The notes beneath the pieces are model-generated. The model was given only the letters and a program-made list of their open reading frames with translations, was not told the DNA's origin and did not search any database. A stretch of 61,751 bases of DNA from Vasconcelosia minhoensis LEGE 07310 (lineage in GTDB: Bacteria > Cyanobacteriota > Cyanobacteriia > Phormidesmidales > Phormidesmidaceae), in contig NZ_JADEXG010000027.1 in NCBI RefSeq assembly GCF_015207255.1, forward strand, positions 1 through 61,751. Reading direction: 5' to 3'. Shown piece by piece: positions 1-61,751 of the stretch. Positions within the stretch are counted from its first letter, which is position 1, and each line of letters opens with the position of its first letter. Made by a program: the position numbers and the translations under genes.

Positions 1-337
1 GGGTAGGGGCATGGTTACCATGCCTGTGAAGGGCGAATGAGTAATTTAGTTCAAATGTACTAAATTCCTGGTGATTGCTCAAGGGTTGTGAAGGAATTTG
101 TAGTGAGCGGTTTTTGGGTTAGGCGCGATCGCGCTACAGGCCGTAACAACCTATGGAAGACTGCGGATCTTGCCTAAGCCTTTGACTTTTCGCTCGGTTC
201 TGAGGACGATGGGCAGATAGATGTAGCGACGGAGCACGATCCGTTCTGGCAGCTTGAATCGGGGACATCAATCGCCATCGTGAGCGATCGAGAGAACTAG
301 AGCCTGACCGTTTCAGTATTTCAGAGAGCGTTGAGTG
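1..337. other. Intergenic left edge, no gene seen
   Basis: No convincing gene is visible on either strand. There is a short inverted repeat (GGCATGGT at 8-15, ACCATGCC at 17-24) without a T run, and one HIP1 octamer GCGATCGC near 125-132. The segment probably holds the promoter of the rightward gene that starts at 338. Confidence 0.5.
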
Positions 338-1051
338 ATGCCCGCCCAATCCAAACCGTCTGATCCGCGAGCGCAGCGTATTGCGCTTTATTTTCTGCTG
401 GGGCTGAGCTTGAGCGCTTTGCTAGCGGTCGCCAAAGCGGCGCTGGCCTGGGCGGCTGCAACCTATCTTTACTCGCTACCCTATGCCGGGGGCTTTTTGA
501 AAAGTGTTGAGCTGGTGGAAATTTCCAATCTGCTGATTTTTCTGCTGCTGGGGTTGGGCATTGGGGCCGCTACCCGCTATTTACCCCAGTCCTGGCCGAT
601 GCAGGCAAAAGTTGCTCTGCTGGTAGTCGTGACGCCGCTGGTCTTCTCGGCTAGCTACGTGATGCAGCAGGCGCTCTGGGTGCGGCAGGTGGCCGAGCGG
701 GCAGAGATTTCCCCAACCGAATCGCGCCAGCTGACGAATGGTTTTCTCCGGCGCGAGGTGGGCAGCGGTGGCTTTTGGGGCTTTTTTAGTCTGAGCACGC
801 AAATGACAGACCTGCCGACCCAGCCGGAAATTCTACAGACGCAGCTGACCGATAACCCCAATGTGGTGGTTGAGAATGAGCTCGCAAAATACGAAGAGTT
901 TCAATCGTCGCTGATTTCAGTCGCTTTTCGGGCGGTGGGCTGGGCCATTCGTCTGATGTACATCACCATCGCCGCTCTGGCCGCTGCGATTTACTACGCT
1001 AAGGGCCAGCTCTGGGCGGATCAGCGGCGTCAGGCCAAGGCCGAACCGTGA
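338..1051 (+). CDS. Conserved cyanobacterial membrane protein, unknown function
   Basis: A 237-residue protein with about four hydrophobic segments: two near the N-terminus (around residues 15-45 and 60-80), one around 90-110, and one near the C-terminus (around 195-220). Between them lies a polar loop, rich in Glu and Gln, of about 80 residues. A GTG sits directly before the ATG at 338; the ATG is preferred. The stop overlaps the GTG start of mobA by the sequence GTGA, so the two are probably translationally coupled. No catalytic motif is recognised, and no function is proposed beyond an integral membrane protein. Confidence 0.75.
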   Translation: MPAQSKPSDPRAQRIALYFLLGLSLSALLAVAKAALAWAAATYLYSLPYAGGFLKSVELVEISNLLIFLLLGLGIGAATRYLPQSWPMQAKVALLVVVTPLVFSASYVMQQALWVRQVAERAEISPTESRQLTNGFLRREVGSGGFWGFFSLSTQMTDLPTQPEILQTQLTDNPNVVVENELAKYEEFQSSLISVAFRAVGWAIRLMYITIAALAAAIYYAKGQLWADQRRQAKAEP

Positions 1052-1689
1052 CGACCGCTGCGCTGATTCTGGCCGGGGGTCGCAGCCTGCGGATGGGACA
1101 GGATAAGGCCCTACTGCCGGTGCGGGGTATGCCACTGCTGCCGCGAACCTGCCGAGTGGCGCAAACCTGTACGCCTCGGGTCACTGTAATTACGCCTTGG
1201 CCTGAGCGCTATCAGGCGGTCCTTCCCAACGGCGTACGGTTGCTGCGAGAGGAGCAGTCGGGGCCGCGATCGCGCGGTCCGCTCCACGGCTTTTACCAGG
1301 GACTTACCGCTCTTCAGGCCGATCCGCAAGCTGACTCGGTGGACTGGGTTCTCCTGCTGGCTTGTGATCTGCCTAATTTAGAATCGTCTGTGCTAATGCG
1401 CTGGCAGCAGCAGCTGGACCAGGTACCGGCGGCCGCGATCGCGTCTCTTTTCCCCACCGCCAAAGGCTGGGATCCCCTGTGCGGCTTCTATCGCCGCCGC
1501 TGCTTGGGCAGCCTGGCCGACTACCTGGCCACCGGACAGCGCGCTTGCCAAACCTGGCTGGCCCAGGAGACCGTTGCCGCCTATCCGGCAGTGCCGCCAA
1601 CTATGCTGTTTAACTGCAACACGCCCGCTGACTGGCAGCTGGCCCAGGGCGATCGGAATATTAAGGTCTGTAATATTTTTCTCAGATAG
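1048..1689 (+). CDS. mobA: Molybdenum cofactor guanylyltransferase MobA
   Basis: MobA transfers GMP from GTP to molybdopterin, making the bis-MGD or MGD form of the cofactor in the cytoplasm. The N-terminus has the nucleotidyltransferase signature LILAGGRSLRMGQDKALL, with the expected GG-x-S-x-RMG-x-DK pattern, and a later metal-binding-type motif LACDLPNL. At 213 residues it has normal family length. The start is GTG at 1048, inside the stop of the upstream membrane protein gene. The window also encodes MsrP (37.2 kb), a molybdopterin enzyme, although MsrP uses the non-dinucleotide form. The last residues (after about 200) are unlike typical MobA and may be a variable tail. Family assignment is firm. 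Confidence 0.88.
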   Translation: MTTAALILAGGRSLRMGQDKALLPVRGMPLLPRTCRVAQTCTPRVTVITPWPERYQAVLPNGVRLLREEQSGPRSRGPLHGFYQGLTALQADPQADSVDWVLLLACDLPNLESSVLMRWQQQLDQVPAAAIASLFPTAKGWDPLCGFYRRRCLGSLADYLATGQRACQTWLAQETVAAYPAVPPTMLFNCNTPADWQLAQGDRNIKVCNIFLR

Positions 1690-1766
1690 TCCCAGGCGAG
1701 CGCCACAGCTCCCGTATGATAAGGATTAACGTTTGTAAACATCCATAAGATTCTGGAGATTCAAAA

Positions 1767-2528
1767 GTGGCGCTTCCTCTATTGGATTACACCCCAAAAA
1801 GCCAGAACCAGCGAGTCGAAGGCTACGTGGTTCCGGGCGATGACCAGCCCAGGATTTACAATGCCGAGGCTCTGCTTTCCAAGGCTGAGATGCTCGACCT
1901 GATCGAGGCTGCCTATCGTCAGATTTTCTTTTATGCCTTTAAGGCTGACCGCGAGTCGGCGCTGGAGTCACAGCTCTGCAATAACCAGATTACGGTACGT
2001 GACTTTATCCGCGGGCTGCTGCTATCTGAGACCTTCCGCAGCAGCTTCTATGACAAAAACAGCAACTACCGCTTTGTCGAACAGTGCATTCAGCGGGTTC
2101 TAGGCCGCGACCCCTACAATGAGCAGGAAAAGATTGCCTGGTCAATTGTGATTGGTACCAAGGGGATTGAGGGGTTTGTCGATGCTCTGCTTGATTCCGA
2201 AGAGTACTTAGAGAACTTCGGCTACGACACGGTGCCCTATCAGCGTCGCCGCGTGCTACCGGGTCGCCAGGAAGGCGAGCGCCCAGTCAATATCAAGTCG
2301 CCGCGCTACGACGAATACTATCGCTCGATTTTGGGCTTCCCCCAAATTATCTGGCAGAGCGAAGTGCGCAAGTTCAAGCCGCAGGAGCAGCAGCCCACCG
2401 AGGGGAACCCGGAGCGCTATCTTGAAATGGCTCGCAGCATCGGCAGCCGCGCTACTCAGGCTCCACGGGTTTCGACTGCCAATATCAACATCGGCGCTAC
2501 GGTACCCTACCGGAAAGTTAATACCTAA
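1767..2528 (+). CDS. cpcG: Phycobilisome rod-core linker CpcG
   Basis: CpcG attaches phycocyanin rods to the allophycocyanin core of the phycobilisome on the cytoplasmic face of the thylakoid. The 253-residue protein begins [17 protein letters not shown], the usual CpcG N-terminus, followed by the PBS linker domain at about residues 15-150 (motifs [52 protein letters not shown]), then the basic core-binding tail. The start is GTG at 1767, after a purine-rich TCTGGAGAT ribosome site. It stands alone here, away from any cpcBA operon, which is common for CpcG. A hairpin downstream probably terminates it. Confidence 0.95.
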
Positions 2529-2561
2529 CGCACAGCTCTCGCCAATCTGTGAGCATCTGTA

Positions 2562-2614
2562 GCAAAGCGCCGGAGTGGTTCTAGATCTCGTTCTAGATCT
2601 CTCTGGCGCTTTGC
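2562..2614. terminator. Shared terminator between cpcG and rluD-like gene
   Basis: GCAAAGCGCC (2562-2571) pairs perfectly with GGCGCTTTGC (2605-2614). The loop contains two copies of TTCTAGATCTC. The element sits between two convergent genes and could stop transcription from both sides, although there is no long T run. Confidence 0.6.
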
Positions 2615-2642
2615 CGATCTGGCCTGCTAGAGAGCGCCACGC

Positions 2643-3563
2643 CTAGGTTCGCAGCCGCAGCCGATTTAGCAGGGTTTCCATATCAGCTGGCAGCGGCGCT
2701 ACGGCGACAATAGGGGCCTGAGTTAGGGGATGGGATAGGGTGAGACGACAAGCATGGAGCGCCTGCCCGGCTAGGTTGACGCCAGCAGAGCGCCCCGAAC
2801 CATAGTCCAGATCGCCGACGATAGGATGGCCCAGCCAGGCACTGTGGACCCGAATTTGGTGGGTGCGGCCGGTCTCTAGCCGAAAGTGCAGCAGGCTATA
2901 GTTCCCCAGCCGCTCCTGAAGCTGCCAGTGGGTGACGGCCTGCCGTCCGCCCTGGTCAATGGGGACGACGGCCATTTTCTTGCGGTCTTTAGGATGGCGA
3001 CCGATCGGCTGATTGACGGTACCAGAATCGGCTTTTGGCGCTCCGAAAACGATTCCTAGATACTCCCGCCGAGCCGTTTTGGTCTGAATTTGGCCTTGCA
3101 GACTGTGTAAAGCAGGTTCGGTTTTGGCGACGACAATCGCGCCTGTGGTGTCTTTATCCAGGCGATGGACGATGCCGGGCCGGAGGACGCCGCCGACGCC
3201 TTTGAGCTGCTCGCCGCAGTGCGCCAGGACGGCATTCACCAATGTGCCGCTGGGATGGCCCGGCGCGGGATGCACAACCATTCCAGCGGGCTTGTTAATG
3301 ATCAGCAGCTGATCGTCTTCGTACAGAATATCGAGCGGAATCGGCTCCGGCATCAGCGCCAGCGGAACTGCCTCGGGAATGGTCAGGCAGACGCGATCGC
3401 CCTGGCTCACGGTCGCTTTTTTCGCCGTACAGATCTCTCCATTTACTCGCACTGAAAGCTGCTCGATCAGCTTTTGCACCCGGCTGCGAGACAGGCTTTC
3501 GACCTGGGTTGAGAGCCAGCGGTCTAGCCGTTCTGGGGTACCGGTGACGACCAGTTCCAGCAC
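2643..3563 (-). CDS. rluD: RluA/RluD-family 23S rRNA pseudouridine synthase
   Basis: The protein isomerises specific uridines in rRNA to pseudouridine. An S4 RNA-binding domain comes first (ERLDRWLSTQVESLSRSRVQ to about residue 65), then the catalytic domain with the signature GIVHRLDKDTTG, whose Asp (about residue 136) is the nucleophile. The open frame extends upstream to 3665 inside cobA, but the RluD-like sequence begins at about 3563, where a GTG gives a 306-residue protein starting VLELVVTGTPERLD; that start is chosen. It is the last gene of a leftward run with sirB and cobA, and its possible upstream start overlaps cobA. Which uridines it modifies (RluD, RluB-like or RluC-like targets) cannot be told; the best match is the RluD subgroup. 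Confidence 0.85.
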   Translation of the reverse strand: MLELVVTGTPERLDRWLSTQVESLSRSRVQKLIEQLSVRVNGEICTAKKATVSQGDRVCLTIPEAVPLALMPEPIPLDILYEDDQLLIINKPAGMVVHPAPGHPSGTLVNAVLAHCGEQLKGVGGVLRPGIVHRLDKDTTGAIVVAKTEPALHSLQGQIQTKTARREYLGIVFGAPKADSGTVNQPIGRHPKDRKKMAVVPIDQGGRQAVTHWQLQERLGNYSLLHFRLETGRTHQIRVHSAWLGHPIVGDLDYGSGRSAGVNLAGQALHACRLTLSHPLTQAPIVAVAPLPADMETLLNRLRLRT

Positions 3564-3597
3564 TTTTTCAGAAATATCAGAGTCCTCAGCGCTGACT

Positions 3598-4449
3598 CTA
3601 TTTTGCCGGATGAGCAGATGGATGGGGCGGATTAGAGGTGGAATAAGTGTTTGCCCAGTGCGCAACTTGCAGGGGCGAGCTCGGGGCCAGCAGCGGATAG
3701 AGGTTTACAACCTGGCCGACTACCGCGATCGCAGGAGCGCTAAACCCGGCAGCGGCAACCTGCTGCACAATCGTCTCCAGGCAGCCGACCAGCGTTTCCT
3801 GCTCGGGCCGGGTACCCCAGCGAATCAGCGCTACCGGCGTTTGGGCCGACAGACCGGCAGCGGTGAGCGACTCGACGATATTGGGCAGGTTGTGGACGCC
3901 CATATAAATGACGATGGTCTCGGAACCCTGCGCGATCGCGGTCCAGTTCACCGCAGGCCGATATTTCCCAGCCCCCTCATGGCCCGTCACAAAGGTCACC
4001 GATGAGCTAAATTCTCGGTGGGTAACCGGGATTCCGGCATAGGCTGGCGCTGCAATCCCAGCAGTGATGCCAGGGATTACCTCAACGTCAACGCCCGCTT
4101 TGATCAAATCGGCCATCTCTTCCCCCCCCCGCCCAAAGACAAAGGGATCTCCCCCCTTCAGCCGCACTACAGCCGCGTGATCCCGCGCCTGCTCGAATAA
4201 GAGCTGGGTGATCTCTGCCTGGAGTAAGGAATGCTGGCCGCGCCGCTTGCCTGCGTTGATCACCTGGGCCTGTGGATTCACCATCGCTAAAATCGGCGGG
4301 CTGACCAGGGCATCGTGAATGACCACATCCGCACCCTCTAAAATTGCCTTCGCCTTCAGCGTCAGCAGCCCCGGGTCACCTGGTCCCGCTCCCACCAGAT
4401 AAACCTTTCCATAGCGAGCATCAGTATCCGTTTGGGCAGAAGGAAGCAT
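3598..4449 (-). CDS. cobA: Uroporphyrinogen-III C-methyltransferase (SUMT)
   Basis: SUMT adds methyl groups from S-adenosylmethionine at C2 and C7 of uroporphyrinogen III, giving precorrin-2 for siroheme or cobalamin. Visible family motifs are GKVYLVGAGPGDPGLLT near the N-terminus, VVRLKGGDPFVFGRGGEE, and PGITAGIAAPAYAGIPVTHR in the middle. With the ATG at 4449 the protein is 283 residues, close to the single-domain CobA length; a GTG at 4494 would add 15 residues with no family similarity. It lies just downstream of sirB on the same strand, which is a coherent siroheme pair. No CysG-type dehydrogenase domain is fused, so precorrin-2 oxidation must be done by another protein. Confidence 0.92.
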   Translation of the reverse strand: MLPSAQTDTDARYGKVYLVGAGPGDPGLLTLKAKAILEGADVVIHDALVSPPILAMVNPQAQVINAGKRRGQHSLLQAEITQLLFEQARDHAAVVRLKGGDPFVFGRGGEEMADLIKAGVDVEVIPGITAGIAAPAYAGIPVTHREFSSSVTFVTGHEGAGKYRPAVNWTAIAQGSETIVIYMGVHNLPNIVESLTAAGLSAQTPVALIRWGTRPEQETLVGCLETIVQQVAAAGFSAPAIAVVGQVVNLYPLLAPSSPLQVAHWANTYSTSNPPHPSAHPAK

Positions 4450-4573
4450 GGGAGAATGAGTCTGAATCAAGAATCGGTGAGCATGACCAAGCACTCACCT
4501 AATTAAAGCCATTGAACCAAATTTATAGCCGCCCTTTTGCGGTCAGTGCTACGAATTTTGAGGCGATAGAGCT

Positions 4574-5437
4574 TCAAGCGGCCCTTGAATCTTGCTCGGA
4601 ACGCACTAATTCAACCACGATATCGGCTAGCTCGGCCGAAGCGCCCAGCACAGGCAGCAGTCGAAAACTGATCCGCGGGAAGCGCTCAGCCAGCTCTTCT
4701 GTCAGGTGGGCAATGGCGTCTGTAATGCCGCCCGCAAAGAGGAAATAGGGCAGTACGGTCAGACGCTGACAGCCCTGCTGCATCAGCGAGATCGCCTGAC
4801 TTTCTAGATCGGGCGGGGTAGACCAGTAGGCAACCGCAGTGCCCAGCCGCTGAGCTAGCGCATCAATCGGTCGATTGCCCCGGGGGCGACGGCTGCCGTG
4901 GGCGACCAGCAGGGAACCCTCTGCCGGAATCGAAGCCAGCTTTGCCGCCATCAGTGCGGAAATTCTTTCGTGGCTGCCTAAATACGGACAAAGCGTCAGC
5001 TCCAACGTATCCCCCAGCAGCTGGCGAGCAGTTCCCACCTCAGCCGGAATGTCTTCCGCCACGTGGACGCCATTCATCAAAAAAACGGGAAGCAGCTTTA
5101 GCTGAGTGACGCCAGCCGCCTGCAAACGACGACCAAATTCATAGATCTGCTGACTCAGAGGAAGCGGCGCTAGCTCCAGACAGGCCGTACCGACAATGAC
5201 TTCAGAAGGGCAGCGAACGGTCGATGCTGGCGGCATGGATGGGGCCGAGGTCAGCAGTGGCGAGGACGGCGCTTTCGATGGCGGATTGGCTTGAGCGCTG
5301 CTGGGCTGACCGGCTAGCCCTCCCATCAACCGACGGCGAACGAGGCGGGCTAGGCGAGCCATCGCCTCCTGCGGACGCGGGTCACGGCTGCCGTGGGAAA
5401 TCAGTAGGTAAGCAGTAGAAGACACCACAGGTTTCAA
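4574..5437 (-). CDS. sirB: Sirohydrochlorin chelatase (SirB/CbiX, two-domain)
   Basis: This family inserts Fe2+ (or Co2+) into sirohydrochlorin, the last step of siroheme formation. The 287-residue protein has two CbiX repeats, each opening with the metal/substrate-binding HGSR motif (LLISHGSRDPRPQEAM near residue 12, and SLLVAHGSRRPRGNRP in the second half), and a Pro/Ser-rich linker at about residues 45-80 that is unusual in length. The tandem arrangement is that of cyanobacterial SirB and CbiX-long. It is the first gene of the leftward sirB-cobA-rluD run. Because no cobalamin genes are nearby, iron and siroheme (needed by nitrite and sulfite reductase) is the favoured role. Confidence 0.88.
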   Translation of the reverse strand: MKPVVSSTAYLLISHGSRDPRPQEAMARLARLVRRRLMGGLAGQPSSAQANPPSKAPSSPLLTSAPSMPPASTVRCPSEVIVGTACLELAPLPLSQQIYEFGRRLQAAGVTQLKLLPVFLMNGVHVAEDIPAEVGTARQLLGDTLELTLCPYLGSHERISALMAAKLASIPAEGSLLVAHGSRRPRGNRPIDALAQRLGTAVAYWSTPPDLESQAISLMQQGCQRLTVLPYFLFAGGITDAIAHLTEELAERFPRISFRLLPVLGASAELADIVVELVRSEQDSRAA

Positions 5438-5654
5438 AATATAGGGTATTAAAAGGGCTATAAAACAGGCCAGATCGCACCAAGGGGAAAAACCTAGCCA
5501 CCAGAGGGCAGAGAAATTATCTGGGATTTCCGATGCAGATGTATGTAACTAAATATGCAATATACGGCTGTTCCCTTTTTTGCCAACGGCTATTTTGCCC
5601 AATCCTAATGGCACAAGCTCTAGTGGATCAAGTTTTCTGTCAATTTGGCCTGAC

Positions 5655-6041
5655 CTAAGTGCGCTCGGCGCGGAAGGTGAAAAAGCGATCGCCGATCCCC
5701 AAGGTCTCAAATTCGTAGGCTGGAGCCTGGGTGAAGCCCGGAATTGTGAGCCGAGTCCGGTAAAGGCTGAAAATAATAAAATTCGTCTGCGCGGTCTGCT
5801 GGCTCACCAGCTCTCGCAGCGGACTCTGGCCGCTTTGAAGCAGGCTAGCGCACTGAGATTGGAACAGCTCCGCGACGGCAGACGGTAGGTCGGCGCAGAC
5901 CGTCGTTTCCAAGTAGTCGCTGAGTTTCGCCGCCGCGTAGGTTTCATACTCATCGCGTTCGGGATTGGTCACCGCCAGCCCACCTAGGACAGCGACTAGA
6001 ATCAGGCCGCCAATCCAGTTGGATACTTTGAATAAGCCCAT
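5655..6041 (-). CDS. DUF4359 family protein
   Basis: A 128-residue protein with one N-terminal hydrophobic segment (about residues 8-26) followed by AVTNPERDEYETYAA, the recognisable DUF4359 opening. The rest is a soluble domain with two conserved-looking Cys residues (TTVCADLPS, SQCASLL) that could form a disulfide outside the membrane. DUF4359 is found mainly in cyanobacteria and has no known function. The N-terminus could be an uncleaved anchor or a signal peptide. The gene is read divergently from tRNA-His, about 150 bp away. Confidence 0.8.
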   Translation of the reverse strand: MGLFKVSNWIGGLILVAVLGGLAVTNPERDEYETYAAAKLSDYLETTVCADLPSAVAELFQSQCASLLQSGQSPLRELVSQQTAQTNFIIFSLYRTRLTIPGFTQAPAYEFETLGIGDRFFTFRAERT

Positions 6042-6190
6042 TACCTAGCTCTCCCCAAAACTGGCCCATGCATCAATGCTTTGGCTTCTCAGACCATTAT
6101 CTCTGAATTGGGCACCAAGCAGGTTCGTGCTGAAAGATAGCTCTGAATTTCGCTAGAATGCTATACTCACTAAAGCCTTAGGGCAGACAT

Positions 6191-6264
6191 GGCGAGCGTG
6201 GCCAAGTGGTTAAGGCAGTGGATTGTGATTCCACCATTCGCGGGTTCGAGTCCCGTCGTTCGCC
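6191..6264 (+). tRNA. trnH: tRNA-His (anticodon GTG)
   Basis: A full cloverleaf: acceptor stem GCGAGCG/CGTTCGC with one G-T pair, D arm, anticodon stem GTGGA/TCCAC with anticodon GTG at 6225-6227, and T arm GCGGG/CCCGT around TTCGAGT. The extra 5' G opposite C73 is the histidine identity element. The 3' CCA is not encoded. The 3' half (from 6226) is repeated at 10652-10693, marking this gene as the integration site of the neighbouring element. Confidence 0.97.
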
Positions 6265-6267
6265 CTC
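6226..6267 (+). repeat. attL-like site in tRNA-His 3' half
   Basis: Direct repeat of 10652-10693, 39 of 42 bases identical. It runs from the anticodon loop through the end of the tRNA plus three bases, the typical crossover segment for tRNA-targeting tyrosine integrases. Confidence 0.85.
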
Positions 6268-6290
6268 ATCTCAGACTTTTCTCAAAGTGG

Positions 6291-6313
6291 CTAGCCTAAT
6301 GACTAGCCTAAAT
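6291..6313 (+). repeat. Left arm-type repeat of the element
   Basis: Two CTAGCCTA units separated by a few bases, followed by AAT. The same 23-base arrangement, 20 of 23 identical and in the same orientation, occurs at 10509-10531 just inside the other end. The position 24 bp inside the att core suits an integrase arm-binding site; that role is inferred. Confidence 0.6.
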
Positions 6314-6417
6314 TTTTGAGTTTTGCGGGCTCTATATTTACTTGCACTATCCCCGTTTTGTTTTGTACAGATTTGCTCAGGGATAATCTAACCTCAGCTA
6401 TCTAGTGAGGGCTTCCC

Positions 6418-6755
6418 GTGAAAAAGTGGCTATTTATCGTTCCAGGACTAATTCTTCTGTTCTGGGGACCTGCGTTTTTGATGACTAATCAAAACAGTGA
6501 AGTTGAGGGAGATTCTTTATCTAGTGCAGTTTCTACGCCTCATCTTCCAAAATTTGAAGTAATTACAATTGCAGGAAAAACCCCAAAGAGGTTGCCGCAG
6601 TTTTAGGTGAACCTACATCAGTAGAGCAAGTTAACCCCAGTAGTGCAGCCTGTCCTTGCGACAAACTAAGTAAAAGAAGGTTGGGCAGCGTCCAAAAATC
6701 GCAATTGCAACCGCCTCATTGGAACTGCGATCTCGCCTTAGAGCGCTGGGAATAA
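6418..6755 (+). pseudogene. Frameshifted small exported protein
   Basis: The first 62 codons (6418-6606) encode a hydrophobic signal or anchor segment (KKWLFIVPGLILLFWGPAFL) and then a linker ending ITIAGKTPKRLPQF and a stop. In the next frame, from about 6579, the sequence continues NPKEVAAVLGEPTSVEQVNP and CPCDKL, which joins naturally to ITIAGK. A single-base deletion in the A/C run around 6576-6584 therefore broke the gene. After about 6675 the frame runs to 6755 but looks unrelated, so the 3' end may also be lost. Lies inside the tRNA-His element. Confidence 0.6.
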
Positions 6756-6988
6756 CGAAGCGACCAGCGAGACCGGGCGCAGCACTGAGGCAGTGAGGGA
6801 AAAGCTGGAGGAACTGGAGCGCTAGCTAGCATGCGGGATTTTGAATACTCGCATCCTCAGCCGCGCCTGCCAAGCTGCTAGATAGCATGGCTTGTCGCAT
6901 AACCTCTGGTCAATTATTCGCTCCAAGCTCTCGACCATTTCTTGCTGAAAGCTGGCTTAGCTTTGAACGTTACTCACCCGCGTCCCTC
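6756..6988. other. Element interior, coding remnants only
   Basis: No complete gene. A short frame near 6755-6825 reads like the end of a charged helical protein (STEAVREKLEELER, then stop), with no visible start. Nothing else is recognisable before the leftward ORF that ends at 6989. Confidence 0.4.
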
Positions 6989-7216
6989 TCAGCGGCTTAC
7001 TAGAATATTCGCAATAATCGAAATTACCGCAGTCGCAATCAGTCCAAATGCCAAGTTGACTACCTGCCCAGACGCTTTTTGATAGGTTTCTACCCGCACG
7101 TTGGTCAGCTTCTGCTCTGTCACTACGGCGTCAAGCGTTGTTTTGATTTGCTCAAGATCAGCATTAATCTGCGTCACTTCAGCCTCAATTCGGTCGATCT
7201 GGGTTTGCTCAGCCAT
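6989..7216 (-). CDS. Small coiled-coil protein with C-terminal membrane anchor
   Basis: A 75-residue protein: residues 1-50 form a heptad-like amphipathic helix (IDRIEAEVTQINADLEQIKT), and residues 52-73 are a membrane segment ending at the C-terminus. This layout resembles phage XhlA/holin-accessory proteins and small tail-anchored proteins, but similarity to a specific family is not certain. It lies within the tRNA-His element. It has no helpful partner gene: no lysin or second holin is seen nearby. Confidence 0.55.
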   Translation of the reverse strand: MAEQTQIDRIEAEVTQINADLEQIKTTLDAVVTEQKLTNVRVETYQKASGQVVNLAFGLIATAVISIIANILVSR

Positions 7217-7699
7217 GCCTGCATTTGTCTATTCTCCCTACATTGTAATGGCTAGCGCCTTCCCTAGAACGAGGTGCGCTCGGTGTTTTACGAACTGAAT
7301 CAGGACGTTGGCGAACTGACCGGAAAGGTTGATCAACTCAATGAAAAGGTACTCCGTGAGCAGATTGGCCAGCAGTCCGCGGCACTAGAACGGTCAGTCA
7401 GGAACACCTCCCCGTTCTGTCTCTGGCACCTCAGCTGAGTTGGGCTAACGTAAGGATTGGTTCCCAACAGCTGAACTATTGGCTCGCAGAGAGCCGCTAT
7501 GTTCCCGCTCACAAATATCGCGATCACCAAATCAATCACAGCCCTTCCCCTAGAACAATACTCCCAGGATGCCCAAACTCCTGACCTAGAAACCGCAGAT
7601 TGAGCATGAGCAGGGCGTGATATCCTCCCCCTAGAATATCTCCCGTCTTGGCGTTGCTGATTTCAGGTATGAGCCATTTTCTCAAAGCCTAAATATGCC
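7217..7699. other. Element interior with gene fragments
   Basis: No intact gene is supported. On the + strand, 7281-7430 carries a fragment of a coiled-coil protein (ELNQDVGELTGKVDQLNEKV and LREQIGQQSAALERS), which resembles the N-terminal helix type of the 75-residue protein beside it. Another stub near 7500-7600 ends LEQYSQDAQTPDLETAD and a stop. The segment reads as decayed coding sequence. Confidence 0.45.
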
Positions 7700-7933
7700 G
7701 TGAGATACTCATCGAATTCATACTGCTATTCAGCAACGCCCACCGCCATTCAGCAATGGGCGCGGGCTGTTTTAGCGGAAAATAATCCTGAAGCCAATGC
7801 AGATATGTTCAGCCTGCTGGGTTTGCTTGCCACAGCTGAAAAGCAGTATCTATGGAAGTGGCTAGCAGTCCATGACCCCTTGCTGAAGCTCAGGCTGACC
7901 CGATCGCGGCAATCCCTATCTATGGCAGGCTAA
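7700..7933 (+). CDS. Hypothetical 77-residue protein in the element
   Basis: A short protein with a helical middle (AIQQWARAVLAENNPEANAD then MFSLLGLLATAEKQYLWKWL). The start is a GTG at 7700 with no good ribosome site; a real start further downstream is possible. No family is recognised. It precedes an ORF of excisionase-like appearance and may belong to the mobile element's accessory or regulatory set. Confidence 0.4.
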   Translation: MRYSSNSYCYSATPTAIQQWARAVLAENNPEANADMFSLLGLLATAEKQYLWKWLAVHDPLLKLRLTRSRQSLSMAG

Positions 7934-7936
7934 CCG

Positions 7937-8305
7937 ATGGCCGATAACCAAATCTGACAAACCCTACAGAACGCGATCGCGGCTGAGCAAAAGCTGAATG
8001 AAGCCATCCTTCAGCAGCTGACAGAGCTGGCCGCCGATAAGTCAGAGAGCCAATGGATCAGCTTGGAAGAAGGCGCTAAAGCCCTTGGGCCAGCCTTCAG
8101 CAGCCGGAAACTGCTGGAAGATATCAAAGCGGGCTTCCTTGAATATGGCAGTCAGTACATAGACACTAGCAACGGCAGCCGCCCCACCTATGCCGTAAAG
8201 GTCTCTGCTCTGAGAAAGGTCTACGAACGGCCCCCAGAGCAGAGACGGCAGCAGCGGCCTGAGCAGCTGCGTTCTACATCTCCTCAATCAGCTCTCGCAG
8301 CATAG
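7937..8305 (+). pseudogene. Excisionase-like DNA-binding ORF with in-frame TGA
   Basis: From the ATG at 7937 the frame reads six residues, meets a TGA at 7955-7957, then stays open to 8305. After the stop it reads QTLQNAIAAEQKLNEAILQQ, then WISLEEGAKALGPAFSSRKL and GSQYIDTSNGSRPTYAVKV. This resembles small winged-helix proteins carried with cyanobacterial integrases, in which the first part selects a DNA site. A TTG at 8063 could give an 80-residue product without the stop. Either the gene is broken by TGA (from TGG or CGA, for example) or it starts downstream. Its 3' end overlaps the convergent toxin gene by about 32 bp. Confidence 0.45.
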
Positions 8306-8846
8306 ACACTGTGATACTCAATTCCTGTCGCAGCAAAGTTTCTAGATATTCTTCGGTCGATTTAGGCGGTGCTTTTAAGCGTTTTCGGCACAGTTCAGCA
8401 GCGACAGCTACCCGAGAAGGTCTCAAATCCAATAAATAGGCAATGAAATCGTCAGGATGCTGAGCTTCAACATCATATTGAGCCAAGACTGGTGGCGGAA
8501 AGTCCTTTAGATTGAACGTGACAATGACATCAGCACCCGCTTTTATAGCTGCTGCTAGCACATGGCAATCGTCAGGGTCGGGGAGTTCTAACTGTGGGAT
8601 GAAGCACTCATAACCTTCTACTAAGCAATCTCGAACGTGGCTGTTCATTAAAACTTTGGTTCGAGTCAGCTGCTCTAGGGTCAAGTCTGGCCGCTTCTCC
8701 AGCACGCTACGAATCCATTCATCATGGATTTGATTGGTCCAACGGGCGCGAAAAAGGTCAGTCAGCGCCACCTGCATCAGCAAGTCTCGTAAAGGCGCTG
8801 GGTATAAAACACAAGCATCATAGAGAGCTGTGAACTGAGAAGCCAT
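8274..8846 (-). CDS. PIN-domain toxin
   Basis: A 190-residue protein of the larger PIN (PIN_3) type, predicted to be a metal-dependent RNase. Acidic residues are in the expected places: an N-terminal Asp in ALYDACVLYP, a Glu in IHDEWI, and Asp residues in LPDPDDCHVLAAAI and FNLKDFP. The C-terminal 60 residues form an extra helical region. Its ATG lies three bases after the stop of the HTH gene upstream on the same strand, the usual antitoxin-then-toxin order. Within the tRNA-His element it could act as an addiction module that stabilises the island. The target RNA is unknown. Confidence 0.82.
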   Translation of the reverse strand: MASQFTALYDACVLYPAPLRDLLMQVALTDLFRARWTNQIHDEWIRSVLEKRPDLTLEQLTRTKVLMNSHVRDCLVEGYECFIPQLELPDPDDCHVLAAAIKAGADVIVTFNLKDFPPPVLAQYDVEAQHPDDFIAYLLDLRPSRVAVAAELCRKRLKAPPKSTEEYLETLLRQELSITVSMLRELIEEM

Positions 8847-8849
8847 CGG

Positions 8850-9320
8850 CTATTCGTAACCCATCCCCAGCTCTTGCGCCTGCTCTGCAAGTTTATCCAG
8901 GGTATCCATGCGCTGTTCATCCATCCGCTGTTTGTAATCCATGAGGTCTTCAAACCGAATGCGGCGATGGCGGCCCACGAGTCGATAGGGGATGTCACCA
9001 GACTCAACCAGCTTTACCAAGAAGGGGCGCGAAACATTGATCAGGTCGGCTGCTTCTTGAGTCGTCAGCTCAGCATGGATCGGAATCAGGGTAACCGCAT
9101 TGCCACGGGCCATCTGGGACAGAATATCTATCAACAGCTGAAAAGCCGCTTCAGGAATAACCGCTTCTTGCTCTGAGCCATCATCCTCAACGATCTTGAT
9201 CCGACGAGCCGCTTGCTGAGCTGACAAATGAGCTGCCAAAATGCGGCTGCTTTGCTCTGAAATTTTAGTATCAGCTTCACTGGGAATTAGAGGTTTCCCT
9301 GTAGTCGATGGCAATGTCAT
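8850..9320 (-). CDS. HTH (excisionase-family) antitoxin
   Basis: A 156-residue protein whose middle (about residues 84-135) is a helix-turn-helix of the excisionase family: ELTTQEAADLINVSRPFLVK, then GDIPYRLVGRHRRIRFEDLM. The N-terminal 80 residues are a separate acidic helical part, and the C-terminus (MDEQRMDTLDKLAEQAQEL) is likely to wrap the PIN toxin. Proteins of this shape are the usual antitoxins of PIN_3 toxins. It is probably autoregulatory: two 11-base direct repeats lie upstream at 9405-9433. It could be mistaken for an Xis, but the direct coupling to the PIN gene favours antitoxin. Confidence 0.8.
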   Translation of the reverse strand: MTLPSTTGKPLIPSEADTKISEQSSRILAAHLSAQQAARRIKIVEDDGSEQEAVIPEAAFQLLIDILSQMARGNAVTLIPIHAELTTQEAADLINVSRPFLVKLVESGDIPYRLVGRHRRIRFEDLMDYKQRMDEQRMDTLDKLAEQAQELGMGYE

Positions 9321-9404
9321 GACCGTCTCTCCTTTAGAAAAATTGCTACAAACTCACTACTACTGAGCCGTACTAACTTTCCTATCCATCTCTCTAATCT
9401 ACAA

Positions 9405-9433
9405 AATAAACGAAATATTCGCAATAGACGAAA
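9405..9433 (-). promoter_or_regulatory. Candidate operator of the toxin-antitoxin pair
   Basis: Direct repeats AATAAACGAAA (9405-9415) and AATAGACGAAA (9423-9433) are spaced 18 bp start to start, about 85 bp upstream of the antitoxin start. Between them is a partly symmetric CGAAATATTCG. The spacing is close to two helical turns, suiting an HTH repressor dimer; binding is inferred only. Confidence 0.4.
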
Positions 9434-9497
9434 CGGATACTTCATTTTCTGCCCAACCTGCCCAACCTTACAAAAGGGGTTGGGCAACTTTACCCCC

Positions 9498-10479
9498 CTA
9501 TCTAAGTTTTTCTAAGAAAGCGCTCCTAAGCTGGTCGGCCCCCAGATAGTGCAAGTAGATGTCTGAATGAACCTTTAAGCTATGCCCTTGTGACCGCGCG
9601 GCGATCGCAGGGTCAATTCCCTTCAGCGCCATCCGACCTGCATGAGCATGGCGCAAGTCATAGATTTTGAACGGCAGTCCTAACCGTCTAAAGTACTGAC
9701 TGCTTTTATTGCCATAGGCGCTATGAGAAGCAGCTTTCATTGGGGGCAGGTCGTTCTCAGCTCTCTTAAACCAGTGCTCCCACCATCCCAGCGGGCAGGG
9801 CAGCGCGACTGCTCGATAGCCCGTCTTGCCATCCTGCACAACTGCAATGGGGTCATCTTTCAGCTTTTCCAGGTCAATCCGAAAAGCCTCATGATTCCTT
9901 AGCCCGTAGCAGGCGACCAGCTGATAGAACGCTCGCTACCGCTGGTCGGGGATGCGATCGCACCATTCCAAAATCAGAGCATCACTGGGAACCTGATCCC
10001 GGCTGACTGCGGTAGGTCGATACTTACCCCTGAGCGGCTTCAGGTTCGCGCTGACCTCAGCGAAACCGGCCAAGGCACTGTAGGCAGTACAGGCCCGTTT
10101 TAGGGATGGCATAGTCTTTTTCCCAAGTTGTCTCGCTTTTGGGATTGCGTTCCCGGCGGATGAAATAGTCGCGTTCAAACTCTTTCAGCCACTGCCCTAC
10201 CATCTGCCCTCGCTGCTTAACCGTGAGCCAGTCTGACCAGTCGAACTGACCTAGCATCAGCAAATGGTTAAGGCGCTGGGCTTCTGCCTCTGCCCGCTTG
10301 ATGCCCGCTGGGTTGAAGTAAATCCCTAGCGATATCCGCTTCTGATAGGACTGTGACTTCCCCGAGCCAGGCTTAGGCGGGAACGTTCCCCGCAGATACA
10401 GCCGCTCGCTCTCCCCTGGGGTGACAATCCGAACCGGGATGTTTCCACCCTTCAGCTGCTCGTTCGCCGCTCCCAGCAA
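9498..10479 (-). pseudogene. Tyrosine-type site-specific integrase, broken
   Basis: Three pieces read as one cyanobacterial integrase. The N-terminal part (10479 to about 10100) has LPPKPGSGK-like wording (FPPKPGSGKSQSYQKRISLG) and a core-binding region ending WEKDYA. A frameshift with apparent loss of about 100 bases then moves the frame to PSLKRACTAYSALAGFAEVS. A TAG at 9936-9938 interrupts, where Trp would fit, and the catalytic domain continues to 9498 with Arg in CYGLRNHEAF, YDLRHAHAGR (H-x-x-x-R box), QGHSLKVHSD and the nucleophile Tyr in SDIYLHYL. The catalytic residues are thus still visible. It lies 170 bp from the right att copy, as expected for the element's own integrase. Confidence 0.88.
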
Positions 10480-10508
10480 GTCACTTGCCGACTTCTCACC
10501 ATAAATCC

Positions 10509-10540
10509 CTAGCCTAGCTACTAGCCTAAATATAGGCTAG
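10509..10540 (+). repeat. Right arm-type repeat and palindrome
   Basis: 10509-10531 matches the left-end repeat at 6291-6313 (20 of 23 bases, same orientation). The last unit continues into a perfect inverted repeat, CTAGCCTA at 10521-10528 and TAGGCTAG at 10533-10540. It sits upstream of the integrase N-terminus and 112 bp inside the right att copy, so it may combine integrase arm sites with the int promoter region. Confidence 0.6.
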
Positions 10541-10651
10541 TTTAATACCGGTTTATGCCTATTAGTACCTCTGAACCAAGCGCGTAAACCTACCTTATAT
10601 CAAGTGCTGTAGCTGAAAGCCTTAGAGCTCAAGGACTCAAAATTCGGTTTA

Positions 10652-10693
10652 TGATTCCACCATTCGCGGGTTCGAACCCCTTCGTTCGCCCTC
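10652..10693 (+). repeat. attR-like displaced tRNA-His 3' half
   Basis: Copy of 6226-6267 with three substitutions. Its T stem can no longer pair properly, so it is not a functional tRNA part. It marks the right boundary of the integrated element. Confidence 0.85.
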
Positions 10694-10739
10694 TTTTCAG
10701 CCATCCTTGGAAAATTGCTGATTCAGAATGGCTACACGA

Positions 10740-11189
10740 CTAAGACTGCTGAGAGTGCCAGTGCTCTCGTTGGCTTTTTGGCCGACCGCCTTTCTTACCG
10801 TTCTCACGAGCAGCCATTCGCTTCGCTTCAGAGGCCGACAGTCCCCCCTTAGCCCCTAGATTGGCCATCCATTGCTTTGTGCCAAATAGACCTTGCAGCA
10901 GATGAGGGATGCTCAAGTCGGCATCTAGATTGGGCCAGCTGAGCCCTAATCCTGTTGGGGATAGTTCGACATTAGAGAGTTCGGCTTCAGACGCATTTTT
11001 CAAGCCCTGAGCATCCTGAGCTGGGAACCTGAACTCGCTACCATCACTGAATAGAATCACTACTTTTTGACTATTGGAATCGTAATAAGCGTTTACAGCT
11101 TGGGGGCTAGAATCGATTGCTGCTTGCCCAGCTTTTCTCGCTGCGTCAATTTGCGCCTGTCGCGTTTGAGCTTTATCCTTTACAGCCAT
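10740..11189 (-). CDS. DUF2442-domain protein
   Basis: A 149-residue protein. Residues about 30-95 are a DUF2442-type domain (AYYDSNSQKVVILFSDGSEF and LSPTGLGLSWPNLDADLSIP, the typical 'G-x-G-L-x-W-P-x-L-D' ending). The C-terminus is basic and low in complexity (KRMAARENGKKGGRPKSQRE), likely to bind nucleic acid. DUF2442 genes are regularly paired with DUF4160 genes, as here: the start of this gene overlaps the end of the DUF4160 gene by 17 bp. Such pairs are widely suspected to be toxin-antitoxin modules, with DUF2442 as the antitoxin. It lies only 47 bp outside the right att copy. Confidence 0.8.
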   Translation of the reverse strand: MAVKDKAQTRQAQIDAARKAGQAAIDSSPQAVNAYYDSNSQKVVILFSDGSEFRFPAQDAQGLKNASEAELSNVELSPTGLGLSWPNLDADLSIPHLLQGLFGTKQWMANLGAKGGLSASEAKRMAARENGKKGGRPKSQREHWHSQQS

Positions 11190-11421
11190 GATATTTCTCC
11201 CACCCTTGCTTTAAGGTCGCTAGGTTTTCCTCTGCAATATCGAGAATCTGGTTGACAGTCTTATTCGGCATCTGCCCCCTAATCTCGATGGGGACAGGCT
11301 CTGAGCCTGACACGTTAAGAACTAATTCTCCGGCGTTCTTCTTAACATGGACATGGGCAGGCTCGTGATCGTTCGGCCAGACAATGAACCGAAAACCTCG
11401 CTCTTCAAGAATCTTAGGCAT
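11173..11421 (-). CDS. DUF4160-domain protein
   Basis: An 82-residue protein matching DUF4160: MPKILEERGFRFIVWPNDHE, then PAHVHVKKNAGEL with the conserved H-x-H, and a C-terminal helix. The open frame runs up to 11574, but the family begins at the ATG at 11421, which is used. It is translationally coupled to the DUF2442 gene downstream. A pair like this is a proposed toxin-antitoxin cassette; the biochemical action of DUF4160 is not known to me. The H-x-H motif resembles a metal or catalytic site. Confidence 0.82.
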   Translation of the reverse strand: MPKILEERGFRFIVWPNDHEPAHVHVKKNAGELVLNVSGSEPVPIEIRGQMPNKTVNQILDIAEENLATLKQGWEKYHGCKG

Positions 11422-11715
11422 TGACCTTACTGTTAATAAGATAACCCAACCGCTTGGGTTTGTAAACCATTGCTTGTCTCTACTAGGCGTAAAGCGAGTG
11501 CTAATCGATATTCTGGTCAGCGCCAAGCTGGGTATAAATACCCAAAGGTCAATGTCTAGGTCAACCCCGAGCACCTACTCAAAGGGGTGCTGTTCATACG
11601 CTTCGGCAAAAATCTCGGAACAGCCGCTGTTGTTCAAGGGTAACTATTGTCATACACCGACATTGATCGGGGTATGTCATGTATTGATCACGTATTGACG
11701 CGCTGTATAGGTTGC
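11422..11715. other. Intergenic, no gene seen
   Basis: Nothing coding is supported. The repeated TGTATTGATCACGTATTGAC around 11679-11698 holds two GTATTGA/GTATTGAC units and an internal TGATCA. It probably contains the promoter of the DUF4160/DUF2442 pair. Confidence 0.4.
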
Positions 11716-13350
11716 TTACGGAGCCATTGAAGAGGCTGACTGCGCCCACCAGGCTAGGGCATAGGGCTGGGTTGGCTGACCGGTTACACCCTCCTGATGG
11801 ACGACTCGCAGCTTATAGCGGCCAGTTTCGGGGATCGGGTAGAAGATATGCTCGACGCTGTCGGCATCGCTGACTGAAGACCAGACGCTGTCTGAGAGAT
11901 CGTCAGCGTCAGCGGGCATCAAATACAGATTGAGGTTGTTGAGGCCGCGATCGCGAAAGCTTTCACCCCGGTCATAGCGATCGTCGTCGCTATCGGCTAG
12001 CTCAACTAGCCGCTCCCAGGAGAGCGTCGCCGAGAAATAGCTGCCCGCCTGCAGAGGTTGCTCAAAAACATAGTCCTCATAGGCGCTAGGCTGATCAGTC
12101 TCTAGCTTCTGGTAGGCCCAGCCCACGGCGGGAACGGCCTCGGCCGGAGACCACTGCCCCCCAGCCAGCTGCTCGTAGGCCCTAAACGCATTCAAATGTC
12201 CGGTTCCTAACTCAGCATGGAGGGGAATCTTGACGTCGCTGTAGGCGTCAGAGTCGAGCCAGCTGCGGTTGCTTTCGTCCAGCAGTGTCCGGCTCATTCC
12301 CAGCAGCCGACCATCGCCGGTATCCTGGAGCTTGTCAGCTGAGTTGAGCAGCACAGACTTCATCACCATCGGCTCACGCGACCTCAGGCTCCAGTGGGGG
12401 GCACCGGCCCGAAACTGGCGATCGCCAAATTCTTGCAGCAGGGCGACGGTTGCCACCACGTGCGGGGCCGCGAAGCTCGTACCGCTGCTGGTGACTCGAA
12501 CGCCGCTGGGATCGAACATCTCAATCTGATTGCCGGGAGCGACGATATTGATCGAGCGGCGCGTCCCCTCATTTCGTTCTGGGCCGGGCGATCGCGGCGA
12601 GAAAAAATTCGGCTCGCTGCTGAGGTTGGCAAAGTCTACTTTGACAAATTCTCCGTTGACGCGTCGGGAATAGGCGACGTTGATCCCGTTGAAGTTGTCA
12701 GTCGGGATGGGAATGCCGCCGCCGCCCTGGTTCCCGGCAATCACATAGAGCAGCTTGTGCGCTCGCTCCGACCAGTCAATGCACTGGGTAAGCAGGGCGT
12801 TGCCGTCGAGCAGCGGCGCGGGTCGGGGATCGCGGCTCAGCGGTTCGCCAAAGCTAAAATTCACCGCTCGCACATCGCCGCTGTTCTGCAGCGCCACATA
12901 TTGAGACGCCAGACATTCTTCTGGCTGACCACTCATCTCAGTCAGGGGGCCCACCGCCGCCGAATAGAGTACCGCCTCCGGGGCGACGCCCGTAAGCAGC
13001 TTATCCTGGCTGATCATGACGCTCGCCACATTGTTAGCATGGTCATCGACAAATTCGTTCGCGATCGCGGGTTCATTCAGCTGGAACAGCCGATGGGGCT
13101 CCACCGGTCCGCTTGGGGGCACTATTTTATCGAGCCCAAACTGCCCCGGTCGGCCAATTTCAACCTGGCCAATGGCAATCTTACGGCCGGTCAGATTGTA
13201 AGGGGCCTGCTGCAGACGCAGCGCGTCGATTCCGGCTGGCCCCACAGAGCTGGTTAGCGCCAGCGCTGGCAGCCCAGCCAGCCCGAGGCCGCTAAAGCCG
13301 CTAATTCTAGCCAGCGAAAATCGAGTCTGACCAGCAAACCATTTAGCCAT
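11716..13350 (-). CDS. S8 (subtilisin-like) serine peptidase, secreted
   Basis: The ATG at 13350 gives 544 residues with an N-terminal signal-like hydrophobic stretch (about 13-35). The subtilase fold shows a catalytic His in DDHANNVASVM (about H104), an oxyanion Asn in VIAGNQGG (about N207) and the nucleophile Ser in SSGTSFAAPHVVA (about S292). At the place of the first catalytic residue the sequence is IAIGQVEIGRPG, that is Glu (about E64) where subtilases have Asp. After the catalytic domain (to about 410) there is a beta-rich C-terminal domain like the P/pre-peptidase type, ending near residue 540. Activity is therefore uncertain, although the remaining motifs are intact. The product is probably periplasmic or exported. 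It stands alone. Confidence 0.85.
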   Translation of the reverse strand: MAKWFAGQTRFSLARISGFSGLGLAGLPALALTSSVGPAGIDALRLQQAPYNLTGRKIAIGQVEIGRPGQFGLDKIVPPSGPVEPHRLFQLNEPAIANEFVDDHANNVASVMISQDKLLTGVAPEAVLYSAAVGPLTEMSGQPEECLASQYVALQNSGDVRAVNFSFGEPLSRDPRPAPLLDGNALLTQCIDWSERAHKLLYVIAGNQGGGGIPIPTDNFNGINVAYSRRVNGEFVKVDFANLSSEPNFFSPRSPGPERNEGTRRSINIVAPGNQIEMFDPSGVRVTSSGTSFAAPHVVATVALLQEFGDRQFRAGAPHWSLRSREPMVMKSVLLNSADKLQDTGDGRLLGMSRTLLDESNRSWLDSDAYSDVKIPLHAELGTGHLNAFRAYEQLAGGQWSPAEAVPAVGWAYQKLETDQPSAYEDYVFEQPLQAGSYFSATLSWERLVELADSDDDRYDRGESFRDRGLNNLNLYLMPADADDLSDSVWSSVSDADSVEHIFYPIPETGRYKLRVVHQEGVTGQPTQPYALAWWAQSASSMAP

Positions 13351-13636
13351 AGAAACCGTACCTATGATGAATGACCGATAGTGAGTCGGGCCTGGAAAGT
13401 TGAGCCGCCATTGCGTCGCTGAGCTACTGGGGCCGAGCATGGGGCAGCGGGAGCAATGGCTTTAAGAAAAACTGTAGCGCAATCCTGCGCGATCGCAACA
13501 CCCTCAGCGTCGCCCCCAATCCAGCGATGGATGTGGCTAAGGCGACGATTAATAACGATGATCCCCAATGGCTATGAGGAGTCCGAAGATTTTGTTACGA
13601 TATGTGCAGTAGTCTGCGTTAGAGAGGCCCATTTTC

Positions 13637-14353
13637 ATGGCAACAGCCAACTCCCCAAAATCCCCCAAATCCACTGTCATTTCTCCATCAATTTTATCTG
13701 CCGACTTCAGTCGTCTGGGCGACGAAGTGCGCGCCGCTGACCAGGCCGGTGCAGACTGGATTCATGTCGATGTGATGGATGGGCGGTTCGTCCCCAACAT
13801 CACAATTGGGCCTCTCATTGTCAAAGCAATTCGCCCGGTCACCCAAAAGCCGATCGATGTTCACCTGATGATTGTCGAGCCCGAGAAATACGTCGCAGAC
13901 TTTGCCGAGGCCGGAGCCGACATTATCTCAGTCCATGCTGAGCACAACGCCTCGCCCCACCTCCACCGGACCCTATCGCTAATTCACGACTGCGGTAAGC
14001 AGGCGGGTGTGGTACTCAACCCCGGTTCCCCCCTAGAGCTGATCAAGCATGTACTCGATATCTGCGACCTGGTGCTGATCATGAGCGTCAACCCGGGCTT
14101 CGGCGGACAGAGCTTTATCCCCACAATGGTGGACAAGATCCGTCAGCTGCGCCGGATCTGCGACGAGCGCGGTCTCGATCCCTGGATCGAGGTAGACGGC
14201 GGTCTCAAGGCCCATAATACTTACCAGGTGCTAGAAGCCGGAGCGAATGCCATCGTCGCCGGGTCTGCCGTATTCAAGGCACCTGATTACGCTGAAGCAA
14301 TCAGCAGCATTCGTCACAGCAAGCGCTCCGAGCCTGAACTCGCGACTGTCTAG
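13637..14353 (+). CDS. rpe: Ribulose-phosphate 3-epimerase
   Basis: Rpe interconverts ribulose-5-phosphate and xylulose-5-phosphate in the Calvin cycle and oxidative pentose phosphate pathway. The 238-residue TIM-barrel protein has the motifs [29 protein letters not shown] (catalytic Asp and metal ligands), [20 protein letters not shown] and EVDGGLK. The first 13 residues are a short extra N-terminus before the conserved [11 protein letters not shown]. It is monocistronic, with a strong hairpin terminator downstream. Confidence 0.95.
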
Positions 14354-14406
14354 CAGGCAGAGACGGCCCTTTCCCAGTCCATTTAGGACTCCCTTAAGAT
14401 CGAGAA

Positions 14407-14442
14407 AATGCCCTGAGGAATCTGTCAGCCTCAGGGCATTTT
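14407..14442 (+). terminator. Rho-independent terminator of rpe
   Basis: AATGCCCTGAGG (14407-14418) pairs perfectly with CCTCAGGGCATT (14429-14440), followed by TT and a T-rich stretch. It lies 54 bp after the rpe stop. Confidence 0.85.
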
Positions 14443-14735
14443 GCTGTTTGTTGATTCATACTGCTTCACCCCACCGCGGCTTCCGTCAAAACACGTAGAA
14501 AGCTCGGCCTGAAATGTGCTCAACAGCCCAGTATTTTCCGGCCCGGAACAGCAGTTGGATTGTCCCGAATTTTTATCTATTGAGCGAAATAACTGTATAA
14601 CATTGAGTTTACGACATATCACGGATGCTCTTAACAATCAATCTAGTTACAGTGATGTATGTAGATAAGTTTAAAAAATAAGTCATTTTTAATACCTTGG
14701 CTTCCCTGACAGCAGCTTTAAACTCAAGCTATCCC
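14443..14735. other. Intergenic, promoter region only
   Basis: AT-rich toward its right end (14640-14695), with no coding sequence or strong repeat. Presumably the promoter of the small gene at 14736. Confidence 0.4.
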
Positions 14736-14921
14736 ATGATGATCACAACGTCCGTTGAAGAGATGGTGGCAAAGATTTTTGCGACCCGCCGCATCACCCG
14801 CCACGATCAGTCTATCCTGATGACTCTGCTGACCCAGGGCAGAATCAGCTCTCAGGAGGAGACGCTGATCAACCAAATTTACGAAGCCCTAAGTCAGGGA
14901 CGGCTGCGAGTTGTTGAATAG
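14736..14921 (+). CDS. Conserved small cyanobacterial protein
   Basis: A 61-residue protein from the double ATG at 14736: MMITTSVEEMVAKIFATRRI, then TRHDQSILMTLL and EETLINQIYEALSQGRLRVVE. I recognise this as a small helical family seen across cyanobacteria (the R-R-I-T-R centre and the L-R-V-V end are constant), but it has no assigned function I can name. An upstream TTG at 14697 would add 13 residues with no family look. It is preceded by an AT-rich promoter region and faces the transporter gene tail-to-tail. Confidence 0.7.
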   Translation: MMITTSVEEMVAKIFATRRITRHDQSILMTLLTQGRISSQEETLINQIYEALSQGRLRVVE

Positions 14922-14968
14922 CCGATATTCGCGTCTCACACGCTAGTGCGTCGTGAGGTTGAAACGCC

Positions 14969-17182
14969 TTAGGTTAAGACGTCCAAGAACGCAAAGTTAT
15001 TGGCTGCCAACACGTAAACCAGGGTAGGCAGCTGGTCGTCCTTGACCTGCTGGCGAATAAATGACTGGGTAAAGCTTTCGCCGGGCTGGTTCAGCCCCAA
15101 GAAGACCAGGTCGGCAGCCTGCGATTCTCGCTGCAAGGTTGTTTCAAAGGACTCTGTATGCTCGACGATAGCGGCCGGAGTCGCCTTAACTCTTAGCTGA
15201 GTGAGCAGATTGGCCAGATTGTCCAGCGCTGGCACAGCGGCGGCCTGATTCGGAACGCTTAGCTTCAGGCAAATTTCAGCTCGGTTCCAGGCCATAGACG
15301 TTTGCAGCAGGTAGGCCAAAATCATCATCAGCGCGCCGTCGGTGGGCAGATGGCGTATCCATAGATCGATTCGCCGCCGCTGCCCGAAGCCCCGCTCTGG
15401 GTTTTCGCGAAAAATTAGCACGTTGCGATGCGCTCGGTGAAACGCTTCGACCATTTGGCAATAGCGCTGCTGCGTCTCGGCCTGCTGGCTGTGGCCGAGC
15501 ATGACGGTATTGGGCACCAGCGGCCCTAGCCCATAGTGGGTGACAAACTGCTCAGCCCCTTCAAAGGTATCTGCGGCCATTACCAGCCTGACCAGACCCT
15601 GCACGCCTCGCTCAGCCATATAGCTGCGGATCACGCCTTCCGACTTGAGCTGCTGTTCAATGCTTCTGGCCCCGGCGGGGAGGATACTCGCGACTGTCAC
15701 CAGGCCGCGGTTATGGGTCAGCGCAGCGGCAAATTCAATCATCGGCCAGCGGCGGGTGGGAATGCCTGACATCACTAGCATGTGGGGCCGCCAATTGCGC
15801 GTATCGGCCTGGGGAGCCTGCCCCAGACCCAGAATGCCCTGCCTCACTAACGCTAGCCAAACCCCCCGCCGCACGTCGCCCCAGGTGCTTTGCAGCGCCT
15901 GCTCCTTAAGCCAGACAAAAACCCCAATCACGATCAGCGCGGCCAGCAAAGTCGCCAGCTGGTTGATCAAAAACATGACGACGATGCAGCCAATCGCCCC
16001 CAAAAATGAAAGTACCCAAGGCACGCGAAAGGTGGGCCGGAATGAGGGGCTGTTGAGAAAATTTTCCAGTCCTGCCGCTATGTTGAGCACCAGATAGGTG
16101 GTCAGGAAAAACATAGTCAAAATCGGGGCCAGCAGGTTGAGATTGCCAAAGAAGACGGCAACCAGCACAATCATCAGTGTCACCAGCGTGCCCAACCGCG
16201 GTTCATCGGCCGGACCGCTGCCGGTACCGAGGCCTCGCAATGCCCCGGGCAGAACGCGATCGCGGGCCAGCGCTTGCAGCACTCGCGGCGCTCCCAGAAT
16301 GCTGCCCAGGGCGCTAGAGAGGGTGGCCCCCCAGACCCCGAGCAAAATTGCCCCGCCCCAAAGCGCCATTCGCTGCATTACCAGCGGATCGGTCAGTAGC
16401 GTCTCCGAATCGGCCCAGCGCACGAGGAGAAGCGGAATGGCCATATAGATAACATAGCCGGTCGCGATCGCGGCCAGCGTACCTACCGGGATCGCCCGAC
16501 TCGGCTGCTTCAGGTCGCCGGACAGGGCTACCCCGGACATAATCCCGGTGACCGCCGGAAAGAAAACGGCAAATACCGTCCAAAATGACGCTTCTGCGGG
16601 CAGTTCAGTCGGCAGGTCAGCGGCACTCAGCGGCGCGACCGGATGGCCCAGCGCCAGCGAAAGCAGCGAAAGCGCGATCGCTGCCATGATGAAATACTGA
16701 ATGCGAATGGCGAAATCGGCTGACTTGAGAGCCACTCCGGCGACGATGATCGCCGTAATCAGCCCAACTAGGGTTTGATTGAGCGCCGGGAAAGTGATCG
16801 CCAGGCTTTCAGCAAAGCCAATCACATAGAGGGCAATCGATAGGGTCTGGGCTATGTAGAGCGGAATGCCAACCGCCCCACCGACCTCCAGGCCCAGCGA
16901 GCGGCTAATCATATAGTAAGCCCCACCCGCTTTGACCTCGCGGTCGGTGGCAATTTCTGCGATTGAAAGGCCGGTCAAAAAGGTGATGGACGTAGATAGG
17001 GTGACGATAATTAGCGTATTCACCAGGCCCACGTTGCCCACAACCCAGCCAAAGCGCAGGTACATGATCACGCCTAGAATGGTCAGTACCGAAGGCGTAT
17101 AGACGCCGCCAAAGGTACTCAGGCCAGGGCTATCTGAGCTAGAAGCAGCCGCCGGCGGCGGAGACGAGCCAAGTTTTGTCAT
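14969..17182 (-). CDS. CCC/SLC12-type cation-chloride or amino-acid transporter
   Basis: A 737-residue protein. Residues about 25-450 form a 12-helix APC-fold transporter beginning LSTFGGVYTPSVLTILGVIM and YLRFGWVVGN, the signature of the Na-K-Cl/K-Cl cotransporter (SLC12) family. The remaining 280 residues form a soluble cytoplasmic domain ending in LPTLVYVL, of the kind found in prokaryotic and eukaryotic CCC proteins. Its nearest function is K+/Na+-Cl- cotransport or osmotic balance, but amino-acid specificity cannot be excluded. It has no operon partner; the neighbour at 14736 converges on it. Confidence 0.82.
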   Translation of the reverse strand: MTKLGSSPPPAAASSSDSPGLSTFGGVYTPSVLTILGVIMYLRFGWVVGNVGLVNTLIIVTLSTSITFLTGLSIAEIATDREVKAGGAYYMISRSLGLEVGGAVGIPLYIAQTLSIALYVIGFAESLAITFPALNQTLVGLITAIIVAGVALKSADFAIRIQYFIMAAIALSLLSLALGHPVAPLSAADLPTELPAEASFWTVFAVFFPAVTGIMSGVALSGDLKQPSRAIPVGTLAAIATGYVIYMAIPLLLVRWADSETLLTDPLVMQRMALWGGAILLGVWGATLSSALGSILGAPRVLQALARDRVLPGALRGLGTGSGPADEPRLGTLVTLMIVLVAVFFGNLNLLAPILTMFFLTTYLVLNIAAGLENFLNSPSFRPTFRVPWVLSFLGAIGCIVVMFLINQLATLLAALIVIGVFVWLKEQALQSTWGDVRRGVWLALVRQGILGLGQAPQADTRNWRPHMLVMSGIPTRRWPMIEFAAALTHNRGLVTVASILPAGARSIEQQLKSEGVIRSYMAERGVQGLVRLVMAADTFEGAEQFVTHYGLGPLVPNTVMLGHSQQAETQQRYCQMVEAFHRAHRNVLIFRENPERGFGQRRRIDLWIRHLPTDGALMMILAYLLQTSMAWNRAEICLKLSVPNQAAAVPALDNLANLLTQLRVKATPAAIVEHTESFETTLQRESQAADLVFLGLNQPGESFTQSFIRQQVKDDQLPTLVYVLAANNFAFLDVLT

Positions 17183-17280
17183 AGGTTATAGATGGGCTAA
17201 CGCACAAAGGTGTTAACGCACAAAGGAAATCTCTAGGCAGATGCCGCGCGATCGCTGTGCCCTTAGACTAGTAGAGCAGC

Positions 17281-17736
17281 TTGTTTATTTTTAGGACACC
17301 CTTGAGCCCGACCGATCCTACCATTGCTGAGCTGAAGCCTGACAGCGTCTGTCTTGCCCCGAGCTACCGTCTGCCGATTGGGCTGCTGCTGCTGGCGGTG
17401 CTGAGCGCCCTGGTCCAGCTTTGGGGCCATGTCTGGACGAGCGGCATTTTGGCCCTGCTGGGACTGTTTTTGCTCTACCAAACCGCGACGATTCGGCTCT
17501 GGCTGACGCCGACGGCTCTGGCCCTTTACCGGGGCGACCGGCAGCTGCGCGAGTTTCCCTATCAGGACTGGCAGTATTGGACGATTTTTTGGCCCGCTGT
17601 ACCGATTCTATTTTATTTCAAAGAAGTAAACAGTATTCATTTTCTGCCGGTCCTCTTTGACCCCGAGGCGCTACGCACCCATTTGCTGGCGCGCTGTGCC
17701 CAAGCCGCCCCGCCCCAGGCCAAGGCCCAGCGATAA
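17281..17736 (+). CDS. DUF3119 family membrane protein
   Basis: A 151-residue protein with two membrane helices (about residues 30-70) and a conserved C-terminal half (TATIRLWLTPTALALYRG, REFPYQDWQYW, FWPAVPILFYFKEVNSIHFL) typical of DUF3119, a cyanobacteria and plastid family related to PH-like membrane proteins. It is immediately followed by the DUF3086 gene and then plsY, an arrangement I know from other cyanobacteria. Function is unknown. A GTG or TTG start a little later is possible, because the first six residues look non-conserved. Confidence 0.82.
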   Translation: MFIFRTPLSPTDPTIAELKPDSVCLAPSYRLPIGLLLLAVLSALVQLWGHVWTSGILALLGLFLLYQTATIRLWLTPTALALYRGDRQLREFPYQDWQYWTIFWPAVPILFYFKEVNSIHFLPVLFDPEALRTHLLARCAQAAPPQAKAQR

Positions 17737-17819
17737 GCTTGTGGCCCACAGCTCATGGGGGGTTGTTCCGCCGGTCATCGCCTCTTATGCTTGCCATAGT
17801 CGCTTGCCCTGCTGATTTC

Positions 17820-18875
17820 ATGACTCCAGACGAATTTTCCGACGCTGCCACCAATGACAATCGACCTGAGACGGCCGAACCCACCAGAGTATCTCAGGCC
17901 GATGCCGATCAGATCAGTACCCTGCGGGCTCAGAAAGCCGAGTTAGAGGAACGCGTCGAAACGCTGCAAACAACGAATAGCCGGTTGACCCAGGGCTCAC
18001 CTCCGCAGCCTCCGCAGCCCGGTTTAGAGCGGCTGATCCAGACCAGTCTGCGCGACTTGGAAAGCCAGCGCCGCGAGCTACAGCGCCAGGTCGAGCAGCT
18101 AGAACGCCGGAAGGAGCGGATCGAGGCTGAAATGCGGACCAGCTTTGCCGGGGCCTCCCAGGATATTGCCATTCGCGTTCAGGGCTTTAAGGAATATCTG
18201 ATTGGCAGTCTACAGGATCTGGCCAGGGCGGCAGAGCAGCTAGAGCTGGCGCCGCCTGCAGCGGCCGACAGTCCAGCTGAAGTCGCCGAGCCGCCGGCCG
18301 CTGAGACGGATCCACCCACGGTTGGCTTCGCAGCCCAGCGGTTTGAGCAACAGCGCGATCGCGTTCGCAGCCTGCTCGACCAGTACCGCACCCGACCTGA
18401 CTACTACGGTCCATCCTGGCAGCTGCGCCGCACCTTCGAGCCGATCCACGCCGACCGCGTGGCGAACTGGTTCTTTACCCAGGGCGGGCGGGGCGCGGTT
18501 AAGAGCCTCGGCAGTCGGCTGCAAAATGTGCTGGTGGCTTCGGCCGCTGTATCTGCGCTCCATACGCTCTATGGCGATCGGCTCTGTGCCCTAGTGCTGG
18601 CCAGTACGCCAGAGCGGCTAGGCGAGTGGCGGCGCTGGCTACAGGACTGCCTGGGCATTTCCCGGGCTGATTTTGGCACCAATCGCGGGGTGATGCTGTT
18701 TGAGGCTCCTGAACCGATGGTGCAGCGGGCCGAGCGGCTGCTCGACAGTGGTCGGCTGCCGATTCTGCTGATTGATGAATCGGAAGAAAAAATTAGCCTC
18801 TCGCTGCTACAGTTTCCCCTGTGGCTAGCCTTTGCTCCCGACCCGGCCAATCCAATCGCCGACTACGAATATTGA
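17820..18875 (+). CDS. DUF3086 family coiled-coil protein
   Basis: From the ATG at 17820 a 351-residue protein: residues about 30-115 form a long coiled coil (LRAQKAELEERVETLQTTNS and QSQRRELQRQVEQLERRKER-like heptads), then an Ala/Pro-rich linker, then the conserved DUF3086 domain (RPDYYGPSWQLRRTFEPIHA, RVANWFFTQGGRGA). The frame is open upstream to 17739 but that part is unlike the family. It follows DUF3119 with a short gap and precedes plsY, so the three are likely co-transcribed. The role is unknown; a structural or scaffold function at the membrane is only a guess from the coiled coil. Confidence 0.82.
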   Translation: MTPDEFSDAATNDNRPETAEPTRVSQADADQISTLRAQKAELEERVETLQTTNSRLTQGSPPQPPQPGLERLIQTSLRDLESQRRELQRQVEQLERRKERIEAEMRTSFAGASQDIAIRVQGFKEYLIGSLQDLARAAEQLELAPPAAADSPAEVAEPPAAETDPPTVGFAAQRFEQQRDRVRSLLDQYRTRPDYYGPSWQLRRTFEPIHADRVANWFFTQGGRGAVKSLGSRLQNVLVASAAVSALHTLYGDRLCALVLASTPERLGEWRRWLQDCLGISRADFGTNRGVMLFEAPEPMVQRAERLLDSGRLPILLIDESEEKISLSLLQFPLWLAFAPDPANPIADYEY

Positions 18876-18982
18876 GACTCGACAAAAGGTTGATAAATGT
18901 TGACAAGCAGAAAAGCGGCGGTGATAAACCGATATTCTGCTGGAATATAGCAGGTTAAGATCGGACTGAAGCTGGAAATTTC

Positions 18983-19618
18983 ATGACTTGGTTAATTGGA
19001 CTCGGGCTGCTCGGAGCCGCCTATCTATTGGGGTCGATTCCCACCGGTTTCTTGATTGCCAAAGCAGTCAAGGGGATTGACATTCGCGAACATGGATCCG
19101 GCAGTACCGGCGCTACAAATGTGCTTCGTGTCGTCGGTCGCGAAGCGGGTCTAGCGGTTCTCTGCGTCGATCTGCTGAAGGGGGCAACGGCGGTGCTACT
19201 AGTACGCTGGCTAGCACAGACTGACGCGATCGCGGGCCCGACCGACCGCCTGCCCTGGCTGACGATGCTGGTCGGGCTGCTGGTGCTGGTCGGGCATAGC
19301 CGCTCGATCTGGCTCGGGTTTACCGGCGGGAAATCGGCAGCCACAGGGCTGGGAGTCATCCTGGCGCTAGCCTGGCCGGTGGGGCTAGGCGCGGCAGTTG
19401 TGTTTGCGACGGTGCTGGTCGTTTCTCGCATGGTATCGCTGAGCTCTATCCTGGCGGCAGTATCCATTTCGCTGCTAATGCTGCTGACCCACCAACCGCT
19501 GGCCTACCTGCTGCTCGCGATCGCGGGTAGCCTCTACGTCATCCTCCGCCACCGTAGCAATATAGAGCGGCTGCTGGCCGGGACGGAGCCGAAGCTCGGA
19601 CAAACCAAGCCCTCCTAA
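18983..19618 (+). CDS. plsY: Glycerol-3-phosphate acyltransferase PlsY
   Basis: PlsY acylates glycerol-3-phosphate at position 1 using acyl-phosphate, the first step of membrane lipid synthesis. The 211-residue integral membrane protein has the three conserved PlsY loops: LLGSIPTGFLIAK, REHGSGSTGATNVLR and HSRSIWLGFTGGKSAATGLG, then HRSNIERLLAGTEPK at the C-terminus. Start ATG at 18983. It converges with proC; the two stops are only 7 bp apart, with no visible terminator. Confidence 0.95.
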   Translation: MTWLIGLGLLGAAYLLGSIPTGFLIAKAVKGIDIREHGSGSTGATNVLRVVGREAGLAVLCVDLLKGATAVLLVRWLAQTDAIAGPTDRLPWLTMLVGLLVLVGHSRSIWLGFTGGKSAATGLGVILALAWPVGLGAAVVFATVLVVSRMVSLSSILAAVSISLLMLLTHQPLAYLLLAIAGSLYVILRHRSNIERLLAGTEPKLGQTKPS

Positions 19619-19625
19619 TTCCTTC

Positions 19626-20450
19626 CTAATTCTTGCCGCCGGCCTGAGCGCCCAGCTCACGAGACCGTTTACTCGCGGCTAGCACCGCTTCGATCAGAGC
19701 CGACCGCAGCCCCAGCTCTTCAAGACAGGCAACGCCCATAATCGTCGTCCCTCCCGGACTGGTAACGCGGTCTTTGAGTACGGCTGGATGCATCCCCGTC
19801 TGCTGCAGCAGCTGCGCCGTTCCCAATACCGTCTGCACCGCCAGCTGATTGGCTACAGCTCGCGGCAGACCTGCCGCTACGCCACCGTCGGCTAGCGCCT
19901 CAATCACCACAGCCACGTAGCCCGGTCCCGAGCCCGACAACCCCGTGACCGCATCCATCAAGGCCTCAGGTACCCGAACAACTTGGCCAACAGCCTTAAA
20001 AATATGCTCGGCTAGCTCACTATGCTCAGCTAGCGTCCGACTACCGGGAGAAATCGCCGTCATGCCAACTCCAACCGTCGCCGGCGTATTGGGCATGACG
20101 CGGACAATTGGCCAGCCGGGAATCGCCGCCTCTAACCTGGCCAGTGTCACCCCAGCTAAAATCGACAGTATTAATGGAGAAACCTCGCAACGCACCCCTT
20201 GAAAATCGTTGGCTACCCGGTCGAAAACCTGGGGTTTTACCGCTAGCAGAATCGTTTGGCTAGACTCAATTACTTCGCGATTGCTGTCAGTGACGCGAAT
20301 ATCGTACTGTTCGGTGAGCGTATGCCTGCGCTCAGGTGAGGGATCGCTCGTTAATACCTGTCTAGGTTCATAATGCCCTAATGCAAGAAGGCGAGATAAT
20401 AGGGCTTCCCCCATTACCCCGCCGCCAATGATGCCAAGTCGCGCCGGCAA
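19626..20450 (-). CDS. proC: Pyrroline-5-carboxylate reductase
   Basis: ProC reduces 1-pyrroline-5-carboxylate to proline with NAD(P)H. The 274-residue protein has the N-terminal Rossmann motif LGIIGGGVMGEALLSRL, AVKPQVF, RVMPNTPATVGVGMTAI, and the C-terminal signature around ALADGGVAAGLPRAVANQLA and VTSPGGTTIMG. It is the last gene of a leftward set with sepF and, further up, pipX-pipY. This gene order is repeatedly seen in cyanobacteria and Gram-positives (yggS-sepF-proC). Confidence 0.95.
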   Translation of the reverse strand: MPARLGIIGGGVMGEALLSRLLALGHYEPRQVLTSDPSPERRHTLTEQYDIRVTDSNREVIESSQTILLAVKPQVFDRVANDFQGVRCEVSPLILSILAGVTLARLEAAIPGWPIVRVMPNTPATVGVGMTAISPGSRTLAEHSELAEHIFKAVGQVVRVPEALMDAVTGLSGSGPGYVAVVIEALADGGVAAGLPRAVANQLAVQTVLGTAQLLQQTGMHPAVLKDRVTSPGGTTIMGVACLEELGLRSALIEAVLAASKRSRELGAQAGGKN

Positions 20451-20622
20451 AAGAATCAGTCCCCTTTACAGAATGCTTTCAGCACATTTAGCATACCTCG
20501 AATGGTGAAACATCGAGATATTGGATTTGTCTGTAATGGGACACTTCAGAAGTGCTAGGCCTGAATTTTGCCAACCATTCGGATGAAAGGTCTGATCGCA
20601 AAAGCGATGTTGACTAGGCCAG

Positions 20623-21243
20623 CTAAGCCATTCGAGCAATTTGCTCGGTTGCCCAGGCCGGTGTCGGTGCCGCCTGACGCGGCATAGCCGGCATCGGATC
20701 GGGCATAGTCGGTACGGCATGGTCTAGATCAGACGGCATGCTGACCTGGACGCAGTTTGGGGTAAACAGGAAAATACTCTCACCAATTCGCTCCTGATGA
20801 CCGTCCATGGCGTAGGTTCCACCGGCCACAAAGTCTACCGCGCGCTGGGCTTGGTCGGGATCCATAATCGTCAGGTTGAGAACTACAGATTTCCGCTCAC
20901 GCAGCGACTGTAGCGCCTGAGGCATTTCCTCAAAGGAGCGGGGCTCCATCACAATCACTTCAGATGTTCCGTTCATAGCACCAGGCATACCGATTACATT
21001 GTTCATTGAAACCACACCAGATTCAGAGGACAGATCCCGTTCGCGAATACGACGACGAATGCGAGGCTCTTCTTGAGACTCGGCACGATTCGGGACTGGT
21101 ACCGGCGGCAGCGGCTCTGACTGCGTATCCTCTTCATAGAGGTTTTGGTAGTCTTCGCCATCTACCTCGTCGTATTCATATTCATAGTCAGCCGGATCGT
21201 TAAGACCGACAAAATCACGTAGCTTAGTGAAAAGATTACTCAT
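20623..21243 (-). CDS. sepF: Cell division protein SepF (Cdv2)
   Basis: SepF bundles FtsZ filaments and tethers the ring to the membrane. The 206-residue protein has an N-terminal amphipathic helix ([14 protein letters not shown]), a long acidic linker with many Asp and Glu, and the C-terminal SepF domain ([70 protein letters not shown]). Cyanobacterial SepF is essential for division. It sits between pipY and proC on the same strand, with a gap of 434 bp upstream that may hold its own promoter. Confidence 0.95.
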
Positions 21244-21677
21244 AACCTATAACTCCATCACGACTTTTGCGAACTTGACATCGTTATCACCGTCAGCATA
21301 CACACATCGAGGACGCTGAAAAGTAAAAATAAGGACTTCCGGGGGACTTTTCTAAAAATCTCTGCTTCCTCATGGGGGCAATGCTGAAGCTGAAAAATTT
21401 GCAGGGGGTCTGGGACTACCAAATATTATCCAATTACTCGCTTTTAAAGCGCTCCAAAACTTAGGGGAAGTCCGTCACCGCAGCAAAAGTGCTCAGTCAA
21501 GAATATCCCGGTAGGCTAGGCGGAGATCAGCATTTTATGGATGCCCCGCAGGCGCTAGCAGTAATTGAGTCAACAGTATACACGAATTTCAAAGCAAGTA
21601 GACTAGGCTCTCATCTCAGACTTAAAAGAATTACCACATACTTTCCCCAAAATGTCAATTGCTAGCAGGATTATTTT
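21244..21677. other. Intergenic between pipY and sepF
   Basis: No gene is seen. There is a short symmetric CGCTTTTAAAGCG near 21439-21451. The region probably carries the promoter and leader of leftward sepF. No riboswitch or clear hairpin terminator is recognised. Confidence 0.4.
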
Positions 21678-22376
21678 TTAGTTTTGCGCTCCAGTTCGAC
21701 GTTGACGCTGGCCAAAAAGTAGCGTTCCCAGCCGGATCATGGTTGAGCCAGCAGCAATTGCTAGGGGGTAGTCGGCTGACATTCCGAGCGAAAGCTGGCT
21801 GATTTTGAGATGGGGAAATGCCATTTGGTTGATCATTTTCGCGATCTCCTGGGTCTGAATAAAAACGGCTTGCGTCTCGTCCGGCTCTAGCCCCTGGGGG
21901 GGGATCGCCATTAATCCCGTGATGTTGAGGTGCTGCATCTGGGCATAGTCCGACAGGTCCCTCTGAAGTTCAGCCAGAGTCAGTCCCCCCTTGTTTGGGT
22001 CGGGCCGCAGCTTCAGCTGAAGACAGCAGCTGGGTCGCAGGTCTAGCTCGGCGGCCTGCAGGTTCAGCCGTTCTGCTAGCTTCAGGCTGTCAATCGAGTG
22101 AATCCACTGGAAATGCTCGAGCGCCTTGCGAGACTTGTTCGACTGTAGCCGGCCAATCAGATGCCAGGTCATGCCGCTCAGGTCAGAAAGCTCAGCCTGC
22201 TTAGCGATCGCTTCCTGCACTCGATTTTCGCCGAAGTCGCGCAGGCCAGCCTCATAGGCAGCGCGGACGACCTCTGCTGAAAAGGTTTTGGTCACGGCAA
22301 TCAGCCGCACCCGAGCGGGGATAGTGGCACGCACCGCTGCCAGGCGCTCCGCGATCGCAGCCGCAGCGGGGGTCAT
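21678..22376 (-). CDS. pipY: PLP-binding protein PipY (YggS family)
   Basis: A 232-residue member of the COG0325/YggS family, which binds pyridoxal phosphate and keeps the cellular PLP and amino-acid pools in balance rather than catalysing a known reaction. The PLP-binding Lys is about K30 in LIAVTKTFSAEVVR; later motifs are GENRVQEA, WHLIGRLQSNKSRKAL and LSLGMSADYPLAI, then GSTMIRLGTLLFGQR at the phosphate-binding end. Its start overlaps the stop of pipX by ATGA, so it is the co-expressed partner called PipY in cyanobacteria. Confidence 0.95.
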   Translation of the reverse strand: MTPAAAAIAERLAAVRATIPARVRLIAVTKTFSAEVVRAAYEAGLRDFGENRVQEAIAKQAELSDLSGMTWHLIGRLQSNKSRKALEHFQWIHSIDSLKLAERLNLQAAELDLRPSCCLQLKLRPDPNKGGLTLAELQRDLSDYAQMQHLNITGLMAIPPQGLEPDETQAVFIQTQEIAKMINQMAFPHLKISQLSLGMSADYPLAIAAGSTMIRLGTLLFGQRQRRTGAQN

Positions 22377-22642
22377 TGAAAGGTTTGCTGATAGGTCTTC
22401 TGGAGGCGATCGTATTCGCCATGCTGCCCAGCCCGCCGCAGGATTCGAATTCGATTTTCCAGTATCAGCCGGGCCTCGTTCCGCCCGACCGGGTCAAAGG
22501 ACAGTCCGGCTGCCGAATTCTTGACCAGGAAAAACAAGCGTTGGGCATACAGGGTGGCGAAGAGTTCCTGGTTCTCTTCGACGAGGCAAACCCTGAAGAG
22601 CAGGCCAAAGTTGGGATGGTTGAGATAGGTTTCTGTGCTCAT
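22373..22642 (-). CDS. pipX: PII-interacting protein PipX
   Basis: PipX binds either PII (when energy/nitrogen is high) or NtcA, which it co-activates under nitrogen limitation. The 89-residue protein has the family sequence: MSTETYLNHPNFGLLFRVCL, LFATLYAQRLFFLV (Tudor-like fold) and GRNEARLILENRIRILRRAG in the C-terminal helices. The length is exact for the family. It overlaps pipY by 4 bp, so the two are translationally coupled. Confidence 0.97.
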   Translation of the reverse strand: MSTETYLNHPNFGLLFRVCLVEENQELFATLYAQRLFFLVKNSAAGLSFDPVGRNEARLILENRIRILRRAGQHGEYDRLQKTYQQTFQ

Positions 22643-22782
22643 TCAGGCTTATCGCGATCGCAGTCGGCAAGTGAACTCGCCTTCAAATGCGCTTGTTCCT
22701 ATTTGGGAAGAGTTTACAGCGTTTTCCTTCTGCAATCCCAAAAACCTGCTCAGTCGCCCAAAAGTTTATGCTCGCTCAGCCC

Positions 22783-24195
22783 CTAGGAAAGTCCCAGAGC
22801 AAGCAGCTGAGCTTTTGCCTTCTGCAGCGACTCCAGCCATTCCTGCTCGGGTAGGCTGTCAGCCACAATTCCGGCCCCAACCTGGCCCCAAACCCGATGG
22901 CCGCCCTGCTGATGCCCCGACTGGCTAACCCGGGCCATTAGCAGAGTGCGAATCAGGATATTAAGATCGAGGTGTCCACGGGCATCCAGGTAGCCAGCCG
23001 AACCATAAAACAGACTGCGTCGAACCGGCTCTAGCGCTTCGATCAGCTCCATACAGCGGACTTTGGGACAGCCGGTAATAGTGCCGCCGGGGAACATCGC
23101 CGCAATCAGATCGGCGGCGGTTTGGTCGGGTCGCAGCTGGCCGATGATATTGCTGACTAAGTGGATCACATGGCTATAGCGCTCGATGGTCATCAGCTCA
23201 TCGACCTGAACCGATCCCCAGCGACAGACCCGGCCCAGGTCATTGCGCTCCAGGTCTACCAGCATAATATGTTCGGCTATTTCTTTGGGATGCCGCCCCA
23301 GGGTCTGAGCTAGGACCTGGTCGGCAGTGGCCGTCTCGCCTCGAGGACGAGTACCCGCAATGGGCCGAGTCTGGGCAGTGCGATCGCGCAGCGCCACCAG
23401 CCGCTCTGGGGAGCAGCTGCTCACAGCGCCCCAGGGCGTATGCCAATAGCTGGCAAAGGGAGAGGGGTTAATGCGCTGCAAAGCCCGATAGACCTGCCAG
23501 CTGCTGGCCGATGTGTGCGTACTAAAGCGCAGCGAAAGGTTGACCTGAAAAACGTCACCGGCTCGAATCGAGTCCTGAGCCTGGCCGACAGCCGCGATAA
23601 ACGCCGTCCGGTCTGTAGCCAGCGTCAGTGCGTCGGTGACCTGTTCAGACGATTCCCCCAGCGGTAGCGGCCGGGCCAGTTTTGCCTTCAGCTCAGCCAG
23701 CTCCGCTAGGCTAGGAGCCGCTAGCCATAGGACCTGAGCCTGATGGTCCAATACGGCAAACTGGGCGGGTTCGTACCAAAAAGCAACCGGAAAAGGGAGG
23801 GGATCCGGGCGAAGCCGGGGCAGTCGCTCGATCTCCCAAGCGAGGTCGTAGCCCAGCCAACCCAGCCAGCCACCGATAAAGGGCAGCTCTGGACAAGGGC
23901 AAGACTGAGGGGGTGGAACGGCGGCCGCCGCCAAGCGGCGAAGCAGCGGCAAGATTTCTCCCACCGCTGGCGTCCAGAGCTGGGGATCATCATGTCGCAG
24001 ATGCGGCGGCCCAGCACAGATGGAGTATCGCGCTGGCGCACCGGCTTCAACCGTCGGGTAAGGGCTCTCCAGCAAAGTCGCAATACCGGCGATCCCCGGC
24101 CGACTCGTGCCGGACTGGAACAGCGCTGCGAACACTTCCGACCCGGTGCGCTGGGCCAGCGGCAGGCGCTGCCAGCAGCGATCAGCTGGGCTCAC
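22783..24195 (-). CDS. pabB: Aminodeoxychorismate synthase component I (PabB-like)
   Basis: This chorismate-utilising enzyme makes 4-amino-4-deoxychorismate for folate. The GTG at 24195 overlaps the stop of ecfT as GTGA and gives 470 residues starting just before the family-like RCWQRLPLAQRTGSEVFAAL; the frame open to 24288 overlaps ecfT and has no family look. The chorismate-binding domain (about 200-465) has the motifs FQVNLSLRFST, RPIAGTRPRGET, HIMLVDLERNDLGRVC, MFPGGTITGCPKVRCMELIE and GSAGYLDARG. The wording PGGTITGCPK is that of PabB rather than TrpE, so PabB is preferred; an anthranilate synthase component is the alternative. Its glutamine amidotransferase partner is not in view. Confidence 0.85.
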   Translation of the reverse strand: MSPADRCWQRLPLAQRTGSEVFAALFQSGTSRPGIAGIATLLESPYPTVEAGAPARYSICAGPPHLRHDDPQLWTPAVGEILPLLRRLAAAAVPPPQSCPCPELPFIGGWLGWLGYDLAWEIERLPRLRPDPLPFPVAFWYEPAQFAVLDHQAQVLWLAAPSLAELAELKAKLARPLPLGESSEQVTDALTLATDRTAFIAAVGQAQDSIRAGDVFQVNLSLRFSTHTSASSWQVYRALQRINPSPFASYWHTPWGAVSSCSPERLVALRDRTAQTRPIAGTRPRGETATADQVLAQTLGRHPKEIAEHIMLVDLERNDLGRVCRWGSVQVDELMTIERYSHVIHLVSNIIGQLRPDQTAADLIAAMFPGGTITGCPKVRCMELIEALEPVRRSLFYGSAGYLDARGHLDLNILIRTLLMARVSQSGHQQGGHRVWGQVGAGIVADSLPEQEWLESLQKAKAQLLALGLS

Positions 24196-25133
24196 ACAGC
24201 GCCTCCCCAGGCCAGACGGCCCCACCAAAACAGGGCTAGCCCGAGTAAAACGGCCCAGTCCCACCAGTGCAGCCTCAGCTGATGCCACTGGACCCGATGC
24301 CGATTGGGGCTGGTAAACTCGCGCACGCGCATCGCGCTGGCAATTTGATCCGCCCGCAGCAGCAGGTTTTCTAGTAGCCGCTCCGATAGCATCAGCCAGA
24401 TTCCCGCGGCGCGGCGCAGGCCCAACTTTTGCCAGTTGATCGCCCGGGTGCGGACAGAGCGGACTAAATTTTGGACTTCTTCTAAAACCAAGGGAATAAA
24501 GCGCAGGGCCAAAGTCAGCGTCAGCGCAATCTCAGTCACCGGAATGTTGAGCCATCGCAGCGGCTGCATCAGGTCCTCTAACCCCGCCGTAATTTCCTCG
24601 GGTGCAGAAGTTAGCAAAAATAGGTTAGTGCCGTAGATTAGCGTGAACAGCAGCGTTCCGGTTTTGATCGCGAGCTGCATTGACTGCTGGGTCACCTTTA
24701 GCCAGCCCAGCTCAAGCAGCACATAGCGATAGCCGGTCGGCTGAGGAAGCGACCGATCTTCAGGCGGACGGTCCAAACCGGTGAGATCTTCGGGCGGATT
24801 GTCCAAGCCGCTGAGCTGTTCCAGCCCGGGCAATCGGGGCTGCTGGGTGACGGCAATCCCATCTGGCATGACCATAATCAGTCCGGCAATCAGCAGACAC
24901 AGCACTAGCAGCCAGCCCATCTGCTGCCGCCAGACGCGCAGCGGAATGCGGGCGGTGAGGGTGAGCAGGATCAGCAGGACGACAATCGCCAGTCGCCAGG
25001 TCGGATTGGCCAGAATCGGGGCCAGCAGAATACTCAGCAGCCAGGCCAGCTTCACCCGAATATCCACCCGGTGCAGCCAGGTCACCGGCTGTTCGAGGTA
25101 GAGGCCCAGCGGCAGCGATCGCAGCAGATCCAT
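24192..25133 (-). CDS. ecfT: Energy-coupling factor transmembrane protein EcfT/CbiQ
   Basis: EcfT is the membrane scaffold that links the ATPases to the substrate-binding S component in ECF vitamin/metal importers. The 313-residue protein has about five or six membrane helices (for example at 28-75 and 85-105), the ALRFIPLVLEEVQNLVRSVR region with the coupling-type RA motif, and the REFTSPNR tail. A loop at about residues 120-150 has a near repeat, GLDNPPED then GLDRPPED, an acidic insert not usual in EcfT. No ATPase or S gene is adjacent; bioY (42.4 kb) is a possible S partner. It lies between der and pabB, with a coupled overlap to pabB. Confidence 0.85.
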   Translation of the reverse strand: MDLLRSLPLGLYLEQPVTWLHRVDIRVKLAWLLSILLAPILANPTWRLAIVVLLILLTLTARIPLRVWRQQMGWLLVLCLLIAGLIMVMPDGIAVTQQPRLPGLEQLSGLDNPPEDLTGLDRPPEDRSLPQPTGYRYVLLELGWLKVTQQSMQLAIKTGTLLFTLIYGTNLFLLTSAPEEITAGLEDLMQPLRWLNIPVTEIALTLTLALRFIPLVLEEVQNLVRSVRTRAINWQKLGLRRAAGIWLMLSERLLENLLLRADQIASAMRVREFTSPNRHRVQWHQLRLHWWDWAVLLGLALFWWGRLAWGGAV

Positions 25134-25145
25134 TGACTGCCTCCG

Positions 25146-26513
25146 CTAGACCTTGGTGGCCCGGTTGACGCTGTCGCGCTCCAGGTCGCGGGTCTTTTTA
25201 CCGCGCCACAGCAGGCGAATGGGAGAACCGTCAAAGCCTAGATTCTGGCGAAACTGGCGCTCGATATAGCGGCGATAGTTTTCACCAATTAAGGACGGGC
25301 TGTTGACAAATAGGGCAAAGGAAGGCGGCTGAGCGGTAACCTGAGTGCCGTAGTAAATTCGGCCCTGGCGGCCCTGGCGGGTGGTCGGTGGCGTATGCCA
25401 GCTGACGGCTTCTTCCAGCACCTCATTCACTACAGAGGTGGTGACTCGTCGCCGGTGCTGAGCTACGGCAGCATCGACAGCATCAAAAATTTTGGGGACG
25501 CGCTGACCGGTCATAGCGCTGACGTAAAGCCGCTTGGCCCAATCTACAAAATGTAGCCTTGCCGCAATCTGCTTGTCGAAGTCATAGATGGTATAGGTGT
25601 CTTTTTCGACAGCGTCCCACTTATTCACCACAATCACGCAGGCGCGGCCATCATCAGCGATGCGCCCGGCCAGCTTCTGGTCTTGCTCGGTAACGCCGTC
25701 CACCGCGTCGATTACCAGCAGCACCACGTCGGCACGGCGAATTGCCTTGAACGCTCGGTTGATCCCGAAAAATTCAGGGCCATAGTCCACATTCTTTTTC
25801 CGCCGGATGCCAGCAGTATCGATTAGCCGATAGACCTGATCCCCTCGCTGTACCACCGTATCGATCGCGTCCCGAGTCGTACCTGAAATTGGGCTGACAA
25901 TAGCTCGATTGTTGCCCACAAAGGCGTTCAGCAGGCTGGATTTGCCAACGTTGGGTCGCCCTGCGATCGCGACTCGGATTTCATCCGTGGCCGCCAGCTG
26001 GTCAACCGGCGGCAGATGGGCCACCAGCGCGTCCAGCAGCTCACCAGTACCGTTCCCGTGGATGCCCGAAACTGGGTGGGGCTCGCCCAGCCCCAGCTCC
26101 CAAAATTGAGCAGACTGAACCAATCCCTGATCGGGCGACTCGCATTTATTCACTGCCAGCAGCACCGGTACGGGCTGCTGACGCAGCCAGGTGGCGATTT
26201 CGCGATCGCCCTCGGTCGGACCGGTCTGCCCGTCTACCACAAAAATCGCCGCCGCCGCCTCGACCAGCGCCGCCAGGGCCTGCTCGCGAATGTAGGGCAA
26301 AAATTCCGTATCGTCGTCAAATACCAGACCGCCGGTATCGACGACCATGAACTCGCGGTCTTGCCAAAAAGCAGGCTGGTAGGTGCGATCGCGGGTGACC
26401 CCAGGCTGATCGAAGACAATCGCCTCGCGACCGCCAGCCAGCCGGTTCACTACGGTTGACTTGCCCACGTTGGGGCGACCAATAATCGCGACGATTGGCA
26501 GCGACATCATCAA
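25146..26513 (-). CDS. der: Ribosome biogenesis GTPase Der (EngA)
   Basis: Der is a tandem GTPase needed for 50S ribosome maturation. The 455-residue protein has two complete G domains: G1 motifs [11 protein letters not shown] (N-terminal) and [11 protein letters not shown] (from about 195), G3 DTGG and DTAG, and G4 NKCE and NKWD, then the KH-like C-terminal domain ([20 protein letters not shown] and [19 protein letters not shown]). Two Met codons precede the [10 protein letters not shown] start, and the third ATG is likely the real one. It heads the run to ecfT and pabB. Confidence 0.96.
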
Positions 26514-26606
26514 AGTTCTGAGCCTGGAGAGTAAACCACTATTCTATCAAGGCTTTTTGGAACCCTGCCGACTAATTTCGGCGCAACCCCTGGCCCGACT
26601 ACAGGA

Positions 26607-27305
26607 TTAGGCAAACGCTCCCATGCCTGCCCTGGCCTCCTGCCGCAGCCCGACAGAAATCCGAAACAGCTCCTGGCCCGTATGCAGATAGCTCTCTTCG
26701 TAGCAATAGGTAAAGCGCTCCATTTCTTCGATACCGTCTTCCAGCTGGTTTAGGCAGTAGTAAAGGTTAGCGGCCACACCAGCCACCGTGGGCGGATTTG
26801 CCATCGATTTAAACTGACGCTGGGCCGTCTCTAGCTGCTCGCGGCAGTCTTCTAAATACGCTTGAAAGTCTGCCATCAGCTCATCATCAAAGGGGTCGGC
26901 TGAGAGCGATCGCACCTCTGCCGAAAGCGGATCGACAATCTTGCTAATCAGCCGATCGATTGGGGCATAGACCGTTTGCAGCCAGCGATCAAGCTGACTA
27001 TCCGCCGCCCGAGCGGCCTGGCGCTGCTGCTGATACTGGCTTTGCATATCAGCGGTGCGCTGCCGCCAGGAGCGATCGGCCCGGCCCGGCTGGAAAGCCC
27101 GGTAGCGGTCATACTGCTGCCGATTGCTGGGGTTGCCGAGCACCTCGTAGGCTGCGTTTAAGCCTGTAATCTGCTCGTGGCTGGCGGCTGGGTGACGGCT
27201 ATCGGGATGGAGCTGTTTGGCGAGCTGGCGGTAGGCCTGCTTGATCTGAGCCTGGGTCGCTGACTCAGGCAGGCCTAGGGTGGTGTAGTGATTGATTTCT
27301 GCCAT
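26607..27305 (-). CDS. J-domain (DnaJ-like) co-chaperone
   Basis: The N-terminal 65 residues are a J domain (HYTTLGLPESATQAQIKQAY, LAKQLHPDSRH with the HPD motif), which stimulates DnaK ATPase. There is no Gly/Phe-rich region and no zinc finger, so it is a type III J protein. The C-terminal part (about 90-225) is a helical region rich in Gln, Arg and Asp with no family I recognise; it may give client or membrane specificity. The 232-residue length and position between der and cysK give no operon clue. Confidence 0.85.
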   Translation of the reverse strand: MAEINHYTTLGLPESATQAQIKQAYRQLAKQLHPDSRHPAASHEQITGLNAAYEVLGNPSNRQQYDRYRAFQPGRADRSWRQRTADMQSQYQQQRQAARAADSQLDRWLQTVYAPIDRLISKIVDPLSAEVRSLSADPFDDELMADFQAYLEDCREQLETAQRQFKSMANPPTVAGVAANLYYCLNQLEDGIEEMERFTYCYEESYLHTGQELFRISVGLRQEARAGMGAFA

Positions 27306-27374
27306 AGGAGCATTTTAGGGGAGCCAACCGCGATCGGCTACCCGCAAAACCTGAGCAGCTGGCCTAGTCTGGGC

Positions 27375-28349
27375 CTAGCTCACAGACAGCGGTGCAACCA
27401 GCTCTGGGTCCTGGAATAGGGGCGTGCTCAGGTAGCGTTCGCCAAAGCTCGGCTGAACCATCACAATTAGCTTACCGTCATTTTCTGGCCGACGGGCGAG
27501 TTTCACCGCGGCAAACAGAGCGGCCCCGCTAGAGATACCCGAAAGGATACCCTCCTCCCTGGCCAGACGGCGGCCAAACGAGATCGCTTCCTCATCTTCT
27601 ACCGCAATCACCTCATCGATCAAATCTCGCCTGAGCACACCCGGCACAAACCCAGCGCCAATCCCCTGTATTTTATGGGAGCCGGGTTTACCACCAGACA
27701 GAATAGGGCTGTTGGCCGGTTCAACAGCAATGACTCGGAAATCCGGCTTGCGCGGCTTGAGCGCCTCTGCGACACCCGTGATTGTGCCACCCGTTCCTAC
27801 CCCAGCCACGACAAAATCGACCTGACCGTCGGTATCCTGCCAGATTTCTTCGGCTGTCGTCTGCCGATGCACCGCTGGATTGGCCGGATTGTCAAACTGC
27901 TGGAGCATATAGGCATCTGGCAGGCTGTTGAGTAGCTGCTGAGCCCGCTGGATGCAGCCGCCCATACCTGATGTCCCCGGCGTCAGCTCTAGCTCAGCCC
28001 CATAGGCTCGGAGCATGGCTCGGCGCTCAGAACTCATGGTTTCAGGCATGGTCAGTACGAGATGGTAGCCCTTTGCCGCCGCCGCCATCGCCAGGGCGAT
28101 CCCCGTGTTGCCAGAGGTGGGCTCGACTAAAGTCGTTTGACCTGGCGTAATTTCGCCGGCCGCCTCAGCCGCTTCAATCATGCTGATGCCAATCCGGTCT
28201 TTGACCGAAGCGGATGGATTGAGGCCCTCTAGCTTGACTAAAATTTGAGCGACGCAGCCTTCAGACGCGGGGATGCGGTTCAGCCGCACCAGCGGCGTAT
28301 GGCCAATCAGCTCTGTAACATTATTCGCAATTCGCATCGGCCGCCTCAA
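27375..28349 (-). CDS. cysK: Cysteine synthase A
   Basis: CysK makes cysteine from O-acetylserine and sulfide with a PLP cofactor. The 324-residue protein has the PLP Lys in [16 protein letters not shown], the phosphate site [29 protein letters not shown], and the typical C-terminus [13 protein letters not shown]. The start overlaps the stop of the Rrf2 regulator gene by ATGA, so regulator and enzyme share a transcript. This coupling, and the CymR-CysK complex known from Bacillus and Staphylococcus, suggests that the enzyme level is set by the adjacent regulator. Confidence 0.95.
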
Positions 28350-28786
28350 ATGTAGTACATCAGGTTCATCTGACGTTTGGCATTGCGTTTCTCAACCAGG
28401 TCTTGTAGCGTATACCTGGCCAGCACGGCCTCAGCCGCCTGTCTCGCCTCCTGCCAAATTTCGCACACTACCGCGCTTTCTGCCCCTTCAGAAGGTTTTC
28501 GCTCGGTCGATTCAAACCCTTCGATACAGCCCATGATTTCCAACAGCGTAATTTTCCAGGGCTCGCGGGTTAACAAATATCCCCCCTTCGCCCCCCGCTG
28601 ACTCTTCACCAGCCCAGCTCGTCGTAGCGTCGCCAGGAGCTGCTCTAGATAGCGATCGGGAATATTTTGCTGCGTCGCAATCTGCCGAATTTGCAGCGGT
28701 TCGCCACAGCTGTAATACAAACTCAGTTCGATTAGCGCCAGCAGCGCATATTCACTTTTACAGGAAAGTTCCACAAACTTGGTCAA
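28346..28786 (-). CDS. Rrf2-family regulator, CymR-like
   Basis: A 146-residue Rrf2 winged-helix protein: [40 protein letters not shown] (helix-turn-helix), RGAKGGYLL (wing). The three-cysteine [2Fe-2S] cluster set of IscR is absent: the C-terminal half has only MGCIEG and VVCEIW, so it is unlikely to bind a cluster as IscR does. Its direct coupling to cysK fits a CymR-type sensor of cysteine synthesis; this is inferred from family and context. A TATAAT box lies immediately upstream. Confidence 0.88.
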
Positions 28787-28800
28787 TCAGAAACCCCTCT

Positions 28801-28830
28801 ATTATACTCCGGTTCTCCGGTGGGGTTTGG
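28801..28830 (-). promoter_or_regulatory. Promoter and candidate operator of rrf2-cysK
   Basis: On the minus strand a perfect TATAAT (complement of 28801-28806) lies 14 bp before the regulator ATG, leaving a very short leader. Directly upstream is a CCGGAGAACCGGAG repeat (about 28807-28820), symmetric as CCGG-x4-CCGG, a good candidate for autoregulation. No -35 TTGACA is present, which is common at activated or repressed cyanobacterial promoters. Confidence 0.5.
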
Positions 28831-28885
28831 GATATTTAAGTTTGGATACAGTGGCTAGGTTAAAGTGTAGGAAATGCTTCGCTTA

Positions 28886-28917
28886 AGAAAGCCGCCGCTT
28901 GTAAATGACGGCTTTCT
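28886..28917 (-). terminator. Terminator of the first porin gene
   Basis: AGAAAGCCG (28886-28894) pairs with CGGCTTTCT (28909-28917). It lies 26 bp past the porin stop in the minus-strand direction. The following bases are only partly T rich. Confidence 0.6.
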
Positions 28918-28942
28918 GCAGTGCGAGCTGAAAGTGACCTGT

Positions 28943-30568
28943 TTAGAAGTTGAAAGTACTACGTAGCACTCCATACAGAGCATCGCCGAAGCCATCCCCA
29001 GGCTGGTTAGGATCGCTGTAGATAACAGCGGGCGTGAGCGTGAAGAACTCATTCAGGCCAATCTCGTAGTAAACCTCAGCCACATACGGATTACGATCAA
29101 TCGTATCCAATGCTCCATCGGGGAAAATGGGCGAACGGCCATAGTAACCGCCGAGGGTGTTGCCAGCTCCAAGGAAATCAGAGATAGAAATACCGCCCAT
29201 CCATGAGTCGGTTTCTCCATCGTCAAGGTCGATGTAGGAGTAGTAACCGCCAACCTCGAAGTTGCCAAAGTTGAGGCTGACCAAACCGGCAGCAGTGTAG
29301 TCAATCCCTTCTTGGTCTCCGTCAATGTAGGTGGCCGCCACGTTGAACGGACCAACATCTAAGAGGTTGAGCTGCGCAATGTAGCTGTAGTTCTCGAAGA
29401 TGCCTTCATTCGGGTTGTCAGAGTCATCCGTCGCGTAGCCTAAGTCAAGGATGAGGTTGTCGGTAAAGGCAAAGTTTACACCGGCAGCAAATGAAGAACC
29501 GCCAGAGAAGATGTCGTAGAACTGAGGACCGCCAAAATCAGCCACTGATGGACCGTCAAACGGCACAATGGTGCTGGTGACGAAGTCGTCAGTCGTGATA
29601 CTGTTCGCCGCAATGATAGCGCTGATGCGGCTGCCGATTGGGAAGCTGTAATAGACGTCGTTGAGTGCGACGTTATCTTCCCCACTGGCAGCATCTTCAG
29701 AAAAGATCGAGCTGCTACTGCCACCACCGTTCGCCAAGCCACCAGGAACCGCTGTCAGGCCCGTCTGCCCGCTATTGGCCTGCAGGCGAATCCGCAGCCG
29801 GTCTTCGCCGGTAAAGCTAGTGTCAAAGTTCAGCCGAGCTCGATAGTCAAAGGTGACTTCCTCGTCTTGGGGATCTTCCCCTGGCAGCCCCTGAACAATT
29901 GGCTCATCAATCGGGACGATTAGGTGAGCATCCAACTGACCGCGCAGCTTGGTGGTGGTTGAAAACTGGTTAGCTTCCAGCTCCGCGACGTCAGCCTCAA
30001 TCGTGTCCACCCGACCGCGCAGAGTCGCCAGCTCAGCTGCAAACTCTTCCTGCAACCGACGAATGGTGTCGAGGTCGCCATCGGGGCCAATCAGCTGCAC
30101 CACCACGTCCAGGCACGCATTCAAACCAGCGGCAAACTCATAGCGGGTCAGCGCCCGGTTGCCGCGGTAGGTGCGGTCGGGGTAGCCTTCAATACAGCCG
30201 TACTCTTCGACCAATCGCTGTAGGGCGGTGTAGGCCCAGTCGGAAGGCTGGACGTCAGACAGCTCAGAAACGCTGGTTACCTGAGCCAGCTGAACCGGCT
30301 CGTTGCTCAGCGCTTCAACGCTGACCGGAGCAGTCGAAGCGGGCGCTTCAGCTGGGGCGTTGGCGCTAGCCAGCTCGGTCGGGGCAGCAATAGGCTCTGC
30401 TGCTGGCTTGTCAGCCGACTTCTCAGCATCGTCGAGGCTGACAGAATCAGCATTTAATAGGGAATCAAGGCTTGCTGGCTCAGCCGCTAGAGCGCTTCCT
30501 GAGAAGGCTAGGGCTGCACCGAGGGCTGCCGGGTAAACGAGCAGCGTTCTCCAAAACATTTTCGTCAT
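28943..30568 (-). CDS. SLH-domain OprB-type outer membrane porin, intact copy
   Basis: From the ATG at 30568 (MTKMFWRTLLVYPAAL) a 541-residue protein with a signal peptide (about 1-28, ending ALAAEP), an acidic/Ala-Pro spacer, an SLH domain (SELSDVQPSDWAYTALQRLV, CIEGYPDRTYRGNRALTRYE) that binds peptidoglycan-linked polymer, a short coiled coil (DTIRRLQEEFAAELATLRGR), and a beta-barrel of the OprB family ending STFNF, with C-terminal Phe as in outer membrane proteins. Such proteins are the main cyanobacterial porins, often annotated as iron-uptake or solute porins. An upstream in-frame ATG at 30667 is unlikely. It is 97-99% alike to the damaged copy that follows. Confidence 0.93.
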   Translation of the reverse strand: MTKMFWRTLLVYPAALGAALAFSGSALAAEPASLDSLLNADSVSLDDAEKSADKPAAEPIAAPTELASANAPAEAPASTAPVSVEALSNEPVQLAQVTSVSELSDVQPSDWAYTALQRLVEEYGCIEGYPDRTYRGNRALTRYEFAAGLNACLDVVVQLIGPDGDLDTIRRLQEEFAAELATLRGRVDTIEADVAELEANQFSTTTKLRGQLDAHLIVPIDEPIVQGLPGEDPQDEEVTFDYRARLNFDTSFTGEDRLRIRLQANSGQTGLTAVPGGLANGGGSSSSIFSEDAASGEDNVALNDVYYSFPIGSRISAIIAANSITTDDFVTSTIVPFDGPSVADFGGPQFYDIFSGGSSFAAGVNFAFTDNLILDLGYATDDSDNPNEGIFENYSYIAQLNLLDVGPFNVAATYIDGDQEGIDYTAAGLVSLNFGNFEVGGYYSYIDLDDGETDSWMGGISISDFLGAGNTLGGYYGRSPIFPDGALDTIDRNPYVAEVYYEIGLNEFFTLTPAVIYSDPNQPGDGFGDALYGVLRSTFNF

Positions 30569-30714
30569 TGTATTTTCCTCACACCTTAATAAATTAAGAC
30601 CAAACCTTTGGTTGGTCTGACAGATAGACCCCGAATTCCAACTTATCTCCGGAGTTATAAATGACACTAGTAGATTCCACTCAGATGAAATAGAACATAG
30701 ATTACATTTATAAA

Positions 30715-30749
30715 AAGAGTGCGTTTAAGCTTTGGTTAAACGCACTCTT
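30715..30749. terminator. Hairpin upstream of the first porin copy
   Basis: AAGAGTGCGTTTAA (30715-30728) is the exact reverse complement of TTAAACGCACTCTT (30736-30749), with a 7-base loop. It lies between the second porin and the promoter of the first, so it could be a second terminator for the upstream copy. The A run on its left side would serve as T run on the minus strand. Confidence 0.6.
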
Positions 30750-30811
30750 CCTGCTGACTCTCTAAGCAGATTGAATCAATGGTTGACAGAGTCAGGGAAA
30801 TGCAAATCTGT

Positions 30812-30857
30812 AATCAATAACCCCCCGCAGTCATATGACTGCGGGGGGTTATTGATT
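30812..30857. terminator. Perfect 46-bp palindrome after the second porin
   Basis: Left half 30812-30834 and right half 30835-30857 are exact reverse complements, with a CCCCCC/GGGGGG core and a CATATG centre. It begins 31 bp beyond the stop of the damaged porin copy in its direction of transcription. As RNA it would form a very stable hairpin with a small loop, so terminator or mRNA-end stabiliser is likely; as DNA it could form a cruciform or bind a dimeric protein. Confidence 0.7.
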
Positions 30858-30887
30858 GCGTTTTGAGTAGTTCAGTCGCTAATCAGC

Positions 30888-32509
30888 TTAGAAGCGGAAA
30901 GTACTACGTAGCACTCCATACAGAGCATCGCCGAAGCCATCCCCAGGCTGGTTAGGATCGCTGTAGATAACAGCGGGCGTGAGCGTGAAGAACTCATTCA
31001 GGCCAATCTCGTAGTAAACCTCAGCCACATACGGATTACGATCAATCGTATCCAATGCTCCATCGGGGAAAATGGGCGAACGGCCATAGTAACCGCCGAG
31101 GGTGTTGCCAGCTCCAAGGAAATCAGAGATAGAAATACCGCCCATCCATGAGTCGGTTTCTCCATCGTCAAGGTCGATGTAGGAGTAGTAACCCCCAACC
31201 TCGAAGTTGCCAAAGTTGAGGCTGACCAAACCGGCAGCAGTGTAGTCAATCCCTTCTTGGTCTCCGTCAATGTAGGTGGCCGCCACGTTGAACGGACCAA
31301 CATCTAAGAGGTTGAGCTGCGCAATGTAGCTGTAGTTCTCGAAGATGCCTTCATTCGGGTTGTCAGAGTCATCCGTCGCGTAGCCTAAGTCAAGGATGAG
31401 GTTGTCGGTAAAGGCAAAGTTTACACCGGCAGCAAATGAAGAACCGCCAGAGAAGATGTCGTAGAACTGAGGACCGCCAAAATCAGCCACTGATGGACCG
31501 TCAAACGGCACAATGGTGCTGGTGACGAAGTCGTCAGTCGTGATACTGTTCGCCGCAATGATAGCGCTGATGCGGCTGCCGATTGGGAAGCTGTAATAGA
31601 CGTCGTTGAGTGCAACGTTATCTTCCCCGGAGCATCTTCAGAAAAGATCGAGCTGTTACTACCACCACCGTTCGCCAAGCCACCAGGAACCGCTGTCAGG
31701 CCCGTCTGCCCGCTATTGGCCTGCAGGCGAATCCGCAGCCGGTCTTCGCCGGTAAAGCTAGTGTCAAAGTTCAACCGAGCTCGATAGTCAAAGGTGACTT
31801 CCTCGTCTTGGGGATCTTCCCCTGGCAGCCCCTGAACAATTGGCTCATCAATCGGGACAATTAGGTGAGCATCCAACTGACCGCGCAGCTTGGTGGTGGT
31901 TGAGAACTGGTTAGCTTCCAGCTCCGCGACGTCAGCCTCAATCGTGTCCACCCGACCGCGCAGAGTCGCCAGCTCAGCTGCAAACTCTTCCTGCAACCGA
32001 CGAATGGTGTCGAGGTCGCCATCGGGGCCAATCAGCTGCACCACCACGTCCAGGCACGCATTCAAACCAGCGGCAAACTCATAGCGGGTCAGCGCCCGGT
32101 TGCCGCGGTAGGTGCGGTCGGGGTAGCCTTCAATACAGCCGTACTCTTCGACCAGTCGCTGTAGGGCGGTGTAGGCCCAGTCGGAAGGCTGGACGTCAGA
32201 CAGCTCAGAAACGCTGGTTACCTGAGCCAGCTGAACCGGCTCGTTGCTCAGCGCTTCAACGCTGACCGGAGCAGTCGAAGCGGGCGCTTCAGCTGGGGCG
32301 TTGGCGCTAGCCAGCTCGGTCGGGGCAGCAATAGGCTCTGCTGCTGGCTTGTCAGCCGACTTCTCAGCATCGTCGAGGCTGACAGAATCAGCATTTAATA
32401 GGGAATCAAGGCTTGCTGGCTCAGCCGCTAGAGCGCTTCCTGAGAAGGCTAGGGCTGCACCGAGGGCTGCCGGGTAAACGAGCAGCGTTCTCCAAAACAT
32501 TTTCGTCAT
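30888..32509 (-). pseudogene. SLH/OprB porin, second copy with 4-base deletion
   Basis: The ATG at 32509 starts a copy nearly identical to the intact porin gene (1622 against 1626 bases). Near 31628-31632 the copy reads TTCCCCGGAGCATC where the intact copy has TTCCCCACTGGCAGCATC, a loss of four bases. This shifts the frame after IFSEDAP, and the N-terminal piece stops at 31421, while the C-terminal half stays open in the other frame (30888-31511) and ends STFRF. As sequenced it makes a truncated protein without the barrel end. It might be a genuine pseudogene, an assembly or read error, or a switchable allele repaired by conversion from its neighbour. Confidence 0.85.
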
Positions 32510-32868
32510 TGTATTTTCCTCACACCTTAGTAATCTAGGACCAAATTAGGGAAACAGTTCCATTGAAAATTCGATCTAGAGCCGCTGAATCTGAGTTCGA
32601 TCTGGTATTACGCAAAGCCTTTAAAAACCGAACCAATTTCAGAGCTATAGCAGATGCTAGCAGATTCATTTCAGTTCGGCTAGGGGATAGACCACTTTTG
32701 CAGTTGTCTTTGTCAGGCGACCTGGCGGGCAGAGAATATCATCCCAAATACATTATGACAGCATGTGACGCTGCAAAGTTCCCTAAAAGTTTCGTGCCAT
32801 CGCTGAGCTGCCGTAGCGTAGCTCAGCAAGCCTTAGCTTTCGCTGGCTACGCTTGAGGAATACCCCTT
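32510..32868. other. Intergenic, no gene seen
   Basis: Upstream region of the second porin copy. The open frame at 32563-32856 on the + strand is not protein-like and is not called. A cluster of short inverted repeats around 32805-32855 (GCTGCCGTAGCGTAGCTCAG and GCTTTCGCTGGCTACGC) is of the dispersed-repeat type. The minus-strand terminator of the next unit starts at 32869. Confidence 0.45.
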
Positions 32869-32932
32869 TAAAAAGCTATCCGCTCCCATCCAGGAAAAAC
32901 ACTTGGGTAAAGCGCTTTGGGGATGGGAGCGG
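32869..32932 (-). terminator. Terminator of the unit after ycf39
   Basis: CCGCTCCCATCC and GGATGGGAGCGG (32880-32891 and 32921-32932) pair over 12 bp, and on the minus strand the stem is followed by ATAGCTTTTTAAAG. The 29-base loop contains a smaller AAAGCGCTTT palindrome. This gives the transcription direction of the structured unit as leftward. Confidence 0.85.
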
Positions 32933-33015
32933 TCTAGCGGGTCTTCAGGTTGAAACCAGACTGCCGGAAGGAACTCTAGCAAACACCGGTTTCAAATGAT
33001 ATTGAAGCCAGTTCC

Positions 33016-33087
33016 CTAGAGAACAGCCCCGGCTCGCAGCCGGACTACATCAACCTGGAGACCCATGCATTTACAACTATCTGACAT
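33016..33087 (-). CDS. Candidate 23-residue small protein or leader peptide
   Basis: The minus strand has an exceptionally good ribosome site, AAGGAGGTGAT, an 11-base match to the 16S anti-Shine-Dalgarno, 8 bases before the ATG at 33087. The frame begins MSDSCKCMGLQVDVV, has a C-x-C motif, and ends LRAGAVL with TAG at 33016-33018. An in-frame ATG two codons upstream lies too close to the ribosome site. The second half is inside the closing stem of the folded RNA, so translation and folding would compete, as in attenuator leaders. No family is recognised. The alternative is that it is a fortuitous frame in an ncRNA. Confidence 0.5.
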   Translation of the reverse strand: MSDSCKCMGLQVDVVRLRAGAVL

Positions 33088-33226
33088 GGGCATCACCTCC
33101 TTGATCCTAAACGGTCTTCCTGTAAAGGGATGAACAGCTTTCTGCTCACGAGTCCCACCTTAGCACAAAGTTCAAAACCTGTGGAGGGGTTGGCAAGCTC
33201 AGTCCGTCCATTTATAAGGAAAAGCT

Positions 33227-34189
33227 TTAGAAGGGTACCTTCTTTTTCTTAGCCTTATCCCGTTCATAATCCAGCTCTTTGAGCTTTTTCATAATCCGGG
33301 TAAAGTACTCTTTGAGATAGGCCTCTAGCGTTGTAATTTCCTTGGGGTCGATGCCGAACGCCGGGTAGACCTCGTCCATAGGAGCAGTCAAAGGCTCGCC
33401 ACTGGCGCTGACTTCGCTAAACGCTAGCCGGTCGGAGAGGTCCCAACCCCATTGAAAAAACCGAGCCAGCTTGCGCACGCCCCGGAGCAGTCCTAGAGGC
33501 ATTTGAGACACTTTTGCATCTTGTCCAGATAGGCGCTCACAAAGCCGAACGATTTCATAAGCGCCCCAAGCTCGGCTACCGGCAAGCGGATAGGTCGCAT
33601 TGGCGGTTTTGGGCTGCCTTAAAGCCTGAACCGCGAACCGGGCAATATCTTGGGTATTCATGTAGGCTACCGGAGCGGCATCGCCCATGACCCAAACGGC
33701 TTGCTTCTCCAAAACAGGGATAGCATACTGGCTGATTAGCCCCTGCAGGAAGCCGCAGGGGCGCAAGATAGTGTAGTCTAGCCCCGACTCTGCTAGGAAC
33801 TTCTCGGTGCAGTGCTTAACGTCCATCAGGGGGACATGGGGATATTTTTCAGCGTCGAGGATGGAAAAGAAGACAAAGCGCTCGACTCCAGCCTTCTTCG
33901 CTGCCTGAATGAGTGAGACTTTGCCCTGCCAATCGACCGCATAGACGCCACCTGCCTCGGCAGGTCGGGACGTGGCCGCGTCGATCACTGCGGTTGCGCC
34001 TTCTAGCGCGGGTGGCAGGGTCTCGGGTTTGCAAAGGTCACCTCGAACGAGCTGGGCTCCCCACTCCCTCAAGAAACTCGCGCGTTGAAAACTCCGGACG
34101 AGGCAGCGCACTTCGTAGCCTTCATCTAAGGCCCGGCGGACAACTTGCCTTCCCAAGGTGCCAGTTGCACCCACGACTAATAAAACCAT
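33227..34189 (-). CDS. ycf39: Ycf39, photosystem II assembly SDR-like protein
   Basis: Ycf39 is an atypical short-chain dehydrogenase/NmrA-like protein that helps deliver chlorophyll to newly made D1 in a complex with high-light-inducible proteins. The 320-residue protein starts MVLLVVGATGTLGRQVVRRA with the NAD(P)-binding GxxGxxG motif, has RCLVRSFQRASFLREWGA, TSRPAEAGGVYAVDWQGKVS, VFFSILDAEKYPHVPLMDVK and ILRPCGFLQGLISQYAIPVL, and a basic Lys-rich C-terminus. Length and sequence match the family. petM lies upstream on the same strand, 133 bp away, and an RNA/small ORF unit follows. Confidence 0.96.
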   Translation of the reverse strand: MVLLVVGATGTLGRQVVRRALDEGYEVRCLVRSFQRASFLREWGAQLVRGDLCKPETLPPALEGATAVIDAATSRPAEAGGVYAVDWQGKVSLIQAAKKAGVERFVFFSILDAEKYPHVPLMDVKHCTEKFLAESGLDYTILRPCGFLQGLISQYAIPVLEKQAVWVMGDAAPVAYMNTQDIARFAVQALRQPKTANATYPLAGSRAWGAYEIVRLCERLSGQDAKVSQMPLGLLRGVRKLARFFQWGWDLSDRLAFSEVSASGEPLTAPMDEVYPAFGIDPKEITTLEAYLKEYFTRIMKKLKELDYERDKAKKKKVPF

Positions 34190-34322
34190 GAGGGAGTGTA
34201 AACAAAACTTAATAATGCCCTCAGCTTAGCAGAAGGCGTTACGTAGCAGAAAATTTGTGCTGGGCTGATTTACGGCTCTAAGTCTCTAAGTCAGAATAGG
34301 GCCAGATTGAGCCGGCGGGCTG

Positions 34323-34427
34323 CTATTCTTCACCGCCCTGTAACCGCAGCATCAGAAACCCTACGCTAAGGCCAATCAGCACCGTCGTAAAAACGACAAC
34401 TGCGGTTGAAAAAATTTCTCCACCCAT
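34323..34427 (-). CDS. petM: Cytochrome b6f complex subunit 7, PetM
   Basis: A 34-residue single-helix subunit of the b6f complex in the thylakoid. It reads MGGEIFSTAVVVFTTVLIGL and ends LRLQGGEE; the G-E-I/L start and L-x-x-Q-G-x-E end are typical of PetM. A good ribosome site, AGGAGG, lies about 10 bp before the ATG at 34427. It is just upstream of ycf39 on the same strand, so co-transcription is plausible. Confidence 0.9.
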   Translation of the reverse strand: MGGEIFSTAVVVFTTVLIGLSVGFLMLRLQGGEE

Positions 34428-34565
34428 TCTGAAGCTATCCTCCTGGTCTTTGTAGTAATAGTTGGTATTTTAAGGAAAAGCTTTTAGCTTGGAACTAAAG
34501 GCCAACCGTAACTGTTTGGTAGCTTCTATTCTAAATCAGTTTGGCGATCGCATCAGGCTGACGCA

Positions 34566-35669
34566 ATGACTCCTATTTCTCAAGCTAATTCGGGTGTAGC
34601 GCCGCTGCCGGTCGCTGACCTGACCGCCAAGCCACGGTTGGTAGTGACTCTAGGCGATGCCGCTGGGATTGGGCCAGAGGTAGTGCTGCGGGCCGTGAAT
34701 CAGCGGCTGCGACAGCAGGCAGAGATTACCCTAATCGGCGATCGCACCCTTTGTCATCAAACCTACGAACAGCTCCGCACCATTGCCTCCGCTGAGTCAA
34801 CCGCTGAGCTCACCGATCCAGATACGCTGCCGTTTATCGACTTGGCGATTGGCGCTGAGTGGAATCGGGCGATCCAAACCGGGGTCGGCAGTGCGGCCAG
34901 CGGGGAGCTGAGCTTTCGGACATTGCAAACCGCGATCTCGAAAACCCTGGCTGGCGAATTTGACGGCATTGTTACTGCACCGATTGCGAAATCAGCCTGG
35001 CTAGCGGCTGGCCATCGCTATCCCGGCCAGACTGAGCTGCTGGCAGAAATGGCTGAAGTGGCCCGGTTTGGCATGCTGTTTGTGGCCCGCTCACCCCACA
35101 ACGGCTGGGCCTTACGCACCCTGCTGGCGACCACCCACATTCCCCTGCGGACTGTTGCAGACACCCTTTCGTCTAGTCTGATGACGGTAAAATTAGAGCT
35201 TTTAATCGATTGCCTAAAAAAGGATTTTGGCCTGCGTCAGCCGCGAATTGCGATCGCGGGACTAAACCCCCACAGCGGCGAACAGGGCCAGCTGGGAGAC
35301 GAGGAAAAATCCTGGCTGCTGCCCTGGCTCATCCAGCAGCGGCAGCGGTTTCCCCAAGCTCAGCTGGACGGGCCGGTGCCCCCCGATACGCTCTGGGTTC
35401 GTCCTGGCCAGGCCTGGCATGGGGCTCACTCCGCCGCTCACGATGCCTATCTGGCGCTGTATCACGATCAGGGTCTGATTCCAGTTAAGCTGCTGGCGTT
35501 TGACCGAGCGGTCAATACGACCATCGGTCTGCCGTTCATTCGCACATCGCCTGACCATGGAACGGCCTTTGACATTGCCGGGCAGGGCCTAGCGGATGGG
35601 ACCAGCATGATAGCGGCGATTGAGCTGGCGATCGAGCTGTGTCGGCAGCGGCTGGCTAACCGCCATTAA
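34566..35669 (+). CDS. pdxA: 4-hydroxythreonine-4-phosphate dehydrogenase
   Basis: PdxA oxidises 4-phosphohydroxy-L-threonine in the deoxyxylulose-5-phosphate-independent... DXP-dependent route to pyridoxal phosphate. The 367-residue protein has [20 protein letters not shown] (substrate site), [26 protein letters not shown] with metal-ligand His, [11 protein letters not shown] with the conserved His, and [12 protein letters not shown] and [14 protein letters not shown]. Length is normal. The first 20 residues are an extra Ser/Ala-rich N-terminus. The gene is alone on the + strand. Confidence 0.95.
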
Positions 35670-36020
35670 ATTCAGCCGACACATTCAACTGAAAATCAGT
35701 CCGACTGTAGCGCATCGCTTTGTCCGTTTTTTTACAAAGGTTTAAGAATTACTAAAACGCTCTGATAGAGCGACATTAGGTCAAAATACCTAGAATAGTT
35801 CTGGCACTCAGAGGTAGCCTCTATCACTCAATAGAGGCCGAATCAACCCTATCTCAGTAGATTCAAGGCTTGATCATTTATAAAAAATTGCTTAGGCTAT
35901 TTAGTAAGATTGAATACATTTTTTCGTGAACTCCAAAAGTTCAGGGGTTCAAGCCGCAACATTTACTCCTTTGAAAACTCCGCTTCCAAGTTTCCTCTCA
36001 CACACCTAAAGGATGTAGCT
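35670..36020. other. Intergenic with a perfect hairpin
   Basis: No gene is seen. GCCTCTAT (35817-35824) and ATAGAGGC (35831-35838) form an 8-bp hairpin with a 6-base loop and no T run after it. The AT-rich right part (35880-35930) is probably the promoter and leader of the DUF4327 gene. Confidence 0.5.
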
Positions 36021-36242
36021 ATGCTCCAGTCGCTGCAGTATTCCATCAATTTGCTTCAAGACGAGGCCCGCCAGCTCGTGTATCAAGGCGTCGTTGGCCG
36101 TCAGCAGCCAATTTACACCCTGTGCAAGTACATTCCTGCTCGGGAATGGGTCGGGGTTGAGCGCGAACTCGAAAAAAATGGTTTTCTGCTGAGAGATCGA
36201 ATTGTCGATCTGATGGGACGCGAAGACTGGGAAAACGATTAG
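36021..36242 (+). CDS. DUF4327 family protein
   Basis: From the ATG at 36021, a 73-residue protein: LQYSINLLQDEARQLVYQGV, then RQQPIYTLCKYIPAREWVGV and FLLRDRIVDLMGREDWEND. This is the DUF4327 family, small cyanobacterial proteins of unknown role. The frame is open upstream to 35910 but lacks family similarity. It converges with the DUF72 gene, with 48 bp between stops. Confidence 0.85.
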   Translation: MLQSLQYSINLLQDEARQLVYQGVVGRQQPIYTLCKYIPAREWVGVERELEKNGFLLRDRIVDLMGREDWEND

Positions 36243-36290
36243 CCCCCGCGTCAAGCGTTCTGCAGCATAAAGTCCGCCATTCAAAATCAC

Positions 36291-37184
36291 TCAAAATAAA
36301 GTGAGCTGCTCTGGAATCGTTTCCAACTGCCAGGACAGCGGTGGGACAGGAACCTGAGCCTGCAATAGTAGCTCTTGGAAGCGCTGCGCGATCGCGGGCG
36401 ATTTGACTTCCTGCGGGCAGTGGACAAAAAAGTAGACCTGCGCTCCCTGATTCAGCCACTGCCGAATATGCTCGACCCATTTCGTTAAATAGGGGATATT
36501 GCGATTGAGCTGGGGATGGCCGATATAGCGCGCGATCGCAAATGGAGCCGTAACAGCGGGCTGGAGCGGCACTCTTGGCTTATGCCGTTGGGAATGCCGC
36601 TGCGGGTCTTCCTGGGGTGCTTCCCAAGCATAGACGGGCCGCGTATCCAGTAAGACTCGCCCTATGCCCAGCTGAGTGAGTAGAGCATTAAGCCGCTCTT
36701 CATGGGGTGGCCGAAACCAGTCGAGATGACGCACTTCTACTGCGATTGGTGCGGCCTGACGAGGCCAGGCTGACAAAAACCGATTCAGGTCATCCAGGCT
36801 GGCCGGGCTGTAAGCGGGCGGGAGCTGAACCATCACTGGACCAAGCCGCTGGCCTAGACCCTGGATTCGGTTGAGAAAATCTAGAGCAGCGGTCTGGTGC
36901 GGCGCGAGTAGCCCTGTGTGGGTGATTGTGCGCGGCAGCTTGGGGCAAAAGCGAAACTGCGATGGGGTTGCCGCCGCCCAGCGGGCAACCGTTGCCACAT
37001 CGGGGATGGAATAAAAAGTCGTGTTGCCCTCTACCGCGCTCAGGCGCTCACCGTACAGACGAAGGAAATCCCCACTGCGGCTGCCACTGGGATAGAAACC
37101 TCCCACCCAATCTTTAAACGCCCAGACCGCACAGCCCATTCGAAACTTGAGTTGAGACTGGCGGTTGGCAGGCGGGCTGAGCAT
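36291..37184 (-). CDS. DUF72 domain protein (YecE-like TIM barrel)
   Basis: A 297-residue protein from the ATG at 37184. DUF72 signatures are visible: RMGCAVWAFKDWVGGFYPSG, VEGNTTFYSIPDVATVARWA, FCPKLPRTITHTG, VMVQLPPAYSP, IAVEVRHLDWF and YFFVHCPQE. The family is a TIM-barrel of unproven enzymatic role, sometimes linked to ribonuclease H-like or sugar metabolism functions. The TTG at 37217 is an alternative start. The gene is divergent from msrP; their 5' ends overlap or nearly touch. Confidence 0.88.
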   Translation of the reverse strand: MLSPPANRQSQLKFRMGCAVWAFKDWVGGFYPSGSRSGDFLRLYGERLSAVEGNTTFYSIPDVATVARWAAATPSQFRFCPKLPRTITHTGLLAPHQTAALDFLNRIQGLGQRLGPVMVQLPPAYSPASLDDLNRFLSAWPRQAAPIAVEVRHLDWFRPPHEERLNALLTQLGIGRVLLDTRPVYAWEAPQEDPQRHSQRHKPRVPLQPAVTAPFAIARYIGHPQLNRNIPYLTKWVEHIRQWLNQGAQVYFFVHCPQEVKSPAIAQRFQELLLQAQVPVPPLSWQLETIPEQLTLF

Positions 37185-37216
37185 GAAGCAGTCTGCGACG
37201 GGCTGAAAGTGTAACA

Positions 37217-38227
37217 ATGGTACCAGTCATCCCAACTGAGCCCATGCCCTCTCTCCGTCCCGACTGGCAGTCGCCGAGCCGGCTGATTACGTCTGAGTCT
37301 GCCTTTTTTAATCGCCGCCGGTTCATCAAAACGGCGATTGGCGCTGGCGTAGGCGCGTCGATGGTGACGGCGCTGGGCGGCTGCCGTCGTTCCCTCAGCA
37401 GCTCTGAACGGCGTCAGTTTGAAGCGACCCTGGGAGAACCCCTACGAGTTGAGGCTAATCCCAACTTTGCCCAGGTAGACCGGTCAATTACCGAGCAGAA
37501 ATATGCGAGCCGATTCAATAATTTCTACGAATTTGGCCAGAGTAAGACCATCTGGTCTGAGGCCCAGGCCCTGCCGGTTGACCCCTGGCAGGTTGAAGTT
37601 ACCGGGCTAGTGAACAATCCTCAGACCTACGACCTGGACGATCTGCGGCAGAAATTTCCGCTGGAGGAGCGGGTCTATCGCTTTCGCTGTGTCGAAGCCT
37701 GGGCCATGGTAGTGCCCTGGATTGGCTTCCCAATGCGTCTTCTGCTGGAGGCCGCCGCTCCTCAGCCAGCGGCCAAATTCGTCCGGTTTGAGTCCTTTTA
37801 TGATCCGGAAATCACTCCCGGCCCGACTTTTTCGCTCTCAAACCTGCCCTGGCCTTACCACGAGGGGCTGCGGCTAGAAGAAATGGCCAACGAGCTGGCA
37901 TTCTTTGCCGTTGGGATCTACGGACGTACTTTACCAAAACAGCACGGCGCTCCCATCCGCGCAGTTTTGCCCTGGAAGTATGGCTTCAAAGGTGCTAAGT
38001 CCATCGTTAAGATTGAATTTACCGCCGAACAGCCCGCCACCTACTGGAACACCCTATCGCCAAATGAGTATGGCTTTGAAGCCAACGTCAACCCTGAGAT
38101 CCCTCACCCGCGCTGGTCTCAGGAAACTGAAAAGCTGATTGGCTCTGGCAGCCAGGGGGACTGGGAAAGAAAGCCGACGGTGATTTATAACGGCTATGGA
38201 GACTACGTTGCCCAGCTTTATAAGTGA
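37217..38227 (+). CDS. msrP: MsrP (YedY) methionine-sulfoxide reductase catalytic subunit
   Basis: MsrP reduces oxidised methionine in periplasmic proteins using a molybdopterin cofactor. The 336-residue precursor has a twin-arginine signal (RRRFIKTAIGAGVGASMVTA, around residues 33-55), and the cofactor Cys at about C158 in YRFRCVEAWAMVVPWIGFPM. The sulfite-oxidase fold continues with LPKQHGAPIRAVLPWKYGFK and ENEYGFEANVNP-like NEYGFEANVNP. An ATG at 37244 is an alternative start. The heme partner MsrQ is not adjacent here. MobA at the left end shows that the cell makes molybdenum cofactor. Confidence 0.93.
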   Translation: MVPVIPTEPMPSLRPDWQSPSRLITSESAFFNRRRFIKTAIGAGVGASMVTALGGCRRSLSSSERRQFEATLGEPLRVEANPNFAQVDRSITEQKYASRFNNFYEFGQSKTIWSEAQALPVDPWQVEVTGLVNNPQTYDLDDLRQKFPLEERVYRFRCVEAWAMVVPWIGFPMRLLLEAAAPQPAAKFVRFESFYDPEITPGPTFSLSNLPWPYHEGLRLEEMANELAFFAVGIYGRTLPKQHGAPIRAVLPWKYGFKGAKSIVKIEFTAEQPATYWNTLSPNEYGFEANVNPEIPHPRWSQETEKLIGSGSQGDWERKPTVIYNGYGDYVAQLYK

Positions 38228-38245
38228 GCATCGAGCTAGCTGCCT

Positions 38246-38476
38246 ATGCATGAGCATATTGCCAATCCCGACTATCTCAAAACCGTCTTGGCCTTTCCCT
38301 ATCGAGGCATGAAGATTACGATCACGACCGCTCAGCATGAGCAGCGCTGGATCTTTACAGCCTGGGTGGACTATGCCACGGGCAGTGCCGTTGCTGTACC
38401 CCGGGCGGCTTCACGGGATGAGGCGATTCGTCGGGCGAAGCAGTGGATTCACCGGCAGTTTGACTTTGGTGATTGA
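38246..38476 (+). CDS. Conserved hypothetical protein, 76 residues
   Basis: A small protein with ITITTAQHEQRWIFTAWVDY in the middle and a C-terminal helix (RDEAIRRAKQWIHRQFDF). It starts 18 bp after the msrP stop on the same strand, so it is probably co-transcribed. I do not recognise a named family. The composition and spacing make it a likely real gene, but its role is unknown. Confidence 0.6.
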   Translation: MHEHIANPDYLKTVLAFPYRGMKITITTAQHEQRWIFTAWVDYATGSAVAVPRAASRDEAIRRAKQWIHRQFDFGD

Positions 38477-38506
38477 GGGAATAGGGGAGTAGGGGATAGA
38501 GTTTGC

Positions 38507-39547
38507 TTAGAGTGGTGCGGAGGCGCGATCGCAGGTTCCGCCTAGCGCCTCAACGATGGTGCAGGTATTGGCGATGAAGGTTTTTTGATAGGTATCCGCC
38601 TCACTGTCTGCGACCGGGCCTTCGACATAGAGGGGGTCGTCTGAGACTGCAACGCCGGCATTCTTGGCAACCGTTTGGATGAGCTCGGGATTAGTTGTAG
38701 ATTCAACAAATACGGCGGGCACCTGTGAGCTTTTGACCGCATTGACCAGCTCGGTGATTTCAGCCGCAGAAGGGCGAGCCTCGGTACTCAGCCCTTCCAG
38801 GGCAGCCATTAGGCCTAGGCCGTAGGCATCGGCGTAGTAGGCCATCGCCTCGTGGGTCGTCACCAGCTTGCGAGCCGACTCGGGTACCGTCGCTACCTGG
38901 GCCTGAATCCAGGCGTCAATTTCAGTCAGCTGACCCGCAATTTCGTCTGCGGCCTGCTGATAGGTTTGGGCCTGATCGGGCTCGATTTGGGCCAGCTGCT
39001 CAGCAATCACATCGGCAATAGCAGCGCCGTTTTGAGCATCGTTCCAGATATGGGGATCGGGTACAGGTTCGCCTTCGGCATGGGCTTCACCTTCAGCATG
39101 TTCTTCGCCTTCGTGCCCACCATGTTCGTGGGACGCCCCCATTAGAGGCTCAGGTGCGGCTGATTCATATACAGCCACTTGAGATGCAGGGGTGCTGCTC
39201 GATTCAATCAGCTGAATGACGCGGCTCTCTAGCCCATAGCCGCCATAGAGAATCAGGTCGGCATCTTCGATTGCCTGTCGGTCAGACGGCGTTGGCTCAT
39301 AGGTATGGGGATCTTGGCCTGAGCTCAGCAGGCAGAGCACATCAACCGTATTTTGAGCAATTTGCTGCGTTAGGTCGCAGAGCACGCTGTTCGTTGCGAC
39401 CACCTGGGCCAAGTCGGCGGATTCAGCCGAGGGTTCGGGAGCAGAGCTGGGCGGCGGAGTCACCTGCTGACAGCCCAAACCTCCCAACAGGAGCGTCGCG
39501 CCGAGCGCGCGCCAGGGGGTTTTGAAGGCGAGATAGCGATAGACCAT
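38507..39547 (-). CDS. znuA: Zinc (metal) ABC transporter substrate-binding protein ZnuA
   Basis: A 346-residue cluster A-I metal-binding lipoprotein. The N-terminus ends LLLGGLGCQQV, a lipobox-like cysteine. Metal ligand regions include SGQDPHTYEPTPSD (His), DPHIWNDAQNG (His), TTHEAMAYYADAYG (His) and YVEGPVAD (acidic). Between them is a His/Glu-rich flexible loop (SHEHGGHEGEEHAEGEAHAE) typical of ZnuA rather than MntC, and here several acidic repeats. It is divergent from znuCB with a Fur/Zur-like box between them, so zinc import under Zur is favoured; manganese is the alternative. Confidence 0.88.
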   Translation of the reverse strand: MVYRYLAFKTPWRALGATLLLGGLGCQQVTPPPSSAPEPSAESADLAQVVATNSVLCDLTQQIAQNTVDVLCLLSSGQDPHTYEPTPSDRQAIEDADLILYGGYGLESRVIQLIESSSTPASQVAVYESAAPEPLMGASHEHGGHEGEEHAEGEAHAEGEPVPDPHIWNDAQNGAAIADVIAEQLAQIEPDQAQTYQQAADEIAGQLTEIDAWIQAQVATVPESARKLVTTHEAMAYYADAYGLGLMAALEGLSTEARPSAAEITELVNAVKSSQVPAVFVESTTNPELIQTVAKNAGVAVSDDPLYVEGPVADSEADTYQKTFIANTCTIVEALGGTCDRASAPL

Positions 39548-39605
39548 TTTGTTCTCTTTCCTCAGCGATAGCAGAAAATCTGCTAGGATGAATGGGAACT
39601 CTGAC

Positions 39606-39620
39606 TGAGAACGATTATCA
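39606..39620. promoter_or_regulatory. Zur/Fur-like operator in the znuA-znuCB gap
   Basis: TGAGAACGATTATCA is a 7-1-7 element with 5 of 7 symmetric positions, the pattern of cyanobacterial Zur/Fur sites. It sits between the divergent znuA and znuC starts, close enough to control both. The upstream ATG at 39592 would place the box inside the coding region, one reason to choose the ATG at 39631. Confidence 0.6.
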
Positions 39621-39630
39621 TTTCCCGCCT

Positions 39631-40371
39631 ATGTTAGAGGTACAAAATGTCTCTGTCAACTATCGAGGCGTGCGGGCGCTGGAGCCGCTCTCGATAGACT
39701 TTGCTGCCGGAGAGCTGGTCGGGCTGATTGGCCCTAACGGAGCGGGGAAGAGCACGCTGATTAAAGCTATTTTGGGGCTGGTGCCCGCCAGCGGACGGGT
39801 GCTGTGGAATGGGCTGCCGCTGCGTCGCCAGCGCCAGCGGGTCGCCTATGTGCCCCAGCGATCACAGATCGACTGGGACTATCCCACCACCGTCTGGAAC
39901 GTCGTCCTAATGGGGACCACAGCGCTGCGGGGGTGGTGGCGACCGCCGGGTCGAGAGGCGCAGCGGCGAGCCTATGCGGCGCTGGAACGAGTCGATCTGG
40001 TGGGGCTGCGTGATCGCGCCATTGGGGCTCTTTCCGGCGGGCAGCAGCAGCGGGTCTTTCTGGGCCGAGCCCTGGCCCAGCAGGCCGATTTGTTTTTACT
40101 GGATGAACCCTTTACCGGCGTTGACCGCAAGACCGAGGCGATGATGCTGGCGGTGTTTTCAGCCCTGAAAGCGCAGGGTAAAACGCTGCTGGTCTGTAGC
40201 CACGAGTGGGGCGATCGGCTCCAGCAGTACGACCGACTGCTGCTGTTAAATCAGCAGCTGCTAGCCGACGACCGCCCAGAGGGGGTGATGACGCTGGAAA
40301 ATATTCACCGCGCCTACGGTCAAAACCTACAGCTGGTCAAGCCCTCGGCGGATTTGCCCTTTGTCTGCTGA
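39631..40371 (+). CDS. znuC: Zinc ABC transporter ATP-binding protein ZnuC
   Basis: A 246-residue ATPase: Walker A GPNGAGKSTLI, Q-loop VPQRSQIDWDYPTTV, signature LSGGQQQRVFLGRALAQQ, Walker B DLFLLDEPFTGVD, switch His in CSHEW. The wording VPQRSxIDWDxPT is that of the Mn/Zn ABC family. Start ATG at 39631 (MLEVQNVSV); the frame is open upstream to 39592. The stop is 3 bp before the znuB ATG, so the pair forms one operon. Confidence 0.93.
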   Translation: MLEVQNVSVNYRGVRALEPLSIDFAAGELVGLIGPNGAGKSTLIKAILGLVPASGRVLWNGLPLRRQRQRVAYVPQRSQIDWDYPTTVWNVVLMGTTALRGWWRPPGREAQRRAYAALERVDLVGLRDRAIGALSGGQQQRVFLGRALAQQADLFLLDEPFTGVDRKTEAMMLAVFSALKAQGKTLLVCSHEWGDRLQQYDRLLLLNQQLLADDRPEGVMTLENIHRAYGQNLQLVKPSADLPFVC

Positions 40372-40374
40372 GCC

Positions 40375-41232
40375 ATGCTACATGTTCTGACCGACCCGCT
40401 GGCCTATGAGTTCATTCGCTATGCGCTGCTGATGGGTCTGCTAATCGGCGGCGTTTGCCCGATTATTGGCAGCTATCTGGTCGTGCAGCGGCTGACGCTG
40501 CTGGGAGACGTGATTGCCCACGCGCTGCTACCAGGGCTAGTGCTAGCTCACTTCTGGGGAATTGCCTTTATCCTGGGCGCGTTCATTTCGGGAATGCTCG
40601 GAACTGGACTAATTACCTGGATTCGCGCCCAGTCGCGGATCAAGATTGACGCGGCAATGGCGCTGACCTTCGCCAGCTTTTTTGCCCTGGGAATCGTACT
40701 GCTGTCCACGCTCAATACCCAGCTTGACCTGGATGGGCTGCTGTTTGGCGATATTCTCAGCGTGACGGCAGAAGAAATTCGTCAGGCTGTCATTCTGGCT
40801 GTGGGTTTACTAGTCCTGGTGGGACTGTTCTATCGACCGCTCTTATTTCTCACCTTTGATCGGCTGGGAGCTGAAGCAATGGGGCTGCCGGTCAGCTGGC
40901 TCAACGCTGGGCTGATGGCGGCGGTGACGCTGACGCTGATTTTGGGAATGCAGATGGTCGGGGTGATTTTAGCGATCGCGCTGATGGTTGGCCCGGCGAC
41001 GACGGCCTACCTGCTGGTGAAGGAGCTGCACCAGATGATGCTGATAGGCAGCGGGCTTGGCGCTGCGGCTAGCGTTATCGGTGTCTATCTCAGCTACTAC
41101 CTAGATTTGCCAACTGGACCCGCGATCGCGCTGGTCGTATTTACGCTATTTCTGCTGGCACTGCTGTTCAGCCCTAGCCAGGGCATTTTCACTCAGCCCA
41201 AGCTAGCTCAGCCTGGTCCCAACCGCCGCTAG
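40375..41232 (+). CDS. znuB: Zinc ABC transporter permease ZnuB
   Basis: A 285-residue membrane protein of the ABC-3 family, with about eight or nine helices, beginning [20 protein letters not shown], and containing [32 protein letters not shown] and a final hydrophobic segment. It is directly downstream of znuC, with the divergent znuA completing the importer. Its last 4 bp overlap the end of hemB, which converges on it. Confidence 0.93.
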
Positions 41233-42209
41233 CCGAGCCAGCGGGCGATATCTTTGGCATGGTAGGTCAGAATCAGGTCGGCCCCGGCTCGCTTAAAGCT
41301 GGTCATCGTCTCCATCACCACGCGCTCCTCATCGATCCAGCCGTTCAGGGCGGCGGCCTTGACCATGGCATATTCGCCGGAGACGTTGTAGGCGGCGACG
41401 GGCAGATGGGTCGCCTGCTTCACCCGCCAGATGATGTCCATATAGGAGAGGGCGGGCTTCACCATCAGCATATCGGCCCCTTCGGCCATGTCGAGCTCGA
41501 TTTCTTTGAGCGCTTCCTGGCCGTTGGCGGGGTCCATCTGGTAGGTTCTGCGATCGCCAAACTGCGGAGCTGATTCGGCTACATCGCGAAATGGACCGTA
41601 GTAAGAAGAGGCATACTTGGCCGCGTAGGACAGAATCGGCAAATCTTCAAAGCCGCCCTCATCCAAGCCGCTGCGAATGGCCTGGACAAAGCCGTCCATC
41701 ATCCCCGACGGCGCAATCACATCGGCACCCGCCTGAGCCTGGGAAACCGCCGTCTTTTTCAGCAATTCCAAAGTGGGATCGTTGAGGACTCGGCCGGTTA
41801 AATCGCCGACGTCTAAATAGCCGCAATGGCCGTGGGACGTATATTCGCAGAGGCAGGTATCGACAATGACTAACAGGTCGCCAACGGCCTCTTTTACTGC
41901 CGTAGTCGCCTGCTGCACGATGCCATGGTCGTGCCAGGCCCCGGTCGCCTCGTCATCTTTCTCAGCCGGGATGCCGAATAGGATGATGGCCGGAATGCCC
42001 AGGTCGTAGACTTCCTTGGCCTCTTCGACAATTTTATCGACCGAGAGCTGATAGACCCCAGGCATCGAGGTCACTTCTTTAGCAAATCCGCTCCCAGGTG
42101 CGGCAAAAAGAGGATAAATTAGGTCGCTGGTGGTGACGCTGTTTTCGCGCACCATACGGCGGAGTTGGGAATGGTTGCGCAGCCGACGAGGGCGATGGGT
42201 AGGAAACAT
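41229..42209 (-). CDS. hemB: Delta-aminolevulinic acid dehydratase (porphobilinogen synthase)
   Basis: HemB condenses two aminolevulinates to porphobilinogen, the start of all tetrapyrroles. From the ATG at 42209 it has 326 residues; the frame upstream to 42428 is non-family. Motifs: [24 protein letters not shown] (the Cys-x-Cys-x7-Cys zinc-type active site), [13 protein letters not shown] and [14 protein letters not shown] with the two catalytic Lys regions. It is linked by function to hemE, cobA and sirB elsewhere in the window and to bilin synthesis for the phycobilisome. It converges with znuB with overlapping stops. Confidence 0.96.
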
Positions 42210-42413
42210 AGAACGCGGTAAGCCTGAGAAAAACCCAGAAAACTTTGAACAGTGGGGATTTGAAGAATCTAAAATCCAGTTTAGGCCAGTTTTCAGCCCC
42301 GATCGCGTCGCAGCCAGCTGGCGGTTAAAAAAGGTTACGTTTTGCCCAGGAACGCGCAGTGGATTTGAAGCCGGATCGGGCTGCCTGCTGCTAAATGAGC
42401 GAGAGACGATAAA

Positions 42414-43046
42414 ATGACCATCTACCAAAGAAGATACGGAACCAAAAGGGTGTTTGCTCCATTCGGGCTGCTCTGGGCGCTCATAGGGCTAATTTTAACG
42501 ATTGGTGGCACCTGGCTCGAAGCCTTTGTCACCAATGCGCCTTGGAACTGGTCCCAGGGCAATATTGAGTTTTATTCGCTCGGCGTCAACTTCCAGGTGG
42601 GAGCCGTTCTCTTCACGGGCTGTATGGGCGGGCGACATGCAGCCGCGCTCTCGCAAATTGCCTATCTGTCGTTGGGACTATTTCTCTTCGAATCCTTTGG
42701 CTTTCAGGTCTTCACCCAGGGGGGTGGGTTAGACTATTTGCGCGAGCCCAGCTTTGGCTATCTGCTGGGGTTTGTGCCAGCGGGGTGGGTCTGTGGCGCT
42801 CTGGCGTTTAGGGCCAAGCCTAGGCTGGAGCGGCTGGTATTCAGCTGTTTGAGTGGGCTGGCTGTGATCCACCTGGTTGGACTGGTGTATTTGGTACTGA
42901 CGCATCTATTCCGCTGGGGTGACGACCGGTTTTCGCTATTGAATGCCATTGCCAGCTTTTCCGTTTCCCAGATACCAGGGCAGGTGATGATTATTTGCGC
43001 TGTTTCTGTGATTGCCTATGCGATGCGGCGCCTAATGTTTTACTGA
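42414..43046 (+). CDS. bioY: Biotin transporter substrate-binding component BioY
   Basis: BioY is the S component of a biotin ECF importer, a membrane protein of six helices. The 210-residue protein has hydrophobic segments spaced over its length and the wording [36 protein letters not shown]-like [13 protein letters not shown] and [10 protein letters not shown]. No ATPase or EcfT is adjacent, but an EcfT is encoded at 24.2 kb. lspA follows 21 bp later and may share the transcript. It is divergent from hemB. Confidence 0.87.
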
Positions 43047-43067
43047 GCCTGCTTTGGTTTAGCCCTT

Positions 43068-43562
43068 ATGAGCCTGCGAAATCCACTATTTTGGCTGGTC
43101 GCTGTCGTCGGTCTGGGGCTCGATCAGCTGACCAAGCTGCTGGTCGTTCAAAATTTTGAGCTGACCAGCCCGCCCCAGAGCATCCCGCTGATCCCAGGCG
43201 TGCTCAACTTTACCTATGTCACCAATACCGGCGCGGCTTGGAGCCTGTTCAGCGAAAACGGCGAGTGGCTGCGCTGGCTGTCGCTGATCGTCAGCCTAGG
43301 GCTGGCCTTCTACGGCCTACTGACCAGAATCCCCACCCGCTGGGAGCAGGTCGGCTATGGTCTGATCCTCAGCGGTGCCTTTGGCAATGGCATCGACCGG
43401 CTGCGGTCAGGGGAAGTAGTTGATTTTATTCAGGTTTTTCCGATTACGCGCTTTCCCGTTTTCAATTTGGCCGATATCTGGATTAACATCGGCATTATCT
43501 GCCTGCTGCTGACCCTTGTGCTCGTGCCAGAAGATGAAAATGGCAGTAAGCGGCGGCGATAG
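43068..43562 (+). CDS. lspA: Lipoprotein signal peptidase
   Basis: LspA cleaves the signal peptide of diacylglyceryl-modified prolipoproteins in the plasma membrane. The 164-residue protein has four membrane helices and the signatures GLDQLTKLLV, NFTYVTNTGAAWSLF (with Asn and Ala of the active region), NGIDRLRSGEVVDFI and FNLADIWINIGI with the catalytic Asp pair. It is downstream of bioY on the same strand. Length fits the family. Confidence 0.95.
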   Translation: MSLRNPLFWLVAVVGLGLDQLTKLLVVQNFELTSPPQSIPLIPGVLNFTYVTNTGAAWSLFSENGEWLRWLSLIVSLGLAFYGLLTRIPTRWEQVGYGLILSGAFGNGIDRLRSGEVVDFIQVFPITRFPVFNLADIWINIGIICLLLTLVLVPEDENGSKRRR

Positions 43563-43688
43563 CCCCGGCATTCGGTCGGCGGTTTCTGGTCGGCATCTGG
43601 CCTGCCTCTAGACAGGTTGTCTAGAATGAACAGGCCGAAATTGCATCCGCGCTAGCTTATTTCCAGGATTAGACGTTTCCTGACCGGC

Positions 43689-45962
43689 ATGACTTCACCG
43701 CGCCCCCAACCTCCGCCTAAGCCACCCCAGCGCACGATGCTGGGTACGATTACTCAGGCATTTCAAACCGTTCAGGCCCGGGTGGACTTTGGCAAGATCC
43801 CGCTCAAGCCGGGAGCGCGGGTGCCCAAACTCGTGGTTGAGTCGGGTCGCGATCGCGAGGAATATCCCCTGGTCGGCGAGCACTATGTCCTGGGCCGCTC
43901 CTCAAAATCTAGCGACATTGTCGTGCGCAGCCCGATCGTCAGCCAGGTGCATCTGTCGCTGACCCGCGATCGCGCCCGCAGCGGCCAGCCCTTTATCCTC
44001 AAAGACCAGCATTCGACCAATGGCATCTACCGCGGCAAAAAGCGCCTATCGACGCTGCCCCTGAAGCATGGCGACGTGCTGACCCTGGGCCCGGCTGAGC
44101 TGGCCGATGCCGTCACCCTGCGCTATCTAGACCCGCCGCCCGGATACGTTCAAGCGTTACGCTATGGGCTCTACGGAGTGACCGGGCTGACGGCCCTGAT
44201 CGCCCTGTGGATCGTCGGCGTGGAATGGCCCAAAATCGACATTCGGCCCCTGCCCAACTCGGTTCAAGGCCCCGTGCTGATTACGGCGGAGGAAGACGGC
44301 AGCCGCACCCAGCTCAACCAGCTGCCCAATATCGCCCATCTGGAAAAGCAGCGGCTGAACGAATATTCGGCCTATCTGCCCAAGGCGGTGATTGCCTCTG
44401 AGGACAAGCGCTACTACTGGCACCTAGGAGTTGACCCGATCGGCATCGCCCGGGCGTTGGTAACCAACGTCAGGGCCGGCGAAATCAGCGAAGGCGGCAG
44501 TACCTTGAGTCAGCAGCTGGCCCGCAATATCTATCGCGACTACGTGGGAACGGCCGACAGCGCCGGACGCAAGGTACGGGAAGCCGTCGTGGCGCTGAAG
44601 CTAGAGACCTTTTACAGCAAGCGACAGCTGCTCCTGCTCTACCTCAACCGAGTCTACCTGGGCAATAACCTCTACGGGTTTGAGGATGCGGCCCAGTTTT
44701 ATTTTGGCAAATCGGCTGAGAAACTCGATATTTCAGAAGCGGCGACCCTGGTCGGGATTTTGCCTGCGCCCAATGCCTTTAACCCGGTCCAGGACTACCA
44801 GGCCGCGGTGGACTACCGCGATCGCGTGATCGAGCGAATGGTGGCGCAGGGCAAGATCGGCCAGGAAGCGGGCCGCCGGGCGCGGCGATCGCGAATTGAG
44901 ATCAGCCCCAGGGCGCGGGAGCAGCTGCAGAGCATCCGGGCCCCCTACTTTTACAGCTATGTGTTTGACGAGCTGAATCAGGTGCTGGGAGAAAGTCTGG
45001 CGGGGGAAGGCAATTTCATCGTTGAGACCAGCCTTAACCTGGACTCGCAAATCCAGGCCGAAAGCAGCATTCGCGAAGCCGTTAGCGGCCTGGGCGGCGA
45101 GTATGGCTTTTCCCAGGGGGCGCTGGTCACCCTCGACAGCAGCAATGGCGAAATTAAGGCATTGGTGGGCGGGGCCGACTATCAGGAAAGCCAGTTTAAT
45201 CGAGCTACCCAGGCCGTGCGTCAGCCGGGCTCAACCTTCAAGGTATTTGCCTACGCCAGCGCCCTAGAACAGGGGATCTCTGCCAATGAGGTGTTTTCCT
45301 GTAGCCGCTTGGGCTGGGGCGGGCAGACCTTTGACGGCTGTCGCTCGGCCGCGGGCGGGCTGGACATGTATGCTGGGCTGGCCCGCTCCGAAAACGTCGT
45401 CGCCCTGCGGATCGCCCAGGCGGCTGGGCTCGACTCGATTGTGCAGCTGGCCCACCGCCTGGGGATTGACTCGACCCTGGAGCCGGTGCCGGGGCTGGTG
45501 CTGGGTCAGAGCGAAGTGACGCCGCTAGAGCTGACCGGCGCCTTTGGCGCGATCGCCAACGACGGCGTTTGGAATCGGCCCCACGGCATCCAGCGGGTGC
45601 TTGACAGCAGCGACTGTACCAATCCTGACCAAATTGACACCTGCCGCGTGATCTACGACTTTTCCCAAACCGCCGATGCCAATTTTCAGGTGCTCGAGCC
45701 AACCGTAGCCGATACCCTGGTGGGGATGATGCAGGGCGTCATCCAGGGCGGTACGGGCCGCAATGCCGCCCTGGGCTATGGCGAAGCGGGTAAAACCGGC
45801 ACGACCAACGATAATCGTGACCTTTGGTTTGTCGGTTTCGTGCCCCGAGCTGACCGAGTAACAGGCGTCTGGTTCGGCAATGACAGCAACGAGCCCACCT
45901 ATGGCAGCAGCGCTCAGGCAGCCCTGGTCTGGGGCAACTATATGCAGAAGATTGTGCGTTAG
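43689..45962 (+). CDS. Class A penicillin-binding protein with N-terminal FHA domain
   Basis: A bifunctional peptidoglycan glycosyltransferase/transpeptidase of 757 residues. Residues about 50-125 are an FHA phosphothreonine-binding domain (HYVLGRSSKSSDIVVRSPIV, SRxH-like SQVHLS, KDQHSTNGIYRGKKRL). A transmembrane helix follows at about 160-180, then the GT51 domain with the Glu in VIASEDKRYYWHLGVD and GGSTLSQQLARN, then the transpeptidase with QPGSTFKVFAYAS (active Ser), ARSENVVALRIA (SxN) and GKTGTTNDNRDLW (KTG). FHA fusion to PBP1 suggests control by Ser/Thr kinases, the FHA lying in the cytoplasm. The gene is alone between lspA and psbI. Confidence 0.92.
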   Translation: MTSPRPQPPPKPPQRTMLGTITQAFQTVQARVDFGKIPLKPGARVPKLVVESGRDREEYPLVGEHYVLGRSSKSSDIVVRSPIVSQVHLSLTRDRARSGQPFILKDQHSTNGIYRGKKRLSTLPLKHGDVLTLGPAELADAVTLRYLDPPPGYVQALRYGLYGVTGLTALIALWIVGVEWPKIDIRPLPNSVQGPVLITAEEDGSRTQLNQLPNIAHLEKQRLNEYSAYLPKAVIASEDKRYYWHLGVDPIGIARALVTNVRAGEISEGGSTLSQQLARNIYRDYVGTADSAGRKVREAVVALKLETFYSKRQLLLLYLNRVYLGNNLYGFEDAAQFYFGKSAEKLDISEAATLVGILPAPNAFNPVQDYQAAVDYRDRVIERMVAQGKIGQEAGRRARRSRIEISPRAREQLQSIRAPYFYSYVFDELNQVLGESLAGEGNFIVETSLNLDSQIQAESSIREAVSGLGGEYGFSQGALVTLDSSNGEIKALVGGADYQESQFNRATQAVRQPGSTFKVFAYASALEQGISANEVFSCSRLGWGGQTFDGCRSAAGGLDMYAGLARSENVVALRIAQAAGLDSIVQLAHRLGIDSTLEPVPGLVLGQSEVTPLELTGAFGAIANDGVWNRPHGIQRVLDSSDCTNPDQIDTCRVIYDFSQTADANFQVLEPTVADTLVGMMQGVIQGGTGRNAALGYGEAGKTGTTNDNRDLWFVGFVPRADRVTGVWFGNDSNEPTYGSSAQAALVWGNYMQKIVR

Positions 45963-46071
45963 CGCATTCTCAAAACGATGCGATAGCGCAATCTTCTGCG
46001 CGTGAGGCCCTTGAGCGATCCCAACCTGCGATACCATGGGTTTACTATTGAGTCTTGTCTGGAGACCTCTC

Positions 46072-46188
46072 ATGCTGACGCTTAAAATCATCGTCTACAT
46101 TACGGTTGCCTTTTTTATTGGCCTGTTCATCTTTGGCTTTCTCAGCGGCGACCCGGCGCGGAACCCCGGCCGTCAGGATTTTGAATAA
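46072..46188 (+). CDS. psbI: Photosystem II reaction center protein I, PsbI
   Basis: A 38-residue single-helix subunit of PSII. It reads [20 protein letters not shown], then [18 protein letters not shown], which matches PsbI closely, including the S-x-DPARNPGR end. The ATG at 46072 is preceded by GGAG at the right distance. A terminator lies 88 bp downstream. It is monocistronic. Confidence 0.97.
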
Positions 46189-46275
46189 TCTAGGATTTTG
46201 CATAATCCATTGGGGACTGGGGACGCTGTGACCCGGCATAGGTCGTTTTACTGAGAATGGTTTCATGCTAGAGTT

Positions 46276-46301
46276 AGCCCGCTCCGTCGGGCTCTCTTTT
46301 T
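46276..46301 (+). terminator. Terminator of psbI
   Basis: AGCCCG (46276-46281) pairs with CGGGCT (46288-46293), loop of 6 bases, followed by CTCTTTTTG. A typical Rho-independent terminator. Confidence 0.8.
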
Positions 46302-46324
46302 GTCTAAAGAGAGTCGTTTAGGGT

Positions 46325-48616
46325 ATGTTTTATCCCGATTTTCCCCCTGAACGCCCTCCAGTAGAGCTGATCGAATATGCCGATGCTCGCTTCAGTCGCT
46401 CGTCTACAGCGTTGCCCAGTCCGATATCAGCCGCTGCTACTGCGGGCGAGGGGGTTAGCCGGTCTGCGAGTGATTTGGCTGAAGATCAGCTGGTTTCTCC
46501 ACCTGGAGCTGGGTTAGGTCAGCTGACTCTCGACGATCTGCGGATTGAGCAACCTAACCGAGCGGCTAGGGACACGATCGCGCAGACCTCCACCGAGCTG
46601 CTCCGGCTGCCCGCTCAGCCGGGCTCAGAGCCCGCGTCAGAACCGGCGCCATTGCTTGAAAATCCGCTATCAGCGCCCTATCCGGTTCTGACCCCAGACC
46701 CGCCCGAGGCTACCCCCGATGCCGCTATTAACGCCGACCCACCAGCGGGTGTCGCTCCAGGCTCAGCGCTTCAGCTCACCTCTGACTATCAGGAATATGA
46801 CCCGATTCGTCAGGTGGTGATCGCGCAGGGCAACGTCGTCCTCCAGCTAGAGCGGTCTCGGCTGCAAGCCGACGAACTGCGGCTCAATGTGGTCAACCGC
46901 TTTGCCCTGGCCGAGGGCAATGTGCTGCTCAGCCGGGGGGCGCAGGTGATCCGCGGCGAGCAGGCGGAGTACAGCTTTACCCAGGGTATGGGGATGATCC
47001 GCAGCGCCCGCGGCGAATTGTTCATCCCGGCGCTGGAGTCTGACTTTGCCAAGCCGCTAGAGCGCCGCACGGGCACCATCCGGCCCATTTATGATCCCAT
47101 CAACCCGGATCGCTCCCTTGAGGTCAGGAACGAGGGCAGTCTGCGGCTCAGTACCGATAGCAACGCCGCCTTTGGGGCCGAGTCAACGGGCAGCGGCGTG
47201 CGTCAGCTCCGATTTGAAGCCGACCGGCTGTTTTTCGACGCCGATGGATGGCAGGCTGAAGGGGTTCGCATTACCAACGATCCGTTCTCGCCGCCAGAGC
47301 TCGAGTTTCGGGCGAGAACCGCGCAGCTGCGCAACATTTCACCAACCCAAGATGAGCTCACCCTCGGTCGCCCCCGGATTGTATTTGACCAGGGCCTGTC
47401 GCTACCGCTGCTGCGATCGCGCTTTTTGTTCAGCCGCGGCAGCACCGATCCGACTGAGGACGACAGCAGCCCACTGCCCGCAGAAATTGGCTTAGATGGG
47501 CGCGATCGCGGCGGCGTGTTTCTAGAAAGCGAGCTGATTGCGGTCACCCGACCTGGTTTTAATTTTTCGGTTGCACCTCAGTTCTTTGTCAATCAGGCCA
47601 TTACCGGCAGCAATGGCGGCTTCTTTGACCTTGACAATTTCGGGATTGCGACGAAATTAGCCGCTCAGCTCAGCCCTAGGACAACGCTCCGAGGCCGGGC
47701 CAACCTCAGCAGCCTGGATCCTTCAAAATTTACTGATGAGCTGCGGGCCAATCTGCAAGCTCAGCGGTTTGTGGGTAGCCATCTGCTGTCGTTAGAAGCG
47801 GGCTATCGAGAGCGCCTCTATAACGGTTCGCTAGGGTTTCAAGACGTGCAGTCCAATTTAGGAGCAGTGATCCTGTCTCCTGCCATTCCATTGGGGAACC
47901 AGGGACCGACCCTGTCCTATCAGGCCAGCGCTCAGTACATCACCGCCAACACCGACCGAGCCGATTTGCTCGGTACAGCCCCCGAAGACAATCTGATCAG
48001 CCTTGGCCGGTTTCAGGGCAGCGCCTCTTTGACCAAAAGCTTTCAGCTCTGGCAGGGAGAACCGCTGCCGCCTACCCAGTTCGGCGGACTGCGCTATACG
48101 CCAGAGCCGGTCGTGCCCTTCCTACAACTTCAGACCGGTCTGCGCGCTACCCGCACCTATTACACTAACGGCGATGTCCAAGATACGGTCGCTGGCAGCA
48201 TCGGCTTAGTGGGTCAGGTCGGTCACCTATCGCGCAACTTTGGCGACTATACCCGCTTTAACATCAGCTACTATCAGGCGCTGCTCGGCGGCGCCGAGTC
48301 GCCGTTTACCTTCGACCGGGACGTCGATCGCAGCGTCCTCACCCTGGGAATCACTCAGCAGATCTACGGACCCTTCCTACTCGGGGTTCAAACCGCGATC
48401 AATCTCGACACGGGGGAAGAGGTAGATACGTCATTTGCGCTGGAATATAGCCGCCGTACCTACGGCCTGCTGGTACGCTATAACCCCTCGCAAGAGGTCG
48501 GATTTGTTGGGTTTCGGCTGAGCAATCTGGGCTGGAGCGGTGAGACCGCGCCCTTTGACCAGCCGCCGAGGCGCGATGTCGAGGGCGGCATCATTCAGCG
48601 CGAGCCGCTCCAATAG
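46325..48616 (+). CDS. DUF3769 protein, LptD/OstA-like outer membrane assembly factor
   Basis: A 763-residue protein. Residues about 60-160 are a low-complexity Pro/Ala/Glu region; about 145-235 is an OstA/LptA-like fold (DYQEYDPIRQVVIAQGNVVL, ADELRLNVVNRFALAEGNVL, SRGAQVIRGEQAEYSF); the rest is a beta-rich domain with FRAxTAQL, RSRFLFSRG and repeated aromatic pairs, fitting a C-terminal barrel. DUF3769 is a cyanobacterial relative of LptD, thought to place LPS in the outer membrane. No clear signal peptide is seen at the N-terminus, so an upstream start might be missing. Confidence 0.82.
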   Translation: MFYPDFPPERPPVELIEYADARFSRSSTALPSPISAAATAGEGVSRSASDLAEDQLVSPPGAGLGQLTLDDLRIEQPNRAARDTIAQTSTELLRLPAQPGSEPASEPAPLLENPLSAPYPVLTPDPPEATPDAAINADPPAGVAPGSALQLTSDYQEYDPIRQVVIAQGNVVLQLERSRLQADELRLNVVNRFALAEGNVLLSRGAQVIRGEQAEYSFTQGMGMIRSARGELFIPALESDFAKPLERRTGTIRPIYDPINPDRSLEVRNEGSLRLSTDSNAAFGAESTGSGVRQLRFEADRLFFDADGWQAEGVRITNDPFSPPELEFRARTAQLRNISPTQDELTLGRPRIVFDQGLSLPLLRSRFLFSRGSTDPTEDDSSPLPAEIGLDGRDRGGVFLESELIAVTRPGFNFSVAPQFFVNQAITGSNGGFFDLDNFGIATKLAAQLSPRTTLRGRANLSSLDPSKFTDELRANLQAQRFVGSHLLSLEAGYRERLYNGSLGFQDVQSNLGAVILSPAIPLGNQGPTLSYQASAQYITANTDRADLLGTAPEDNLISLGRFQGSASLTKSFQLWQGEPLPPTQFGGLRYTPEPVVPFLQLQTGLRATRTYYTNGDVQDTVAGSIGLVGQVGHLSRNFGDYTRFNISYYQALLGGAESPFTFDRDVDRSVLTLGITQQIYGPFLLGVQTAINLDTGEEVDTSFALEYSRRTYGLLVRYNPSQEVGFVGFRLSNLGWSGETAPFDQPPRRDVEGGIIQREPLQ

Positions 48617-48770
48617 CCGTATTACGGCTGGCAGCCAGGTATTTAATCAACTTGAGGAGTCAAGTGTTCACACTGATAGAGAAAACTCGGAGAAAACGCT
48701 ATAGATTAATCATGGGTGTCGCATTTTACCCCGACGTCAACGTCGTCTGTGCTGCAATCGGATTGCTTCC

Positions 48771-49283
48771 ATGACCGCATTTTCTCTGCCACAAGAGGCC
48801 CATCAGGCGCTGATTCTCGTTCAGGGTTATAGCTTTGACCTCAGCGGCAGGCCGGCCAACGACTGGCTCGATGACTGGCTGAGAACGGCTCGACCGGCCT
48901 GGGTGCGAGACGGGGTAATTGAAGCCCTCTATGAAGGTCGCTACAAAGCTGTTTCGGTACGGCAGATCTTGCAACTCTGGAATCGGCGTGGTGAGCCGGT
49001 ACGGCATTTCAACCGCGAATTCGTTCGAATCGCCTGCCGCCAGTTCGATGAAATTCAGCTGGTAACGCTGCCAAGCGAGGCTCCGGCCCGGGGCAACCAG
49101 CCGATTGAGCCCCTGTCACCGCAGCCCAATCCCAAAGCAGAAGTGAGCGCTGGGTCAGCCAGCTACAGGCCTATCTACTCACTCCATCGCCCCATTCAGC
49201 CGTTTAAACCGGAACTGACGCCCGTTTCAGCATCGCTGTGGACGGCCCGGCGAACGAAGATGAGAGCGCTAGCCGCGCGTTAA
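48771..49283 (+). CDS. Conserved cyanobacterial hypothetical protein
   Basis: A 170-residue protein beginning MTAFSLPQEAHQALILVQGY. The first half is folded-looking and conserved in style (WLDDWLRTARPAWVRDGVIE, ALYEGRYKAVSVRQILQLWN, RHFNREFVRIACRQFDEI), and the second half is Pro/Ser-rich and disordered. No function is recognised. It has no operon partner; it faces cpcS tail-to-tail with a 24-bp gap. Confidence 0.65.
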   Translation: MTAFSLPQEAHQALILVQGYSFDLSGRPANDWLDDWLRTARPAWVRDGVIEALYEGRYKAVSVRQILQLWNRRGEPVRHFNREFVRIACRQFDEIQLVTLPSEAPARGNQPIEPLSPQPNPKAEVSAGSASYRPIYSLHRPIQPFKPELTPVSASLWTARRTKMRALAAR

Positions 49284-49307
49284 CCCCATTTCCTAGCCCT
49301 GACCGAT

Positions 49308-49835
49308 TTAACCCGTAGCGGAACTGGCTGGCGGCTTTGCCCCTAGTCGAATCTCTGAGCAAAACGAGGTCAGTCTCAGTCCGTCGGGCCGCTCCAACAC
49401 CTGGGTACGCATCCGCACGTTGTCATTGACAAACCAGAGCCGCTCCTCTGAGCGGGCCTGATCATCCTCAGCTAGGATGGTCAAAACGCCGTCTTCCAGG
49501 CGATACTGGCGCATGCTGGACGAGCTCGGGGTGCCATAGAGGATAGACCCACTGCCGTCCGCAGCCGGGCTTAAGGGCACCATCAAAGTAGTCCCAGTCA
49601 GCGTTTTAGGATCACCCTCGATGGTGCTGCTTTGGCTCAGCCGCAGGCCGCATAGGGCGGGGGCTGCGGCAGCGGCAGCCTGACAGAGCTGCTGGACATC
49701 GGCACTGTCGGCGGGAAGAAAGTCTATCTGCAAATCTGACTTGCCGGCCTGAGACTGCTTACTGGCAATATCGTGGGTCGTGCGTTGAGAGAACCACTTG
49801 CCGGCCAGCTTTTCAAAAAAGTTCACAATTTCCAT
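49308..49835 (-). CDS. cpcS: CpcS-type phycobiliprotein lyase
   Basis: CpcS/CpeS lyases attach phycocyanobilin to the Cys-84 position of phycobiliprotein beta subunits and allophycocyanin. The 175-residue lipocalin-fold protein has EIVNFFEKLAGKWFSQRTTH, ADVQQLCQAAAAAAPALCGL and FVNDNVRMRTQVLERPDGLR, then TSFCSEIRLG, all typical of the family. The exact subfamily (CpcS, CpcU or CpeS) cannot be separated here. It is divergent from hemE, with an inverted repeat in between, a fitting pair since HemE feeds the same tetrapyrrole pool. Confidence 0.9.
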   Translation of the reverse strand: MEIVNFFEKLAGKWFSQRTTHDIASKQSQAGKSDLQIDFLPADSADVQQLCQAAAAAAPALCGLRLSQSSTIEGDPKTLTGTTLMVPLSPAADGSGSILYGTPSSSSMRQYRLEDGVLTILAEDDQARSEERLWFVNDNVRMRTQVLERPDGLRLTSFCSEIRLGAKPPASSATG

Positions 49836-49913
49836 GGGTCGGTCTGAATTCAGACAACAATGCTTCGCTGTCTCTCAGTTTACGCCCAAGCGGGCCTAGT
49901 CAGAACGGATTCA

Positions 49914-49936
49914 GCCAGCTCTGGGCCAGAGCTGGC
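49914..49936. promoter_or_regulatory. Perfect inverted repeat between cpcS and hemE
   Basis: GCCAGCTCTGG and CCAGAGCTGGC are perfect 11-base arms around a single G, followed by a third CTAGAGCTGG-type copy. It lies between the divergent starts, so it could be an operator or a hairpin in the leader of cpcS. The binding protein is unknown. Confidence 0.5.
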
Positions 49937-50023
49937 CTAGAGCTGGCGCTGCTCAGAGCTCCGCTTCAGGTGATAAGCTAGCAGAAGGACAAAAGATTTT
50001 CCCTTTACTTTTTTGGAACTGGT

Positions 50024-51088
50024 ATGACCGGACTCAGTCAAACCCCTTACCTGCTGCGGGCTGCTCGGGGAGAAACGTTGGAGCGTCCGCCGGTTTGGAT
50101 GATGCGGCAGGCGGGCCGGTATATGAAAGTGTATCGGGACCTGCGTGAGCAATATCCGTCCTTTCGGGAGCGCTCTGAGAATCCCGATTTGGCCATTGAA
50201 ATTTCCCTTCAGCCTTGGCGGGCCTTTCGACCCGACGGCGTGATTATGTTTTCTGACATCCTGACGCCGCTGCCGGGTATGGGCATCCCGTTCGACATTG
50301 TGGAAAGCAAGGGGCCGATTATCGATCCGCCAATCCGCACCCAGGCCCAGATCGATCAGGTGCATGACCTCGACCCGGAAGCGGCGCTATCGTTTATTCG
50401 CAAAATCTTGAGCACGCTGCGGCAGGAAGTAGGCAATGAAGCGGCGGTGCTGGGGTTTGTTGGCTCGCCCTGGACATTGGCTGCCTATGCCGTAGAAGGT
50501 AAGAGTTCCAAAAACTACGCGGTGATCAAGGGTATGGCGTTTTCCCAGCCGCAGATGCTGCACCAGCTCTTGAGCAAGCTGGCCGATGGAATTGCCACCT
50601 ATGTACGCTACCAGATCGACTGCGGCGCTCAGATGGTGCAGCTGTTTGACTCCTGGGCGGGGCAGCTGAGCCCGGCGGACTACCGCACCTTTGCCCTGCC
50701 CTACCAGCAGCAGGTGGTGCGGCAGGTGAAGCAGACCCATCCCGATACGCCGCTGGTGCTCTACATTAGCGGCAGTGCGGGCGTGCTGGAGCTAATGGGC
50801 GAGTCCGGGGTAGACATCATTAGTGTGGACTGGACGGTTGACATGGCCGATGCCCGGCGGCGGCTAGGTCCGGCTCAGGTGGTGCAGGGCAATGTCGATC
50901 CGGGCGTACTGTTTGGGTCGCAGGTGTTCATTCGCGATCGCATCCTCGACACCGTGCGCAAGGCGGGCAACCGCGGCCATATTCTCAACTTGGGCCACGG
51001 TATCCTACCGGGAACGCCGGAAGAAAACGCGGCTTACTTCTTTGAGACGGCGAAACAGGTCGATCGGCTGCTGGCGGTTCACGCCTAG
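50024..51088 (+). CDS. hemE: Uroporphyrinogen decarboxylase
   Basis: HemE removes the four acetate carboxyls of uroporphyrinogen III to form coproporphyrinogen III, toward heme, chlorophyll and bilins. The 354-residue protein has [20 protein letters not shown], the N-terminal signature, [32 protein letters not shown] and [20 protein letters not shown] at the C-terminus. Start ATG at 50024. It ends 7 bp before the epimerase gene on the same strand. Confidence 0.96.
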
Positions 51089-51094
51089 GCAACA

Positions 51095-52042
51095 ATGCGA
51101 ATTTTCATTACTGGGGCCAGCGGCTGTATCGGCCATTACGTCGTCGATACGCTGATTAAAAATAGCGATCATGAGCTGTTTTTAATGGTTCGTAATCCCG
51201 ACCGGCTGCACCTGGATATCGGTGCCCGGCCCGGTATTCACTGTCTGCAAGGCGACATACGGGAGATCAATAAATTTGCTGACCGGCTTTCTACCGTAGA
51301 CCAGCTGATTCACATCGCCACCTCCTGGGGGGATCCCAAAGAGAGCTATGAAATCAACGTCGAGAAAACGCTTCGGCTGATGTCGCTGCTCGACCCGCAG
51401 CGGCTGCGGCAGGTGATCTATTTTTCGACCTCAAGTATTTTAGGCCCCCAAAATCGGCCGCTTAAAGCCGCCGGTGAGATCGGTACCGACTACATTCGCT
51501 CTAAGTATATCTGCTATCAGCGGCTGGGTCAGCTCGCGATCTCGCCTCAAATTACGACCCTCTTCCCTACGCTGGTCTTTGGTGGCGATGGCCAAAAGCC
51601 CTACTCCCACATCTCTGGCGCTCTCCCCGAAGTCGCCCAGTGGATTGGCCTGGCGCGTTTTCTTCAGGCCGAAGGCAGCTTTCACTACATCCACGCCCAG
51701 GATATTGCCACTGTGGTGCGGTACCTGGTAGAGCATCCGCCGGCAGCGGACGGGCCGCGCGACATCGTCCTGGGCGGCGAGGCGATGACGGTCAACCAGG
51801 CGATTGAGGAAACTAGTCGTTACTTTGGCCAGCGGATTTACTTTCGGCTGCCGCTCTCAGCCCGCCTGACTCAGCTGCTAATCAAGGTTTTCAATGTGAG
51901 AGTGGCCGAGTGGGACCGCTTCTGCATCCAGCATCGCCACTTTACCTACCAAAACCCGGTGTCGCCAGCCAAGCTGGGCCTGACCAACTACTGCTCGACC
52001 CTGGCCGACTTGTTCCGCGCGGGCGACGTAGCGCCCAGATAA
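51095..52042 (+). CDS. NAD-dependent epimerase/dehydratase family protein
   Basis: A 315-residue extended SDR protein. The Rossmann N-terminus is MRIFITGASGCIGHYVVDTL (GxxGxxG), followed by NPDRLHLDIGARPGIHCLQG and ATSWGDPKESYEINVEKTLR. The usual YxxxK catalytic pair seems altered: DYIRSKYICYQRLG places SKY in a similar location. Family members serve as sugar-nucleotide epimerases or other redox-like enzymes; the substrate is not known. It directly follows hemE, with 7 bp between, so it is probably co-transcribed, but a link to tetrapyrrole synthesis is speculative. Confidence 0.8.
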   Translation: MRIFITGASGCIGHYVVDTLIKNSDHELFLMVRNPDRLHLDIGARPGIHCLQGDIREINKFADRLSTVDQLIHIATSWGDPKESYEINVEKTLRLMSLLDPQRLRQVIYFSTSSILGPQNRPLKAAGEIGTDYIRSKYICYQRLGQLAISPQITTLFPTLVFGGDGQKPYSHISGALPEVAQWIGLARFLQAEGSFHYIHAQDIATVVRYLVEHPPAADGPRDIVLGGEAMTVNQAIEETSRYFGQRIYFRLPLSARLTQLLIKVFNVRVAEWDRFCIQHRHFTYQNPVSPAKLGLTNYCSTLADLFRAGDVAPR

Positions 52043-52104
52043 TGCTCAGATAATATAGTACATTTGTCTGTAAGACAGTCCTCGTACCGCGAGCTTGCAG
52101 CGCC

Positions 52105-53220
52105 ATGGCGATTATTTCCTCTCAGCAGCCTCCCGAAGACCGGGCTCGCCCGGCCAGGCCCAAAGCCGAGCTGCTGCAAAGCGCAGCCCAGCCCAGCGAG
52201 CTGTCACGCCAGGAAGAAGGGCTGCGGCCCCAGCAGCTGGGGGAGTACATCGGCCAGAAAGCGCTCAAAGAGGTGCTGGGAATCGCCATCCAGGCGGCCC
52301 AGTCGCGGCGGGAACCGCTTGACCATCTGCTGCTCTATGGCCCGCCCGGCCTCGGTAAGACGACGATGGCGCTGATCCTGGCCCAGGAGATGGGCGTTGC
52401 TTGCAAAATTACCACTGCCCCCGCAATCGAACGACCGCGGGACATTGCCGGACTGCTGGTCAACCTGAAAGCTGGCGACGTCCTGTTTATCGACGAAATT
52501 CATCGCCTATCGCGAGTGACCGAAGAAATTCTCTACCCCGCTATGGAAGACTCGCGGCTCGATATCACCATCGGCAAAGGCCAGAGCGCCCGCATTCGCA
52601 GCATTCCACTCCAGCCCTTTACCCTGGTGGGGGCGACGACGCGGGTCGGGGCGCTAGCCTCGCCGCTGCGCGATCGCTTCGGCCTAATCCAGCGGCTGCG
52701 GTTTTATGAAATTGACGAGCTCACCCAGATCATCGTGCGCACCGCCGCCGTTTTGAGTACCGAGATTACGCCGGCAGGAGCGGAGGAAATTGCGCGGCGC
52801 GCCCGGGGCACCCCGCGCATCGCCAATCGGCTGCTGAAGCGCGTTCGCGACTATGTTCAGGTGAAGGCGTCGGGGCCGGTCAGCGGCGAAGTGGCGGCAG
52901 AGGCACTAGAGCTGTTCAACGTCGATCCCTGCGGCCTGGACTGGACCGATCGGCGGCTGCTGACGATGATGATCGAAAACTTCGGCGGCGGCCCGGTGGG
53001 GCTTGACACGATGGCGGCGGCGACGGGGGAAGATGCCCAGACGATCGAAGAAGTCTATGAACCCTACCTGCTCCAGATTGGCTACCTGCAGCGTACGCCC
53101 CGGGGCCGGGTCGTGACTGCCGCCGCCTGTCGGCACCTGGGCTATGACGTACCCGATGCCTTTGTGAATGGCATAATGCGGCTAAATTTTAACAATGAAG
53201 AACAGCTGCGGCTGATGTAA
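52105..53220 (+). CDS. ruvB: Holliday junction branch migration helicase RuvB
   Basis: RuvB is the hexameric motor that drives branch migration with RuvA. The 371-residue protein has a Pro-rich N-terminal extension (about 1-45), Walker [15 protein letters not shown], Walker [12 protein letters not shown], the sensor region [20 protein letters not shown], the arginine-finger region [12 protein letters not shown], and the winged-helix C-terminus [12 protein letters not shown]. The ATG at 52105 is the natural start. Confidence 0.96.
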
Positions 53221-53264
53221 GGCTTAAGCTGAAGGAACAGCAACAGAGGCGGTAGAACCATCCG

Positions 53265-54062
53265 ATGAAAAAAGCGCTCGCGATCGCGGGGCTGAGTCTA
53301 TTCCTGGGGCTGACGCTAGCGCTGGCTTGGCTCATACCGGCGCAGCCCGCCTGGGCAACCTCTACGGCAGAGCTGCGCCAAAGGGCCTTCGCCGCCACTC
53401 AAGCGGGCCAGTTCGCCGCAGCCGAAGGCTACTGGACTGAGCTGATTGAGCAACGCCCCGATGAGGCTGCGCTTTGGAGCAATCGGGGCAATGTGCGGGT
53501 GGGCCAAAACCATCTGCCCGCCGCGATCGCGGACTACAGCCGGGCCATCGACCTAGCTCCCCTAGCCCCCGATCCCTACCTCAACCGGGGGGCAGCCTGG
53601 GAAGCGATGGGCCAGTGGGACGCCGCAATTGAGGACTACAACCGGCTGCTGGCGCTCGATTCAGACGACCCGGCGGTCTACAACAACCGGGCCAATGCCG
53701 AGGCTGGAGCGGGCGAATGGGAGCTCGCGATCGCAGATTACCAGGCTGCCATTACCCTCAGGCCTAGCTTTTCGCTAGCCTACGCCAACTACGCACTGGC
53801 CCTATATCAGACGGGACAGACGCAGGATGCGGTACAGCTCCTGAAAAGTCTAGTGCGTAAATATCCAAACTTTGCCGATGTTCGGGCCGGCCTGACCGCC
53901 GCCCTATGGGAGCAAGGACAGCGCGGCGAAGCTGAAAGCCATTGGGTTGCAGCAGTCGGCCTGGACTCTCGCTATCGTGACCTGGACTGGGTGACCCGGG
54001 TACGGCGCTGGCCCCCGGCGATGGTCACTGCCCTAAGGCACTTTCTTCAGCTTTCAACCTAG
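53265..54062 (+). CDS. Tetratricopeptide repeat protein, exported
   Basis: A 265-residue protein with a signal peptide (MKKALAIAGLSLFLGLTLAL to about residue 31, ending AWA), then about five TPR units (for example LWSNRGNVRVGQNHLPAAIA, PYLNRGAAWEAMGQWDAAIE, VYNNRANAEAGAGEWELAIA, AYANYALALYQTGQTQDAVQ). The product is probably in the periplasm or thylakoid lumen, acting as a protein-protein scaffold. It follows ruvB by 45 bp and may be co-transcribed. Confidence 0.85.
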   Translation: MKKALAIAGLSLFLGLTLALAWLIPAQPAWATSTAELRQRAFAATQAGQFAAAEGYWTELIEQRPDEAALWSNRGNVRVGQNHLPAAIADYSRAIDLAPLAPDPYLNRGAAWEAMGQWDAAIEDYNRLLALDSDDPAVYNNRANAEAGAGEWELAIADYQAAITLRPSFSLAYANYALALYQTGQTQDAVQLLKSLVRKYPNFADVRAGLTAALWEQGQRGEAESHWVAAVGLDSRYRDLDWVTRVRRWPPAMVTALRHFLQLST

Positions 54063-54346
54063 CCTTGCCCAAAGATAGAAATCAGCTCCCGTGACCCAGT
54101 TCAACCGTAAGGCCCCTTGGCAGTACAAGCGTCTACGGAAATTCGCGTAGGTGCTCTGAGCGCTCTCGAAATTAAGCACATACGCGCTTAGAGTAGTATA
54201 GATAGACCGAATTCAATAGGTCTCTCAATCGGCATGTTTTGCTAAGAAACTCTGCTGCTGACGGCAGTTCTGAGATAATTGAGGGAAAACTGGGCTTTGT
54301 TGGGTTCCGCTTAGCAAAGCCAACCCATTAGAGCGATTGAACCGGC
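54063..54346. other. Intergenic with dispersed-type repeat
   Basis: No gene. A GGGCTTTGTTGGGTTCCGCT/AGCAAAGCCAACCC inverted pair (54293-54327) resembles the small dispersed hairpins seen in filamentous cyanobacteria. The promoter of the GGDEF gene likely lies here. Confidence 0.4.
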
Positions 54347-55576
54347 TTGACCCTGAAACAGACTGGGCTAATTGACTCACCGCTTAGCAGTGCGGTGTAC
54401 CAATTGCTACTGGCTTCGGTCCCGGCTGGCACCAGCGTTACTCCATTGAGGCTGGCGAACTTGACAAACTTAGAGCTACAGCTTCAATCTCTCCAGCAGC
54501 AGCTGCAACGACAGCAGCAGCAGCGGCGAGTGGAGCAGCAAATTCGTCAGTCGCTCGATCTGCGCCAGGTCTGCGCCACCGCAGTAACGAGCGTTGGCGA
54601 GCTATATGGGGCTGAGCGGGTCTGCTTACTCCAGTATGATGAGCGCGATCGCGCCTGGCGACAGATTGTCCAATACTGCCAGACCGAGCCGATTGCTCGG
54701 CAGGATCTGCTCTCCATCACCCTCAAAGATTTTCCGGAGCTTCAGCCCCTGCTCGACGGGATGCCAATTCAGACTGATCCTGATCAGGCTTCCTGTCTGG
54801 ATTGGCAACGACGCTGGCAGCAGCAGTATCCAGGCCAGTGGTTGCTGCTGCCGCTGCGGTTGTCAGCCCGCCCGCCTGAGCATATCCCTCTGCCCTGGGG
54901 AATGCTCGCCTTGGCCAACTGCGCTGACCCAGATGTATGGTCGGAGCAGGCGCTGACGAATGCTAGCAGTGTTGCCTACGAGCTCTCTATCGCCATTCAG
55001 CAGGCCCTGCTGTATCAGAAGCTTCAGCTGGCTAACCAGGAACTCCGGCTGCTGGCTCTATCGGACGGGCTCACCCAGCTAGCCAATCGGCGGCGCTTTG
55101 ACGAGCATCTGCATAGCGAGTGGCAGCGCCTGACCCGCGAGAAAAAGCCGCTTTCGCTAATTCTCTGCGACCTCGACCACTTTAAGCTTTATAACGATCA
55201 CTACGGCCACCCAGCGGGGGATCGCTGCCTGACCCAGGTCGCCCAAACGCTAATGCAGGTGCCTCAGCGGCCAGCGGACCTAGTCGCGCGCTACGGCGGC
55301 GAAGAATTTGCCATTGTATTACCCAATACTCACACCCAGGGCGCTTGGCAAGTCGCCCAAAAGATCCATGACAGCATCCGCGGGCTGTACATTCCCCATC
55401 CGCTCTCGCCGCTGACAGGCTCAGACTACGTTACCGTCACCATGGGGATTGCCACCGCGGTTCCAAGCCGATCTGAAACGCCGCAGTCGCTTTTGCAAGC
55501 GGCAGATCTTGCCCTCTATCATGCCAAGCAGCATGGGCGCGATCGCACCTATGTTCACGCCCATTTCAATCTGTAG
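54347..55576 (+). CDS. GAF-GGDEF diguanylate cyclase
   Basis: A 409-residue protein: an N-terminal Gln-rich coiled coil (about 40-65), a GAF-like sensor domain (about 70-230), a short signalling helix, and a GGDEF domain (about 240-405). The active-site loop is RYGGEEFAIVLP, and five residues before it is RPAD, the RxxD inhibitory I-site. So it should make cyclic di-GMP and be product-inhibited. The frame starts at TTG (54347); no good ATG is near, so the start is uncertain. It has no operon partner. Confidence 0.87.
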   Translation: MTLKQTGLIDSPLSSAVYQLLLASVPAGTSVTPLRLANLTNLELQLQSLQQQLQRQQQQRRVEQQIRQSLDLRQVCATAVTSVGELYGAERVCLLQYDERDRAWRQIVQYCQTEPIARQDLLSITLKDFPELQPLLDGMPIQTDPDQASCLDWQRRWQQQYPGQWLLLPLRLSARPPEHIPLPWGMLALANCADPDVWSEQALTNASSVAYELSIAIQQALLYQKLQLANQELRLLALSDGLTQLANRRRFDEHLHSEWQRLTREKKPLSLILCDLDHFKLYNDHYGHPAGDRCLTQVAQTLMQVPQRPADLVARYGGEEFAIVLPNTHTQGAWQVAQKIHDSIRGLYIPHPLSPLTGSDYVTVTMGIATAVPSRSETPQSLLQAADLALYHAKQHGRDRTYVHAHFNL

Positions 55577-55940
55577 CACAGCTCAGCAGCTCAACTGCCG
55601 GGTAGCTTTGAGCCAGCTGGGCAAGTCGTTCAGGGTCAGCCTGCCCGTAGGTGTGCAGGCGGCGAAATTCGGCTGGGGTCAGGGGCACTTCGGCCACTTC
55701 TTCCCCTAGGTCGCTGATCAAAAGAATTTGGGAGAATTTAACGCGATCGCGCTGATATCGCCCGTAGAGCGCTTCGTACCGCTCAGAAAGCGATCGCCAC
55801 TGGTCCGGAGCGCAATCACTGCGGTCAATCAGCAGCGCTACCGTCGGCGCGGCAAAGACCTGACTGACGACTAAGCCAATCGCGATAAAGCCCAGCCAGC
55901 CGAGGCCAACAATCCGAAGCAAGACACGGTTGAGAGCCAT
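55566..55940 (-). CDS. Conserved hypothetical exported protein
   Basis: A 124-residue protein with an N-terminal hydrophobic segment (about 8-30) ending in SQVFAAPTV, a likely signal peptide. The soluble part is APTVALLIDRSDCAPDQWRS, VKFSQILLISDLGEEVAEVP, TPAEFRRLHTYGQADPERLA, and ends with a Cys. Two Cys may form a disulfide. No function is known to me. It overlaps the end of the convergent GGDEF gene by 11 bp and lies 29 bp downstream of tpiA on the same strand. Confidence 0.7.
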   Translation of the reverse strand: MALNRVLLRIVGLGWLGFIAIGLVVSQVFAAPTVALLIDRSDCAPDQWRSLSERYEALYGRYQRDRVKFSQILLISDLGEEVAEVPLTPAEFRRLHTYGQADPERLAQLAQSYPAVELLSCATD

Positions 55941-55969
55941 AGGGCGGCAGCCGACTGACGACGGGGCGA

Positions 55970-56701
55970 TTACTGATAGTGAATCAGCCGGGCAAAGCTA
56001 TCGGGCTCCAGACTGGCTCCGCCGACCAGCACCCCATCAATCTCAGGCTGAGCCATGATGTCATCGATATTGGCCGGCTTGACCGAGCCGCCGTACTGAA
56101 TCGGCACATCGGCCTGGCTGAGCTGGCTGCGAATCAGGCTAATCACCCGGTTGGCGTCTTCCGGCTCGCAGGTGTCGCCGGACCCAATCGCCCAGATCGG
56201 CTCGTAGGCGATCACTAGATTGCTCTGGTCAATACCGGTAAGGCCAGCTTTAATCTGGCCGGTAATCCAGGCGTCGGTCTCACCCGCATCGCGCTGCTGC
56301 TTGGTTTCACCGACGCAGAGAATCGGCGTCAGACCCGCTGCCTGAGCCGCCTTCAGCCGCCGATTGGCGGTCTCATCAGTTTCGCCAAAGTACTGCCGCC
56401 GCTCGCTGTGGCCAACGATGACGTAGCGCACTCCGAGCTCGGTCAGCATGCCGCTGGCAATCTCGCCGGTATAGGCGCCCGACTCGTCCCAGTGGACATT
56501 CTGAGCGCCAATTTTGACGCGGCTGCCGTGGAGCTTTTCCGACAGCAGGCTGAGCGCCGTAAACGGCACGCACAGCACCACCTCTCGCTGCTCGGGCACC
56601 GCTTCGAGCTGGGGCATTAGCCCCTGCAAAAACGCCAGGCTCTCGGCCTGGGTTTTGTGCATTTTCCAATTACCGGCAATGACAACTTTTCGCACAGACA
56701 T
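55970..56701 (-). CDS. tpiA: Triosephosphate isomerase
   Basis: TpiA interconverts dihydroxyacetone phosphate and glyceraldehyde-3-phosphate in glycolysis and the Calvin cycle. The 243-residue barrel has [16 protein letters not shown] (N-terminal Lys), [17 protein letters not shown] (catalytic His), [14 protein letters not shown] (catalytic Glu) and [15 protein letters not shown]. It lies 95 bp downstream of pnp on the same strand. Confidence 0.97.
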
Positions 56702-56796
56702 CTAGCTTTATTCGGGCTTTATTCGGGTTTGCATCACTGCATCCTACCGATAAACCTCGAGCGATAGCAAATTGCTAGGGCAACTTGGGGGCAAAC

Positions 56797-58959
56797 TTAG
56801 GACGAGGCCGCCGCTGCCTCCTTGGCGGCCGCCGCCTCATCTGGGTGGATGTTTAGCCGGGTCAGATTAACTCGCCCGCGGTTGTCAATTTCGCGCACTT
56901 TGACCAGGACCTCGTCGCCCACGTTCACCTCGTCTTCAACCTTGTTAACCCGGAAGTCAGCGAGCTGAGAGATGTGAATCATGCCCTCTTTACCTGGCAT
57001 GTACTCGACAAAAGCGCCGATCGGAATGACTCGGGTCACCTTGCCCATGTAGACATTGCCCGCCTCAGGCTTGTGGGTAATCCCCTCAATCAGCACCTGG
57101 GCCTGCTTGGCCTTGCTGGAATCGATCGCCGAAATCGTCACCGTCCCATCGTCCTGGATATCGACTTTGGCACCGGTCTGCTCGGTAATGCTCTTGATCT
57201 GCTTACCGCCCGGCCCAATCACCATGCCGATCTGCTCCGGATCGATCTGGATGGTCAGCAGCCGCGGCGCATATTCTGACACCTCGGCCCGCGGCTTGTC
57301 GATCGCCGCCAGCATTTTCTCCAGAATATGCAGCCGGGCCGGTCGCGCCTGCTTGATCGCCTTGGCAATTACCTCCATCGGCAGGCCGGTAATCTTCATA
57401 TCCATCTGCAGCGCTGTGATTCCCGTATCGGTGCCAGCGACCTTGAAGTCCATATCCCCCAGAAAATCTTCAATCCCCTGAATATCGGTCAGGATGCGGA
57501 CTTCTTCGCCTTCTTTAATCAGTCCCATAGCCGCGCCGCTGACCGGCTTCGACAGCGGTACGCCCGCATCCATCAGCGATAGGGTGGAGCCGCAAACCGA
57601 CCCCATCGAGGTGGAGCCGTTGGAGGACAGCACCTCTGAAACCACGCGAATCACGTAGGGAAACGCTTCCTGGGGCGGCAGCACCGGCATGATCGCCCGC
57701 TCAGCCAGCGCCCCATGACCGATCTCGCGGCGGCCCGGGGAGCGCATGGGCCGGGTTTCGCCAACTGAGTAGGGGGGAAAGTTGTAGTGGTGCAGATAGC
57801 GCTTTTCATCGTCCGGGTGCAGATCGTCCATCATCTGCGCATCGCCGGGCGTGCCTAGTGTTGTAATCGAAAGCACCTGAGTGAGCCCCCGCTGGAACAG
57901 TCCGGTGCCGTGGACCCGGCTGGGGAGGACGCCAACCCGACAGTCAATTGGACGCACCTGGTCGAGCTGGCGACCGTCTACGCGCACGTTTTCCTCAACA
58001 ATCTGAGCCCGCATTAGCTTTTTCGTCAGGCTCTTGTAGGCTTTCCCCAGAGCTTTGCCATTTTCGCTGACCGCCGTACGAACGGCGTGATCTTCCGGCA
58101 GGGCCTCGATCTCGGTCTTAATTTCCGCCTTGATATCATCCAGCGCCTGGTCGCGGCCCTCTTTGGACAGCTCAAACTGCTTTAGGATGTCTTTGATCGG
58201 GGCAGTGGCGCGATCTCGCAAAAAGTCGGCCAGGGTGGCATCGGTCTCCGGCTCCGTTTCCTCAACTAGCTCGATACCCAGCTCCTGAATCAGCTCCTGC
58301 TGCGCCTTAATCAGGTCCTGAACAACCTCATAGCCAAAGTCAATCGCTTCGATCACGTCCTGCTCAGGCAGCTGGTTGGCCCCGGCTTCGATCATGATCA
58401 CGCCGTCGGGCGAACCGGCCACAACCAGGTCCAGATCTCCGGTCTCAATTTCTTGGTAGGTGGGGTTGATAATAAAGTCATCACCCACCAGACCCACTCG
58501 CACCGCCGCCATCGGGCCTTTGAAGGGAATTTTGGCCAGCATCACGGCGATCGAGGCTCCCGTGGCCGCTAGTACGTCGGGCGGCACCGCATCGTCCATC
58601 GAAACGGTCGTGGCAACAATTTGAATGTCATCCCGAATCCACTGGGGGAACAGGGGGCGCATGGGCCGGTCAATCAGCCGGCTGGTCAGCGTCGCCCGCT
58701 CGGGCGGTCGGCCCTCCCGGCGCAGAAACCCGCCCGGAATTCTGCCCGCGGCGTAGAGTCGCTCTTCGTAGTCAATCAGTAGAGGAAGAAAGTCAATCCC
58801 CTCTCGTCCGGTCGAGCGGGTCGCCGTCACTAGAACTGCCGTATCGCCGGACTGGACTAACACAGAGCCGCCTGCTTGGGGCGCAAACAGGCCGACCTTC
58901 AGCCGAATATCGCGACCATCAATTGAAATGGACTTGTCAATTTCTTGAATTCCTTGCAT
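56797..58959 (-). CDS. pnp: Polynucleotide phosphorylase
   Basis: PNPase degrades RNA from the 3' end using phosphate, and in cyanobacteria it also adds tails. The ATG at 58959 ([15 protein letters not shown]) with AAGGAA upstream gives 720 residues; the frame begins at 58986 with three more codons of low similarity. Two RNase PH-like cores flank a helical linker ([20 protein letters not shown] and [19 protein letters not shown]), followed by KH ([20 protein letters not shown]) and S1 domains ([20 protein letters not shown]). A conserved [19 protein letters not shown] segment marks the active core. Confidence 0.96.
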
Positions 58960-59234
58960 CGATGCTGATTTCCTTGGTTTTCTCATTTTTCTTCTGTGGC
59001 AATCCTAGCACTGATGCTGAGCATTGATATTGGGCGCTCTATCGGGTCTAGCTTGCCAGAGCAGGCGTGATGACTACGAAAATTTTCGGCGATGAAGCGA
59101 GCGGCAAACCCTTGCTGGAGCTTTACACAGTGGTCAGAAGTTCATCAATCCCCATTCGACTGCTAGATTTTTCAGACTGGGATCTCTAAAATACGGCCAG
59201 CATCCACAGTTGAATGCGTAAAGGAGCAGACAGC

Positions 59235-60224
59235 GTGACCGTATTGATTACTGGAGCCGCTGGGTTTATTGGTTATTCTCTGGCGCAACGCCTGCTGGCT
59301 CGGGATACGCCAGTCTACGGCATTGACAATCTCAACAGCTACTACGACGTAACGCTAAAGAAAGATCGCCTGGCAGAGCTGTCGAGCTTTCCTCAGTTTA
59401 CCTTTGAGCGCTTAGACCTCAGCGATCGCGACGGCATTGCCCGTCTATTTCAAACCCAGCCGTTTGACTGCGTGGTGCACCTGGCCGCTCAGGCAGGCGT
59501 CCGCTATTCGCTGGAAAATCCCCACGCCTACGCCGACAGCAACCTGCTGGGCTTCCTGAATATCATCGAGGGCTGTCGCCAGGCCGCGACTCGCCATCTA
59601 GTCTTTGCCTCCTCCAGCTCGGTCTACGGCAAAAATCGCAAAGTGCCTTTCGCCGTGACCGATCGGGTAGACTACCCACTCTCGCTCTACGCCGCGACCA
59701 AGAAGGCTAACGAGCTGATGGCCCATGCCTACAGCCACCTCTATCAGCTGCCGATGACAGGGCTCAGGTTTTTTACCGTCTACGGTCCCTGGGGTCGCCC
59801 GGACATGGCCTACTTTAAGTTTGTGGACGCGATCGCGAATGACCGACCGATTCAGGTCTTCAACCACGGCCAGATGCAGCGCGACTTCACCTATATAGAT
59901 GAAGTGGTTGAGGGCATCATCCGAGTCATGGCCCATCCGCCCCAAATCCAGGCATCCGGCGCAGAGACCGCCGCGCCCTATCGGCTCTACAACATTGGCA
60001 ACCACAGCCCCGTCACCCTGATGCGATTCATCGAGGTGATCGAACAGGCCATGGGCAAAAAGGCTGAGAAGACCATGCTGCCAATGCAGCCCGGCGATGT
60101 CCCAGCCACCTACGCCGAGGTGCAGGACCTGATGGATGACGTTGGCTTCAAGCCCGATACGCCCCTGGAAACAGGCATTGAGAAGTTTGTGGACTGGTAT
60201 CGAGGCTATTACAGCGCGACCTAA
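59235..60224 (+). CDS. NAD-dependent sugar-nucleotide epimerase (UDP-glucuronate 4-epimerase-like)
   Basis: A 329-residue extended SDR. The GTG at 59235 follows an AAAGGAG ribosome site by 8 bases, better than the ATG at 59214. N-terminal VTVLITGAAGFIGYSLAQRL, substrate motif YGIDNLNSYYDVTLKKDRLA, HLAAQAGVRYSLENPHAY, catalytic YxxxK in SLYAATKKANELMAHAY, RFFTVYGPWGRPDMAYFKF. These wordings are those of UDP-glucuronate/galacturonate 4-epimerases, so it may supply cell-wall or EPS sugars. No polysaccharide genes are adjacent. Confidence 0.88.
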   Translation: MTVLITGAAGFIGYSLAQRLLARDTPVYGIDNLNSYYDVTLKKDRLAELSSFPQFTFERLDLSDRDGIARLFQTQPFDCVVHLAAQAGVRYSLENPHAYADSNLLGFLNIIEGCRQAATRHLVFASSSSVYGKNRKVPFAVTDRVDYPLSLYAATKKANELMAHAYSHLYQLPMTGLRFFTVYGPWGRPDMAYFKFVDAIANDRPIQVFNHGQMQRDFTYIDEVVEGIIRVMAHPPQIQASGAETAAPYRLYNIGNHSPVTLMRFIEVIEQAMGKKAEKTMLPMQPGDVPATYAEVQDLMDDVGFKPDTPLETGIEKFVDWYRGYYSAT

Positions 60225-60227
60225 AAA

Positions 60228-60300
60228 TGGAGCTAAGCGGACTCGAACCGCTGACCCCCTCAATGCCATTGAGGTGCTCTACCAGCTGAGCTATAGCCCC
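60228..60300 (-). tRNA. trnA: tRNA-Ala (anticodon GGC)
   Basis: Minus strand. The acceptor stem GGGGCTA/TAGCTCC contains the G3:U70 pair, the alanine identity element. D arm, T arm (TTCGAGT), and anticodon GGC (complement of 60265-60267) in the CAATGGCATTG arm are intact. The 3' CCA is not encoded. It is immediately downstream of the epimerase stop, on the opposite strand. Confidence 0.97.
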
Positions 60301-60431
60301 GTGCATTTCATCATCGCGCGCCGGTTGGGCCATCGTCAAGGCGGGGGGCAACTTTGTCTGGCTGAATCTGCCCAGCGGCGGAAAATCGCGATAGAGTTCA
60401 GAAAGGCCAAATTTTTTCTGAATTGCTGCCC

Positions 60432-61523
60432 ATGACGCCTTCTGCTAACCAACCGAATGCCCATTCCCAGGCCCATTCCCAGGCTGAGCTCGACGCGCTG
60501 CTGCACCAGCTGCGCCGCAAGCAGGGCAGCTGGGTGGAGTGGGGCCAGGCCTGCCGCACGCTGCAAAAGGCCGGGATGAGCCCGCAGCAGATCTTTGAAG
60601 GCACCGGCTTTGAGCCCATTCAGCAAAATCAAATCATCGTCGCCACCCAGGTTTACGAGTCGATGCTGGCAGCGGGCGTATCCGATTCGGCCCAGGCTCA
60701 CTTTACCGAACGCGGCAGCGACAGCCTGTACGAACTCCGGATTCTCTCCCAAACGGACCGCGCTCGGGCGGCGGAGCTGATTGCCCAGCACGGCTTAGAA
60801 AGCGACCAGGTGAAAGAGATTGCCCGGGCGCTCCAGGAGTTTTCCTATAGCGCAGAGCCGCCCTCTGGCTTCACGAGCGATTCCGGCGACGCGGTAGCCT
60901 TTCACTACTGGCGGCTGGCCCGGCAGCAGTCGGACTTGCAGGCGCGATCGCGCCTGATCGCCCAGGGCCTTCGTTTTGCTAACAGTGATAGCGCCCGCCA
61001 AAAAATCGAACAGTTGCTGACCGACTTTACCGTCATCCAGAGCCAGACCGCGCCCAAGCTGCCCCTATTCCGGCTGGAAAGCGAAGCCGATTCGCCCTGC
61101 ATTATCCCTGTGGTCGGCCAGCTGCCGATTGCGATCGCGGATTACAAGGCCGTGCCCATCACCGAGCCAGAACCTCCCTTTGGCCTAGTCAAGTTTTCCG
61201 GTATGGGAGCCTGGGTGCCGGTACCGGGCTGGCAGGTGATTCTCAAAGCTGAAGACCCGGTAGCCCTACTGGCTCCCTTCGAGCAGCTGCCCAACGTTCC
61301 GTCGAATGCTTCAGCCGAGCAGGTCTTGGTAATCATCGACCGGGCCAGCCGCGACTGGGACGTCTACAGCTATTTCATCGCTGACGCAGCGGGTCAGCTG
61401 AAAATTCAGTGGTTTGAGCAGCCGCCAGCCGCGGCTCTGCTGGGACGGGTCGTGCTGGTGATGCGACCGCAGAAAATTTTGGACGAGGGATACACCAAAG
61501 AGCTCTGGCAGGTCGATGAGTAG
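60432..61523 (+). CDS. raf1: Rubisco accumulation factor 1 (Raf1)
   Basis: Raf1 is an assembly chaperone that dimerises RbcL before the small subunit joins. The 363-residue protein from the ATG at 60432 has the N-terminal alpha domain (ELDALLHQLRRKQGSWVEWG, GMSPQQIFEGTGFEPIQQNQ, ATQVYESMLAAGVSDSAQAH), a linker, and the C-terminal beta domain (GQLPIAIADYKAVPITEPEP, FSGMGAWVPVPGWQVILKAE). The frame open from 60423 begins at a TTG. A partial gene follows after 9 bp, so this may be an operon. Confidence 0.94.
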   Translation: MTPSANQPNAHSQAHSQAELDALLHQLRRKQGSWVEWGQACRTLQKAGMSPQQIFEGTGFEPIQQNQIIVATQVYESMLAAGVSDSAQAHFTERGSDSLYELRILSQTDRARAAELIAQHGLESDQVKEIARALQEFSYSAEPPSGFTSDSGDAVAFHYWRLARQQSDLQARSRLIAQGLRFANSDSARQKIEQLLTDFTVIQSQTAPKLPLFRLESEADSPCIIPVVGQLPIAIADYKAVPITEPEPPFGLVKFSGMGAWVPVPGWQVILKAEDPVALLAPFEQLPNVPSNASAEQVLVIIDRASRDWDVYSYFIADAAGQLKIQWFEQPPAAALLGRVVLVMRPQKILDEGYTKELWQVDE

Positions 61524-61532
61524 GAGCGTCCT

Positions 61533-61751
61533 ATGGGCTTAGAACGCCGCCTTTCCCGGTCGATGTTCGCCGAAACCGAAATCGTCGAGCTGCGGCAGGT
61601 CTGCATGACTCCCGGTCGCCTCTTCGAGCCGGGTAAATACATTGCCGGAGAGCTGCCCGACACCGCCTTTGAGATGGGTTTAGTGGAAAAGCTGCCGCCG
61701 GTGCGCGGCCGCAGTGAGGAGATCGCGCCGCCGCCCGACCCACCCCCCGAC
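61533..61751 (+). CDS. Hypothetical protein, partial at window end
   Basis: The ATG at 61533 opens a frame of 73 codons that runs off the window: MGLERRLSRSMFAETEIVEL, then TPGRLFEPGKYIAGELPDTA, then acidic Pro-rich sequence. It starts 9 bp after the raf1 stop with GGAG upstream. No family is identified; the 3' end is missing. Confidence 0.55.
   Translation, partial: MGLERRLSRSMFAETEIVELRQVCMTPGRLFEPGKYIAGELPDTAFEMGLVEKLPPVRGRSEEIAPPPDPPPD

Follow-up and report, generated by a model that had tools for sequence, protein, structure and literature searches.

The window, by which we mean the whole 61,751-nt stretch of Vasconcelosia minhoensis LEGE 07310 DNA that was analyzed, carries a small-RNA unit on its minus strand (about 32870-33167). 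The unit consists of a promoter-like element, a Shine-Dalgarno sequence, a 23-codon ORF, a long helix, and a strong terminator (Table 1). A sequence-only reading had placed a Shine-Dalgarno sequence, a 23-residue ORF, a closing stem of 14 out of 15 pairs, and a strong terminator here, and each of these is found at that place on the minus strand. The closing stem is formed by GGGTCTCCAGGTTGA (33064-33050) and TCAACCTGAAGACCC (32953-32939). Six bases separate its right arm from the terminator stem, in which 12 bp form between 32932-32921 and 32891-32880, and a T-run follows at 32874-32870. The Shine-Dalgarno sequence lies 124 bp past the upstream gene, whose product we take to be Ycf39; NCBIfam places this product with SDR/epimerase relatives alone, below the cut-offs. 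A search of the genome found a single copy of the unit.

Table 1. Features of the small-RNA unit and its neighbors in the window.
Feature	Position	Strand	Basis
Upstream gene, 320-aa SDR-like protein (presumably ycf39)	33227..34189	-	upstream of the unit in some close relatives only
Candidate own promoter, extended -10-like element TGTGCTAAGGT	33157..33167	-	sequence; weak copy of the relatives' TGTGyTATnnT
Possible 5' hairpin GAGCAG-AAAG-CTGTTC	33132..33147	-	by eye only, window and relatives
ACCGTTTAGG motif before the Shine-Dalgarno	33106..33115	-	recurs in relatives
Extended, perfect Shine-Dalgarno AAGGAGGTGAT	33092..33102	-	sequence
23-codon ORF MSDSCKCMGLQVDVVRLRAGAVL (ATG 33087-33085, stop TAG 33018-33016)	33016..33087	-	ORF list and relatives
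Long helix, left arm (codon 8 third base to codon 20)	33028..33064	-	covariation, 52 sequences
Left-arm segments	GGG 33064-33062; AGGTTGA 33056-33050; TCCGGCT 33044-33038; GCCGGG 33033-33028	-	covariation
Inner hairpin CTGG..CCGG between the arms	32986..33011	-	fold; length and sequence vary among relatives
Long helix, right arm	32939..32968	-	covariation, 52 sequences
Right-arm segments	TCCGGC 32968-32963; AGTC-GGT 32962-32955; TCAA-CCT 32953-32947; CCC 32941-32939	-	covariation
Conserved GCTA-GACCGC..GCGGATAG terminator	32870..32938	-	sequence and relatives; motif used in the scan of named genomes
Downstream iron-uptake porin, two ORFs, frame change near 31500	30888..32509	-	NF033921 por_somb, 251 bits (cut-off 100)

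The unit appears to be a free-standing transcription unit of its own, with a promoter-like element at one end and a terminator at the other. A general sigma-70 scan did not list the TGTGCTAAGGT site. Of 73 representatives among the relatives, 64 have a TG.TA...T element 45-110 nt before the Shine-Dalgarno sequence, whereas mononucleotide shuffles have it in 7.3 on average; this pattern was picked after the sequences had been inspected. The motif ACCGTTTAGG, in a loose form, is present in 49 of the 73 (a raw count that carries no control for the motif).

No RNA family had been recognized in the sequence-only reading, and Rfam agrees with it. At the gathering cut-off, Rfam 15 matched just two tRNAs elsewhere in the window; for the small-RNA stretch it returned only two sub-threshold matches (E 1.2 and 7.2), and for 20 copies from relatives it returned none. 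The identity of the unit with 6S RNA (RF00013) was rejected, as the single match of that family in the genome lies on another contig (C59). Dinucleotide shuffles of the 251-nt strand fold at -79.1 kcal/mol (sd 5.41), whereas the strand itself is predicted to reach -105.1 kcal/mol (z -4.80), and 0 of 200 shuffles fold as well.

We used an alignment of 52 of 73 reference sequences, selected by eye (A1), to look at the conservation of the fold. In this alignment RNAalifold predicts one long composite helix of 23 pairs that contains much of the ORF in its left arm. Two-sided changes occur in 16 of the 23 pairs (7.1 in shuffles), and the covariation score is 0.289 (0.191 shuffled). The fraction of paired cells is 97.4% versus 92.6% in shuffles, a percentage inflated by the prediction of the helix on the alignment used for counting. 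None of 500 shuffles attains any of the five measures, a test that the relatedness of the sequences makes look stronger than it is. When one partner is slid by 1-3 columns, only 19-58% of cells are left paired. The alignment thus supports the proposal that this RNA is structured, that its small ORF lies half inside the closing helix, and that compensatory changes have preserved the fold.

Two further hairpins had been proposed inside this stem. The CTGG..CCGG hairpin is present in the predicted fold and is variable among relatives. The local CCGGC/GCCGG hairpin pairs in 96.9% of A1 cells, and it is less well supported than the long-range pairing of its left strand: the long-range column pair 77-211 has seven two-sided changes and the local pair 77-89 has none. 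A hairpin at the start codon (GCCCAUG/CAUGGGU) was also considered as a second covarying state and rejected; 93.7% of its cells are paired, shuffles equal it in 107-342 of 500 cases, and it is conserved without covariation. In one relative (L047), a single base has been lost within the left arm. Lastly, two conserved and mostly unpaired stretches (A1 columns 92-103 and 191-200, approximately 33027-33016 and 32977-32968 in the window) form the two sides of an internal loop, with GCUGUUCUCUAG around the stop codon on one side and GAGUUCCU before the right arm on the other. This loop is a possible binding site.

Copies of the unit are found in most of the cyanobacterial genomes searched. A DNA search of 95 genomes, including that of V. 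minhoensis itself, gives 79 with a match at E<=1e-5 (92 are tallied at E<=1, probable chance matches included), and two blocks stand out as conserved, the ORF and the sequence leading up to the terminator. When named genomes were scanned for the terminator motif alone, at least 116 loci were found, which lean to Nostocales and to the exact motif; all of the 80 titles listed are cyanobacterial. An automatic rule detects a Shine-Dalgarno sequence and an ATG-initiated ORF of 12-34 codons upstream of the motif in 110 of these at least 116 loci; the other six have a GTG start (3), a weaker Shine-Dalgarno sequence (1), or are cut by a contig end (2). In assembling the loci for comparison, we excluded a duplicate of the window (L001), one match judged false (L051), and two loci cut by contig ends (L097 and L157), added by hand five that the automatic rule had missed (L045, L056, L075, L128, and L161), and reinstated L044 and L048 despite their absent terminator motif. 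In these last two, the ORF and helix are kept and the GCTAGACCGC..GCGGATAG terminator is absent; another inverted repeat with T-runs replaces it about 180-230 nt past the Shine-Dalgarno sequence and is followed by a convergent gene.

Of 388 genomes in the class, covariance model R1 matches 308, in 144 of 157 genera, at E<=0.001. The sequence-only reading had held that a lack of conservation in relatives would mark the unit as chance; stem pairing and open frame are both conserved, and a chance structure can be rejected because the unit recurs across genomes. Eighty of the 388 genomes have no match, and among the 20 of these that were listed, 4 belong to the family of V. minhoensis itself (all drafts), 6 to family f2, 6 to family f16, and 4 to others. 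A genome that we take to be Gloeobacter violaceus carries the unit in a diverged form (E 1.6e-16), in which the ORF reads MSIPGTSLNLRTANGRLCAGAVAL. Small genomes of family f2, probably marine picocyanobacteria, give weak matches (E 1.7e-6 to 7.3e-5 in the seven examined), in which the ORF has 17 codons and ends in AENAG or AENVG. This diverged form (L211-L217, L235, and L213; MSSSCLTQGLLIAENAG and similar) also has a different terminator. The presence of a porin downstream in L215 and L217 and of psbD upstream in L213 supports the homology of the f2 copies. Three genomes (G057, G145, and G071) have no convincing match (E 1.33, 4.76, and 0.28). In a draw of 146 genomes from across the phylum, 59 match, of which one lies outside the class (G450; 45 nt, 25.6 bits) and is taken as chance. 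With the window's own sequence as the query, blastn found nothing among the phage (50,697) and plasmid (72,556) records searched. Judging from this distribution, the family, shared with Gloeobacter, appears to be very old.

We examined the genes around the unit, with PsbD, PCD (4a-hydroxytetrahydrobiopterin dehydratase), and porin named by NCBIfam. Upstream sequence of 700 nt or more is available for 91 loci, and the upstream gene is psbD in 45 (counted when it ends within 650 nt), ycf39 in 6, cobB in 1, and none of these in 39; cobB is additionally upstream in L201 and L202. The suggestion that the unit encodes a small partner protein for Ycf39 therefore loses its footing, as ycf39 is upstream in so few loci and the Cys-x-Cys motif of the peptide is not conserved (see below). 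Downstream, PCD and porin follow the small RNA across much of the sampled phylum. In loci such as L013, L149, L167, and L057, PCD starts 14-38 nt after the terminator. In the window itself, the porin is split into ORFs 31421-32509 and 30888-31511 (minus strand), and the frame change near 31500 could be due to a pseudogene or to a sequencing error. A second, similar iron-uptake porin in tandem (28943-30667, minus strand) is one uninterrupted 574-aa ORF. We also asked if the RNA pairs with the start regions of these genes and rejected this: duplex energies are at the level of 20 mononucleotide shuffles per locus, with a mean z of +0.32 over 117 loci for the porin and of -0.35 over 78 loci for PCD.

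This neighborhood bears on a reading that we judge unlikely, in which the unit acts in cis as a leader peptide with an attenuator and its terminator controls read-through into PCD and porin. The synteny expected of a cis-acting leader is present: among the 144 loci whose downstream sequence extends for 1600 nt or more, PCD and porin follow in 74, the porin only in 39, and PCD only in 10, so that one or both are on the same strand in 123 loci, and on the opposite strand in none. The porin is retained even in the two diverged picocyanobacterium-like genomes mentioned above. Furthermore, in 19 of 90 PCD loci the PCD start codon lies 14-60 nt past the second T of the T-run, which leaves little room for a promoter and makes read-through the likely source of PCD expression there. 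However, PCD is up to 1187 nt away in other loci, and 21 of the 144 loci have neither gene, so that no regulated gene is always found downstream. In 13 of these 21 (14 if the longer ORF of L056 is counted), the first ORF of at least 150 aa, called mechanically, is on the opposite strand, and the unit thus stands alone. In addition, the sequence of the terminator stem varies, and in an unsystematic look no alternative partner for it was noticed. Of the earlier proposal of a leader peptide, then, read-through into PCD holds as likely in some lineages, but the unit persists without a fixed neighbor, including beside a next gene on the opposite strand.

The ORF is also widely maintained. Across 158 loci it has 23 codons in 141, 24 in 12, 17 in 3, 16 in 1, and 27 in 1; the 16-, 17-, and 27-codon ORFs are those of the Synechococcus elongatus-like genomes and L042 (17 codons), L047 (16), and L043 (27). 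In the S. elongatus-like case, the TGA lies inside a 4-nt bulge ahead of the last helix. The peptides of relatives resemble MIESSKCMGHQVAVSRLCAGAVL or MQDSSKCMGLQVEVSRLCAGAVL. Among 160 distinct elements, the start codon is ATG in 157 and GTG in 3 (the ORF rule required ATG, and the three GTG loci were added by hand), and the stop codon is TAA in 90, TAG in 67, and TGA in 3. The distance from the ATG to GGGT is 23 in 147 elements, 26 in 10, 29 in 1, and 32 in 2; all 13 length variants thus differ by multiples of three, although they fall in an AGT-rich stretch in which triplet slippage could mimic the keeping of a frame. The evidence on frame comes from these distances alone, since GGGT-to-stop is in frame by definition; stop-to-terminator distances fall in all three classes modulo 3 (55, 63, and 40).

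At the level of codons, we analyzed 61 representative ORFs that have 23 codons. Their entropies at codon positions 1, 2, and 3 are 0.79, 0.91, and 0.64 in codons 2-8; 0.58, 0.89, and 0.89 in codons 9-15; and 0.23, 0.21, and 0.43 in the paired codons 16-23, where the third position is somewhat freer. The freer third positions that would signal selection on amino acids are absent from codons 2-8, a result confined to these unpaired codons. The Cys-x-Cys motif that had been singled out in the V. minhoensis peptide is not conserved, with codon 5 being Ser in 52 of 61 ORFs and codon 7 being Cys in 19, and we reject a metal-binding CxC peptide. Together, the frame-multiple variants and the third positions that are no freer argue that an open frame is kept while its letters are more constrained than its amino acids. 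The open frame and the shape of the RNA seem to be conserved more than the peptide.

These data also make it quite improbable that the unit exists for a functional 23-residue micropeptide and that the RNA structure merely tunes its translation. The frame is kept open, and residues 17-23 (LCAGAVL) hardly vary: Leu17 and Ala19 are present in 61 of 61 ORFs and Gly20 in 60. But these constant residues overlap the covarying helices; codon 18, which is in an unpaired bulge, encodes Cys in 48 ORFs and Arg in 11; Ser4 and Ser5 are encoded by AGT in 54 and 52 of 61, respectively; and some relatives stop after 16-17 codons, ahead of residues 17-23. Most improbable to us is a purely structural sRNA with an incidental ORF, in which the Shine-Dalgarno-like stretch has another role, for example in ribosome or protein binding. 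Nucleotide-level constraint does dominate, and 65 of 74 representatives have an exact GGAGGTGAT within the Shine-Dalgarno sequence. Against this reading, all length variants before the helix are multiples of three, the start codon in the retained elements changes to GTG only, and all three stop codons occur.

We instead favor an account in which the unit is the single V. minhoensis copy of a published free-standing sRNA, with an ORF inside a covarying helix and an RNA of two states; our confidence in this account as a whole is even. We infer that the ORF is translated, that its translation gates the helix, and that the RNA has a role in trans. Codons 8-20 form one arm of the helix and the stretch before the terminator the other, and the RNA would exist with its helix either open or closed. 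A ribosome translating the ORF would open the helix and free the 3' arm, with its conserved UUCCUyCCGGCAGUC, for other contacts; with the ORF untranslated, or with the ribosome staying near the start, the helix would close. A ribosome on a start codon covers a limited stretch of mRNA beyond it. Given that the helix starts at +24 from the start codon, an initiating ribosome could occupy the Shine-Dalgarno sequence without opening the helix, and it would be elongation that has to open it. Translation itself would then count for more than the exact peptide.

We propose this gating mechanism tentatively, with rather less than even confidence. A translation-gated RNA with a lasting neighborhood, and with read-through in some lineages, would be the simplest reading of the data. 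It is possible, though somewhat doubtful, that the family goes further and constitutes a near-universal cyanobacterial RNA that reports the state of translation, in which ribosome loading at the Shine-Dalgarno sequence toggles between the closed and open forms. The open form might then act in trans or hold ribosomes, and the sequence of the peptide would hardly matter. If this is true, coding itself would be the sensor. The anatomy makes a direct test possible, as the start codon, the helix, and the compensating arm can be mutated separately.

A comparison with known systems places the unit among described RNAs. Leader-peptide attenuators are a general class of regulatory elements that share with the unit a short ORF, a strong Shine-Dalgarno sequence, a structured RNA, a terminator, and co-oriented downstream genes (in the 123 of 144 loci above). 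They differ from it in that the unit persists without a co-oriented downstream gene and has no runs of codons for a single amino acid. The Yfr2 family (PMC2662882) resembles the unit as an abundant and conserved cyanobacterial RNA with likely read-through downstream in some cases. However, Yfr2a is described in the passages concerned as about 80 nt long with a single stem bearing a 12-nt loop, and the Rfam match is absent here.

The closest counterparts are two RNAs whose transcript, abundance, and predicted peptide have been published by others (PMC4734099, PMC6091082). The first is ncl0160 of Synechocystis sp. PCC 6803, an sRNA present across the phylum that was described by Brenes-Alvarez et al. 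in 2016 (PMC4734099), with 83 homologs and a predicted peptide of 23-25 aa after a ribosome binding site; the homologs start with ATG or GTG and stop with TAA (47), TAG (34), or TGA (2). The likeness is close: our relatives also have mainly 23- or 24-codon ORFs after a Shine-Dalgarno sequence, mostly with ATG and with few GTG starts, and use all three stops in the same order, TAA > TAG > TGA. The passages on ncl0160 in PMC4734099 contain no covariation counts for an ORF-containing helix and no Gloeobacter or picocyanobacterial forms. The second is Sye_sRNA1 of Synechococcus elongatus UTEX 2973 (PMC6091082), a very abundant RNA of about 200 nt with the counterparts TU475 (in 6803) and TU2045 (in 6714). 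It is described as a widely conserved structured RNA with psbD or cobB upstream in most homologs, and the start site of somA is 2714 nt after its own (about 2.7 kb). Some relatives share these positions: psbD precedes the unit in 45 and cobB in 1 of the 91 loci counted above. In a genome that is presumably S. elongatus, psbD is upstream and PCD and two porins are downstream, and the ATG of the second porin, which would be somA, lies on the same strand 2741 nt after the Shine-Dalgarno sequence, compared to the published 2714 nt between start sites. Sye_sRNA1 differs in that it is treated as an sRNA, with no peptide mentioned in the passages concerned of PMC6091082. In addition, ycf39 is the upstream gene in our window, and in S. 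elongatus the ORF is 17 codons long. Passages of five further papers (PMC5126843, PMC2662882, PMC5386190, PMC5295598, and PMC3610870) hold nothing more on this family.

Matched by features and gene positions alone, the V. minhoensis unit very probably belongs to the same family as ncl0160 and Sye_sRNA1, both of which share its wide cyanobacterial conservation and conserved secondary structure. The link between the three is one that we draw here. The family is thus already in print, and the sequence-only reading's suggestion of a new regulatory RNA gives way to a known one that Rfam lacks. What the comparison adds is that a published RNA with a peptide and another regarded as an sRNA are joined, under their two names, to one anatomy, that covariation supports a helix containing the ORF, and that the family extends to Gloeobacter and to probable marine picocyanobacteria.
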